From positions 1 to 46,981 of the forward strand of contig CACAWX010000005.1 in the NCBI GenBank assembly GCA_902536305.1: a stretch of DNA of 46,981 bases, in the 5' to 3' direction. A model generated the notes under the pieces. It had not been told where the DNA came from. It was given only the letters and a program-made list of their open reading frames with translations, and ran no database searches. Source of the stretch: an uncultured Pelagibacteraceae bacterium (lineage in GTDB: Bacteria > Pseudomonadota > Alphaproteobacteria > Pelagibacterales > Pelagibacteraceae). Both the position numbers and the translations under genes were made by a program. This document shows positions 1 to 46,981 of this stretch, in pieces. How positions within the stretch are numbered: position 1 is the stretch's first letter; each line of letters opens with the position of its first letter.

Positions 1-64
1 TAGAAAATAGACTTGATGTAAATGCAAAAAGTACAAAATATATCGATATTATTGTTTTTTTCAT
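1..64 (-). CDS. N-terminus of an exported protein (partial, runs off the left edge)
   Basis: An ATG at 64-62 on the minus strand is preceded 5 nt upstream by a strong GAGGG ribosome binding site and opens a frame that stays open to the window edge (21 codons). The peptide starts MKKTI and continues as a hydrophobic Ile/Val/Leu/Phe stretch ending in small residues (AFTSS), the form of a Sec signal peptide with Lys-Lys n-region. Mature sequence is not in the window, so the product cannot be named. The tandem Fur-type boxes immediately upstream (82-124) make an iron-regulated periplasmic or outer-membrane protein likely, for example the binding protein of an Fe(III) ABC transporter. That assignment is inference from the operator only. 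Confidence 0.7.
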   Translation of the reverse strand, partial: MKKTIISIYFVLFAFTSSLFS

Positions 65-81
65 TTTTCCCTCGTTTAATT

Positions 82-124
82 GATAATGATTATCATTTAC
101 AATAATTTGATAATGATTATCATT
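82..124 (-). promoter_or_regulatory. Two tandem perfect Fur-type boxes
   Basis: The 16-mer GATAATGATTATCATT occurs twice, at 82-97 and 109-124, with a period of 27 bases. Each contains GATAAT-G-ATTATC, the 6-1-6 inverted repeat that defines the classical Fur operator. The boxes lie 18 to 60 bases upstream of the ATG at 64 (minus strand), which is where a promoter for that exported-protein gene should be. They are also about 75 bases upstream of the small plus-strand ORF at 200, so control of both is possible. Motif match is direct observation; regulator identity (Fur, or a relative such as Mur) is inferred. Confidence 0.8.
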
Positions 125-199
125 AACAATATTGACGCACCTAAAAGTGGTTATATCCTGCAAGTTGCATACTTATAGAAAATAAGATTTAATAATACC

Positions 200-415
200 G
201 TGCTAAAAATAAATCCAAAAAAATTTAAAGAAATTAAAAACAAAACTATACCTAGTCCTTTAAGACCTAAGTTCAGGAAAAAAACTCAAGCAAATATTTA
301 CTTCCTTTCTCAAAGAAAATTTAACGGTGAAAAGAAAACTAGATTAATAAAAAATATAAGATTATTTAGTGCACTCTCTATTATATTAATTGGTGGTTAT
401 TTTTTAACTAATTAA
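200..415 (+). CDS. Small hypothetical protein with C-terminal membrane anchor
   Basis: A 71-codon frame begins with GTG; no ATG is available upstream in frame and there is no clear ribosome binding site, so the start is uncertain. The peptide is basic (many Lys/Arg) for about 50 residues and ends in one hydrophobic segment (about residues 54-69, LFSALSIILIGGYFL), which suggests a cytoplasmic positively charged tail held by a C-terminal membrane helix. Its stop overlaps the convergent hydratase-family gene by 8 nt. I do not recognise the family. The frame is kept because it fills an otherwise empty 340-base interval and has a plausible membrane topology; it could still be spurious. Confidence 0.4.
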   Translation: MLKINPKKFKEIKNKTIPSPLRPKFRKKTQANIYFLSQRKFNGEKKTRLIKNIRLFSALSIILIGGYFLTN

Positions 416-1184
416 TCTTCGTTGAAACAGATCCAAGTTTGTTGATCACTCCTTTATAAAAACTTTTACTTAAAATAGGAACAACACCAACGGAAGATCC
501 AGTGAAAACATAAAAATCTTTACTAAGTTTAATTTTATCTATTTGTAATTTTCTAAGGACAAATCTTAGGGAGTTCATCGGGTCTATATAAACGGTATTT
601 GTATTACCATTAACTACTTGATTAGCTTTTTTATTAATAATAGAGGTTTTAAGATTTTTAGTATTTTGATTTTTAAATTTTTTTCTCTGACCTATAATGA
701 ATTTTACATTAGCACCGAAATCTGAACAAAGATCACCTAAACTTTTAATACCCTTCTTTTTTTGTCTATAACCAACAATTTCAATACAAGGAGCAATATG
801 TGTTATAAATTTTCTAATATTTTTTTTAGTAGCTTTAGGCTTCAAATTAAAAAAATCTTTTTTAATCAAATAACATACCTCTAATTCTATACCCATTGTA
901 AATTTATTAATTTTTACGCTTTTTTTATTTTTTAAAACGTTATGTTTGTAAACAGTTGCATAAAATGGTTCTTTTTCTTTAAGTTTTTTTAAAACTGGAA
1001 TGCCAGTCCCGGCTGCTTTAAAACCACTGATTGGTTTATTGATTTTACTTTCGCACAATTTTCTAAATTTTTGAGCGTTAGAAATTTTTTTGGTAAATTT
1101 TTTTGGTAAGGGAGAGATAATTTTATTCTTTAAAAAGGCATTGACAATTCTGTCAGCGTATTTATTTAAATTTTTATTAATCAT
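408..1184 (-). CDS. 2-keto-4-pentenoate hydratase (MhpD) / fumarylacetoacetase-family protein
   Basis: 258 residues, the usual length for MhpD-type hydratases and decarboxylases of the FAH superfamily. The MGIELEVCYLI segment (around residues 96-106) carries the E-x-E pair that binds the divalent metal in this family, and SSVGVVPI near the C-terminus corresponds to the family's conserved GSL-type end segment. The family hydrates or decarboxylates 2-oxo-alkenoates, but the true substrate is not predictable. The start ATG overlaps the stop of the phosphofructokinase gene by one base (TAATG), so the two are co-transcribed. A second, divergent member lies at 39783-40562. Lys content is very high even for this window. 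Family assignment is fairly sure, reaction is open. Confidence 0.7.
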   Translation of the reverse strand: MINKNLNKYADRIVNAFLKNKIISPLPKKFTKKISNAQKFRKLCESKINKPISGFKAAGTGIPVLKKLKEKEPFYATVYKHNVLKNKKSVKINKFTMGIELEVCYLIKKDFFNLKPKATKKNIRKFITHIAPCIEIVGYRQKKKGIKSLGDLCSDFGANVKFIIGQRKKFKNQNTKNLKTSIINKKANQVVNGNTNTVYIDPMNSLRFVLRKLQIDKIKLSKDFYVFTGSSVGVVPILSKSFYKGVINKLGSVSTKIN

Positions 1185-2272
1185 TAAATCTCATCTCCTA
1201 TATAAATGTCTAAAGATAATGCAGTTTCTACTAAAGAGTCTTTTCTTTCAACATTTTTATATGTTCTAATACCCTCGTCAATAGGCACATCTACAACCTT
1301 TCTATCTTTCCAAGCGACCATTCGATCAAATTTTTCTTCATTTATTAAATCCACAGCATAAACCCCAAAAGCACTTGCTAAAATTCTATCACTTGCAGTT
1401 GGCGGGGCGCCTCTTTGTACATGCCCTAAAGATGTAACTCTACATTCAACATCTGTTTTTTTCATTAATTCTTGAGCAATGTAATCACCAATACCACCTA
1501 ATCTTTTTTCTCCATCCATATATTTGTGTAAAACTATGCTACCATCTTCTGTTTTAACAGCTTCTGCCACAATAATAAGCGAGTGCTGTATGTCATGTTT
1601 CTTCATCGAATTTAGTTTTTTAATAATTCCATCAATAGAATATTTTATTTCTGGAATTAAAATAATATCTGCTCCACCTGCTATACCGGCATTTAAAGCT
1701 ATATGACCCGCGTCTCTTCCCATTACTTCTAAAATCATAGATCTTCTGTGACTAGCAGCAGTTGATTGAAGATTGTCTAATGCTTGAGTTGCAACATCTA
1801 CAGCTGTATGAAAACCAATTGAACTCTCGGTTGCACCAACATCATTATCTATAGTTTTTGGAATAGCTACTATTTTCATCTCGCCTTCTTTAGCCAGTTT
1901 CTTTAGAATTTGCATACTACCGTCTCCACCAATAATAATGAGACCGTCTAAGTTCATTTGATGATAACCCTCTATTATGTCTTTTGATCTATCAAGATAT
2001 TTTCCATCCTTAGTAGGAAATTTAAATGGATTACCTTTATTTGTTGATCCTAAAAAAGTACCTCCTTGTCTAAGAAGGTATCCTCCAAAAGTTTTATGAT
2101 TTAATTCTACAGCTGCAACAGGTCTTTGCATGAAACCTGCTGTTCCATCTTTAATACCGAAAACATCCATATTATATTTGTTTTTTGCTCTGTAGAAGAT
2201 AGATCTAATTGCAGCATTAAGTCCTCCGCAATCGCCACCACTAGTTAAAATTCCAATTTTTTTATTTGTCAT
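1184..2272 (-). CDS. pfkA: 6-phosphofructokinase
   Basis: 362 residues. Visible motifs: the N-terminal nucleotide loop LTSGGDCGGLNAA (9-21), GGDGS (115-119), PKTIDND (138-144, with the catalytic Asp 142) and MGRDAGH (184-190). It phosphorylates fructose 6-phosphate to fructose 1,6-bisphosphate. The donor-determining positions (104 and 124 in E. coli numbering) are Gly in GGDGS, typical of ATP enzymes, and Lys in PKTIDND, typical of PPi enzymes. The same mixed pair is known in trypanosomal ATP-PFK, so ATP is the likelier donor, but PPi cannot be excluded. It is divergent from pyruvate kinase across 65 bases and overlaps the downstream hydratase gene by one base. The ATG at 2272 is the only sensible start. 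Confidence 0.92.
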   Translation of the reverse strand: MTNKKIGILTSGGDCGGLNAAIRSIFYRAKNKYNMDVFGIKDGTAGFMQRPVAAVELNHKTFGGYLLRQGGTFLGSTNKGNPFKFPTKDGKYLDRSKDIIEGYHQMNLDGLIIIGGDGSMQILKKLAKEGEMKIVAIPKTIDNDVGATESSIGFHTAVDVATQALDNLQSTAASHRRSMILEVMGRDAGHIALNAGIAGGADIILIPEIKYSIDGIIKKLNSMKKHDIQHSLIIVAEAVKTEDGSIVLHKYMDGEKRLGGIGDYIAQELMKKTDVECRVTSLGHVQRGAPPTASDRILASAFGVYAVDLINEEKFDRMVAWKDRKVVDVPIDEGIRTYKNVERKDSLVETALSLDIYIGDEI

Positions 2273-2313
2273 TAAATTTTAGTTTTCTTTAATATTCTTT
2301 TTTGAGGTAAGAG

Positions 2314-2325
2314 ATGTTATAACAT
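2314..2325. promoter_or_regulatory. Perfect 12-bp palindrome between pfkA and pyk
   Basis: ATGTTATAACAT reads identically on both strands and lies in the middle of the 65-base gap between two divergent glycolytic genes. It could be an operator shared by both promoters. Palindromes of this length arise fairly often by chance in AT-rich DNA, so this is only a candidate. Confidence 0.25.
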
Positions 2326-2337
2326 AAAAATTTCTTG

Positions 2338-3750
2338 ATGGAAAAAAAAGCCAAAATTATAGCAACTTTAGGTCCAGCTATTTACAGCAGTACTAAACTA
2401 AAACAGCTTGTAAATTTAGGTGTTGACGCCTTTAGAATTAACTTTAGTCATGATACTAATGGAATAAGTAAAATTGTTTCTAAAATTAGGTCAATAGAGA
2501 GAGCTACAAATAAAAAAATAGCTCTGATAGCAGATCTTCAAGGTGTAAAACTTCGTGTTGGTAAAGTTAAAAAAGAAAATCAACTTATTAAATATAATCA
2601 AAAATATACCTTTGATAATAAAAAACAAATCGGTGATCATTCAAGAATAAATTTTCCTTATCCAAACATTCTTAAAAAATTAAAAAAAGGTAACAAAATA
2701 TTAATAGATGATGGAAAATTTACTTTTGTAATAATTGGAAAAAAAGGATCTGCAGTAACAACTATTTGTAAAAGTCAGAACTGCTATTTGAAAAGTAATA
2801 AGAGCATTCATATTCCTAATTTTGATATTTCTTTTAAAAGATTAACTTTCAAAGATAAAAAAGATATTAAAACAGCTATTAAACTTGGATGTAATTGGAT
2901 TGCTCTTTCTTATCTACAAAATGAAAAACTTATTTTAGAAGCTAGAAAATTAATTAAAAAAGATATGGGTATCATTTCTAAAATAGAAAACAAGCATGCC
3001 CTAAAAAATATAATTAAAATTATTAGAGCAACTGACTCCATAATGATTGCAAGAGGAGATTTGGCGATTGATATTGGACATAGTGAAGTTCCTAAAGTTC
3101 AATTAAGTTTAATCAAAAAATGTTCACAATTTTCTAAATCGGTAATTGTTGCTACTCAGATGTTAGAGAGCATGATTGAAAATAATACTGCTACAAGAGC
3201 TGAAATAAATGATATTGCTACGGCAATCTTTCAAGGTGCAGACACTGTGATGTTATCTGCTGAAGCAGCAATTGGGAAATTTCCAACTCAGGCAGTTTCA
3301 ACTATGACACAAACTATTCTTTCAACCGAAAAATACAAAAGACAACATATTGAAGATTTTAAGAATACAATTATTTCAAATAAAGACCCTGTAAAATCAA
3401 TTTTACTCTCAGTAAAGGATATTGCTTACAACCCAGATGTTAAAGCTATTATTGTTTTTTCAAATTCTGGTAAATCAGCAAAATTAGTTTCTGCAATGCG
3501 ACCTGCTGCTAAAATTGTTACTATATCACCAAACATTAATGTTTGTAGACAGGTTTCTTTGTTATGGGGAGTTCAGTCTATTAACAGTCGTGATGCAAAT
3601 GGTTGGAAAGACATGATGTCGATATCAAGAGAAATTATTAAAAAATTAAAATTTATTAAAAAAAATGATTTCGTCATAATCACCGCTGGTTTGCCATTTG
3701 GAAAAGCTGGAATGACAAATATGATTAGACTTTATAAAGTTGGTTCATAA
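2338..3750 (+). CDS. pyk: Pyruvate kinase
   Basis: 470 residues from the ATG at 2338; the preceding in-frame TTG at 2335 is a less likely start. It converts phosphoenolpyruvate and ADP to pyruvate and ATP. Motifs: KIIATLGPA at the N-terminus, RINFSHD (33-39) for the substrate and K+ site, SKIENKHAL with the catalytic Lys, ARGDLAIDIG for Mg2+, and ATQMLESMI followed by SAEAAIGKFP of the ADP-binding barrel; the C-terminal domain carries the IVFSNSGKSAK segment. Length matches bacterial enzymes. It is divergent from pfkA, and its stop overlaps the ATG of a 55-residue ORF. Together with pfkA, gap, eno and tpiA in the same window it implies a working Embden-Meyerhof route. Confidence 0.95.
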   Translation: MEKKAKIIATLGPAIYSSTKLKQLVNLGVDAFRINFSHDTNGISKIVSKIRSIERATNKKIALIADLQGVKLRVGKVKKENQLIKYNQKYTFDNKKQIGDHSRINFPYPNILKKLKKGNKILIDDGKFTFVIIGKKGSAVTTICKSQNCYLKSNKSIHIPNFDISFKRLTFKDKKDIKTAIKLGCNWIALSYLQNEKLILEARKLIKKDMGIISKIENKHALKNIIKIIRATDSIMIARGDLAIDIGHSEVPKVQLSLIKKCSQFSKSVIVATQMLESMIENNTATRAEINDIATAIFQGADTVMLSAEAAIGKFPTQAVSTMTQTILSTEKYKRQHIEDFKNTIISNKDPVKSILLSVKDIAYNPDVKAIIVFSNSGKSAKLVSAMRPAAKIVTISPNINVCRQVSLLWGVQSINSRDANGWKDMMSISREIIKKLKFIKKNDFVIITAGLPFGKAGMTNMIRLYKVGS

Positions 3751-3917
3751 TGGAAAATTATAGTATTGATGAAATTTTATCAGCCGTTGATGAAATCCAA
3801 GGTAGAAAAAAAGATAATAATAAAAAAGAATTATCAACCCAATCTGGAAAAAAAGATTATTCCGATGTTCCTAAACATACTTTAAAACTGATTGAGGAAG
3901 CCGAAGAAACTAAATAA
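3750..3917 (+). CDS. Small acidic/basic hypothetical protein downstream of pyruvate kinase
   Basis: A 55-codon frame starts with an ATG that shares the last A of the pyk stop (TAATG), the tight junction used throughout this genome, and it overlaps the end of the convergent GAPDH gene by 8 nt. The peptide begins MENYSIDEILSAVDEIQ, an amphipathic helix-like segment, then a Lys/Asn-rich linker, and ends in another acidic helix-like segment (LKLIEEAEETK). No membrane segment or signal peptide is present. I do not recognise the family; Asp/Glu-Ile-Leu patterning and the translational coupling favour a real small soluble protein. Confidence 0.55.
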   Translation: MENYSIDEILSAVDEIQGRKKDNNKKELSTQSGKKDYSDVPKHTLKLIEEAEETK

Positions 3918-4914
3918 GACCAGCAATTTGGATTGCGGTATCGCACATTCTATTCGAAAAACCCCATTCATTATCATACCAAGATAAAACCCTGCTAAAT
4001 TTGCCTTTGATTACTTGTGTTTGAGTTAAATCAAATATTGAACTGTGTGGATTATGATTGAAATCTTTAGAAACTAGTGGAGCCGAGTTTGTTGCAAGTA
4101 TACCTTTTAAAGGTCCATTTGATGCTTTAGTCATAGCATTGTTAATACTTTCACTCGTTACCTCTTTATTAGGTACAAATGTTAAATCTATAAGTGAAAC
4201 ATTTGGCGTTGGAACCCTTATAGCAGTTCCGTCTAATTTTCCTTTAAGACTTGGAAGAACCAAACTCATAGCCTTTGCAGCACCTGTTGATGTTGGTATC
4301 ATTGCATCTCCTGATGCTCTCGCTCTTCTTAAATCTTTATGTAAAGTATCTAACAATTTTTGGTCTCCTGTATAACTATGAATTGTAGTCATATAACCGT
4401 ATTCGATTCCAAAAGTATTTTCTAATACCATTGCTACCGGGGCTAAGCAGTTCGTAGTACAAGACCCGTTAGATATAATATTGTGTTCTTTTTTTAAATC
4501 TTTATTGTTAACACCTTGAACAACTGTAAAATCAACCTCTTTTGCTGGTGCTGAAATAATTATTTTTTTTGCTCCGGCTTCTATATGTTTACCTGCAGAA
4601 GTTTTATCTAAGAAAAAACCTGTACATTCTAAAACTACATCTGCACCTATTTTTCCCCAAGGTAATTTGGCGGGATCTTTTTCTGCAAATACTTTTATAT
4701 TTTGGTCGCCTATTTTAAAACCATTGCTTGAAGTTTTGACATCATGATTTAAAGTTCCATGTGTACTGTCAAACTTAATTAAATGAGCGTTAGCTTCAAT
4801 TGAGCCTAGATCATTTATTCCAACAACTTGGATTTTACCTTTATAATTTTCTAAAAGTGCTCTTAAAATTAGTCGTCCAATTCTTCCAAATCCATTTATT
4901 CCAACTTTAACCAT
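3910..4914 (-). CDS. gap: Glyceraldehyde-3-phosphate dehydrogenase
   Basis: 334 residues, the standard length. NGFGRIGR (7-14) is the NAD-binding loop, and Asp 35 after the second strand (INDLG) points to NAD rather than NADP. The active-site segment is NGSCTTNCLAP with catalytic Cys 152; the usual SNASCTTNC has Gly in place of Ala. SWYDNEWGFSNRM near the C-terminus is the conserved final motif. It oxidises glyceraldehyde 3-phosphate to 1,3-bisphosphoglycerate. The start lies 5 bases after the stop of the glycerol-transporter DUF2160 gene, so it looks like the last gene of the glycerol uptake operon, a sensible coupling since glycerol enters glycolysis just above this step. Confidence 0.96.
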   Translation of the reverse strand: MVKVGINGFGRIGRLILRALLENYKGKIQVVGINDLGSIEANAHLIKFDSTHGTLNHDVKTSSNGFKIGDQNIKVFAEKDPAKLPWGKIGADVVLECTGFFLDKTSAGKHIEAGAKKIIISAPAKEVDFTVVQGVNNKDLKKEHNIISNGSCTTNCLAPVAMVLENTFGIEYGYMTTIHSYTGDQKLLDTLHKDLRRARASGDAMIPTSTGAAKAMSLVLPSLKGKLDGTAIRVPTPNVSLIDLTFVPNKEVTSESINNAMTKASNGPLKGILATNSAPLVSKDFNHNPHSSIFDLTQTQVIKGKFSRVLSWYDNEWGFSNRMCDTAIQIAGLI

Positions 4915-4919
4915 ATATT

Positions 4920-5276
4920 TTATACGTATTTAAATACTAGCACGAAATAAGCAATACAAATAATTGTTGCTATCCACAGTAAACTTCCAACTAGACCTAA
5001 CCAAGCTAAGTGGATGAATGCACTCCCTAACAAAGATACAAAAAGTCTATCGCCTCTAGTTGTATCTAATCCTAAAATTCCTCTCCTTGGAGACCCACCA
5101 GGAACTTTTTTTTCCCAAAAGTACATCACGGTAATACAAACTGCTATAAAAATAAAAAAGCTTGCTGTTGGCCATGTCCAAGCCATCCACGTTATAAAAT
5201 CAAAATCAAATAGTCCTTTCTCTTTTGGCTGACCAACGGTTGACCAGCTAGATGCATGAAGATTTTTAAACATCAT
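4920..5276 (-). CDS. glpU: DUF2160 membrane protein of the glycerol ABC transporter (probably GlpU)
   Basis: 118 residues with about three hydrophobic segments (roughly residues 28-50, 80-97, 99-116) separated by a short loop rich in Gly/Pro/Arg (KKVPGGSPRRGILGLDTTRGDR), which is characteristic of the DUF2160 family. Such small proteins accompany glycerol ABC transporters in rhizobia (GlpU of glpSTPQUV); their role is not established. The start overlaps the end of the upstream permease gene by 4 nt and gap begins 5 nt after it. An alternative start at the second Met is possible. Symbol is by position and family, so moderately sure. Confidence 0.75.
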   Translation of the reverse strand: MMFKNLHASSWSTVGQPKEKGLFDFDFITWMAWTWPTASFFIFIAVCITVMYFWEKKVPGGSPRRGILGLDTTRGDRLFVSLLGSAFIHLAWLGLVGSLLWIATIICIAYFVLVFKYV

Positions 5277-6073
5277 ACTCTCCCCATTGCAAATCCTTTT
5301 GCGATGTAATTTCTTACAAAGTAAATTACCACCGCACCTGGAATGATTGTTAAGCTACCTGCTGCTGCTAATAAACCTAATTCATATCCTGATGTGCTCG
5401 AGGTTCTTGTCATTATTGCTGCGATTGGTTTAGCAATCGTTGCAGTAAGAGTCTTTGCTAATAGCAATTCAACCCAAGAAAACATAAAACAGAAAAACAT
5501 AGTAATACCTATTCCTGCTGCTATTGTTGGAATAAAGATCTTAAAGAAAAATCTTCCAAATGAGTAGCCGTCTACATAAGCAGTTTCGTCTAATTCTTTT
5601 GGAACAGCTGACATAAATCCCTCTAATATCCAAACAGCTAAAGGAATATTAAAAAGACAATGAGACAAAGCTATTGCTATATGTGTATCAAATAAGTTTA
5701 CAGATGAGTAAAACTGGAAAAATGGTAATGCGAAAACGGCTGGTGGAGCCATTCTATTAGTAAGTAACCAGAAAAATAAATGTTTATCTCCTAAAAATTT
5801 ATATCTAGAAAAAGCGTAAGCTGCTGGAAGTGCTGCGGATACAGAAATTATAGTATTAAAAACAGTATAAGTGATAGAGTTTACGTAACCCATGTACCAG
5901 GTGCTATCGGTAAAAATTGTTACATAATTTTCTAAAGTAAAATCTTTTGGCCATAAAGAGTAAACATTAATAATTTCAGTTGTTGTCTTAAAGGACATAT
6001 TTAATAACCAATAAATCGGTAGCATTAAAAATATTATATAAATTGTAGGAACTAGCCATTTAATTTTTTTCAT
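5273..6073 (-). CDS. glpQ: Glycerol ABC transporter, permease (GlpQ)
   Basis: 266 residues, six predicted membrane helices starting at residue 8, MalG-type. The cytoplasmic EAA loop that docks on the ATPase is seen as ELDETAYVDGYSFGRFFFKI, followed by FIPTIAAGIG. It forms the membrane channel with the neighbouring permease. The ATG overlaps the upstream permease stop by 4 nt (ATGA), as does its own stop with the DUF2160 gene. Substrate assignment rests on the operon (GlpK, GlpV, DUF2160, paired ATPases), not on this sequence alone. Confidence 0.85.
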   Translation of the reverse strand: MKKIKWLVPTIYIIFLMLPIYWLLNMSFKTTTEIINVYSLWPKDFTLENYVTIFTDSTWYMGYVNSITYTVFNTIISVSAALPAAYAFSRYKFLGDKHLFFWLLTNRMAPPAVFALPFFQFYSSVNLFDTHIAIALSHCLFNIPLAVWILEGFMSAVPKELDETAYVDGYSFGRFFFKIFIPTIAAGIGITMFFCFMFSWVELLLAKTLTATIAKPIAAIMTRTSSTSGYELGLLAAAGSLTIIPGAVVIYFVRNYIAKGFAMGRV

Positions 6074-6936
6074 GTCCGAGCCTCATTTTTCATCATTAAG
6101 CTGTAAAAAATCCAGCATATTAATAAAACAATTAGAAAATAAATAAGTGACATCGCTGCAGCAGGACCAAGATCAAATTGTCCTAACGCCATTTTTACTA
6201 AATCTAAAGAAAGAAAGTTTGTTGCATTACCAGGCCCCCCACCTGTCAAAACAAAAGGTTCAGTATAAATCATAAAACTGTCCATAAATCTTAAAAGTAT
6301 TGCTAAAGTTAAAACTTTTTTCATTTTGGGAAGCTCTATGTATCTAAATATATCCCATCTACTAGCGCCATCAATTTCAGCTGCTTGATAATAAGCCGGT
6401 TGTATTGAATTCAAGCCGGCGTAAGATAGAAGCACTACTAAGGAAGTCCAATGCCAAACATCCATTAATATTGTTGTAAACCAAGCATCCCCACTTTGTT
6501 GTGTAAAGTTATAATCAAATCCGATTGAATTTAAGGAATTCCCCAAAAAACCAATATCTGGGAGTGCAAATATATTCCACATTGCTCCAACTACATTCCA
6601 AGGAATTAGTAATGGCATTGACATTAATATTAAACAGACTGGAACACCCCAACCTTTTTTAGGCATAGTCAATGCAATAAATATACCTAGAGGGAGCTGA
6701 ATTAACAAAATTATAAAAGTAAATATAGCTTGCCTTCCTAAGGATGCATGAAATCTTTCAGAATGTAGAATTTCTTTAAACCATCTAGTTCCTTCCCAGG
6801 CAAAAACATTACTTCCAAATGTTTCTTGAAATGAATAATTTACAACTGTCATCAATGGAACCGCTGCATTAAACGCAACCAGGACAAAAACAGGAATAAC
6901 AAAATACCAAGCCTTTTGATTAAATGTTTTATTCAT
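6070..6936 (-). CDS. glpP: Glycerol ABC transporter, permease (GlpP)
   Basis: 288 residues with six membrane helices and an MalF/UgpA-type architecture. The EAA loop reads YQAAEIDGASRWDIFRYIEL with the invariant Gly, next to PKMKKV. It starts on the last base of the upstream ATPase stop (overlap of one, TAATG) and overlaps the downstream permease by 4 nt, so translation of the set is coupled. Pairing with GlpQ gives the usual heterodimeric pore. Confidence 0.85.
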   Translation of the reverse strand: MNKTFNQKAWYFVIPVFVLVAFNAAVPLMTVVNYSFQETFGSNVFAWEGTRWFKEILHSERFHASLGRQAIFTFIILLIQLPLGIFIALTMPKKGWGVPVCLILMSMPLLIPWNVVGAMWNIFALPDIGFLGNSLNSIGFDYNFTQQSGDAWFTTILMDVWHWTSLVVLLSYAGLNSIQPAYYQAAEIDGASRWDIFRYIELPKMKKVLTLAILLRFMDSFMIYTEPFVLTGGGPGNATNFLSLDLVKMALGQFDLGPAAAMSLIYFLIVLLICWIFYSLMMKNEART

Positions 6937-8000
6937 TATTCAATTATCCAGTTATCTCCATATGCATATGTATATTTTTGATCAAAAGAAATATGTGCGC
7001 TACCAGTTGGTATTTCAGTAGAGGAACTAGCCAAGATTTTAATATTACCACTTTTACATTCGGTGTCGATTACTTTATGTCTACCTGTATCACTAACTCT
7101 TTTAATCTTTACTTGAATTCCGTCATTTGAAAAATTAATAAATTCTGGTCTTATACCTACCTGTACCTTGCTAAAGTTTGTTTTTTTTATGCTAGTATTT
7201 GTAGGTAATACTTTTCCTTCAAAATTTATTTGACCATTCTTAATTTCACAAGGAAGAATGTTCATTCCTGGTGAGCCTATAAAATGACCAACAAAAGTAT
7301 GTTTTGGTTTTTCAAATAATTCCACAGGTGTTCCAGTTTGTACAATCTGTCCTTCATGCATCACAACAACTTGATCCGCGAATGTTAATGCTTCTATTTG
7401 ATCGTGGGTTACATAAATCATAGTACGATTGATTTTTTGATGTAATTCTTTTAATTTTGATCTTAAAACCCATTTCAAATGTGGGTCAATTACTGTTAAA
7501 GGTTCGTCAAACATAATTACATTTACATCTGATCTAACAAGACCTCGTCCTAGAGAAATTTTTTGTTTTCCATCTGCTGTCAATCCAGATGCTCTATTAT
7601 TTAATGTAGAGCTTAGTTCTAACATTTCAGCAATTTCTTTAACCTTACTGTCGATTTCAATATCTGATAAACCTCTATTTTTTAAAGGAAATGCTAAATT
7701 ATCATAAACAGTCATGGTGTCGTAAATAACCGGAAATTGAAAAATTTGTGCAATATCTCTTTCAACTGGATTAAGCGTTGTTACATCTTTATCATCAAAT
7801 AATATTTCGCCTTCAGTTGGTTTTAATAAGCCAGATATAATATTTAATAACGTAGTTTTTCCACAACCTGAAGGTCCTAATAATGCATAAGCTCCTCCAT
7901 CTTTCCAATCAATGTCAACTCCTCTTAAGGCCCAATCAGCATCATTATTTTGATTGGCTAAATAACTATGACTTAGTTTTTTTAAAGTAATCTTAGCCAT
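6936..8000 (-). CDS. glpT: Glycerol ABC transporter, ATP-binding protein with degenerate signature motif (GlpT)
   Basis: 354 residues from the ATG at 8000; the frame opens further upstream (8042) but the MAKITLKKLSHSY start is the family's and overlaps the glpS stop by 8 nt. Walker A GPSGCGKT (42-49), Q-loop Gln 88, Walker B VIMFDEP (161-167, catalytic Glu 166) and H-loop His 199 (YVTHDQIEA) are intact. The signature motif, normally LSGGQ, is instead LTADGKQ (140-146). A C-terminal TOBE-like domain follows. In the heterodimer with GlpS its intact Walker and His elements would pair with the normal LSGGQ of GlpS, making the active site. Confidence 0.88.
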   Translation of the reverse strand: MAKITLKKLSHSYLANQNNDADWALRGVDIDWKDGGAYALLGPSGCGKTTLLNIISGLLKPTEGEILFDDKDVTTLNPVERDIAQIFQFPVIYDTMTVYDNLAFPLKNRGLSDIEIDSKVKEIAEMLELSSTLNNRASGLTADGKQKISLGRGLVRSDVNVIMFDEPLTVIDPHLKWVLRSKLKELHQKINRTMIYVTHDQIEALTFADQVVVMHEGQIVQTGTPVELFEKPKHTFVGHFIGSPGMNILPCEIKNGQINFEGKVLPTNTSIKKTNFSKVQVGIRPEFINFSNDGIQVKIKRVSDTGRHKVIDTECKSGNIKILASSSTEIPTGSAHISFDQKYTYAYGDNWIIE

Positions 8001-9057
8001 GATTAACCAATCTGTTGTTTTGATCAAAATATAAAAATTCATCTACATTCATATGTAATTTTGTATCCTCACCAATATTTCTTTGTTGGATACCATTCGA
8101 TAAAGAAACCCAATTTAATTTTCCATTAGTAAAATGAATTAAGCTTTCTGATCCAGAAAGTTCAGAAATTAAAACTTTCCCATTAATTTCAACTGAATTA
8201 CTTCCTTCTTTATACGTTGTTATATTGTGAGGCCTGATACCAATTTTATAATTTCCGTCTTTTATATTTACATTTGATGTCCATTGAACGTTATTATCAG
8301 CTAATTTAAATTTATCTCCAGACTTTGTAATTTCAGCAATATTCATTGGAGGGTCACTAAATACTTTGGCAGAAGTTAAATTGTCAGGTTTATTGTAAAC
8401 ATCTAGTGTTTTTCCATACTGAACGACATTCCCTTCTAATAATGTTGCAGTATTTCCACCTATCATAAGTGCGTCTAAAGGTTCTGTAGTTGCGTATACA
8501 ACAATACAATCTCTGTCTTCAAATAGTTTAGGTAATTCTTCTCTAAGTTCCTCACGTAGTTTAAAATCTAAATTAGCTAAAGGTTCATCTAATAATATCA
8601 GATCAGAATCTTTGACTAAAGCTCTAGCTAAGGCGGTTCTTTGTTGCTGGCCACCAGATAATTCATCTGGTTTTTTATTAAGCATTGCAGATAATTTTAA
8701 AAGCTCTGCAACTTTACCTACTCTTTTTTTAATTTCATCGGAATTAATTCCTGTAATTTTTAAAGGTGATGCAATATTATCAAAAACAGTAAAATTAGGA
8801 TAATTAATAAATTGCTGGTAAACCATTGAGCAATTTCTTTTTTGAACTTCTTTGCCAGTCACATTTTCTCCGTTAAACCAAATTTCTCCTGAAGTTGGTT
8901 TATCTAAACCGGCCATAATTTGCATTAATGTTGTTTTACCAGCTAAAGTAGATCCTAATAAAACATTAATAGTATTTTTCTCTAATTTTAAATTTGTAGA
9001 ATATATATGAGTTTCTATTCCAACTTTTTTTTCAACTTCTTTTAATTCTAAACTCAT
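7993..9057 (-). CDS. glpS: Glycerol ABC transporter, ATP-binding protein lacking the H-loop histidine (GlpS)
   Basis: 354 residues. Walker A is GSTLAGKT (35-42), which keeps the GxxxxGK(S/T) pattern but is unusual in LA; Q-loop at 81-82; signature LSGGQQQR (133-140) is canonical; Walker B LILLDEP (153-159). At the switch position YATTEPLDA (188-196) Thr 191 stands where the catalytic His should be. A C-terminal TOBE-like domain follows residue 235. The defect falls in the same composite site as the broken signature of GlpT. It is separated from glpV upstream by a strong hairpin (9078-9104). I recall similar TTEP motifs in rhizobial GlpS, so this may be a family trait. Confidence 0.88.
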   Translation of the reverse strand: MSLELKEVEKKVGIETHIYSTNLKLEKNTINVLLGSTLAGKTTLMQIMAGLDKPTSGEIWFNGENVTGKEVQKRNCSMVYQQFINYPNFTVFDNIASPLKITGINSDEIKKRVGKVAELLKLSAMLNKKPDELSGGQQQRTALARALVKDSDLILLDEPLANLDFKLREELREELPKLFEDRDCIVVYATTEPLDALMIGGNTATLLEGNVVQYGKTLDVYNKPDNLTSAKVFSDPPMNIAEITKSGDKFKLADNNVQWTSNVNIKDGNYKIGIRPHNITTYKEGSNSVEINGKVLISELSGSESLIHFTNGKLNWVSLSNGIQQRNIGEDTKLHMNVDEFLYFDQNNRLVNHG

Positions 9058-9077
9058 ATTAGTAATTTGGTTTTAAA

Positions 9078-9104
9078 AAAAGGGGGCAAAAATTGCCCCC
9101 TTTT
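9078..9104 (-). terminator. Intrinsic-terminator-like hairpin between glpV and glpS
   Basis: GGGGGCAA (9082-9089) pairs perfectly with TTGCCCCC (9093-9100) around a 3-base loop, extended by A/T pairs to 12 bp, and on the minus strand it is followed by a T run. It lies inside the glp operon, 21 bases after the glpV stop and before glpS. It probably lets most transcripts end (or be protected) after glpV so that the binding protein is made in excess over the membrane parts. Confidence 0.85.
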
Positions 9105-9124
9105 AAGATTTAGATTAACCTAAG

Positions 9125-10855
9125 TTATTTCCAAGCGTCTTTAAATGCTACGGTTTTACCTTGAGGTTTCTCATTAACTTTAGCTTTTGGTGAACCTTTT
9201 TGATTTAACCAATAAGAAGCTTCTCTTGGTTTATTAAGTCTAGGTCCACATCCACCGTAAGCGTTACTACCTTTATCAGCAGCTTCCATACGAGACATAA
9301 CTAAGTCCATCTCATCTGCAAGACGATCCATAGTTTGTTGTGGAGTAAATGTGCCAGAGTTAACTTCTCCGATATGCTGCCACCATAATTGTGCTAGCTT
9401 CGGATAATCTGGAACGTTGACACCTGTTGGTGACCAAACATTTCTGTTTTTTGATCTGTAAAACTCTACAAGACCGCCAAGTTCTGGCGCTCTCTTTGTA
9501 AAGTGTTTGTGATTTATAGTACTTTTTCTCACAAATGTTATACCAACATCAGCTTTTTTAAGAGATACTGTTTTTGAAACAGCAAATTGAGCGTACAACC
9601 ATGCAGCTTTTCTTCTCTCAACGTCAGTAGACTTAAATAAAGTCCATGATCCAACGTCTTGATAACCAAGCTTCATACCTTGTTCCCAATATGGTCCTTT
9701 TGGTGAAGGTCCCATTCTCCATAATGGCATACCGTTCGCATCAACAACTTTATTGTTAGGATCTTTCCCTACTAAAGATGCTGTGAAAGCCGTGTACCAG
9801 AAAATTTGCTGAGCAACGTTTCCTGAAGATAGTGATGGTAGAGACTGATAAAAGTCCATGGCCGCAGCTCCTGGAGGTGCATACTGTCTTAACCACTCAT
9901 CCCATTTTCTAATTGCGTATACAGCAGCAGGGCCGTTTGTAGCTCCACCTCTTGAAACGTTAGCACCAACTGGGTTACAAGAACCAGGCTCCATTCGAAT
10001 TCCCCACTCATCTACTGGAACTCCGTTTGGTAATCCTTTACTTCCTGCACCAGCCATTGATAACCACGCATCAGTCATTCTCCATCCTAAGTCTGGAGCT
10101 CTTTTACCGTAGTCCATATGACCATATATTCTTACGCCATCGATTTCTTTAACATCTTCTGAAAAGAATTTAGCTATATCTTCATAAGCGGACCAGTTTA
10201 CTGGAACACCTAAATCATAACCATATTTTTTCTTAAATGCTTTTTGGATTTCAGGTCTATCAAACCAATCTTTTCTAAACCAATAAAGGTTAGCAAATTG
10301 TTGGTCTGGTAGTTGATAAAGATTTCCATCAGGACCCGTAGTAAATTGAAGTCCTATGAAGTCATCTAAATCCAACATTGGATTAGTGACAGCTTTACCT
10401 TCACCTTTCATCCAGTCAGTTAAATTTACAGCTTGTTGCATACGCGCGTGCGTACCAATTAAGTCTGAGTCATTTACATACGCATCGTAAATACTTACGT
10501 TCGTTTGCATTTGAGTTTGTACAGCCATTACCACATCACCTTCACCAATAATTTGGTGTTGGACTTTGATGCCTGTTATCTCTTCAAACGCTTTTGTAAG
10601 AACCTTAGATTCATACACGTGAGTAGGAATTCCTTCAGATACTACTTTTAAAGACATTCCTTTGAATGGCTTAGCAGCATCATGGAACCATTGTAGTTCT
10701 TTTTCTCTATCTTTTGCAGATAGAACTGAAAGACTAAATTCCCCATTTGACCATTTCTTAATTGCAGCCATATGACCGTCTGCAAATGCGCTAGAAATAG
10801 TTACGATTGAAAATGAAACAGCAACAGCAAAAATAGTTTTTAATGTTTTAATCAT
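9125..10855 (-). CDS. glpV: Glycerol ABC transporter, periplasmic binding protein (GlpV)
   Basis: 576 residues from the ATG at 10855. A frame-compatible ATG at 10867 exists, but GAGGG lies at the right distance before 10855 and overlaps the other start, so the shorter form is chosen. The N-terminus is a Sec signal peptide (MIKTLKTIF, hydrophobic core, cleavage probably after AFA at about residue 24). The mature part is a large type-1 sugar-binding-like protein with many Trp (for example WRMGPSPKGPYWEQG), as in rhizobial GlpV. It would capture glycerol in the periplasm. Codon use here is less AT-rich than neighbours, suggesting high expression. A 103-base gap to glpK leaves room for its own promoter. 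Confidence 0.88.
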   Translation of the reverse strand: MIKTLKTIFAVAVSFSIVTISSAFADGHMAAIKKWSNGEFSLSVLSAKDREKELQWFHDAAKPFKGMSLKVVSEGIPTHVYESKVLTKAFEEITGIKVQHQIIGEGDVVMAVQTQMQTNVSIYDAYVNDSDLIGTHARMQQAVNLTDWMKGEGKAVTNPMLDLDDFIGLQFTTGPDGNLYQLPDQQFANLYWFRKDWFDRPEIQKAFKKKYGYDLGVPVNWSAYEDIAKFFSEDVKEIDGVRIYGHMDYGKRAPDLGWRMTDAWLSMAGAGSKGLPNGVPVDEWGIRMEPGSCNPVGANVSRGGATNGPAAVYAIRKWDEWLRQYAPPGAAAMDFYQSLPSLSSGNVAQQIFWYTAFTASLVGKDPNNKVVDANGMPLWRMGPSPKGPYWEQGMKLGYQDVGSWTLFKSTDVERRKAAWLYAQFAVSKTVSLKKADVGITFVRKSTINHKHFTKRAPELGGLVEFYRSKNRNVWSPTGVNVPDYPKLAQLWWQHIGEVNSGTFTPQQTMDRLADEMDLVMSRMEAADKGSNAYGGCGPRLNKPREASYWLNQKGSPKAKVNEKPQGKTVAFKDAWK

Positions 10856-10958
10856 TATTTCCCTCATTTGTTTGTTATTGTTTTTAAGATGTATTATTGA
10901 AACAAAAAAAATTAAAAAAGTACAGTGTTTATAATGGAATATTCAACTAAGAGATGTA

Positions 10959-12440
10959 TTAATTTATTAAAGTTCTTTTTATAGCTTTAATCCATCCCTC
11001 TAGAAGCGCTGATCTTAATTTTCTGCTCATCTTAGGAGAAAACTTTTTGTCTACATGCCAATTTTTGGAAATATCTTTTAATGATTTATAAACACCTATG
11101 TGTAATCCTGCCATAAAAGCTGCTCCAAGAGCTGTAGTTTCTTGTACTTTTGGTCTTAATACTTTTACGTTAACAACATCAGATAAAAATTGAGAGAACC
11201 AATTATTCATAACCATTCCTCCATCTACTTTAACTATTTTAGGTCTTAAACCATCATGTTTCATAGACTCAAATAAATCATGAGTTTGGTAAGCAACAGC
11301 CTCAATTGTTGCTCTTACTATTTCTTTTGGACTTGTATCTCGTGTAATTCCACTCAAAACTCCTCTAGAATTTGCATTCCAATAAGGGGCTCCAAGACCA
11401 GTAAATGCTGGTACTAAATAAATATCATTATTGCTTTTAAGAGATTTTACTATCTTTTCAGTTTGTGATGCTTTGTTAAAAAATTTCATTCTATCCCTTA
11501 ACCACTGCACTCCAGCCCCAGCAATAAAAATTGATCCTTCCATTGCATAAGTTGTCTTACCATTAATTCTATAGGCGATAGTTGTTAGCAATCTATTTTT
11601 TGAGTAAATTTTTTTACTCCCTGTGTTTAATAGAACAAAAGCGCCAGTTCCATAAGTGCTTTTCAATGATCCAGGTTCAAAACAGCATTGACCAATTGTT
11701 GCAGATTGTTGATCTCCAACTACACCATTAATTGGAATTGATTTACCGGTAATTGATGAATGAGTTTGACCAAAATTATCTGCACAGTCTTTTACTTCAG
11801 GTAGGATATTTTTTTTAATCTTAAGTAGTTTTAAAATAGTATCGTCCCATCGATTAGATGTAATATTATAAATCATAGTTCTACTAGCGTTAGTGGCATC
11901 GGTAGCATGAACTTTGCCTTTAGTGAATCTCCATATTAAAAAACTATCAATAGTTCCAAAAAGTAATTGATTATTACTCATTAGTTTTTTTGCTTTAGGC
12001 ACATTATCCAAAATCCATTTAATTTTCGTGCCTGAAAAATATGAATCTATTAAAAGACCAGTCTTGTTAAAGATCATCGTATCTTTATTTTGTTTTCTCA
12101 ATTTAGCACAAAATTCTTCTTGTCTTCGATCTTGCCATACAATTGCATTATAAACTGGTTTGCCTGTTCTCTTGTCCCATAAAACAGTTGTTTCTCTTTG
12201 ATTGGTTATTCCGATATTTAAAATTTCTCCCCTAAGTTTTTTAGCTTTTTGAATTACATCTTTTAAAGTTTTTACAGTTGTTCTCCAAATTTCTTCAGGA
12301 TTATGTTCTACCCAACCGCTTTTGGGAAAGTATTGTGTGAATTCTTTTTGAGATGAGAAAACTGGCTTACCTTTTAAATCAAAAAGAATGGATCTATTCG
12401 AAGTAGTTCCAGCATCTATAGAGATGATAAATTTTCTCAT
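10959..12440 (-). CDS. glpK: Glycerol kinase
   Basis: 493 residues, the normal length. It shows the FGGY-kinase start DAGTTSNRSILFD (9-21), NQRETTVLWDKRTG, GVVGDQQSA, and GGMVMNNWFSQFLSD near the C-terminus, with GLGAPYWNANSRG in the ATP-binding half. It phosphorylates imported glycerol to sn-glycerol 3-phosphate. One base separates it from the SHOCT peptide gene upstream, so it appears to belong to the ntrY-to-gpsA transcript as well as standing before the transporter genes. The next step enzyme in this window is GpsA; no GlpD gene is present here. Confidence 0.96.
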   Translation of the reverse strand: MRKFIISIDAGTTSNRSILFDLKGKPVFSSQKEFTQYFPKSGWVEHNPEEIWRTTVKTLKDVIQKAKKLRGEILNIGITNQRETTVLWDKRTGKPVYNAIVWQDRRQEEFCAKLRKQNKDTMIFNKTGLLIDSYFSGTKIKWILDNVPKAKKLMSNNQLLFGTIDSFLIWRFTKGKVHATDATNASRTMIYNITSNRWDDTILKLLKIKKNILPEVKDCADNFGQTHSSITGKSIPINGVVGDQQSATIGQCCFEPGSLKSTYGTGAFVLLNTGSKKIYSKNRLLTTIAYRINGKTTYAMEGSIFIAGAGVQWLRDRMKFFNKASQTEKIVKSLKSNNDIYLVPAFTGLGAPYWNANSRGVLSGITRDTSPKEIVRATIEAVAYQTHDLFESMKHDGLRPKIVKVDGGMVMNNWFSQFLSDVVNVKVLRPKVQETTALGAAFMAGLHIGVYKSLKDISKNWHVDKKFSPKMSRKLRSALLEGWIKAIKRTLIN

Positions 12441-12441
12441 A

Positions 12442-12633
12442 TTACTTCTTTAAAATTTTTTTTTTTTCTTTTTCGTATTCATATCCACTTATTGCTCCAG
12501 ACTTATAAAGATCCTGCAAATTTTTAAGTTGATCAGAAATAGCATTAGTTTCTTTTGAATTTTGACTTTCATTAGCGTAAGAAAAAGTAGATAATAAAAT
12601 ATTTAAAATTAAAATTAAAAAAATCTTTTTCAT
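12442..12633 (-). CDS. Small exported SHOCT-domain-like protein
   Basis: 63 residues. Residues 1-19 are a Sec signal peptide (MKKIFLILILNILLSTFSYA). The rest ends in LQDLYKSGAISGYEYEKEKK, which matches the SHOCT pattern (leucine-rich helix, Gly, Tyr/Phe-E helix). SHOCT modules mediate oligomerisation or attachment in bacterial proteins. The start overlaps the gpsA stop by 4 nt and glpK starts 1 nt after its stop. A run of 12 A on the coding strand sits in the last codons, a possible slippage point. Function unknown. Confidence 0.7.
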   Translation of the reverse strand: MKKIFLILILNILLSTFSYANESQNSKETNAISDQLKNLQDLYKSGAISGYEYEKEKKKILKK

Positions 12634-13676
12634 CTAAATAACTCCCAATTAATATCGAGTTTTTTATCTTCTACTATAGCATTAATCATGCCGAGCATTA
12701 ATGGTAATTTTTTTTCGTTAAAATCTTCATTTACTTTTTTTGCAATTTCTTTAGCTAGATCTGCGCCTTCCACCGTAACCTTTTCCATTTTTGTTTTCTT
12801 AGCCTCTGAGAAAGTTAAACCCTCTCCAATATAAGAACCCATTTTTGCATTTCTACCTCCACCTGAACTTACATAAAGATCACCTAAGCCAGCTAATCCT
12901 GTAACTGTTTCTTTTTTACCTTTTAAGTGTTCTACAAAAATTTCCATTTCATGGATTGATTGTTTAATTAAAGCAGAAGCTGTATTTAAATAATTTTTTT
13001 CTCTAACATCATTTGTAACATTTTGGCTGCACAAACCCTTTGCAGCTCCAACAGCCATGGAAAAGATATTTTTAATTGCAGCTGAAACCTCAACTCCATT
13101 TAAATCATCGGAGTAAGAAGTGTGATAGTAGTTAGTATTTAACATATCTGCAATTTTCTTGGCTGTTTGAATATCTTTATTAGCTATGACTACACTACTA
13201 TGAACTCTATTAGCCAATCCAGCAGCTAGACAAGGTCCACCTACAGCTGAAATATCTACTTTTTTAATTCCTCTATCCGCTAATAGTCTCTCGAGTTTGT
13301 CTACTAACAATTCATATTGATTATTGTAAATGCTTAAACCTTTAGTAAGCATTAAAAGTTTAGGTATTGTGTGATCTTTATACAATTTACTTAATTGATC
13401 AGAAACCCACTCTATACCTTTAGAACTAATACCAAGAACAATTAAATCTGAATTAGATTTTAGTAATTCTTCAAATTTATCAAATTTAAATATTTTTATT
13501 TCTTGAGGTATTTTAATTTTTAAACCTGGGTGTAAATTTTCATTATTTTTTAATTGATCAATAAAATTGTTTTCTAAATGAGTACCGACAATATTAATGT
13601 CATGATTGTTATCTAAACAGGGTAAAGCAAAAGCTGATCCCATCGCACCTGCACCAATAATTACAATTTTAGCCAT
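12630..13676 (-). CDS. gpsA: Glycerol-3-phosphate dehydrogenase [NAD(P)+]
   Basis: 348 residues. The Rossmann loop GAGAMGSAFA (8-17) is at the N-terminus; VGGPCLAAGLANR, KNIFSMAVGAAKGL (with the catalytic Lys) and GLAGLGDLYVSS are the conserved GpsA motifs. It interconverts dihydroxyacetone phosphate and sn-glycerol 3-phosphate, normally for phospholipid synthesis. Placed directly upstream of glycerol kinase it could also serve in the reverse direction for glycerol use if no GlpD exists elsewhere in the genome; that is inference. One-base overlap with trkH and 4-nt overlap with the SHOCT peptide gene. Confidence 0.95.
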   Translation of the reverse strand: MAKIVIIGAGAMGSAFALPCLDNNHDINIVGTHLENNFIDQLKNNENLHPGLKIKIPQEIKIFKFDKFEELLKSNSDLIVLGISSKGIEWVSDQLSKLYKDHTIPKLLMLTKGLSIYNNQYELLVDKLERLLADRGIKKVDISAVGGPCLAAGLANRVHSSVVIANKDIQTAKKIADMLNTNYYHTSYSDDLNGVEVSAAIKNIFSMAVGAAKGLCSQNVTNDVREKNYLNTASALIKQSIHEMEIFVEHLKGKKETVTGLAGLGDLYVSSGGGRNAKMGSYIGEGLTFSEAKKTKMEKVTVEGADLAKEIAKKVNEDFNEKKLPLMLGMINAIVEDKKLDINWELFR

Positions 13677-15088
13677 TAATCTTTAAATAAAATTTTTTTG
13701 AAAATTAAAAAAATTGATATTAGCTCAATTTTGCCAATTATCATAAATAAAATTAAACTGATTTTTGAAGATGTTAATAGATTAGAAAAATTTATATTAT
13801 TCATATCAAACATTTCCGAATTTAAAGTATTAGTTAAAGTTAATATTGATAATTTAAAAGACTTTTCAAATCCAATATTATCTATTGCTAATAAGCTTGA
13901 TAAAATAAATAAACTTAGAAAAAAAGAGATGAATATAAGAAATGATATTTTTACATTTTCATCAGTAATTTTTTTATCTGAATTAAAAATAGTTTTATTT
14001 ATAACACTATTTGGGCTTATAAGTTTAATAATTTCTAATGAGGTAATTTTTAATAAAATATAAAATCTTGTTAGTTTGATTCCAGAAGTGTTAGATATTA
14101 ACGATCCGCCAATAATCGTTAACAATAAAAAATAAAGACTTAAATCATTATCTGATTTTACTAAAGTTAAACCTGAATTGGTTAGACTGCTTAGTATACT
14201 AATAGCTGTATCTAAGCCTGTATATTCGTTAAAATATATAAGTATAAAAAATATAACAGATGTAATAATCAAGTACATGTCTTCTTTATGATCCTTAATT
14301 AAAATCTTTTTATTAAATAAATTAAAGAGTAAATAAAAATTAAGCAAAGATATTAATAATGAAAAAATAAAAATTACTTTTTGAAAATTAGTCGATATTA
14401 TTTTACTTATATTATCTGTAGGGAGAAATCCTCCATTTGAAATTAAGGTCATGCTCATGTTAAGCGAATTAAACAATCTCAATCCTGACAAATTTAGTAA
14501 GATTAATATTATAATACTTAATACCGAATAAATAATAAATATTTTAAAAATATTATTTTTAATATTTTCTTTAGATTTAAAATTGCTGTCACCAGAAAAG
14601 GTTAGGTTAGTCATTTTATAATTAAATAATTTATTAGAAAAAATTATGATTAGGATAAACAGAAAAAATAAACCTCCTATCCATTGAGATGAAGATCTCC
14701 AAAGAATTAATGTAGGATCTAAATATTTTATATTTTTAAAAATTGAAAAACCTGTTCCAGTTAATCCTGATACTGACTCAAAAATTGAGTTTAATAAGGT
14801 TACTTGGTAATTACTTAGATAAAAAGGTATAGCTATTAACATTGACGTCAAAAAATATGCGCTAAAAATCAAAATCAACTGCTCAATAAAATCAATATTT
14901 TTTGGAGCATTTTTACCAAAATACCAAAGCCCTCCTCCAATAAATAACGAAGTTAATAAAGCAATAAAATAAGTATCGATACTTAATAAATAGTCAAAAT
15001 ATGAAGCATATAAGATATTAATGAAAGCTAGAAAGCTTATAGGAAAGCAGAATAAGCTTAGATAAAAACTAATACTTTTATAATTCAT
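13676..15088 (-). CDS. trkH: Trk-type potassium uptake permease
   Basis: 470 residues, mostly hydrophobic, with four repeated membrane-pore-membrane units. Selectivity-filter-like segments are visible: SVSGLTGTGFSIF, SNGGFLPTD, LTNSGLTLV and the final repeat around TNTLNSEMFD. The Gly residues of the first two are clear, and the later ones are more divergent. It imports K+ (or Na+) and is controlled by TrkA, encoded just upstream. Very AT-rich, Ile/Leu/Asn-heavy. TrkH is the likely orthologue; TrkG or KtrB naming is possible. Confidence 0.9.
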   Translation of the reverse strand: MNYKSISFYLSLFCFPISFLAFINILYASYFDYLLSIDTYFIALLTSLFIGGGLWYFGKNAPKNIDFIEQLILIFSAYFLTSMLIAIPFYLSNYQVTLLNSIFESVSGLTGTGFSIFKNIKYLDPTLILWRSSSQWIGGLFFLFILIIIFSNKLFNYKMTNLTFSGDSNFKSKENIKNNIFKIFIIYSVLSIIILILLNLSGLRLFNSLNMSMTLISNGGFLPTDNISKIISTNFQKVIFIFSLLISLLNFYLLFNLFNKKILIKDHKEDMYLIITSVIFFILIYFNEYTGLDTAISILSSLTNSGLTLVKSDNDLSLYFLLLTIIGGSLISNTSGIKLTRFYILLKITSLEIIKLISPNSVINKTIFNSDKKITDENVKISFLIFISFFLSLFILSSLLAIDNIGFEKSFKLSILTLTNTLNSEMFDMNNINFSNLLTSSKISLILFMIIGKIELISIFLIFKKILFKD

Positions 15089-15093
15089 TAAAA

Positions 15094-16467
15094 TTAAATT
15101 GTACCAACGCTAAAAATATTCTCTACTGATTTAAGTTCTTCTCTTTTAGCAAGGAATACAACCAAATCATTTTTTTCAAAAATGAAGTTGGATTTTGGAA
15201 TTATTACTTTATCTTCCCGGATAATTGCGCCTATTCTTATATCTTCGGGTAAATTTGAGTCTCTTATTTGTTTGTTTACTAATTCAGACTTTTCAGAAAT
15301 TTTAGCCTCTATGAATTCATACTCACCGTCTAAAACCGAATAAACTGTTCCAATTGAACCTCTGTGAACATGTTCCATAATTCTGGAAACTGTTGTCATA
15401 CGAGGGTCAACTAAATCATCAATATTGAGAGAGTCTTGCAAAAGGTTATAATTAGTTTTGTTTACTATTGCGATAGTTCTTTTTTTAAGACCTGTTTTTT
15501 CCGCCAAGACACAAGCCATCATATTATTCTCATCATCATTAGTTAAAGCTAAAACGGTTTCAGATCCTTCAAGGTTAGCCTCTTTTAAAATTTCCTCATC
15601 TAAAGCATCGCCATTAATTACAATTGATGATGATAGTTCATTTGCAATATCTTCTGCTCTTTGTTTATTTTTTTCAATTATTTTTACCCTCACATCTTCA
15701 AAATTTTCTTCGAGCATTTTAGCAAGTTGTAATCCAATATTCCCTCCTCCTATAATTAAAACATTATTTGCTATTTTTTCTTCATGTCCGAAAGCTTTTA
15801 AAATTGGATTTAATTGATCACTGCTAACGATAATATAGACATTATCATCTTCTAACATCTGATCTTCTTTTTTTAGATAAATAAATTTTTCTTTTCTAAC
15901 TGCGCCCAAAATATTTGCTTTGAAGTCTGGGAATTTTTCTGTTAATTTTTTTAATGGAATATTTTTTATAGGACAGTTTTTTTCAATTGAAATTTCTAAC
16001 ATTTTTACCTTATTTTTTCCAAATGGAACATTGTCAAGTGCTCCAGGGGCTTCTAATCTTCTATATAGAGATTTAGCAACTTCTAATTCTGGAGAAATGA
16101 TAACGTCTATAGGAATATTTGATTTGTTATATAATTTTCCCCATTTACCCTCTAAAAAATCTTTTGTTCTAATACGTGCAATTTTCTTGGAAACGTTAAA
16201 TAAAGAGCTTGCTAACTGACAAACAATCATATTAGTTTCATCATTTCTAGTTACTGCAATAATCATATCAGTTTTTTCTGCTCCAGCACTTTCTAAGACT
16301 GAAGGTAATGATGCTCTACCAACTATTCCTTTGACATCTTGAGTTTCGTTGATCTTTTTAATATCCTCTGAAGATTGGTCAATCACTGTAACTGAATGAC
16401 CTTGTGCAGACAATTGTTTGCTAATTGAAAAGCCTACCTTTCCGGCTCCACATATAATTATATTCAT
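15094..16467 (-). CDS. trkA: Trk system potassium uptake protein TrkA
   Basis: 457 residues, built of two RCK halves, each with a Rossmann loop: GAGKVGFSIS (6-15) and GGGNIGLQLA in the second half (about residues 238-247), each followed by a TrkA-C domain. It is the peripheral NAD(H)-binding regulator of TrkH. The downstream trkH begins 5 bases after its stop, and it lies 4 bases after ntrX, the common alphaproteobacterial arrangement. Confidence 0.95.
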   Translation of the reverse strand: MNIIICGAGKVGFSISKQLSAQGHSVTVIDQSSEDIKKINETQDVKGIVGRASLPSVLESAGAEKTDMIIAVTRNDETNMIVCQLASSLFNVSKKIARIRTKDFLEGKWGKLYNKSNIPIDVIISPELEVAKSLYRRLEAPGALDNVPFGKNKVKMLEISIEKNCPIKNIPLKKLTEKFPDFKANILGAVRKEKFIYLKKEDQMLEDDNVYIIVSSDQLNPILKAFGHEEKIANNVLIIGGGNIGLQLAKMLEENFEDVRVKIIEKNKQRAEDIANELSSSIVINGDALDEEILKEANLEGSETVLALTNDDENNMMACVLAEKTGLKKRTIAIVNKTNYNLLQDSLNIDDLVDPRMTTVSRIMEHVHRGSIGTVYSVLDGEYEFIEAKISEKSELVNKQIRDSNLPEDIRIGAIIREDKVIIPKSNFIFEKNDLVVFLAKREELKSVENIFSVGTI

Positions 16468-16471
16468 ATTT

Positions 16472-17839
16472 TTAGTTAATTCCTTTAATCCCTAAAGATT
16501 TTAATTTTCTATGTAAGGCAGATCTTTCCATACCAATAAAGTCTGCGGTTTTTGAGATATTCCCGTGGTGTTTTTTAAGTTGATTTGTAAGATATTCTTT
16601 TTCAAAATTTTCTCTTGCTTCTTTTAATGGAGATTGAAATGATTGTTCTAAGATATTCATATTATCTTGAATTTTTGATGAAGGATTTAAAACATCATCA
16701 ATAACTTGATTTATTTTTTCCTTACTTTCATTTGAAGATAAAATAGTAATTCTCTCAACTAAATTTCTTAATTCTCTTACATTACCCGGCCAATTGTAAG
16801 TGTATAAACTATCATTTTTCATATCTATGTCAGGTTTTTGAACTCCATTGATTTCAGAAAGTTTAGTTTTAAAGTAATCCATCAATAAAGGCACATCCTC
16901 TGTTCTTGATGATAAAGAAGGTAAATCTATTGGCATTACATTTAGCCGATGATAAAGATCTTCTCTAAATTTATTTTCTTTAACTAGATCACCTAGATTT
17001 TTAGAATTTGAAGATATAAGTCTAATATTTACATTAATATCTTTTGATCCATTCACTCGTTTAAATTTTTGGTCAATTAAAACTCTAAGAACATTTGCTT
17101 GAGTTTCGTATGGTATTTCTGAGACCTCATCAATTAATAGAGTACCTTTATTAGCTCGCTCTAACGCTCCAAAGGAAATATTTCCATCCTCAAATTCCTC
17201 ACCAAAGAGTTCTTTTTCATAAGTTTTCTCTTTTAATAATGCCGCATTTATAATGACAAAAGGCTCTTTAGATCTTGTTGAATTTTTATGAATTTTTCTT
17301 GCAACTAGCTCTTTTCCTGAGCCGGTAGGACCTGAAATTAATACTCTGCTTTCTGATGTTGAAAGTTTATCTATAATCTTTTTTATCTTAACAATTGCAG
17401 GGCTTTTTCCTATAAGTTCAAAAGAATGAAATAATTTATTTTCAATTATATCTTTTTCTTTTTTAAGGGATGCAGACTCTAAAGCTCTATTAACATAATT
17501 TAATATTTTTTCTTTAGAGAAAGGTTTTTCAATAAATTCGTATGCTCCAAGTCTAATAGCTTCTACAGCAATTTGAACAGTAGCATGCCCTGAGATCATA
17601 ATGACTGGTGTAAGTTTACTTTTTTTATTAATTAATTTTAAAAGATCAATTCCATCCTTGTCAGGTTTATCTAATTTAATGTCAATAATTGCAAGATCTG
17701 GTAATCGATTGTTTATCTCTAATACCGCTTGGTCATAGTTAACTGCGGACCGAACTTTAAACTTTTGTTCTTCTAAAATATTACAAATTAAAAATCTTAT
17801 ATCTGAATTATCGTCTATGACTAATATTTCTTTAAGCAT
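16472..17839 (-). CDS. ntrX: NtrX-type response regulator without a GAFTGA loop
   Basis: 455 residues in three domains: receiver (1-120, phospho-acceptor Asp 53 in IIDIKL, with the MISGHAT and Lys 105 elements), AAA+ module (about 140-375, Walker A GPTGSGKE 170-177, Walker B GTLLIDEV 232-239, RxDLYHRLN), and a Fis-type helix-turn-helix at the C-terminus (HHGNISKTADFIGMERSALH). The segment that should hold the sigma-54-contacting GAFTGA motif (about 212-224) reads FGEEFEDGNISFGA, so it cannot activate sigma-54 in the usual way. NtrX is known to diverge here in several alphaproteobacteria. It overlaps ntrY by 8 nt. Confidence 0.92.
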   Translation of the reverse strand: MLKEILVIDDNSDIRFLICNILEEQKFKVRSAVNYDQAVLEINNRLPDLAIIDIKLDKPDKDGIDLLKLINKKSKLTPVIMISGHATVQIAVEAIRLGAYEFIEKPFSKEKILNYVNRALESASLKKEKDIIENKLFHSFELIGKSPAIVKIKKIIDKLSTSESRVLISGPTGSGKELVARKIHKNSTRSKEPFVIINAALLKEKTYEKELFGEEFEDGNISFGALERANKGTLLIDEVSEIPYETQANVLRVLIDQKFKRVNGSKDINVNIRLISSNSKNLGDLVKENKFREDLYHRLNVMPIDLPSLSSRTEDVPLLMDYFKTKLSEINGVQKPDIDMKNDSLYTYNWPGNVRELRNLVERITILSSNESKEKINQVIDDVLNPSSKIQDNMNILEQSFQSPLKEARENFEKEYLTNQLKKHHGNISKTADFIGMERSALHRKLKSLGIKGIN

Positions 17840-19610
17840 ATTTAGGTAAGGTAATTGTTATTTGAGCGCCACTTTTATCTTTTTGATTTTTAATAGAAAA
17901 GTTTCCTGAGTGTTCGTTAATAATCTTAGTCACAATAGGTAAACCTAACCCCGTTCCTGTTTTTTTTGTTGTAAAGTAAGGCGTCATTGCTTTTTTAGTA
18001 TCGGTAATACCTGTGCCATTGTCAGTTATAATAATGACTATATAGTCATTATTGTCATCTATTACTATGTCAATATTTCCTTTAAAATTAGGCTGTTTTT
18101 GCATCTTTTCAATAAAAGACTCTTCTGAATTTTTAATTAAATTAATAAATACTCGGTTTAACTGATCTTCATCACCATTAATAAAATGATTATTAGCTCT
18201 AATTAGTAAATTGATAGAATTTTTTGATGTAAGTTTAATAAAATCTAATGATTTATTAATTAACTGTATAATATTAACTTTTTTAAGTATGGGTCTAGGC
18301 ATTCTGGCAAAATTTGAAAATTCATTTACTAATTTTTCAATATCTTTAATTTGTCTATTGATAGTTTCTAAATATTTTTCAAAATCCTTACCTTCATTGA
18401 TTAATTTATCTTTATATTTTTCTCTAAGACTATCAATTGATAACTGAATAGGTGTTAAGGGATTTTTAATTTCATGAGCTAATTTTCTTGCAACACTTTC
18501 CCAAGCTTCATATCTTTCCGTAACAAGAAGTTTATCCTGTTGCTCTTTTAATCTTTCAATCATTTGATTAAAATTTTGATTAAGTTTTTTGAACTCTTCA
18601 TCGGTTTCAACCTCTGGTACTTTTACATCAAGAGCACCTTTACTTATTGAATCAGATGCGCTAATCAAATTAATTATTGGTTTTGTAAGTCTGGATGCGA
18701 AAGTGATAGCTATAGAAGTAGATAAAAATAATAATAAAGTTACCACAATAATATAAATAATTGCAAAAGTAACTTTGATGCCTGTTTGACTATTTTCTAC
18801 TGAATAGTAAAAACTTACTGCTTGCTCTGTTTCATTTAAATATCTCAGAATTTCTGGATCTATATTTCTTGAAATGTATAAATAAGTATCAACTAAAGAT
18901 GTTAATTTAGTCATCACCGTAGTTTTATTTTCTAAACTTTCAGAAATAAAAACTGGTTTTCCCTCAATGGCTTGATTGTAATCATCATCTGCAGGTATAA
19001 CAAGTTCCTCGGTAATATCCCTTACATCAGACAATAAAACATTCCCTAAACTATCTATTAAATATACATCGTCAATTCTTCTTAGAATTTTTTCTGATCT
19101 CATGATCTGTTTGAATCGATTTGGATTAGAATAATAAAAACCTGAAGCACGGTTTAAACCAACGCTCATTAAAATAACATCAGATAAAACATTTTCTTTA
19201 CTTTCTTCCAAATAGTTCTTTGCTACATCATAAGAATTGTTGACAGCTTTCGTGATTTGTTTATCAAAGTAATTTTGAATTCCAAAATTAAAAATAAATA
19301 ATGAAAAAATAGCTACAATTAAAGAGGGTATAACAGTAAATAAAGAAAAAACGGAAATATATTTTAAATTAGTTTGTGCTCCTCTTTTACTTTTTTTTCC
19401 TGTGTAATAAAATCTATAAAAATTTCTAAATATTAATGTAAAAAAAAGTAATAGTAAAAAAATATCTATAATTAATAAGTTTTGTAAGTTTTGATCAGTT
19501 AAAGGAATAAATCCCTCATTAATAAACGTCAAAAAAGTAACGATCCCCATAAAAATACATAAAAATGAGGATAAAATAATCCAATTAAAATTTTTTATTA
19601 TTCTGAACAT
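17832..19610 (-). CDS. ntrY: NtrY-type sensor histidine kinase, short form without PAS domain
   Basis: 592 residues, clearly shorter than typical NtrY (above 700). Membrane helices lie near 10-30, 44-62, 86-110 and 278-303, with an extracytoplasmic sensor region between the last two. HAMP (about 303-355) is followed at once by the HisKA box ARKLAHEIKNPLTP with His 379; there is no PAS domain between them. The ATPase domain has the N-box INLIKNSEES, DNGTGI and GTGLGLPIV. It is the cognate kinase of NtrX, linked in other bacteria to nitrogen metabolism, redox and envelope control. Divergent from ispDF across 48 bases. Confidence 0.92.
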   Translation of the reverse strand: MFRIIKNFNWIILSSFLCIFMGIVTFLTFINEGFIPLTDQNLQNLLIIDIFLLLLFFTLIFRNFYRFYYTGKKSKRGAQTNLKYISVFSLFTVIPSLIVAIFSLFIFNFGIQNYFDKQITKAVNNSYDVAKNYLEESKENVLSDVILMSVGLNRASGFYYSNPNRFKQIMRSEKILRRIDDVYLIDSLGNVLLSDVRDITEELVIPADDDYNQAIEGKPVFISESLENKTTVMTKLTSLVDTYLYISRNIDPEILRYLNETEQAVSFYYSVENSQTGIKVTFAIIYIIVVTLLLFLSTSIAITFASRLTKPIINLISASDSISKGALDVKVPEVETDEEFKKLNQNFNQMIERLKEQQDKLLVTERYEAWESVARKLAHEIKNPLTPIQLSIDSLREKYKDKLINEGKDFEKYLETINRQIKDIEKLVNEFSNFARMPRPILKKVNIIQLINKSLDFIKLTSKNSINLLIRANNHFINGDEDQLNRVFINLIKNSEESFIEKMQKQPNFKGNIDIVIDDNNDYIVIIITDNGTGITDTKKAMTPYFTTKKTGTGLGLPIVTKIINEHSGNFSIKNQKDKSGAQITITLPKYA

Positions 19611-19658
19611 CTTAAATAACCATTAAATATCTATATAAATGTAATATAAGTTAATACC

Positions 19659-20804
19659 ATGGGTTTCTGTTTAATCATTCTTGCTGGAGGTAATAGTCAT
19701 AGATTTGGGTCTAATATTGGCAAACCTTATCAAAAAATAGCAGGCAAATCACTAATTGAGATAAACATATCAAAAGCTATTAAATTTAAACAAATTAGAA
19801 AAATTATCGTCGTTTATAATAGAAAAGACTTGAAACTGATTAAATCCTTGAGACTTAAAAATGTTATACTTTTACCTGGTGGTAATAACAGACAGCAATC
19901 TACTTACAATGCTCTAAAATATTTAAAAAAACAAAAAAGTATTTCAGAAGTTTTAATTCATGATGCTGCTAGGCCGAATTTTTCAAAAAAATTATTAGAC
20001 TCTATTATTAAGAATATGAAAAATGCTAGAGCAGTTGTGCCTAAAATTAGAGTCCAAGATGCAGTAAAACAGATAATCGACTCTAGTAAAGATGAATACA
20101 TTTTAGGAAAAAAAAGAGACAATTTATTTTTAACTCAGACACCACAAGCTTTTAAACTTAAAGAAATTTTTGAATTACATAAGTCAAATTATTTAAAATA
20201 TAAAGATGATGATATCTCTTTATATATGGATTTAAATAAAGTTAAGTTCATTGAAGGTGAAAAAAATAATTTTAAAGTAACAGATCAATATGACTTTGAA
20301 AACCTCAAAAGTATTTATAAATCTAAACTTTATGTTGGTATAGGCTTTGATGTTCATAGACTCGTTCCTAAAAGAAAACTGTATTTAGGCGGTTTAAGAA
20401 TTAAGTCAAAATTGGGTACCTTAGGTCACTCTGATGGCGATCCAGTGCTTCATTCAATTACTGATGCTATCCTAGGCGCAACCAAAATGGGTGATATTGG
20501 ACAAATGTTTTCAGATAAAAGTAAAAGATTTAAAAATATTAGATCTACTATCTTGCTGAAACGTGTTGTGAAACAAATAAAAATTAAAGGATATTTTATA
20601 AATAATATTGATATAAATATTATTACTCAAACTCCTAAGATTAAAAATTTCAAAAGAAAAATGATAGAAAATATTTCTAAGCTTTGTGAAATTTCAAAGA
20701 GTCAAATAAATATAAAAGGTAAAACAACAGAAAAACTTGGAATAATTGGAAAAGAAAAAGCAATAGCCTGCGAAACAATCACTTCAGTAATTAAATATGA
20801 TTAA
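19659..20804 (+). CDS. ispDF: Bifunctional IspD/IspF isoprenoid enzyme
   Basis: 381 residues joining two MEP-pathway enzymes. The IspD half (1 to about 218) makes CDP-methylerythritol and shows LAGGNSHRFG (8-17), LPGGNNRQQST and HDAARP. The IspF half (from about 224) makes the cyclodiphosphate and shows GIGFDVHRL with the metal-binding Asp-x-His and HSDGDPVLHSITDAILGA with the third metal His. The fused form is typical of alphaproteobacteria. It overlaps pgpA by 8 nt. Confidence 0.96.
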   Translation: MGFCLIILAGGNSHRFGSNIGKPYQKIAGKSLIEINISKAIKFKQIRKIIVVYNRKDLKLIKSLRLKNVILLPGGNNRQQSTYNALKYLKKQKSISEVLIHDAARPNFSKKLLDSIIKNMKNARAVVPKIRVQDAVKQIIDSSKDEYILGKKRDNLFLTQTPQAFKLKEIFELHKSNYLKYKDDDISLYMDLNKVKFIEGEKNNFKVTDQYDFENLKSIYKSKLYVGIGFDVHRLVPKRKLYLGGLRIKSKLGTLGHSDGDPVLHSITDAILGATKMGDIGQMFSDKSKRFKNIRSTILLKRVVKQIKIKGYFINNIDINIITQTPKIKNFKRKMIENISKLCEISKSQINIKGKTTEKLGIIGKEKAIACETITSVIKYD

Positions 20805-21300
20805 AACTTTTAACTACTTATTTGTTACCTGTTTTGGGATTGGTTCTTTAAGATACGCACCAGGAACAATTACATCTTTAATAACAACTATTTTTCTTTT
20901 CAGTTTATTTCATATAATAGACTTAGCGAATAACACAATCTTATTAATTCTTTTATTGGTATTTATTTATTCATTTTATGCTGTATCCCAATATATAAAA
21001 TACAATGAAAACAAAGATCCCAAAGAAGTTGTAATAGATGAGTTTATTGGTCAATCTATTCCGATTTACCTTTATGAAATTTCACATGGCACTGTGAAAG
21101 AACCACAAGAAGCAGTATTATTTTACTTATACATTTTTATCCTCTTTAGATATTTTGACATCAAAAAACCTTTTCCAGTTAATTATTTTGATAAAAATTT
21201 TAAAAATAGTTTTGGTGTTATATTAGATGATGTTGTAGCGGGTCTATATGTTGTTCTGACACTTATAATTTTTATAATAATTAAAGCAAAATTTTTCTAA
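20797..21300 (+). CDS. pgpA: Phosphatidylglycerophosphatase A
   Basis: 167 residues, membrane protein with about four hydrophobic segments. GSLRYAPGTITSL (16-28) and VVIDEFIGQ match the two conserved PgpA blocks, the latter carrying the catalytic acidic residues; DDVVAGLYV near the end is the third. It dephosphorylates phosphatidylglycerophosphate to phosphatidylglycerol. It overlaps ispDF by 8 nt and cinA by one base, so the three genes form one operon. Confidence 0.92.
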   Translation: MIKTFNYLFVTCFGIGSLRYAPGTITSLITTIFLFSLFHIIDLANNTILLILLLVFIYSFYAVSQYIKYNENKDPKEVVIDEFIGQSIPIYLYEISHGTVKEPQEAVLFYLYIFILFRYFDIKKPFPVNYFDKNFKNSFGVILDDVVAGLYVVLTLIIFIIIKAKFF

Positions 21301-21776
21301 TGATATTGAACCAAAAAATAGTTTTATTATTAAAAAGAAAAAAGTTAAAGATTGCAGTAGCTGAGTCATGTACCGGCGGGATGTTATCAAATACAATTAC
21401 TTCAGTAAGTGGATCATCTAAAGTTTTTACGATGGGGTTAATCACTTACTCAAATCAGGCCAAAACAGGTATATTAAAAGTTCCTCAAAAAATAATAAAT
21501 AAATATGGAGCAGTAAGTGTTCAATGTTGTTTGGCTATGGTTAATAACCTAAGTAAAATTAGTAGATCAAAAGTCTGTTTTTCAATAACAGGGATAGCTG
21601 GTCCTAAAGGTGGATCTAAACAAAAACCGGTTGGTTTAGTTTATATAGGGATAAGAATTGGAAAAAAGGTTGTTGTTAATAAATGTAATTTTAAAAATAA
21701 AGGTAGGGTTTATATTCAAAAACAAACCGTAAAAAAATCCCTCAATTTGTTATCAAAGTTAATTAATTCTAATTAA
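21300..21776 (+). CDS. pncC: Nicotinamide-nucleotide amidase (CinA C-terminal domain, PncC type)
   Basis: 158 residues, only the amidase domain without the N-terminal MoaB-like part of full CinA. AESCTGGMLSNTITSVSGSS (residues 21-40) contains the catalytic Ser, and SITGIAGPKGGSKQKPVGLV is the second conserved block. It deamidates NMN to nicotinate mononucleotide, recycling NAD breakdown products. Start overlaps the pgpA stop by one base. Confidence 0.92.
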   Translation: MILNQKIVLLLKRKKLKIAVAESCTGGMLSNTITSVSGSSKVFTMGLITYSNQAKTGILKVPQKIINKYGAVSVQCCLAMVNNLSKISRSKVCFSITGIAGPKGGSKQKPVGLVYIGIRIGKKVVVNKCNFKNKGRVYIQKQTVKKSLNLLSKLINSN

Positions 21777-21838
21777 ATTTTACAACCTTTTCAGAACACT
21801 TCTAATAAAAACGCCCTTGTTTCTTTATCTAATAAATT

Positions 21839-22150
21839 TTAAACAGGATAGCTGAATTGGGGGCTTACAATAAAGTCTAATAAGTGAGCTGTAAAACTAT
21901 TTAATAATAAAAAAATTCCAAAGGCAATTAAGTAGAGAATAAAAACCAAAAAATTTCTTGTTCTTTTTCTTTTTAAAAGTTCTTTATTTTCTGGTTCCCA
22001 ATCTTTATTTGGCGATTTGAAATCATAAGAAAACATCCAATATGTTTGGTCACTCTCATTTGGATCTCCGGTTCTAATTCTTTTAATATTTGAAGCTAGA
22101 AGTTTAAAACATAATATTAGTAATATAAGAAAAAAAGAGATTATAAACAT
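21839..22150 (-). CDS. Hypothetical protein with two membrane helices
   Basis: 103 residues: a hydrophobic N-terminal helix (1-19), a polar loop of about 45 residues (GDPNESDQTYWMFSYDF and a Lys/Arg-rich end), and a second helix (67-86), so both ends probably face the same side. It starts one base into the stop of the RatA-like gene and is the last gene of the long leftward operon. I do not recognise the family. Confidence 0.65.
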   Translation of the reverse strand: MFIISFFLILLILCFKLLASNIKRIRTGDPNESDQTYWMFSYDFKSPNKDWEPENKELLKRKRTRNFLVFILYLIAFGIFLLLNSFTAHLLDFIVSPQFSYPV

Positions 22151-22593
22151 TACTTATACAACTTGATTGCTCTTTCCTCAAAAGCCTTTGCTATTTTATT
22201 CAAACCAAGTTCAAATGATTTTTTCATTATTGCATTCAGAATTGGATTTTTTAATTCAAAATCAATATAAAATTCTAGTTGAGTGTTGTTATTAATTTCT
22301 TTAAATTTCCATTCATTCTTAAGATATTTTAATGGACCGTCTAAATTAGTCACAACTATTTTATTTGTATTTCTATGGTAAGAAACTTGGCTAGAAAATG
22401 TTTCATTTAATATACTTTTACCTACTTTTAAATCTCCATTAAAAGTTATTAGATCTGAGCTTTCATTTTTATCAAAAACTTTTCCTTCGATGCACCAAGG
22501 TACAAATTCAGGATATTTCTCAATATCAAGAACCATTTCGACAGCTTGATCTTTTTTACAAGGAATTATCTTTTTTAATGATGCGGATGACAT
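22150..22593 (-). CDS. COQ10/RatA-family START-domain protein (coenzyme Q binding)
   Basis: 147 residues, the usual size. [12 protein letters not shown] (27-38) is the signature block of the RatA/COQ10 polyketide-cyclase-like family, and [20 protein letters not shown] is the second conserved strand pair. Members bind ubiquinone and help its function; RatA of E. coli was named as a toxin, but the alphaproteobacterial lipA-linked members are usually regarded as COQ10-like. Its start lies inside the end of lipA (19-nt overlap), and the following gene starts on its stop. Confidence 0.85.
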
Positions 22594-23519
22594 TCAAGCT
22601 GCTTATTTCTAGCATCCTGTAGTTTTTTAAAATCGTCATCAGCGTGATAAGAGGATCTAGTTAAAGGTGATGAAGAAACTAATAGAAATCCTTTATTTTT
22701 TGCAATACTTTCAAATTCTTTAAATTCGTCCGGATGATAATAACGATTTAATGGGTGATGTTTTACTGATGGCTGCAAGTACTGACCTATTGTTATGAAA
22801 TCAACTTCTGCCGATCTTAAATCGTCCATAACCTGAATGACCTCTTGTTTTGTTTCGCCTAGTCCGACCATAATTCCAGATTTTGTAAAAACTTTTTTAT
22901 TAAATTCTTTTGCCTTTTTAAGCAATTCTAGAGATGCAAAGTAACGCGCGCCTGGTCTTACTTTTGTATATAGTCGAGGCACAGTTTCAATATTATGATT
23001 AAAAACATCTAAATCAGCTGTTAAAATTTTTTTATAAGCATCTCCTTTTCTTAAAAAATCCGGTGTTAAAACTTCAATTGATGTTTCTGGATTTTTTTCT
23101 CTAGTAGCTTTTACAACTTTATAAAAATGTTCAGATCCTCCATCTTCAAGATCATCTCTATCAACTGATGTAATGACAACATGTTTTAAATTTAAATTTT
23201 TAACTGCATTAGATATTTTCAAAGGCTCAAAAACATCAAGTTCAACCGGTTTTCCTGTTTTAACGTCACAGAAAGCGCATGCTCTAGTACAAGTATCTCC
23301 CATGATCATAAAAGTTGCATGCTTTTTGCTCCAGCATTCAGTTATATTCGGACAGTTTGCTTCTTGGCAAACAGTAACTAGATTATTTTGATTTACAACT
23401 TTTTTTGTTTCGAAGAAAACCTGTGAATCGACAATCTTAGATCTTATCCAATCAGGTTTTTTCTTTATTGGATTAATTGGTTTATTTACTTTTTCTGGGT
23501 GTCTAACTTTTTCACTCAT
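22575..23519 (-). CDS. lipA: Lipoyl synthase
   Basis: 314 residues. Two iron-sulfur motifs are complete: [12 protein letters not shown] (Cys 51, 56, 62) for the auxiliary cluster and CTRACAFC (Cys 77, 81, 84) for the radical-SAM cluster. RSSYHADD near the C-terminus is the RSSY motif that closes the auxiliary cluster with Ser. It inserts two sulfur atoms into octanoyl groups of 2-oxoacid dehydrogenases. It overlaps ftsB by 4 nt and the COQ10-like gene by 19 nt. Confidence 0.97.
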
Positions 23520-23809
23520 TTTAATTTAATAATTATTTCATCCTGTTTAACGTAATTAAATTTTTCTCTATATAAAATATCTAAATAATCTGGATCATTT
23601 TTATTTATTAATGAAATTTTATGGTCTAAGTTTTTTAAATCTACTGTTAATTTTTTATCTTTTTCTATTAATTCCTGATATGTATTTTTCTTATCAAAAT
23701 AAGATACTAAACCTCTTTCTCCGCCGATAAGATTTATTCCAATATAGAGTGTAAAAAAAATGTTGAATAAAAGAAATTTTCTTTTTTTTAAACTCTCAAT
23801 AAGTTTCAT
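23516..23809 (-). CDS. ftsB: FtsB/DivIC septum formation initiator
   Basis: 97 residues with a short cytoplasmic tail, one membrane helix (12-28, [17 protein letters not shown]), and an extracytoplasmic coiled coil rich in Lys/Leu/Asp ending in [18 protein letters not shown], the conserved C-terminal block of the family. It bridges FtsL and FtsQ at the division site. Position right after enolase is the widespread eno-ftsB order; the gap is 3 bases. Confidence 0.85.
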
Positions 23810-23812
23810 TAA

Positions 23813-25069
23813 CTATATTTTAGCCATTTTGGCTTCATTTCCAAGTTCTTCTTCGACGCGCAATAATCTATTATATTTCGCTACTCTTTCAGATCTCGCA
23901 AGTGAACCAGTTTTAATTTGAGAAGACATAGTAGCCACTGCCAAATCAGCTATAAAAGTATCTTCTGTGTCTCCAGATCTATGTGAAATAATTGTGTTAA
24001 AATTTGCTTTTTTAGCCATGGAAATAACTTCTAAAGTCTCTGACAAAGTTCCAATTTGATTTGGTTTTACTAAAATACTGTTTGCAGATTTTTCTTTAAT
24101 ACCTTTATCTAAGCGTTTTGTATTAGTCACAAATAAATCATCTCCTACAATTTGTACTTTATTTCCTATGGCTTTTGTAATTTTCTTCCAAGAGTCCCAA
24201 TCTTCCTCAGCAAATGGATCTTCGATAGATTTAATAGGATAATTTGAAGTAAGTTTTTCATAGTAGCTAATAACTTCATCAACATTTGTAAAATTTTCAG
24301 ACTGAATAGAATATTCACCTTTATCATTAATTAATTCATTAGCAGCAACGTCTAAACAAATAACAATATCGTTTCCTGGTTTAAGTTTTGATTTTTCTAT
24401 TGCTTGAACAATCAAATCTAATGCTTCTTCATTAGTGTTTATAGAGGGTGCAAACCCCCCTTCATCACCTACATTAGTAAGCAATTTTTTTGATAGTAAT
24501 AATCTTTTTAAATTTTGAATTACAAAAAAACATTTTTCTACAGCATCCATAAAATTTTTCGCTGAATCTGGCCTAATCATAAATTCTTGAATATTTAAAT
24601 CGTTATCAGCATGAGCTCCACCATTTATAATATTCATTAAAGGTATAGGTAAAGAATAAGACTGACCTAAATTTCTAAATAAAGATTTTTTTTTAGATAA
24701 AGCTGAACATTTTGCATTAGCTAAAGAAACTGCTAACGTAGCGTTAGCACCAAGATTTATTTTGTTTTCACTGCCATCAAGTTCTAATAAAGCTTTATCA
24801 ATGACTTCTTGTTGATCTGAGTTTAAATCTTTTAGCTTAGCTGAGATTTTATTATTAATATTCTCAACAGCAGTATTAACACTTTTTCCTAAAAATTTAT
24901 TTTGATCTTTGTCTCTTAATTCATGAGCTTCGAATGCACCTGTTGATGCTCCTGACGGAGAAATTGCTGTTGAAGATATCCCGTTATCTAAATAAACTTC
25001 TGCTTCGACAGTTGGATTTCCTCTACTATCGAAAACTTGTCGGCCTTTAACGTTTTTGATTTTTGCCAT
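23813..25069 (-). CDS. eno: Enolase
   Basis: 418 residues. N-terminal VKGRQVFDSRGNPTVE (9-24) and PSGASTGAFEA are the family's first blocks; GDEGGFAPSI, SIEDPFAEEDWDSW (metal ligands), VGDDLFVTN, and SILVKPNQIGTL with the catalytic Lys plus SHRSGDTEDT follow in order. It converts 2-phosphoglycerate to phosphoenolpyruvate and feeds pyruvate kinase encoded 20 kb away. Five bases follow the kdsA stop. Confidence 0.97.
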   Translation of the reverse strand: MAKIKNVKGRQVFDSRGNPTVEAEVYLDNGISSTAISPSGASTGAFEAHELRDKDQNKFLGKSVNTAVENINNKISAKLKDLNSDQQEVIDKALLELDGSENKINLGANATLAVSLANAKCSALSKKKSLFRNLGQSYSLPIPLMNIINGGAHADNDLNIQEFMIRPDSAKNFMDAVEKCFFVIQNLKRLLLSKKLLTNVGDEGGFAPSINTNEEALDLIVQAIEKSKLKPGNDIVICLDVAANELINDKGEYSIQSENFTNVDEVISYYEKLTSNYPIKSIEDPFAEEDWDSWKKITKAIGNKVQIVGDDLFVTNTKRLDKGIKEKSANSILVKPNQIGTLSETLEVISMAKKANFNTIISHRSGDTEDTFIADLAVATMSSQIKTGSLARSERVAKYNRLLRVEEELGNEAKMAKI

Positions 25070-25074
25070 TCTTT

Positions 25075-25895
25075 TTATTTAACTAATTTATCAATTTCAG
25101 TTAATTTTTTTAATAAAGTCTTTACTTCATTTAATGGCACCATATTTGGACCATCTGATGGCGCATTGTCTGGATCTTCATGAGTTTCCATAAAAATTGC
25201 TCCTACTCCAACTGCTATTGCTGCACGTGCTAAATAAGGGACAAACTCTCTTTGTCCTCCACTCTTCTCTCCCATGCCACCAGGTTGTTGAACAGAATGA
25301 GTAGCGTCAAAAACTATTGGAAAACCAAACTTAGACATAATTGGTAAGGCTCTCATATCGGAGACAAGTGTATTGTAACCAAAGCTTGCTCCTCTTTCTG
25401 TGATCAGAATATTTTTATTTCCTGAGTCCTCAATTTTTTTGATTACGTTAGCCATGTCCCATGGAGCCAAGAATTGTCCTTTTTTTACATTAATTATTTT
25501 TCCAGTTTTTGCAGCCGCGATTAACAAATCAGTTTGACGGCACAAGAATGCTGGGATTTGTAAAACATCAACATGATTAGCAACCAAAGAACACTGCTCT
25601 GCTGTATGAACATCAGTAAGAACGGGTAGGCCTACATCGTTTCTAATTTTGTCAAAAATTGGTAGAGATTTTTCTAGGCCCATGCCTCTCTTGCCTTTAA
25701 GACTTGTTCTATTAGCTTTATCAAATGAAGTTTTGTAAATTAAATTAATTCCTAATTCACTTGTGATTTTTTTAAGTTCAGTTGATATTTTTAAAGCATG
25801 ATTTTCGTTTTCTAATTGGCAAGGCCCAGCAATTAAAGTGAAGGGCTTGTCGTTAGCAATTTCAAAATTAGAGCATTTAACTTTATGATTTGACA

Positions 25896-25896
<1 letters not shown>
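25075..25896 (-). CDS. kdsA: 3-deoxy-D-manno-octulosonate 8-phosphate synthase
   Basis: 273 residues. IAGPCQLEN (22-30), [43 protein letters not shown] and [14 protein letters not shown] are the ordered KdsA motifs. Cys 26 in GPCQ occupies the position that marks metal-dependent KDO8P synthases, in contrast to the Asn of the E. coli type, so a metal-dependent enzyme is inferred. It makes KDO 8-phosphate for lipopolysaccharide, so the cell has an outer membrane with LPS core. Shares a base with the pyrG stop. Confidence 0.96.
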
Positions 25897-27527
<1,631 letters not shown>

Positions 27528-27562
27528 TTATACTTTAAAAACTAGGAATTACAAAGTCTTAA

Positions 27563-27868
27563 TTACTTGGACTGCGGTATTTGTGGAAGATTTGAATTTT
27601 CTTCTTCTTCTTTCTCTTTTTCGAGAACAGACTGTGTTTCACGAAATTCATCTCTTGAAATAGCAACAATCGCTATACTACAAATAATAAACAAAGCAGC
27701 TACGATAGAAGTAAATTTAGTTAAAAAAGTTCCCATCGATCTTGCTGACGTGAAATTATCTTGTGAAACACCAAGACCTAAGGCACCTCCTTCAGATCTT
27801 TGCAATAAAATTATTATCACTAAGATTACTGCTAAAGCTATGTTCACAAATATGAGTAAACTTTCCAT
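27563..27868 (-). CDS. secG: Protein translocase subunit SecG
   Basis: 101 residues. Helix 1 is residues 1-22, then the conserved cytoplasmic loop LLQRSEGGALGLGVSQ (21-36), then helix 2 (about 53-70, VAALFIICSIAIVAI), and an acidic tail rich in Glu. It is the accessory SecYEG subunit. It sits five bases after tpiA, the common tpiA-secG-pyrG order. Confidence 0.92.
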   Translation of the reverse strand: MESLLIFVNIALAVILVIIILLQRSEGGALGLGVSQDNFTSARSMGTFLTKFTSIVAALFIICSIAIVAISRDEFRETQSVLEKEKEEEENSNLPQIPQSK

Positions 27869-27873
27869 GGGGA

Positions 27874-28617
27874 TTATCTATAGTAATTTGTTATTATATC
27901 AATAAATTTCTTAGAGGATTTTGAGGCTCCACCAATTAAAAAACCATCGATTTCTTTAATTTCTTTGAACATTTCAACATTACTTCCATCAACAGAACCG
28001 CCGTAGAGAACAGCTGGACTATTCTTTTTAAAAATGTTCTTAAGAATCTTTTTAATATGGATTGTTGTTTTTTTTAGCTCATTTGCAGTTGGGATTTTTC
28101 CAGTCCCAATTGACCAAATGGGTTCGTAAGCTACAATAATATTATTTTTATTAAAGTTTTTTTCTAAAACTTTAACTAATTGTCTTTTTAAAACACTTAA
28201 TGTAATTTTATTTTTTTTCTCGGATTTATTTTCACCAATACAAAAAACTACTTTTAAATTATTTTTAAGAGCATATTTTACTTTATCTTTAAGCATTGAG
28301 TCAGTGTCCCCTTCTCCACGATTATCTGAATGTCCAACTAAAGTATACTGAGCACCGACACTTCTTAACATATAGGGGCTTACAGCTGCGGTATTTGATG
28401 AGAACTGATCTTTTTGATAGCAATTTTGTGAACCAATTGAAATTTTCTTATTTTTGAAATATTTAGCGTAATTTTCAATCAGAGTGTAGGGTGGTGTTAT
28501 AATTACTCTATATTTGTTTCTATTTTTATCCTTCAAGTAAAATGAATTAATTTTATTAAGTATATTGATGGATTTTGGAACACCAAACATTTTCCAATTT
28601 CCAATAAAATATCTCAT
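27874..28617 (-). CDS. tpiA: Triosephosphate isomerase
   Basis: 247 residues. Catalytic residues are visible: Lys 9 in GNWKMF, His 96 in VGHSDNR (the more usual form is GHSERR), and Glu 165 in AYEPIWSIGTG, with the phosphate loop YGGSVDGSN near the end. It interconverts DHAP and glyceraldehyde 3-phosphate, the step linking glycerol use to GAPDH. First gene of the leftward tpiA-secG-pyrG-kdsA-eno-ftsB-lipA operon, divergent from ppiD. Confidence 0.96.
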   Translation of the reverse strand: MRYFIGNWKMFGVPKSINILNKINSFYLKDKNRNKYRVIITPPYTLIENYAKYFKNKKISIGSQNCYQKDQFSSNTAAVSPYMLRSVGAQYTLVGHSDNRGEGDTDSMLKDKVKYALKNNLKVVFCIGENKSEKKNKITLSVLKRQLVKVLEKNFNKNNIIVAYEPIWSIGTGKIPTANELKKTTIHIKKILKNIFKKNSPAVLYGGSVDGSNVEMFKEIKEIDGFLIGGASKSSKKFIDIITNYYR

Positions 28618-28629
28618 AATTTGCCTTAA

Positions 28630-28657
28630 TTTAGAATTTAATCTATAGGTGTATAAT
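28630..28657 (+). promoter_or_regulatory. Candidate sigma-70-type promoter of ppiD-trp
   Basis: A consensus -10 TATAAT at 28652-28657 lies 23 bases before the ppiD ATG, with a weak -35 TTTAGA at 28630-28635 (16-base spacer). It is in the 63-base divergent gap between tpiA and ppiD. In such AT-rich DNA a TATAAT alone is weak evidence. Confidence 0.4.
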
Positions 28658-28680
28658 TTTGAACTTATTAAATTAATATA

Positions 28681-30138
28681 ATGGCAACATCAATAGGTAA
28701 ATTATCAAAGTCTTTTTTTATTAAACTCCTTGTGGGGATTATCATACTTCCATTTGTTTTTTGGGGCATGGGTGATGTTTTTAGAGGTGGAAATCAAAAT
28801 GTAATAGCAACAATTGACTCCAAAAAAGTTAGTACTCAAGAATTTGTAAATTACGTTAATCGATTAAACCTAAATGAAGAACAAATTAAAAATTTATCAA
28901 AAACAGATTTAATTGAACAAATTTTATCAGAATATATTGGAAGAAAAGTGATGGCATTCGAGATTGAAAAATTGGACATTGTAGTAAGCGACAAGGCTTT
29001 AAGAGATATAATTAAAAATGATAAATTATTTTTTAAAGATGATAAATTTTCTAGAACTGAGTACGAAAAATTTTTAATTAAAAGTGGTGTAACTGCTCCA
29101 CAATTTGAGGCTAATATAGTTGAGCAAGAAAAAAGAAGACAATTTCTTAGTTCATTAGCTGGAGGTATTGTAGTTCCAGAAATGTTGGTAGAAAAAGAAT
29201 ATAGAAAAGAAAATCAAACAAAAACTATCCAATATATTGATTTAGATAAATTTCATTCAAAAAACAAACCCTCGCCCGAAAGTTTGAAAGAACTGTATGA
29301 GAGAAATAAAAATATATTTTTTGTAGAGTTAAAATCAATACGGTATGCAGAAATTAAGCCCGAGTTAATTAGTGGAAATTCTGAGTTTGACGAGAGTTTC
29401 TTTAAACAGTTAGATCTTATAGAAAATAATGCTTTAGATGGTCAAAACTTCGATGAACTAACTGAGATAAACAACTTAAAAATTATAGAATTCAATAAAA
29501 TTAATGCAAATAAAGAAGATGAGGCTAAAAACAAAATTAAAAATTTGCCTGATAAACTTTTTAAAAAAATTTATAATATAAAAAATGTAAAATCTCCTGA
29601 AGTTATAAATATAGATGGTAAATACTATTTAGCTGAAATTAAAAACGAGCAAAGAAAAAATAGACCAATGGATGATCCGCAAGTTTTAGAGGCATTAAAT
29701 GCTCAGCTAAATTTTAAAGCAAAAATAGATAATAACACATCTTTAACTAAAGATATTAGTTTAGGAGCATTTGACAATGATAATTTTAAAAAATTTGCTG
29801 ACGATAATGGACTTGTTGTTAAAGATTATAAAATTTCTAGTCTTAAACAAAATGATGTTTTTACAGATGGATTAGTTAAGAGAATTTTTTTAACAAATGA
29901 TGGTGAAATAAATTTAATAACAAATAATACACTTACAAAAAGTTTTCTGGTTTCTACTAAAAAAACTGAACACAAAAATTTGGATAAAAATAGCAATGAA
30001 TTTGAGAAATATGAAGCCAAAGCACGATTAAATTTGATTAACAAAATATACCAATCATATGATGAGAGTGTTAATCAAAAATATAAAGTGGAGTTGAATC
30101 AGAGAACTATCGACCGTGTTAAAAATTCATTTCAATGA
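28681..30138 (+). CDS. ppiD: PpiD/SurA-type membrane-anchored periplasmic folding factor
   Basis: 485 residues, shorter than E. coli PpiD (623). One N-terminal membrane helix (about 11-28, SFFIKLLVGIIILPFVFW) with GMGDVFRGG just after it is the PpiD signature. The SurA-N-like helical region (about 36-165) follows, then a parvulin-like central part that I find divergent, then a Lys/Asn-rich end. It would chaperone proteins emerging from SecYEG. Placement ahead of trpE is common in alphaproteobacteria. The stop overlaps the trpE start by 4 nt. Confidence 0.85.
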   Translation: MATSIGKLSKSFFIKLLVGIIILPFVFWGMGDVFRGGNQNVIATIDSKKVSTQEFVNYVNRLNLNEEQIKNLSKTDLIEQILSEYIGRKVMAFEIEKLDIVVSDKALRDIIKNDKLFFKDDKFSRTEYEKFLIKSGVTAPQFEANIVEQEKRRQFLSSLAGGIVVPEMLVEKEYRKENQTKTIQYIDLDKFHSKNKPSPESLKELYERNKNIFFVELKSIRYAEIKPELISGNSEFDESFFKQLDLIENNALDGQNFDELTEINNLKIIEFNKINANKEDEAKNKIKNLPDKLFKKIYNIKNVKSPEVINIDGKYYLAEIKNEQRKNRPMDDPQVLEALNAQLNFKAKIDNNTSLTKDISLGAFDNDNFKKFADDNGLVVKDYKISSLKQNDVFTDGLVKRIFLTNDGEINLITNNTLTKSFLVSTKKTEHKNLDKNSNEFEKYEAKARLNLINKIYQSYDESVNQKYKVELNQRTIDRVKNSFQ

Positions 30139-31592
30139 AAATTAATATAAGTTTTAAAGAATTTAAAACAAATCATTCTAAAAAAAAACATCAAATTTTA
30201 TTTAGAACGAGATCATGTAAAGAATATTATAAAGTAGAAAATCTTTTTAAATTTCTTTTAGCAGAAAAAAATAGCTTTATTTTCGAGTCAGTTGAAAAAG
30301 GCACTATTAAAGGTCGTTATACTATTATTGGATTAAACCCTGATAAAATTTGGGACATCAATAAAAATATAATTTCACTAAATAGTTCTGGCAAAAAAAC
30401 CAAGATTAAATCAGAACCACTTAAATATATTAACAAGCTAATTAAGGAATTTAATATTAAAATTCCCAAACAGTTACCTTCTATGGCCTCGATGCTTGTG
30501 GGATACTTTTCTTATGATGTAATTCGTTATATAGAGAAAATTCCAAATAGATGTAAAGACGATTTAAATATTCCTGATGTAAGATTGTCCCGACCTAAAA
30601 ATCTAGTCATTTACGACAATTTAAAAAAGAAAATTTTTTATATAGAAAATGCTTATGCAGATTCTAAAATAAGAAATTATAAAGAGGAATATGACTCAAT
30701 AAATAAAAAATTTGATTTATACGAAGACTTTGAAAATATAAAACTACCTGAGCAATTTACGTTTAAACCTAATAAAAATTTGATTAAATCAAATACGACT
30801 AAAGAGAAATTCAAATCTTTAGTCAAAAAAGCAAAGACATACATTGAAAAAGGAGATATTTTTCAAGTAGTTTTAAGCCAAAGATTTGAGAGAAAAATAA
30901 ATAAAAGGCCGATCGAGATTTATAATCATCTTAGAAAATCTAATCCTTCGCCTTTCATGTTTTATTTTAATTATAAAGACTTTAATATTTTAGGAAGTAG
31001 CCCAGAAATATTAGTTAGACTCAGAAAAGGAGAAATAACGATCAGACCTATCGCAGGCACAAGACCAAGAGGAAAAAATAATAAAGAAGATAAAAAAAAC
31101 GCATTAGATCTTTTAAAAGACAAGAAAGAATTAGCTGAACACTTAATGTTGTTAGATCTAGGAAGAAACGATGTCGGTAAAGTATCTAAGGTAAATTCTG
31201 TAAAAGTTACTGAAAAATTTAAAGTGGAAAAATATTCTCACGTTATGCATATTGTATCAAATGTAATAGGTAAGTTTAATAACCAGTTTTCTTTATTTGA
31301 AACCCTTCTTTCAGGTTTTCCAGCAGGAACGGTAAGTGGTGCACCTAAAATAAGAGCAATGGAAATTATTGATGAACTTGAGAAAACTAAAAGGAAATTG
31401 TATGCAGGAGGTATTGGATATTTTACGCCGAATGGTGAATTCGATACCTGCATTGCCTTAAGAACTGCTTTGATTAAAAACAATAAATTCTATGTACAAG
31501 CTGGAGCTGGTGTTGTCGCTGATAGTAAGCCTGAAAAAGAATATGTAGAGACAGTAAACAAAGCTAAAGCATTAATGAGCGCGGTAGATTAA
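30135..31592 (+). CDS. trpE: Anthranilate synthase component I
   Basis: 485 residues. The N-terminal region holds the Trp-binding motif LLESVEKG-like stretch (FESVEKGTIKGRYTIIG), and the chorismate-binding half shows GDIFQVVLSQRF, SPEILVRL, RPIAGTRPRG, LLDLGRNDVGKV and FPAGTVSGAPKIRAMEII. It makes anthranilate with TrpG-supplied ammonia. It overlaps ppiD (ATGA), so there is no leader and no room for a Trp attenuator directly ahead; feedback inhibition is probably the main control. trpG follows directly. Confidence 0.96.
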   Translation: MKINISFKEFKTNHSKKKHQILFRTRSCKEYYKVENLFKFLLAEKNSFIFESVEKGTIKGRYTIIGLNPDKIWDINKNIISLNSSGKKTKIKSEPLKYINKLIKEFNIKIPKQLPSMASMLVGYFSYDVIRYIEKIPNRCKDDLNIPDVRLSRPKNLVIYDNLKKKIFYIENAYADSKIRNYKEEYDSINKKFDLYEDFENIKLPEQFTFKPNKNLIKSNTTKEKFKSLVKKAKTYIEKGDIFQVVLSQRFERKINKRPIEIYNHLRKSNPSPFMFYFNYKDFNILGSSPEILVRLRKGEITIRPIAGTRPRGKNNKEDKKNALDLLKDKKELAEHLMLLDLGRNDVGKVSKVNSVKVTEKFKVEKYSHVMHIVSNVIGKFNNQFSLFETLLSGFPAGTVSGAPKIRAMEIIDELEKTKRKLYAGGIGYFTPNGEFDTCIALRTALIKNNKFYVQAGAGVVADSKPEKEYVETVNKAKALMSAVD

Positions 31593-32160
31593 ATGAAAAT
31601 TTTATTGATAGATAATTACGATAGCTTTACTTACAATTTATTTCATTACATCTCTAATTTTAAAAAGAATGTTGACGTCACTAGAAATGATAAAATTGAT
31701 GGAAAAACAATTATAAGAAAAAAATATGACAAGATTGTTATCTCACCAGGACCTGGAAACCCTGATCAAGCTGGAAACTGTTTAAAAATCGTAAAAGAAG
31801 TTCATAAAAAAATACCTATTCTTGGAGTTTGTTTAGGTCATCAAATTATTGGCCAAGTATTTGGCGGGAAAATAGTTCAAGCCAAAAATTTGATGCATGG
31901 AAAAACAAGTGAAATTAAGCATAAAAAAAAAAGGTTTATTTAAAAAGATTAAAAATAATTTTGAAGCCACTAGGTACCATAGTCTGGTTGTAGATAGGAA
32001 AACCTTTCCTAAAGATCTAATAATTACTGCAGAAACTCAAAATAGGACCGTAATGGGATTAATGCATAAAAACTATAATATTCACGGGTTTCAGTTTCAT
32101 CCTGAGAGTATAAGTACTAAAGTAGGTATGAAATTAATTAAAAATTTTATAACTAGTTAA
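31593..32160 (+). CDS. trpG: Anthranilate synthase component II, frame interrupted at an A10 run
   Basis: The first frame (ATG 31593) encodes LLIDNYDSFTYNL, ISPGPGNPDQAG and GVCLGHQ with catalytic Cys 80, then stops at 31943 after IKHKKKRFI. The rest continues in the +2-shifted frame from the same A run (KKKGLFKKIKNNFEATRYHS) to FHPES, which holds the catalytic His-Glu, and ends at 32160. Removing one A from the ten at 31923-31932 restores one 188-residue protein of normal TrpG length. So it is a single trpG with a frameshift, caused by sequencing or assembly error, a real mutation, or slippage-corrected expression. Neither half alone could work. It follows trpE without a gap and precedes trpD by one base. 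Confidence 0.85.
31923..31932 (+). other. Poly(A)10 frameshift site inside trpG
   Basis: Ten consecutive A after CAT (His 110) put the downstream sequence out of frame; nine would keep it in frame. This is the type of tract where RNA polymerase slips and where homopolymer sequencing errors occur. Confidence 0.9.
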
Positions 32161-32161
32161 C

Positions 32162-33157
32162 ATGACTGAAATCTTAGAAAATTTACAAAAAGGTCAAAGC
32201 CTTTCATTTGAGGAGAGTAAATCACTTTTTTCAGATTTAATGGAAGGAAAGTATGAGGAAGATAAAATAATAGAAATTTTAGAAGCTTTTATTAAAAAAG
32301 GTGAAACTAAAGACGAATTAGCTGGTGGTATATTTGTTTTAAGAGAAAAAGCTAATAAAGTTAAAGCCGGCCCTGAGACCATAGATACCTGCGGAACTGG
32401 TGGGGATGGACAAAATTCATTAAATATTTCTACAGCAGCAGCAATTGTTTTAGCTAGCATGGGAGTTAAAGTTGCTAAACATGGTAATAAGGCGGTTTCT
32501 TCAAATTGTGGTTCAGCAGATGTTTTAGAGGCGCTTAAAATAAATATTAATTTAAAACCTAATGAGGCAGAAGAAAATATAAAAAAATTTAATTTTGCAT
32601 TTATGTTTGCTCCAAATTACCACTCCGCAATGAAGCACGTTGGTCCGGCTAGAAAAAAAATGGGTAAAAAAACTATTTTTAACCTTATTGGTCCTTTAAG
32701 TAGTCCAGCTCAGGTTAAGAGACAGGTTATAGGTGTATTTGATAAAAAGTGGATGAAGCCTTTTGCAGAGGCGTTAAAAGAAAATAAAGTTGAACACGCA
32801 TACATTGTTCATAGCGATGATGGAATGGATGAAATTTCACCCTTTGCAAAAACAAATATTGTTGAATTAAAGGACGGTAATATAAGTGAATTTATAATCG
32901 ATCCAAAAGATCTTGGAATTAATTCTAATAACAAAGAAAATTTAAAAGGTAAAAATGCGGAGTTTAATGCTGAGAAAATTATAGAAATTTACAAAGGTAA
33001 AAATAATGAATTTTCTCAATCTGTTGCGTTAAACGTGGCTGCAGGATTAATTGTTTCGGGTAAAGATAGTGATTTTAAGAACGCTTTCAACAAAGCTACA
33101 AAACATTTAAATTCTGGAAATGTATTTCAGCACTTAGTGAAGATACAATCTGCCTAA
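32162..33157 (+). CDS. trpD: Anthranilate phosphoribosyltransferase
   Basis: 331 residues. DTCGTGGDGQNSLNISTA (76-93) is the PRPP-binding loop, KHGNKAVSSNCGSADVLEAL and MFAPNYHSAMKHVGPARK are the anthranilate and Mg blocks, and NLIGPLSSPA follows. It joins anthranilate to PRPP. One base separates it from trpG and one base overlaps trpC. Confidence 0.97.
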   Translation: MTEILENLQKGQSLSFEESKSLFSDLMEGKYEEDKIIEILEAFIKKGETKDELAGGIFVLREKANKVKAGPETIDTCGTGGDGQNSLNISTAAAIVLASMGVKVAKHGNKAVSSNCGSADVLEALKININLKPNEAEENIKKFNFAFMFAPNYHSAMKHVGPARKKMGKKTIFNLIGPLSSPAQVKRQVIGVFDKKWMKPFAEALKENKVEHAYIVHSDDGMDEISPFAKTNIVELKDGNISEFIIDPKDLGINSNNKENLKGKNAEFNAEKIIEIYKGKNNEFSQSVALNVAAGLIVSGKDSDFKNAFNKATKHLNSGNVFQHLVKIQSA

Positions 33158-33951
33158 TGACAAATATTTTAGAAAAAATCGTTCAAGATAAAAAAGAGTC
33201 TTTAATAAAAATTAAAAAAGTAAGTAATTTAAATACTCTTGAAAATAAGATTAAAACCCTAAGTAATTTTTTAGATTTCAAACAATCAATAATTAAAAAT
33301 AAAAATGTTTCTCTTATAACCGAAATTAAAAAAGCTAGTCCATCAGCTGGTGTTTTAGTTAAAGATTTTAACCACATTAATATAGCAAAAATGTACATAG
33401 ATAACGGTGCAACTTGTCTATCCGTTCTCACAGAAGAAAAACACTTTTTAGGTAAACTTGATTATATAAAAGACATAAAAGACAAGTTCAAAATTCCTGT
33501 TCTAGCTAAAGATTTTTTTATTGATCCTTATCAAATTGCATTATCAAAAAGTTTTGGTTGTGATTGTGTGCTTCTTATTATTGCAGCACTCGATCAAAAA
33601 CAATCTGATGAGATTTATGCAGAAGCTCTAAAACATAAGCTCTCGGTTATAGTAGAAGTGCACGATCATGAAGAGGCTGAAAAAGCTTTAAAGTATGAAG
33701 AAGCTTTAATAGGAATTAATAATAGGAATTTAAAAACTTTAGATATCTCAATTAACAATACGATTTCAATTTTTGAAATTTTAAAAGACCACAAAGGACC
33801 TCTCATTTCAGAAAGTGGAATAAAAGATGAAAATGATGCTAAATATATTTTTGAAAAATCGGGTATTAAAAACTTTCTTATAGGTGAATCACTTTTAAAG
33901 TCTGACAATCCAGCGGCTTTAATGAAAAAATTTACTCAAATAATTCAATAA
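33157..33951 (+). CDS. trpC: Indole-3-glycerol phosphate synthase
   Basis: 264 residues, single TIM barrel. LITEIKKASPSAG (catalytic Lys in the loop), CLSVLTEEKHF, VLAKDFFIDPYQI, GINNRNLKTL and LISESGI are the ordered motifs. It makes indole glycerol phosphate. trpF, trpB and trpA are not in the window. Last gene before the lexA promoter region. Confidence 0.97.
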   Translation: MTNILEKIVQDKKESLIKIKKVSNLNTLENKIKTLSNFLDFKQSIIKNKNVSLITEIKKASPSAGVLVKDFNHINIAKMYIDNGATCLSVLTEEKHFLGKLDYIKDIKDKFKIPVLAKDFFIDPYQIALSKSFGCDCVLLIIAALDQKQSDEIYAEALKHKLSVIVEVHDHEEAEKALKYEEALIGINNRNLKTLDISINNTISIFEILKDHKGPLISESGIKDENDAKYIFEKSGIKNFLIGESLLKSDNPAALMKKFTQIIQ

Positions 33952-33984
33952 AATAGACCTTTATTTCACATTGAAATTTAAATA

Positions 33985-33999
33985 GAACTTTTATAGAAC
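33985..33999. promoter_or_regulatory. LexA (SOS) box, alphaproteobacterial type
   Basis: GAAC-N7-GAAC (GAAC at 33985-33988 and 33996-33999) matches the direct-repeat LexA operator known from alphaproteobacteria. It is 22 bases ahead of the lexA start and overlaps a possible -10 (TATAGA, 33992-33997), which would give autorepression. Confidence 0.85.
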
Positions 34000-34021
34000 A
34001 TAGATGTACGAGGTTTGTTCT

Positions 34022-34699
34022 ATGCTTACAAAAAAACAAAAAAACTTATTAGTGTTTATCAATAAGAAGATTAGATCTTCTGGAATATCTCCATCTTACG
34101 AGGAAATGAAAAATTCACTCAACCTTAAGTCGAAATCAGGTATTCATAGATTAATTTCAGCTTTAGAGGAAAGAGGATTTGTAAAAAGACTAGCCCATAA
34201 AGCCAGAGCATTAGAGGTAGTAAAACTTCCTGAAAACGCAAGTGCAAATGATATTTTTAACTCTTTTACTCCTAGCGTAATTAAAGGTGGTCTAGATACA
34301 AATGAAGGGACAAAATCAACAGATGTTTCAGTATTAGGAAGCATTGCAGCTGGAACACCAATTGAAGCCATACAACAAGAAGTTGATAGAGTTGCTTTAC
34401 CCGAGGACTTACAAAATAATGGTGAGCACTATGGATTAAAAGTAAAGGGTGACTCGATGATTGAAGCAGGTATTAATGATGGCGATACAGTAATTATTAA
34501 AAAAACTTCAAATGTTGAGAGCGGCCAAATAGCAGTAGTTTTAGTTGACGATCAAGAGGCGACGTTAAAAAGAGTAAGAAAAAAAGGTAATACAATTGCT
34601 TTAGAAGCAGCAAATAGAAATTACGGTACTAAAATTTACGCTGCTAATAGAATAAAAATTCAAGGCAAGCTAATTTCTTTATATAGAAACTTCCACTAA
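34022..34699 (+). CDS. lexA: SOS repressor LexA
   Basis: 225 residues from the ATG at 34022, chosen over one at 34004 because GAGG lies 8 bases ahead and MLTKKQKNLL is the family start. N-terminal winged helix (1-70, SPSYEEMKNSL, SKSGIHRLISAL), linker, then the S24 peptidase: cleavage site Ala 110-Gly 111 in SIAAGTP, catalytic Ser 145 (GDSM) and Lys 183 (ATLKR). It represses SOS genes until RecA-triggered self-cleavage. Its own promoter has a LexA box. Confidence 0.95.
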   Translation: MLTKKQKNLLVFINKKIRSSGISPSYEEMKNSLNLKSKSGIHRLISALEERGFVKRLAHKARALEVVKLPENASANDIFNSFTPSVIKGGLDTNEGTKSTDVSVLGSIAAGTPIEAIQQEVDRVALPEDLQNNGEHYGLKVKGDSMIEAGINDGDTVIIKKTSNVESGQIAVVLVDDQEATLKRVRKKGNTIALEAANRNYGTKIYAANRIKIQGKLISLYRNFH

Positions 34700-34718
34700 A
34701 ATAGTCTAATAAATTTAA

Positions 34719-36107
34719 ATGTCTTTTAATTGTAGGTTTGCGCCCTCTCCTACTGGGCCTCTTCATATTGGTGGTGTTAGAACAGCATTGTTTAATTGGC
34801 TTTTAGCTAAAAAAAATAAAGGAAAATATTTCCTAAGAATTGAAGATACTGATCGAGAGCGATCGAAAGATGAGTTCAAAAATCAAATAATTTCCTCTTT
34901 GGCTTGGTTAGGTATTAAGCACGATGGTGCTGAATATATCCAATCAAAAAATATAGATAAACATGTAGCTATAGCGGAAGAACTTATTAAAAAAGGTTTA
35001 GCTTATCCTTGTTATTGCTCTGAAGAAGAAATTAATGAACAGAAAGCAAAATGCAAAAAACAAGGCATGCCTTATGTATATAATCGAAAATGGAGAGATG
35101 CAAAGGATCTTGAAATACCAAAAGATGTTAAACCGGTTATAAGATTTAAAAGTAAAATTTCAGGCAATACAATCATAAAAGATTTGGTTCAAGGTGAAAG
35201 AAATATTTCTAATTCAACTATTGAAGATTTTGTAATTTTAAGAAAAGATAAATCTCCTACTTATCAATTATCAGCAACAGTAGATGATCATGAGATGAAA
35301 ATTACCCATGTAATTAGAGGGGATGACCATATGATCAATTCATTTAAACAAAAACAAATCTACGATGCTATGGGCTGGGTAGTCCCTCACTTTGCACACA
35401 TACCTTTAATTCATAGTGAACAAGGTAAAAAGTTATCAAAAAGAGATAATGCTTCTACTTTAGAAGATTATATAAAAATTGGTATTATTTCTGATGCTTT
35501 AAGAAACTATCTTTTAAGACTAGGCTGGTCTTATAAAGATAAAGAAATTTTTACTAAACAAGAGAGTATCGACCTATTTGATCTAAGTGGTGTTGGTAAA
35601 TCGCCCTCTAAGCTAGATATGGCAAGAATATTATCTATCAATGAAACTTATATAAAAACTATAGATGAAAAGGAATTATTCAAATTTTTTCAAGAATATA
35701 TATCTAAATATAAATCTTCAATTGATGGGAAAAAAGAGTCTGCTCTAATTAAGTCTATGGGTTTCCTTAAAAATAAAGCTAAAACATTAGAAGATATTTG
35801 GAACAATGCTCAATATATTATTAAAGATGAAATTGAGATTGGGGTAGATGATAAAAAACTTCTAGATGATTTATCAAAAACCATCATAAAAGAATTTATT
35901 AATGAGTATGAAAAAGTAAGCTCTTTATCTAGAGAAACTTTAGAACCAGTCATTAAATCACTTATTGAAAAACACAAAACAAATTTTAAAGGTGTAGGTC
36001 AACCTCTAAGAATAGCTCTAGTAGGATCAAGATTTGGTCCAGGTCTATATGATGTAATTTTATCTTTAGATAAAGCTGAAGTGATTAAAAGATTAAAACA
36101 AATTTAA
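34719..36107 (+). CDS. gltX: Glutamyl-tRNA synthetase
   Basis: 462 residues. The HIGH motif is PSPTGPLHIGG (8-18) and the KMSKS motif is KLSKRDN. IEDTDRERS and CSEEEINEQ match bacterial GluRS. It charges tRNA-Glu (and possibly tRNA-Gln). In other alphaproteobacteria comEC lies between lexA and gltX; here they are adjacent (19 bases), which fits genome reduction. The next gene starts on the last base of its stop. Confidence 0.96.
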   Translation: MSFNCRFAPSPTGPLHIGGVRTALFNWLLAKKNKGKYFLRIEDTDRERSKDEFKNQIISSLAWLGIKHDGAEYIQSKNIDKHVAIAEELIKKGLAYPCYCSEEEINEQKAKCKKQGMPYVYNRKWRDAKDLEIPKDVKPVIRFKSKISGNTIIKDLVQGERNISNSTIEDFVILRKDKSPTYQLSATVDDHEMKITHVIRGDDHMINSFKQKQIYDAMGWVVPHFAHIPLIHSEQGKKLSKRDNASTLEDYIKIGIISDALRNYLLRLGWSYKDKEIFTKQESIDLFDLSGVGKSPSKLDMARILSINETYIKTIDEKELFKFFQEYISKYKSSIDGKKESALIKSMGFLKNKAKTLEDIWNNAQYIIKDEIEIGVDDKKLLDDLSKTIIKEFINEYEKVSSLSRETLEPVIKSLIEKHKTNFKGVGQPLRIALVGSRFGPGLYDVILSLDKAEVIKRLKQI

Positions 36108-36880
36108 TGAAAGACGCTACATCTTTCAGAACAAGAAAATCATCAATTTACGATAAAAAATCTAATACACCTTTTAAAATAAGTAGATCTAAATTTTTTA
36201 ATTTTCTGAGTTGTAAAAGATGTTTTTATTTAGACCGTGTCAAAGGTTTAAAAGAACCTTCTATGCCTGGTTGGGCACTTAACATTGCAGTAGATGAATT
36301 ATTAAAAAAAGAATTTGATTTATATAGAAAGAAACAAAAACCTCACCCTATAATGGTAAAACATAATTTAAATTTTGTACCCTTCCACCACAAAGATTTA
36401 GATACATGGAGAAATTCTTTAAGAGGTGGGATTTCTTATTTAGATGAAAAAACTAATTTTATTATTCACGGAGGCATTGATGATATTTGGTTTGATTTAA
36501 ATGAAAAAAAATTGGTTGTTGTAGATTATAAAGCTCAATCATCAACTTATCCTGTCACAGTTTCTTCTTATCTCGATGCTGAATGGCATTTAAGTTATAA
36601 ATTACAAATGGATATCTATGTTCATATTTTAAGAAAAATGAACTTTGAAGTTTCAGATCGAACTTTTTTTTATGTTTGTAATGGTGAAAAAACTAATGAC
36701 AAATTCGATAACAAAATAGATTTTAAAACTACTTTAATACCTTATCGAGTAAATACATCTTGGATTGAAGAAAAATTAATTGAAATGAAAGAAGTTTTAA
36801 ATTTAGATGAACCTCCAGGAATTGAAAAGAAGTGTGAAAAATGTGCTTATTTAAGTGGTGGTAAAAATTTTTTTAAATAG
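36107..36880 (+). CDS. PD-(D/E)XK nuclease-fold protein with four cysteines
   Basis: 257 residues. ISRSKFFNFLSCKRCFYLDR (25-44) is the helical start motif seen in Cas4/AddB/RecB-like nucleases. GGIDDIWFD (122-130) and VVVDYKAQ (137-144) give the D...D-x-K active site (Asp 125 or 126, Asp 140, Lys 142). Cys 36 and 39 near the N-terminus and Cys 243 and 246 near the C-terminus could bind a metal or a 4Fe-4S cluster, as in Cas4 and AddB; the arrangement here is two plus two, not one plus three. No CRISPR or addAB genes are nearby. It is coupled to gltX by a one-base overlap. A DNA repair role is plausible but not shown. Confidence 0.7.
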   Translation: MKDATSFRTRKSSIYDKKSNTPFKISRSKFFNFLSCKRCFYLDRVKGLKEPSMPGWALNIAVDELLKKEFDLYRKKQKPHPIMVKHNLNFVPFHHKDLDTWRNSLRGGISYLDEKTNFIIHGGIDDIWFDLNEKKLVVVDYKAQSSTYPVTVSSYLDAEWHLSYKLQMDIYVHILRKMNFEVSDRTFFYVCNGEKTNDKFDNKIDFKTTLIPYRVNTSWIEEKLIEMKEVLNLDEPPGIEKKCEKCAYLSGGKNFFK

Positions 36881-37567
36881 TTATCTATTGTTATTTTCAT
36901 CATCATTATTTGATGATTGATCTGTATTTTCTGTCTGAGTTTCTTCTTGAGTAGTCTCCGATTGAGTTTCTTCTTGTGTTGTTTGTTCAGGCTCTGGCTC
37001 TAGTTCTGATGGAGTTTCTTCTTGAGTTGGTTCTACTTGTGGATCAGGTGTTGGTTCCTCTCGGGGCTGTGATCTAGCAATATCGGCTGCGCTTTGTGCT
37101 TCTGGCTCTCTTCTCATGAAGAAATATATTCCCGCTGCAATTACTGCAATAGCTCCCAAGATATAAAGAATAATATTTAACATACTAATTCCTTTATCTT
37201 CTTCAGCTGCTTCTGTAGTTTCTTCAGCTACTGGCGTTACTTCTTCTTCCTCAGGTTTTGCGTCTTGTTCCTGAGTTGGTTTGGCACTAACTTCTTCTTT
37301 AGGCTCTTCTGGTTTTGTTTCAGGTTCTGGCTCTGGCTCTGGCTCTGGCTCTTTTACAGGTTCAGGAGTAGGTTCAGGCTCTTTAGCTGGCTCTGGTTCC
37401 GGTTCAGGTTCTTTTACGGGTTCCGGTTCGGGTTTAGCCTCAACTACTGGTGTTGTAACTTGTGTTTCAGGAGCTTTTACAACTGTTTCTGGATCTTTAG
37501 GTTTTGGATTAATCACACCTGTGGCAGCAACGATAACACCGATAATTACTACGGCTATTAAATCCAT
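36881..37567 (-). CDS. Pro/Glu-repeat protein with two membrane segments
   Basis: 228 residues of strongly biased composition. A hydrophobic N-terminus (1-19, [16 protein letters not shown]) leads into a Lys-Glu-Pro repeat (46-83, with three 10-residue units of the type [10 protein letters not shown]), a Glu-rich stretch, a second membrane helix (128-151, ending FFMRR), then an acidic Thr/Gln/Glu tail ([16 protein letters not shown]). Pro-Glu repeats form stiff, extended arms like those of TonB, so it may span the periplasm, but no TonB C-terminal domain is present. It lies back to back with the nuclease-fold gene, with no gap. Composition is GC-richer than its neighbours because of the Pro/Glu codons. 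Function unknown. Confidence 0.7.
37328..37417 (-). repeat. Three tandem 30-bp units coding for a (V/A)KEPEPxPEP decapeptide
   Basis: Codons 51-80 of the Pro/Glu-repeat protein encode [30 protein letters not shown]. The period is 30 bases and flanking half-units extend the region to about 37319-37432. Such repeats change length by slippage. Confidence 0.85.
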
Positions 37568-37683
37568 TAGATTAATTTAAACTTAAAATATTTAAATACA
37601 GCAATTAAGATGAACAAATTGGGTGTTAGCTGTGTACAAAAAAGCGATAATTATATGAGATTTTTAATTTAGATAAATTAACT

Positions 37684-38142
37684 TTACTCAGGTTTGAAGA
37701 TTAAACAAAGTCCATTACTACAAAATCTTTTACCTGATTCTCTAGGGCCATCATTAAAAACGTGTCCATGATGTGCTCCACACTTAGCGCAATGATACTC
37801 AACCCTTTCCATTCCAAAACTATAATCAATTTTAGTTTTAAAAGCCCCCGGTAAGGCCTCTGAAAAAGATGGCCAACCGGTTCCACTATCAAATTTGGCT
37901 GTTGAAGCGAATAATTTATTCCCACAATTAGCACAGTGGTAAAAACCTTTTCTTTTCTCTTTTAAAAGATCGCTAGTGTAAGGTCTTTCAGTACCCTCAT
38001 TAAACATGATCTCTTTTTGCTTTTTAGATAAATTCGGATTGATAACCTTTTTAGCTGATGCAACTAAAAAGCTAGTAGGAAATATAGTAGAAATTAATGA
38101 AAGTGCTAATAATTTAATAAATTTTCTTTTGAATAAACGCAT
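37684..38142 (-). CDS. msrB: Exported methionine-R-sulfoxide reductase B
   Basis: 152 residues. An N-terminal basic and hydrophobic segment (1-30, RLFKRKFIKLLALSLISTIF) looks like a signal peptide, so the enzyme probably works in the periplasm. The MsrB fold follows: zinc pairs CANC and CAKC, FDSGTGWPSF, HCAKCGAHHGHVF, and RFCSNGLCLIF with the catalytic Cys in RFC. It repairs oxidised methionine (R form) in proteins. 116 bases separate it from the downstream Pro/Glu gene. Confidence 0.92.
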   Translation of the reverse strand: MRLFKRKFIKLLALSLISTIFPTSFLVASAKKVINPNLSKKQKEIMFNEGTERPYTSDLLKEKRKGFYHCANCGNKLFASTAKFDSGTGWPSFSEALPGAFKTKIDYSFGMERVEYHCAKCGAHHGHVFNDGPRESGKRFCSNGLCLIFKPE

Positions 38143-38164
38143 ATTTATTTATTATAGTTATTAA

Positions 38165-38287
38165 ATGAAAACAATTTTTTTATTTTTTTTAACTATTTAT
38201 ATTGCATATTACCTTTTTCGTCCTGTGACAAAAAAAGAGATAAAGAAATTTAACGATCCAGATAATTGGTCAAATATGGGTTTTTAA
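38165..38287 (+). CDS. Tiny membrane protein (40 residues)
   Basis: A frame of 40 codons with an ATG start, an N-terminal membrane helix (MKTIFLFFLTIYIAYYLF) and a charged tail ending FNDPDNWSNMGF. It runs convergently into the SDR gene (18-nt overlap). No clear ribosome binding site. The helix-then-tail design and a non-random ending make it plausible, but length allows chance. Confidence 0.35.
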   Translation: MKTIFLFFLTIYIAYYLFRPVTKKEIKKFNDPDNWSNMGF

Positions 38288-39025
38288 CCGCTTAATTTTC
38301 CCACCATCAATTGCAATATTATTAAAATTTAAATTAGAACTTCTTATTAAACTATAAACTAACTTTGCAACTTCTTCTGGTTTAGTAGGTCTTTTAATTT
38401 TATCAGCTTTACATCTTTGTTTTAAAATTTGTTTTACACTTTTTTTTAAAATTTTGGAATCTGTCTCTAGTAGTTTTTTTAGCCTACTTGTCAATGTCAT
38501 ACCTGGGTGAATTATTGATACTGATACTTTATCCATTTTACCTTGCATTGCTAATGCTCTAGAAAAGTTGTTTAGTGCAGAGTTAACTGCGCCCCCTATC
38601 ATAAATGTATTTGAAGGATTTCTAGCTGCTCCCCCACCTATATTTATTATTTTTCCTTTATTTATTCTTAAAGTTTTCCAAAAGTTTCTGCTTAATCTCA
38701 CAGCTGCTTTAAATTTTAGATTAAAACCGTCATCCCAAACATTGTCTTTAAGTTTTAAAAAACTACCACCTTTAGTAGCTCCAGCTACATTAATTAGATA
38801 ATTTAATTTTTTAATTTTGGCTCCAATAGAGTTGCATGCAGATAATGAGCGTAAGTCTTTTGAAATTATTATTGAATTTTTAGGAAATTTTAAACTAGTT
38901 TGAATTTTTTTTAATTTAACTTTTGATCTTGCAACCAAAATAACTTTAATTTTTTTTTGATTTAATTCTTTAGCTATGGCTGAACCTATTCCTTGGCTTG
39001 CTCCTGTGATCAAAGCTATCTTCAT
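38270..39025 (-). CDS. SDR-fold protein lacking the catalytic Tyr and Lys
   Basis: 251 residues from the ATG at 39025, which overlaps the upstream gene by 4 nt (ATGA); a longer form from 39037 is possible. The Rossmann motif GASQGIGSAIA (8-18) and NVAGAT (79-84) are good, so NAD(P) is probably bound. At the active site the usual Ser...Tyr-x3-Lys is replaced: NIGGGAARN has no Ser at 130-131, and GGAVNSAL has Gly 144 for Tyr and Asn 148 for Lys. It may act by another mechanism, or be a binding or structural partner of the neighbouring SDR. Third gene of the hydratase-SDR-SDR operon. Confidence 0.8.
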   Translation of the reverse strand: MKIALITGASQGIGSAIAKELNQKKIKVILVARSKVKLKKIQTSLKFPKNSIIISKDLRSLSACNSIGAKIKKLNYLINVAGATKGGSFLKLKDNVWDDGFNLKFKAAVRLSRNFWKTLRINKGKIINIGGGAARNPSNTFMIGGAVNSALNNFSRALAMQGKMDKVSVSIIHPGMTLTSRLKKLLETDSKILKKSVKQILKQRCKADKIKRPTKPEEVAKLVYSLIRSSNLNFNNIAIDGGKIKRLKTHI

Positions 39026-39786
39026 TGAACTGACCATCCTCCGTCCATAATCATATTTGATCCGGTAATTTGTTCTGCTTCATTTGTTGTTAAGAAATAA
39101 GCCATACTCGATACATCATTTTTTTTAATGAATTCCATAGAGGGATGTTTTTCTTTTATCAGATCTTTTTTAGCTTTGTTAAAAGATATTTTTCTATCAT
39201 TAGCTATTTTTTTGATTTGTTTGATAACAAGCTCTGTCAAAACAAAACCAGGACCTATTGCATTACAGGTTATATTTTCTTCAGCTGTCTCTAAGGCTAC
39301 AACTTTGGTTAGTCCTACCAATCCATGTTTAGATGATACATAGCCAGATTTATTCTTCGAAGCTACTTTTCCATGAACAGATGAAATATTAATTATTCTC
39401 CCCCATTTATTTCTTCTCATAATCGGCAAAACCTCTTTAATCATTCTAAATGGAGTTGTTAAATTTAATTCAATTATATATTCCCAAATATCATCAGAAA
39501 ATTTAGTTATTGGTGCAACGTGCTGTCTTCCAGCACAATTAACAAGTACATCAATTTTTTTAAATTTCTTAGTGGTGTTTTTTACAAATTTATAAAGATT
39601 TTTTTTATTTAATAGATTGGCATTCATTACAATCGATCGATTAAAGTTAAATAATAACTTAATTTTCTTCATTTCATTCTTATTTATTATTCCAGCAATT
39701 GAAATGTTATAATTCTTTTTATAAAAAAATTTAGCAATATCTAATCCTATACCGCTCGTACCACCTGTTATTATTATCGTTCTCAT
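39022..39786 (-). CDS. 3-hydroxybutyrate dehydrogenase-like SDR
   Basis: 254 residues. TGGTSGIGLDIA (7-18), NCAGRQHVAPI, and a full active site Ser 135/136, Tyr 149, Lys 153 (YVSSK). SSVHGKVAS, KHGLVGLTKVVALE and the ending GSNMIMDGGWSVQ closely resemble bacterial D-3-hydroxybutyrate dehydrogenase (BdhA). It would oxidise a 3-hydroxy acid to a 3-oxo acid with NAD. Given the hydratase partner, the real substrate may be another hydroxy acid. ATGA overlaps with both neighbours. Confidence 0.85.
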   Translation of the reverse strand: MRTIIITGGTSGIGLDIAKFFYKKNYNISIAGIINKNEMKKIKLLFNFNRSIVMNANLLNKKNLYKFVKNTTKKFKKIDVLVNCAGRQHVAPITKFSDDIWEYIIELNLTTPFRMIKEVLPIMRRNKWGRIINISSVHGKVASKNKSGYVSSKHGLVGLTKVVALETAEENITCNAIGPGFVLTELVIKQIKKIANDRKISFNKAKKDLIKEKHPSMEFIKKNDVSSMAYFLTTNEAEQITGSNMIMDGGWSVQ

Positions 39787-40562
39787 ATAATCTTTATTTC
39801 GAATTTTCCTAAGTTTTCATAATTTATATTAATATGATCTTTTTCTTTTATATTGTAAGGCTGAATTAAAGATCCACATAGTAGATAATCTCCTTTTTTA
39901 AATGCTATATCTTTATCTTTAAACTCGTCAACAAAAGCCTTTAATGAAAATCTAGGATCTATTCTTTTTTCTCCTGTAAAAAATGGCTCGATTATATGAT
40001 TATTAATATTAAGCTTAATTTTAACTTTATTCACGTTAATATTTATCCAATTTTTAATTTCATTTCCTATAATTATCTTGCCTCCATTGCCATGATCAGC
40101 AATACCTAAATACATTTGAGTTAATTTATTAAAACTAGATTTAGCATTTTGTTCGTACCTTGATGAAGTTATATCAATAGCTGTAAATAATTTTATATTT
40201 TCTAAATTATTAACAAGATCATCATTAATTTTATAATCCTGGCCAAACTTAAAAGCGTACTCACATTCTATATTTGAAAAGGGAATATCCTTGTAATTTA
40301 TTTCACATTTTGAATGTAGAATAGTATTTTCAAATATTTTTCCTGGTACAGGTCCATCGAAACCCTCTTCTATTTGTACCTCTTTGGCTACAGCGCCAAT
40401 CTTCCAACCTACTGTTTTTTGTTTAATTTTTTTATAAAATAAATTTAATGCTTCGTACGCTTCCTCCCTTGAAGAAGGAATTTCATTCTTATCAAAATTA
40501 TTTAAATCAATAAGGGTTTTAGATTCCCAAGCATTTGCTAATTCATCACTTAATTTATTCAT
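39783..40562 (-). CDS. 2-keto-4-pentenoate hydratase-family protein
   Basis: 259 residues. VGWKIGAVAKEVQ (35-60 region), GPVPGKIFENTI, NIECEYAFKFG with the metal-binding E-x-E, IDITSSRYEQ and DHGNGGKIIIG match the MhpD hydratase/decarboxylase family. It would add water to, or decarboxylate, a 2-oxo-alkenoate in the breakdown of an aromatic or aliphatic acid. First gene of a leftward operon with two SDRs, divergent from the DUF1907 gene across 62 bases. It is distant from the family member at 408-1184, which has a much more basic composition. Confidence 0.8.
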   Translation of the reverse strand: MNKLSDELANAWESKTLIDLNNFDKNEIPSSREEAYEALNLFYKKIKQKTVGWKIGAVAKEVQIEEGFDGPVPGKIFENTILHSKCEINYKDIPFSNIECEYAFKFGQDYKINDDLVNNLENIKLFTAIDITSSRYEQNAKSSFNKLTQMYLGIADHGNGGKIIIGNEIKNWININVNKVKIKLNINNHIIEPFFTGEKRIDPRFSLKAFVDEFKDKDIAFKKGDYLLCGSLIQPYNIKEKDHININYENLGKFEIKII

Positions 40563-40624
40563 ATAAAATATATTTAATAACTATATTTAATTTGATTATT
40601 ATTTGATAATGATATTAATACAGC

Positions 40625-41590
40625 ATGGAATTATCAATCGATAAAGCTGAATTTGCTAAGACTTCACTTGAACAAATATCAGAGGCTTTAAAAAAAGGGT
40701 TAGTTCAAAACTATAAGTCAGTTGAAATATCTATCGAAAATTGTCCTGATCTAACAAAATGGGACTGTCCGGCTTCTGGCTTAAGTGGAAATCAAAAAAT
40801 TATTGATGTTGGCGGTGAACCTTATATGCACGATAAAAGATTTATAGGTGCTGAATTTGATTTTGAGGAGATTGCAAAAAGAATTGGATCTGAAAAATCT
40901 TATGCTTTAGGCGCAGGATCTGGTGCTATGTCATGTTTAGATGGGCATTGTGGTGAATTAGTTATTAATGAAAATTTAATTAATAATGAGTCTAGATCAA
41001 TAATTGCTCAAGTAGACGAACAAAATAATTGCAAAGCATCTAAATATTCTGCTCGCAAACATGGTGGTTTAGGAAATATTTACTACTCTGATGGAAATAC
41101 TGGAAAAGTTATTAAGATTATAATTAAAGGAAGATCTGGTGAACAAGGTTCTCTACCTCAAGCTATGCGTAAAGCTTTGAGTGATAATCTTTCAATCTCA
41201 AATAATAATCATGTGGCCGTAGCTGGTATTTTTAGAATTTTAAAAGGTAAAATTAAATCTCATGTTCAACCAGACTACGATACTATTAAACATGAATATT
41301 ACGACCCAAAACAAATGAAATGTGTGAAAGATTTTTTACAGTTCTATGAACCTATTGGGCCTCATTTTCAGTGCTATTCAATCCTTTGGACTGGTGATCC
41401 TACAGGAGGAAAACTAAATTTAAGGGAGTCGGGTGAACACACACATTTTCACTCCTATAAAGGAACCCAAGATGCTGGTCATTATCACTTCGATGTAACA
41501 CCAAATGATATTGAATATGAGTGTTATTTTAATATTGCACCTGAAGTACACAGAGTAAATAATATATACAAAGAGCTAGCCTCAAAATAA
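40625..41590 (+). CDS. DUF1907 zinc ester hydrolase, homologue of human C11orf54 (PTD012)
   Basis: 321 residues, near the human protein's 315. The family's zinc site is recognisable as H-x-H-x9-H: His 274, His 276 and His 286 in EHTHFHSYKG and DAGHYHFD. Earlier blocks such as CPASGLSGNQKIIDVGG, GAGSGAMSCLDGHCGEL and GEQGSLPQAMRKAL are also in register with the family. Human PTD012 has been reported as a zinc-containing ester hydrolase; the physiological substrate is unknown. It is divergent from the hydratase-SDR-SDR operon, so a role in the same catabolic route is possible. No signal peptide, so probably cytoplasmic. Confidence 0.85.
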   Translation: MELSIDKAEFAKTSLEQISEALKKGLVQNYKSVEISIENCPDLTKWDCPASGLSGNQKIIDVGGEPYMHDKRFIGAEFDFEEIAKRIGSEKSYALGAGSGAMSCLDGHCGELVINENLINNESRSIIAQVDEQNNCKASKYSARKHGGLGNIYYSDGNTGKVIKIIIKGRSGEQGSLPQAMRKALSDNLSISNNNHVAVAGIFRILKGKIKSHVQPDYDTIKHEYYDPKQMKCVKDFLQFYEPIGPHFQCYSILWTGDPTGGKLNLRESGEHTHFHSYKGTQDAGHYHFDVTPNDIEYECYFNIAPEVHRVNNIYKELASK

Positions 41591-41601
41591 AAAGATTTAA
41601 T

Positions 41602-42525
41602 TTATATTTTCTTAATTGGGATGGTTGGGTGCCTAGTTGTAGATGTAACAATATTTACACCAAGCTTTGCCTCTCTTAATATAATATATAATCCAGCTCC
41701 AATTATTAAAAGACTTCCAAAATAAACATTAAGACCTGGAAGGTCTTGAAACACTAAATATCCAATAATACCACCAGCAATGATTTGAATATATTGAGCG
41801 GAAGCAAATATTGATGACGGTAAATGTCTAGCTGAATTTATAACAAAAATTATAGCTACTCCTCTAAATGTACCACCCATCAAGTTTACAAATAAATCAT
41901 TAATTGGCATCGGTTTATAAAAATAAACAGCAACAATACCAGCAAATAAAATCATTAATAATTTTCCATAGATAAGAAAAGAAAACAAACTTTCCTGTTG
42001 TCCGTATTTTCTAACTATTAAATAACTAGCAGCTGGCAGAAACGGCATTATGATAGCCAGTATTCCTATTTTACTAAACTCATTACTAAAAGGATCAATA
42101 GCTATGATAGCTCCAATAAATCCAATTATAGTTGCCAAATACCTTCTCCAACTAACTTTTTCTTTTAAAAAGATAGCGCCCCCAATTGTTAATAATAAAG
42201 GAATAGTAAAAATGATGCTGTAAAGTGTAGTAAGGGGTAAATAATAAGTTGAATAAACGAAACTACTCATAGCCAAAAACATTGTTAGAGTTCTAAAAAA
42301 ATGGACAGTGAAACTTGCCTTTTTTAATTTATGCCAAGCATGTTTATATTGAGTATAAATTACTACAGTTATTAATGCTGCAAATGAAGAAAATAAAACA
42401 ATTTGAGTGGAGTGATATCTATTAATTAAATCTTTTGAGATTGTGTCCTGACATACAAATAGAAAGTAGCCTAACAAAGCTAACACAAAATTTGTGTAGT
42501 TGACCCGCTTAGTTACGGATTGCAT
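41602..42525 (-). CDS. EamA/DMT-family transporter
   Basis: 307 residues with about ten hydrophobic helices in two EamA repeats (for example FLAMSSFVYSTYYLPLTTL in the first, SARHLPSSIFASAQYIQII in the second). Such transporters export amino acids, nucleosides or other metabolites, and some import. Substrate cannot be read from the sequence. It ends convergently 11 bases after the DUF1907 gene and begins 8 bases after the PhyH gene, so it probably shares that gene's transcript. Confidence 0.85.
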   Translation of the reverse strand: MQSVTKRVNYTNFVLALLGYFLFVCQDTISKDLINRYHSTQIVLFSSFAALITVVIYTQYKHAWHKLKKASFTVHFFRTLTMFLAMSSFVYSTYYLPLTTLYSIIFTIPLLLTIGGAIFLKEKVSWRRYLATIIGFIGAIIAIDPFSNEFSKIGILAIIMPFLPAASYLIVRKYGQQESLFSFLIYGKLLMILFAGIVAVYFYKPMPINDLFVNLMGGTFRGVAIIFVINSARHLPSSIFASAQYIQIIAGGIIGYLVFQDLPGLNVYFGSLLIIGAGLYIILREAKLGVNIVTSTTRHPTIPIKKI

Positions 42526-42533
42526 TTAATAAA

Positions 42534-43514
42534 TTATATGACGTTTGGTAAATCTCTTTTTGAGTTTTTAAAAGTTGGTAATGGATACTTATAAGTCCAT
42601 TTTCTTGGAATACATTTATTTTTAGCCTCTTCCCACATTGCTATCCATTGTTTGTAATTATTTACTTTAATATTTTTTCTATTTTTACTTTTTACTACAA
42701 AACTTGGTAATGGATCCCTACCAGAATGTTGTCCTGTTTTATTAAATCTTAAATCCATACTTATTCTAAAATTTTTTGATTTATTTGGAAGAGAACAATG
42801 GATTAAATACCTACTTAATAAAATAATATCACCAACATTGGCCTCTAAAGCAATAGTTTTTAAATCATCTATTTTTTCTTTACCTTTAATTTCAACTTGA
42901 CCTTTGCTGCCTGTATCATGGTTTACTAAACCTAATTTATGACTTTCTTTAACCGCCAACATACATCCGTTTTCTATTCTTGTTTTTGTAAAAGGTATCC
43001 AGCAAGTAACTAATTCAGTGCCCTTTTGACCTTTTTTATTCATTACACCAGCATCTTGGTGCCATGGGGTTCTGCCAACTAAACCATCATGTAAATTTTT
43101 TTTAGAAATTGCTTTTTCAGGTTGTTTTATTCTAGAATTTTGACAAGGATTAGAAGACAATTCCTGTCCAAGTATTTTAGAAACTTTTTCTAGAATTTTA
43201 TTATTTTTAATTAGATTAAAGATCGATTGGCTTGCAAAAAAATCGCTGTCTACATTTACATTTTGTGGAAGTCTTATATTAAAATATTGATCCAATTCTG
43301 GAATATTCAATTTAACTAAATGCGAGTATTTCTTTTTAAAGCTTAGCATTAATACTCTTCTTTTATCTTTTTTAGGAACGAATCTATGAACTAGTCTGTT
43401 CATGATGAAAGCCATGTCGTTTAATATTGGTTCTAAGTCTAATTTATAATCCAGAACATTTCGAATTCTGACAAAACCGTTTTTCTCGAATTCTTTTCTA
43501 ATATTTTGAGCCAT
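42534..43514 (-). CDS. Phytanoyl-CoA dioxygenase (PhyH)-family Fe(II)/2-oxoglutarate oxygenase
   Basis: 326 residues. The iron triad is His 152, Asp 154 (TPWHQDAG) and His 239 (LIHCSLPN), and Arg 250 (NFRISMDLR) is placed to bind 2-oxoglutarate. ENGCMLAVKESHK is the usual block before the second sheet. The family hydroxylates diverse small molecules, including phytanoyl-CoA, ectoine and methylphosphonates; the substrate here is unknown. It follows livG by 40 bases, so it may be co-transcribed with the transporter. Confidence 0.85.
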   Translation of the reverse strand: MAQNIRKEFEKNGFVRIRNVLDYKLDLEPILNDMAFIMNRLVHRFVPKKDKRRVLMLSFKKKYSHLVKLNIPELDQYFNIRLPQNVNVDSDFFASQSIFNLIKNNKILEKVSKILGQELSSNPCQNSRIKQPEKAISKKNLHDGLVGRTPWHQDAGVMNKKGQKGTELVTCWIPFTKTRIENGCMLAVKESHKLGLVNHDTGSKGQVEIKGKEKIDDLKTIALEANVGDIILLSRYLIHCSLPNKSKNFRISMDLRFNKTGQHSGRDPLPSFVVKSKNRKNIKVNNYKQWIAMWEEAKNKCIPRKWTYKYPLPTFKNSKRDLPNVI

Positions 43515-43554
43515 GGAATCTTAAGATAATTACAAAAATAATATCAAAACCAAA

Positions 43555-44352
43555 TTATACTGCAAGTGCTTTTCTCATCTCCTCATCATCCATTTTCTTA
43601 CCAAGATAAGCCTCGATCACGGCATTATCGTCTTTAACTTTCGATGGAGTTCCCTCAGCTATTTTTTGACCATGATCAAATACTGTTACTGTATTACAAG
43701 TATCCATCACTACTTTAAGAATATGTTCAATAATAATTAAAGTAAGACCGTACTTATCTTTTAATTGCATAATAATCTTCATAAGGTTATCTACGTTAAC
43801 TGGTGACAATCCTGCTGCTGGTTCATCTAACATCAACAACTTTGGTTTCATAGCGATTGCTCTGGCTAATACTAATAATCTTCTCTGACCTCCAGAAAGT
43901 TCACTTGCATTTAGTTCAGCATAATCTGCTAAACCCACAAATGATAAAAGCTCCATCATTTCTTCTTTAATGGCTCTCTCTTGATCCCAAATTTTTTTTC
44001 TTCCCACAACTGCATCAATAAAACTATATGGAACTTTGGTATGGTAACCAGCCATCACATTATCAATTACTGTCATATCTTGATAAAGTCTTAAAAGTTG
44101 AAAAGTTCGAGATAAACCATATCCAGCTATTTTATATGGCGGTGTAAAGGTAATATCATGCCCATCAAACTCAATATAACTTCCTGGGTCGCTATCATAT
44201 ATTCCTGAGACTAAGTTAAAGAATGTACTTTTTCCAGAACCATTCGGTCCAATGATGCCTCTTATTTCATTTTTTTTAAGTTCAAAATCTACTTTGTCCA
44301 TAGCTTTTAAACCACCAAAAGATTTTGTTAGTTGTTTAGTTTTTAAAATCAT
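43555..44352 (-). CDS. livG: Branched-chain amino acid-type ABC transporter, ATP-binding protein (LivG)
   Basis: 265 residues. GIIGPNGSGKST (32-43 region), LSGGQRRLLVLARAI, LLMLDEPAAGLSP and IEHILKVVMD with the switch His give a complete ATPase; the C-terminal EAYLGKKM is typical of LivG. It powers uptake together with LivF and the LivHM permeases. It shares one base with livM. livF and livH are not next to it in this window. Confidence 0.9.
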   Translation of the reverse strand: MILKTKQLTKSFGGLKAMDKVDFELKKNEIRGIIGPNGSGKSTFFNLVSGIYDSDPGSYIEFDGHDITFTPPYKIAGYGLSRTFQLLRLYQDMTVIDNVMAGYHTKVPYSFIDAVVGRKKIWDQERAIKEEMMELLSFVGLADYAELNASELSGGQRRLLVLARAIAMKPKLLMLDEPAAGLSPVNVDNLMKIIMQLKDKYGLTLIIIEHILKVVMDTCNTVTVFDHGQKIAEGTPSKVKDDNAVIEAYLGKKMDDEEMRKALAV

Positions 44353-45341
44353 TATGTTTTTTCTGTTCCTGTTTTCTTTTTAAATCTTTTCTCTAAAAAG
44401 TATCTGTCAATAAAACCACCAATACCTTTTGGCATAAATAAAATAGTTAAAACTATAGTTAGACCAAATATTAACAATTGGTATTTGTATAAAGGACGAG
44501 TTAAATCGTAAACAATTGTAATAATGACTGCTCCAATTATTCCTCCCCAGATATGTCCTAAACCTCCGAGCACAACCATAGCTAAAAAAGTTACCATCTC
44601 AATAACTGTATAGTTATTTGGATGGATATATCCTGGTGGCATATGGGCATATACAGCTCCCGCAGCACCAGCGAACATAGCGCTTAAAATAAATGCTAAT
44701 ATTTTATATTTCTTTACGTTAATACCGGCAGCAGCAGCACATATCGGATCCTCTCGTATAGACATAAATGCTCGACCAATTCCAGATCTCAAAATACTAA
44801 ATGAAAAATAAACGGCGATTATCATTATAGTCATTGAAATAAAATAATATCTATCTGGTGAGTCAAAATTAAATCCCATTAAAGATGGAGTTGGAATATC
44901 TGAAATACCAAACGTTGATCTAAAGAAATTTCCATTTTCAATAAATAATCTAATTGCCTCTCCTCCACCTAATGTTGCTAAGGCTAAATAAGGTCCCTCT
45001 AATCTAAAAGATGGTATGCCCATTGCTACACCAAAAAATGCAGTAACCACGATTGCTATTGGTAAAGTAACCCAAAAGCCCAATCCCAAATAAAGAAATA
45101 ATGTTCCAGCAGTATAAGAACCAACTGCAAAAAGTCCGACGTGGCCTACTGTTACTTGTCCGCAATATCCTTTAACAATATTCAATCCTGCTGCAACTAC
45201 TATGTTAACAAAAATAAGTGTCGCTAAATGAGATTGATATACATCTGTAAAAATAACAGACGGTACAAGGGCAAGAATACAAAAAGCTATTATAAATGCG
45301 ATAAAAGGATAATTTCTAATTAATATTTTAAATTTTTCCAT
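44352..45341 (-). CDS. livM: Branched-chain amino acid-type ABC transporter, permease (LivM)
   Basis: 329 residues, with about nine hydrophobic helices. Conserved LivM blocks: GLNIVKGYCGQVTVGHVGLFAVGSYT region (53-78), YLALATLGGGEAIR, GRAFMSIREDPICAAAAGIN and MVVLGGLGHIWGGIIGA. It forms half of the import channel with LivH. One-base overlaps with both neighbours show tight coupling to the upstream oxygenase gene as well as to livG. Confidence 0.9.
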   Translation of the reverse strand: MEKFKILIRNYPFIAFIIAFCILALVPSVIFTDVYQSHLATLIFVNIVVAAGLNIVKGYCGQVTVGHVGLFAVGSYTAGTLFLYLGLGFWVTLPIAIVVTAFFGVAMGIPSFRLEGPYLALATLGGGEAIRLFIENGNFFRSTFGISDIPTPSLMGFNFDSPDRYYFISMTIMIIAVYFSFSILRSGIGRAFMSIREDPICAAAAGINVKKYKILAFILSAMFAGAAGAVYAHMPPGYIHPNNYTVIEMVTFLAMVVLGGLGHIWGGIIGAVIITIVYDLTRPLYKYQLLIFGLTIVLTILFMPKGIGGFIDRYFLEKRFKKKTGTEKT

Positions 45342-46207
45342 TAAACAGCTTCTTTCATAAAATAATCTGAGTCATGACTTGACGTTAGTAATTTTTTATT
45401 CGTTTTCTTAATTTTGGGAAGATAGCTTACATTCTTGTATTTCCAAACTACGGGTTTGCTTAACGCATAGCTGCCATAAATAAAAAATCTTTTTTTTCCT
45501 TTTTCTTCTCTAAATAGTGTTACTCCATGGTAGGAATTTGGAGTAGACTGAAAGAATATAACGCTACCCCTTGAAGGCGTAAATTCTTTAACTTTTGTTA
45601 ATTCTGAAATACTTGGGAACCTTTTAAAACTTTTTCTTAACTTCATATCTGCTTTTTTTTTAAATATTGTTAATGATCCACCATTCTTTTTAGGAATATC
45701 GTTAAGGTAAATTAAAAAATTATAAAGTCTTGTCACATCATCTCTATGGGGTCTTAATCTATAGCCTCCTCTGGATACGGAAAAATCAATATCTAAATTT
45801 ATATCTGGATTTTTATAGGATTTTCCTAGCATTTTTTCTAATTCTTTCGAATTCATCAATTTTTTATTTGTATACTTTTGAGTTAAGAATTTCTTTGGCA
45901 AGAAAGTGTTTGACCATCCATAAGTTCTAAACGTCCTTTTAAAACAATTTTCAACTTTTCTATAAAACGATTTACTATTAAATTGATTATATAATTTTCT
46001 CGATAATTTAGATTTTTTAAGATAATTTTTAAAATTTTTTGAACCTTTATTAATTCTATTTCTTCCCCCTTGAATAAGATCATCAAAAGATTTAGCTTTT
46101 TTAATTTCATTAATCAGTATTTCGCAATCTCTTGCTGAAATAGCTTTTTTTCCAACCATCACTGGAAAATTGCTTTTAACTTTTGATAATTTGTTAACAA
46201 CGATCAT
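45341..46207 (-). CDS. 2-oxoglutarate-Fe(II) oxygenase (prolyl-hydroxylase-like) inside the liv operon
   Basis: 288 residues. The triad is His 154, Asp 156 (RPHRDD) and His 227 (SYHGVTL), with Arg 240 for 2-oxoglutarate (KKRFFIYG). LIYLNDIPKKNGGSLTIF and RGSVIFFQSTPNSYHG follow the 2OG-FeII_Oxy_3 pattern. The N-terminal 110 residues are basic and not recognised. It lies between the binding-protein gene and livM and overlaps livM by one base, so it is part of the transporter transcript. It could hydroxylate the imported compound or an amino acid residue of a protein. The family assignment is firm, the target unknown. Confidence 0.85.
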   Translation of the reverse strand: MIVVNKLSKVKSNFPVMVGKKAISARDCEILINEIKKAKSFDDLIQGGRNRINKGSKNFKNYLKKSKLSRKLYNQFNSKSFYRKVENCFKRTFRTYGWSNTFLPKKFLTQKYTNKKLMNSKELEKMLGKSYKNPDINLDIDFSVSRGGYRLRPHRDDVTRLYNFLIYLNDIPKKNGGSLTIFKKKADMKLRKSFKRFPSISELTKVKEFTPSRGSVIFFQSTPNSYHGVTLFREEKGKKRFFIYGSYALSKPVVWKYKNVSYLPKIKKTNKKLLTSSHDSDYFMKEAV

Positions 46208-46230
46208 TTTTGTAATTTCTTAATAAAAAA

Positions 46231-46256
46231 TGAGCGGTAATTTTACTTACCGCTCA
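46231..46256 (-). terminator. Hairpin after the binding-protein gene
   Basis: TGAGCGGTAA (46231-46240) and TTACCGCTCA (46247-46256) form a perfect 10-bp stem with a 6-base loop, and on the minus strand a T run follows. It sits 14 bases after the stop of the binding-protein gene and ahead of the oxygenase-livM-livG genes. It is likely to be an attenuator or 3'-end protector that raises binding-protein expression over the permease. Confidence 0.85.
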
Positions 46257-46270
46257 TTAATTTTTATTTA

Positions 46271-46981
46271 TTATAAACCAGCGCTAGCGTTGAAAGTAAC
46301 TGTACCTGCAACGGCTGTTTTAAAGTTCTTACCACCTCTTGTGTACTCAATCATAACAGGAGTTCTGTTACCATCTCTACACTCAGGTGATCCTGATTTA
46401 CAGAAATTAATTGGACCAGATGCTAAACCTCTAAAGTCAGTTGTAGCAGCAATTGCGTCTCTTAAACTATTTCTATCAGCAGCTAGATCTCCAGAGAATT
46501 TAGTCTTTTTAAGAGCTATCTCTAAAATATCTAACAAGTCCATCATTTGAGAAAAGTCGTGTCCTGGTACAACACCGTATTTGTCTTTTACCATTTTCAC
46601 GAATTTTTTAGCTATAGGTCTTTTGTCAGACGCAGCAAATGCAGCAGCATATGTTACACCTTTAGCAGCAGATCCAGCGTTTGTTGGGATCTCTACTTTC
46701 GAACCAATTGAAGCTGTTACTCTGTGTACAGATTTTGGAATTCCAACTTCATATGATTGCACTAGACCACGTACTGTCTCATCCATGAGTGCTGAAATTA
46801 CAAGCACTTCTGGATTAGTAGCTTTAGCTTTTGTTAAGTAACTTCTAAAGTCAGTCTCTTTCTCACCTGACTGAACCATATAAGTAGGCTCAACATTATA
46901 GTTTTCTCTCATGTAATCAGCTAATGATAATGCAAAATCTTTACCAGCTGCATCAGGACCATAGATATAAGCTATTTTAGT
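46271..46981 (-). CDS. Branched-chain amino acid-type ABC transporter, substrate-binding protein (partial, 3' part)
   Basis: The frame is open from the right edge (46981) to the stop at 46271, 236 residues; the start lies outside the window. It starts TKIAYIYGPDAAGKDFALSL and continues with GEKETDFRSYLTKAKATNPEVL, the LivJ/LivK-type (peripla_BP_6) second lobe. PINFCKSGSPECRDGNRTPVM near the end adds a Cys pair and the GNR signature of C-terminal lobes. It would bind an amino acid or carboxylate in the periplasm. Base composition is less AT-rich than its neighbours, as with glpV, consistent with high expression. The gene is followed by a strong hairpin. Confidence 0.9.
   Translation of the reverse strand, partial: TKIAYIYGPDAAGKDFALSLADYMRENYNVEPTYMVQSGEKETDFRSYLTKAKATNPEVLVISALMDETVRGLVQSYEVGIPKSVHRVTASIGSKVEIPTNAGSAAKGVTYAAAFAASDKRPIAKKFVKMVKDKYGVVPGHDFSQMMDLLDILEIALKKTKFSGDLAADRNSLRDAIAATTDFRGLASGPINFCKSGSPECRDGNRTPVMIEYTRGGKNFKTAVAGTVTFNASAGL

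Follow-up and report, generated by a model that had tools for sequence, protein, structure and literature searches.

The human protein C11orf54 (PTD012), which belongs to the DUF1907 family, had no known reaction before 2025, when a PNAS paper, as relayed by a commentary and a citing JACS paper, reported it to be a 3-dehydro-L-gulonate decarboxylase; the view of a preliminary description of the DNA analysed here, that the family's substrate was yet to be found, is thereby superseded for the human enzyme. According to the commentary, three conserved histidines of human C11orf54 bind zinc, PTD012 hydrolyses p-nitrophenyl acetate, and the protein had already been noted as akin to acetolactate decarboxylases, the two being decarboxylases that act on similar substrates. 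Among the literature matches listed, none links DUF1907 or C11orf54 to SAR11 or Pelagibacter.

Gene content of the locus

A bacterial DUF1907 gene and its neighbours were analysed in a 46,981-nucleotide stretch (the window) of a Pelagibacteraceae (SAR11) genome. The four genes of the preliminary description (SDR2, SDR1, HYD and DUF1907) were all intact open reading frames at the positions it gave, and both short-chain dehydrogenases (SDRs) and DUF1907 matched Pfam. The window's genus (g1) was compared with two others (g2 and g4) within a family sample of 197 genomes. Neighbours were counted per locus in 42 of the 52 genomes with DUF1907 (40 fetched stretches, genome L179 and the window) within 10 kb, with a threshold of 0.75 bits per residue, and these counts are lower bounds, as some stretches reach contig edges. 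The features are as follows.

38270-39037, minus strand: SDR2, atypical protein of the short-chain dehydrogenase fold (Pfam adh_short, alignments)
39022-39786, minus strand: SDR1, BdhA-like 3-hydroxy acid dehydrogenase by sequence (Pfam adh_short, NCBIfam, alignments)
39783-40562, minus strand: HYD, MhpD/HpaH/NahK-family protein by sequence, divergent neighbour of DUF1907 (NCBIfam, profile matches)
40563-40624: 62-bp AT-rich spacer separating HYD from the divergent DUF1907 gene
40625-41590, plus strand: DUF1907 (C11orf54 family), predicted zinc-dependent 3-keto hydroxy acid decarboxylase (Pfam, structure model)
41602-42525, minus strand: EamA-family transporter (18/21 g1 loci)
42534-43514, minus strand: PhyH-type Fe(II)/2-oxoglutarate oxygenase (18/21 g1 loci, 11/11 g4)
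43555-44352, minus strand: LivG-like ABC transporter ATPase
44352-45341, minus strand: LivM-like ABC transporter permease, named by sequence appearance (17/21 g1 loci)
45341-46207, minus strand: 2OG-Fe(II) oxygenase (14/21 g1 loci, 11/11 g4)
46271-46981, minus strand: Liv-type periplasmic binding protein, 5' part cut off where the contig ends (reading frame open through base 46981)

SDR2 and SDR1 overlap by 16 bp and SDR1 and HYD by 4 bp, and the three genes therefore probably form one co-transcribed unit.

Family and fold of the DUF1907 protein

The DUF1907 protein scored 197.7 bits against PF08925 (cut-off 25), covering model positions 1-285 of 285, and residues 10-312 of its 321 matched human PTD012/C11orf54 (1xcr; E = 7e-36). 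His272, His274 and His286, which we take to be the equivalents of the zinc-binding histidines of C11orf54-type proteins, align with the EHTHF...GHYH motif of 1xcr and were invariant in 15 of 15 SAR11 copies picked for diversity from 119. From the HxH to the third His there are 11 residues in the window protein and 9 in the human one.

A structure model (mean pLDDT 70, with weak stretches of pLDDT < 50 at residues 97-111 and 212-242) aligned with 1xcr at Z 28, with 30% identity across 294 aligned residues, and with nine entries of the acetolactate decarboxylase type at Z 8.4-9.8; the first unrelated entry below these scored 4.5. The latter likeness is one of general fold only, along ~200-215 residues at 7-12% identity; unlike bacterial alpha-acetolactate decarboxylase, the window protein is longer, and its first 53 residues fall outside the aligned ranges. 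When Foldseek was run with the model, 1xcr was the sole match below E 0.001, with no acetolactate decarboxylase among such matches.

Because the presumed zinc histidines are kept and the model fits 1xcr and, more remotely, the acetolactate decarboxylases, sequence and model make decarboxylation of a 3-keto hydroxy acid likelier for this protein than ester hydrolysis. While near full-length homology, modelled fold and the zinc HxH...H motif are shared with human C11orf54, the window protein is bacterial and lies within a multi-gene uptake and catabolism island among other partners.

Partner proteins HYD, SDR1 and SDR2

HYD had no match in Pfam and matched the NCBIfam models HpaH, MhpD, DmpE and DmpH weakly, reaching none of the four cut-offs (best 51.1 bits; HpaH cut-off 351.5). 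A profile of HYD and its relatives matched solved HpaH/MhpD/NahK chains (2-keto-4-pentenoate hydratases and 4-oxalocrotonate decarboxylases) along almost its entire length (best E = 3e-17, 2eb4), and K54, E99 and E101, representing the conserved Lys and ExE motif, were invariant in 7 aligned rows. By these sequence features HYD is a member of the MhpD/HpaH/NahK superfamily, so that the kinship behind its earlier naming as a 2-oxo-alkenoate hydratase stands, whereas the specific activity finds no backing in the equivalog cut-offs. The third presumed metal ligand is Asp in the window HYD and Glu in the g2 HYD, the two proteins being just 35-40% identical, and HYD does not conserve the Asp found in the 2eb4 motif EPDYG, a residue that is given an active-site role in HpcG-type enzymes.

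Of the NCBIfam models for 3-hydroxybutyrate dehydrogenase, SDR1 passed NF009093 (282.3 bits, cut-off 258) but failed TIGR01963 (275.8 vs 307.05) and NF009931 (214.6 vs 340). It scored 173-206 bits against eleven solved D-3-hydroxybutyrate dehydrogenase sequences and, when aligned to those of 2yz7, 5yss and 1wmb, retained the catalytic Ser-Tyr-Lys. Where the aligned enzymes share a Trp, to which a functional role is ascribed in 3-hydroxybutyrate dehydrogenases, SDR1 has Phe, and its genome context also differs. SDR1 thus looks BdhA-like, with catalytic residues that would suit making a 3-keto acid.

In SDR2 the Rossmann motif TGASQGIG is intact, while alignment with 3t4x places Gly at the catalytic Tyr, Asn at the Lys and Gly at the Ser; NIGGGA and TFMIGGAVN were found in 63 of 63 copies, redundant copies counted. 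As far as the aligned residues tell, SDR2 lacks the Ser and YxxxK of a classical SDR, in agreement with its earlier description as atypical.

Recurrence of the neighbourhood in Pelagibacteraceae

DUF1907 was found in 52 of the 197 family genomes. HYD and DUF1907 occurred together in 38 genomes, DUF1907 alone in 14, HYD alone in 6 and neither in 139, a count that excludes the HYD matches of 8 of 52 matched genomes, which were weaker than E 1e-20. For the PanB-like protein the corresponding numbers were 42, 10, 4 (PanB-like alone) and 141, with matches weaker than E 1e-100 dropped (6 of 52 matched genomes). The Fisher tests of co-occurrence treat genomes as independent, with relatedness uncorrected. 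In all 38 genomes having both, HYD and DUF1907 were adjacent and divergent, which is more than chance would give, and the two genes are tightly linked in two genera. The recurrent neighbourhood on which the preliminary description had staked its proposal is therefore present; the co-occurrence of DUF1907 with MhpD and BdhA, which it proposed to survey, was borne out in Pelagibacteraceae for the MhpD-like HYD but not for SDR1, which, although BdhA-like by sequence, occurs solely in the clade of the window (2 of 21 g1 loci; 3 of 44 named loci of the window type) and was ruled out as a constant partner.

No close HYD was seen within 10 kb of DUF1907 in g4 (0/11 loci), SDR2 was present in 20 of 21 g1, 3 of 10 g2 and none of 11 g4 loci, and four g2 genomes (G049, G056, G077 and G145) had an intact HYD without DUF1907 or the PanB-like gene; HYD and SDR2 are therefore not strictly bound to DUF1907, and strict HYD-DUF1907 dependence was ruled out by the same four genomes. 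In the other two HYD-only genomes, HYD lay in two pieces (G001) or the sequence ended at a contig edge (G099).

Outside the family, a DUF1907 relative was detected in 1 of 385 genomes of an Alphaproteobacteria class sample and in 1 of 398 of a phylum sample, in both cases the window's own genome; the two samples overlap. Plasmids and phages gave no DUF1907 match and viral contigs no relative, and every one of the best 80 of 269 DUF1907 relatives from genome contigs had Pelagibacteraceae, Pelagibacterales or Candidatus Pelagibacter in its title.

The wider island

Far more than four genes recur together: these four form one end of an island of ~20 kb. It comprises a Liv-type ABC transporter, Fe/2OG oxygenases, PanB-like and PanE-like proteins, an acyl-CoA synthetase, an enoyl-CoA hydratase, an enolase-superfamily protein, an HpaI-type aldolase and sugar dehydrogenases. 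In relatives, LivF, LivH, PanE-like, ACS, ECH, MLE, HpaI and GFO genes are found past the binding protein gene; in the window's genome the island from the PanE-like gene onward sits on a separate contig (C12), and g2 carries the same gene set in a different order. The PanB-like protein scored 112.9 bits against a cut-off of 272, ruling out a true PanB, and had no match in the window's own assembly (73% complete). The enolase-superfamily protein is nearest to arabinonate/galactonate dehydratases, with scores far under their cut-offs.

In g4, the inositol catabolism gene IolD (TIGR04377, 802 bits, cut-off 715) is found 3.1-3.6 kb away from DUF1907 in 9 of the 11 loci, and the loci also carry an HpaI/GarL-type aldolase, ALDH and GFO dehydrogenases. 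While IolD and GFO dehydrogenases are features shared with bacterial iol gene sets, IolD was not seen within 10 kb of DUF1907 in the 21 g1 and 10 g2 loci. Among the annotated genes, which cover part of the island, neither a sugar kinase nor a CRYL1-type 3HCDH enzyme was identified.

Discussion

On balance, we favour the reading that the locus is one end of an island by which SAR11 takes up and breaks down a polyhydroxylated carboxylic acid resembling a sugar acid, with DUF1907 decarboxylating a 3-keto acid. From the gene identities, the modelled fold, the conservation of the zinc motif and the recurrence of the gene set we infer the decarboxylation, the step order, the catabolic direction and the substrate class. 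The Liv-type ABC transporter would import the compound, and island dehydrogenases, in the window's clade perhaps also SDR1, would yield the 3-keto acid. By analogy with C11orf54 acting on 3-dehydro-L-gulonate, the DUF1907 protein would bind zinc and split off the carboxyl group as CO2 to give a ketose-like product, and the MhpD-like protein together with the dehydratase and aldolase genes may convert other intermediates into central metabolites.

More tentatively, and in our estimate possible though doubtful, the island might encode a novel pathway for an unusual marine sugar acid, whether branched, carbocyclic or of another kind, in which C11orf54-type decarboxylation would follow C3 oxidation, the MhpD-like enzyme would have a new specificity, an SDR without catalytic residues would perform new chemistry and the PanE/PanB-like proteins would act on a hydroxymethyl-bearing intermediate.

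We consider it unlikely that SAR11 DUF1907 is itself a 3-dehydro-L-gulonate decarboxylase in a pathway leading from glucuronate/gulonate or inositol to L-xylulose. The Pfam family shared with C11orf54, the 30% identity to 1xcr, the same zinc motif and the presence of IolD less than 4 kb away in 9 of 11 g4 loci are consistent with it, but the g1 and g2 partners (enolase-superfamily protein, HpaI-type aldolase, acyl-CoA synthetase, PanB-like and PanE-like proteins) do not amount to such a route, and neither a 3HCDH L-gulonate dehydrogenase nor a xylulose kinase was recognised in the partly annotated island.

It is still less probable that the neighbourhood is accidental, DUF1907 being an accessory gene in a variable chromosomal region among unrelated catabolic genes. 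DUF1907 is found in just 52 of 197 family genomes; the g1 genome L179 has a g4-like DUF1907/PanE-like arrangement and the DUF1907 of another, L045, groups with g2 in the tree, so that genes evidently move or are lost. Against this, DUF1907 is accompanied in three genera, in different orders, by PanE-like, PanB-like, PhyH and other recurring partners, and HYD adjoins DUF1907 wherever both occur (38/38).

Least probable of all is the preliminary description's route from a DUF1907 zinc ester or lactone hydrolase through a 2-oxo-alkenoate hydratase to a 3-hydroxy acid dehydrogenase, which draws on the p-nitrophenyl acetate hydrolysis reported for human PTD012 in the commentary, the family of HYD and the BdhA-likeness of SDR1, but in which SDR1 is missing from 19 of 21 g1 loci, HYD reaches 51 bits against 351.5 for HpaH and the hydrolase itself was set aside because of the 2025 decarboxylase assignment of C11orf54, as relayed, and the acetolactate decarboxylase fold of the model.

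The favoured reading, a catabolic island with DUF1907 as decarboxylase, predicts that SAR11 decarboxylates a 3-keto sugar acid and directs attention to a compound dissolved in the ocean, possibly imported by these bacteria via the Liv-type transporter. A bacterial relative of C11orf54 in a recurring island of very abundant ocean bacteria provides gene-context evidence on C11orf54 chemistry, and, should the island indeed be an undescribed sugar acid route, SAR11 would be a natural place to learn the role of bacterial DUF1907.

Gene content and arrangement of the island

An open reading frame check confirmed the four genes of the preliminary description, in an AT-rich contig (GC content of the window ~26–34%):

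38270–39037, minus strand: SDR2, atypical short-chain dehydrogenase (Pfam adh_short)
39022–39786, minus strand: SDR1, BdhA-like short-chain dehydrogenase (Pfam adh_short)
39783–40562, minus strand: HYD, with MhpD/HpaH/NahK kinship (no Pfam match)
40625–41590, plus strand: DUF1907, C11orf54-type protein (PF08925, 197.7 bits)

The SDR2, SDR1 and HYD genes overlapped one another and lay 62 bp from the divergent DUF1907 gene, whose product was 98% identical, among the matches listed, to that of L072 (AG-470-P13), one of the closest named relatives, which are Pelagibacteraceae (SAR11). In relatives from the window's genus (g1), the order SDR2-HYD / DUF1907-PanB-like-EamA-PhyH-LivG-LivM-2OG-binding protein / LivF-LivH-PanE-like-acyl-CoA synthetase-enoyl-CoA hydratase-enolase-superfamily protein-HpaI-type aldolase-GFO-type dehydrogenases spanned ~20 kb, with two or three GFO-type dehydrogenases, one of which (376 aa) was named by look alone. 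The window ended within the binding-protein gene; contig C12 of this genome carries the remaining part of the island, starting with a PanE-like gene truncated at the contig end and running to the last of three GFO-type genes.

Two other genera carried different arrangements. Genus g2 (L170, L068) had the same gene set in another order that puts HYD/DUF1907 at the far end. In g4, PanE-like, 2OG and PhyH genes lay on the divergent side of DUF1907, which was followed by genes for a small protein, PanB-like protein, HpaI/GarL-like aldolase, ALDH, IolD and GFO proteins. Neighbours were counted within 10 kb of DUF1907 in 42 loci; the g4 IolD, scoring over its model cut-off, was 3.1–3.6 kb from DUF1907 in 9/11 loci. 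In relatives, the PanB-like protein beside DUF1907 (L032:9983-10795, L054:7813-8628) reached 112.9 bits versus a PanB cut-off of 272. Between the two genes, L054 and L046 encoded small proteins that are related to each other and have no Pfam match (137 aa, L054:8628-9041; 128 aa, L046:9973-10359). A histone-deacetylase-family protein (L032:6503-7432) was encoded downstream of SDR2 in 15/21 g1 loci. A 134-aa protein within the island (L182:5608-6012) displayed YFAYGTNLN close to its start, which is suggestive of gamma-glutamylcyclotransferases.

Distribution and co-occurrence

PF08925 was detected in 52 of 197 family-sample genomes (3/14 genera), 91 of 397 order-sample genomes and 0/14 control genomes. 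Among the 385 genomes of the class sample and the 398 of the phylum sample, it matched only the window's own genome. HYD (E <1e-20; eight genomes with weaker matches left out) was present in 44/197 family-sample genomes: 38 carried both genes, 14 DUF1907 alone, 6 HYD alone and 139 neither. A recurrent neighbourhood does exist, HYD and DUF1907 being adjacent and divergent in all 38 genomes with both. The DUF1907-alone genomes comprised 12 of g4, G167, and G041, which was cut by a contig end. Four HYD-alone genomes had an intact HYD and lacked DUF1907 and the PanB-like gene; in G001 HYD was split in two pieces, and in G099 the stretch ended at a contig edge. Strict coupling of the partners to DUF1907 is opposed by the HYD-alone genomes and by g4 genomes without HYD and SDR2. 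A HYD-type gene persisted without DUF1907 in g2 loci L173, L174, L175, L176 and L178 (in two pieces in L178).

The PanB-like gene (E <1e-100; six genomes with weaker matches left out) was found in 46/197 genomes, 42 with and 4 without DUF1907, and was absent from 10 DUF1907 genomes, including the window's own assembly (73% complete). Fisher p-values for co-occurrence (1e-22, 1e-28) are descriptive only, relatedness being ignored. In 80 named loci, many from the same assemblies as the family sample and hence not independent, loci of the window's type had HYD flanking DUF1907 in 42/44 cases, and loci of the other type a PanE-like gene in 35/36; the three exceptions (two for HYD, one for PanE-like) begin at DUF1907.

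In the DUF1907 tree, the copy of g1 locus L045 grouped with g2, and g4 was split, so these genes changed lineage or were sorted by loss. PanB-like proteins were 97–98% identical between g1 and g2 genomes (G153 versus G015 and other g2), whereas the window's DUF1907 and HYD were 67–71% and 35–40% identical to g2 copies; part of the island was possibly exchanged recently. Another g1 locus, L179 (G167:C73), had a g4-like arrangement, with DUF1907 divergent from PanE-like, PhyH and EamA genes.

A predicted decarboxylase and its partners

The preliminary description held the C11orf54 substrate to be unknown, a view now outdated: in 2025 the human protein was identified as a 3-dehydro-L-gulonate (beta-keto-L-gulonate) decarboxylase yielding L-xylulose, according to a commentary (PMC12435205) and a JACS paper (PMC12921845). 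Residues 10–312 of 321 of the window's DUF1907 aligned with the human structure 1xcr (E 7e-36), and H272, H274 and H286 were invariant in 15/15 SAR11 copies picked from 119 for diversity. An AlphaFold2 model (mean pLDDT 70.3, pTM 0.78; weak stretches 97–111 and 212–242) gave Z 28.1 against 1xcr, the sole Foldseek match with E <0.001, and Z 8.4 to 9.8 against nine acetolactate decarboxylase-type entries (next unrelated row 4.5), a kinship already pointed out for the human protein (PMC12435205). Because of this homology, the human assignment, the invariant histidines and the acetolactate decarboxylase-like model, decarboxylation of a 3-keto hydroxy acid is the best-supported prediction for DUF1907.

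SDR1 aligned with D-3-hydroxybutyrate dehydrogenases, retaining Ser-Tyr-Lys as well as the carboxylate-binding positions (Gln, His, Lys and Gln), with one Trp replaced by Phe; one NCBIfam BDH model was passed and two failed. Its proposed BdhA-like nature was upheld by alignment, but not its role as a constant DUF1907 partner, SDR1 being confined to the window's clade (2/21 g1 loci within 10 kb; 3/44 named loci of the window's type). In chemical terms, a 3-hydroxy acid dehydrogenase is a consistent neighbour for a 3-keto acid decarboxylase.

SDR2 occurred in 20/21 g1, 3/10 g2 and 0/11 g4 loci. Since Gly, Gly and Asn replaced the catalytic Ser, Tyr and Lys in alignment with 3t4x, SDR2 is not a classical oxidoreductase and is possibly a non-redox or new-chemistry SDR; the surrounding motifs were identical in 63/63 copies (redundant copies included). 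HYD showed weak kinship with HpaH/MhpD/DmpE/DmpH NCBIfam models and, by profile, with solved HpaH, MhpD and NahK chains, a family covering hydratases and decarboxylases; its conserved Lys54, Glu99 and Glu101 are consistent with a metal-dependent MhpD/NahK-family enzyme. A second, distant MhpD-like protein (window 408-1184) had no Pfam match, shared 23% identity with HYD and was encoded after a gene resembling, by eye, phosphofructokinase.

Implications for SAR11 metabolism

Literature searches returned, among the matches listed, no paper on a SAR11 DUF1907 cluster; in their available parts, a marine DUF paper tabulates DUF1907 under the label Sig without a reaction (PMC3597751) and a SAR11 habitat paper treats other sugar genes (PMC12636525).

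A textbook sugar-acid route does not account for the acyl-CoA synthetase/hydratase and PanB/PanE-like partners, and we know of no pathway matching the whole gene set. The cluster itself is real and recurrent, and its earlier interpretation is partly supported in updated form, the three-step route of ester hydrolase, hydratase and dehydrogenase being replaced. The cluster is better viewed as one portion of a catabolic island that contains a decarboxylase. From the uptake transporter, dehydrogenases, enolase-superfamily protein, aldolase, acyl-CoA synthetase and predicted 3-keto acid decarboxylase, we infer that this island would break down a polyhydroxy carboxylic acid taken up by the cell.
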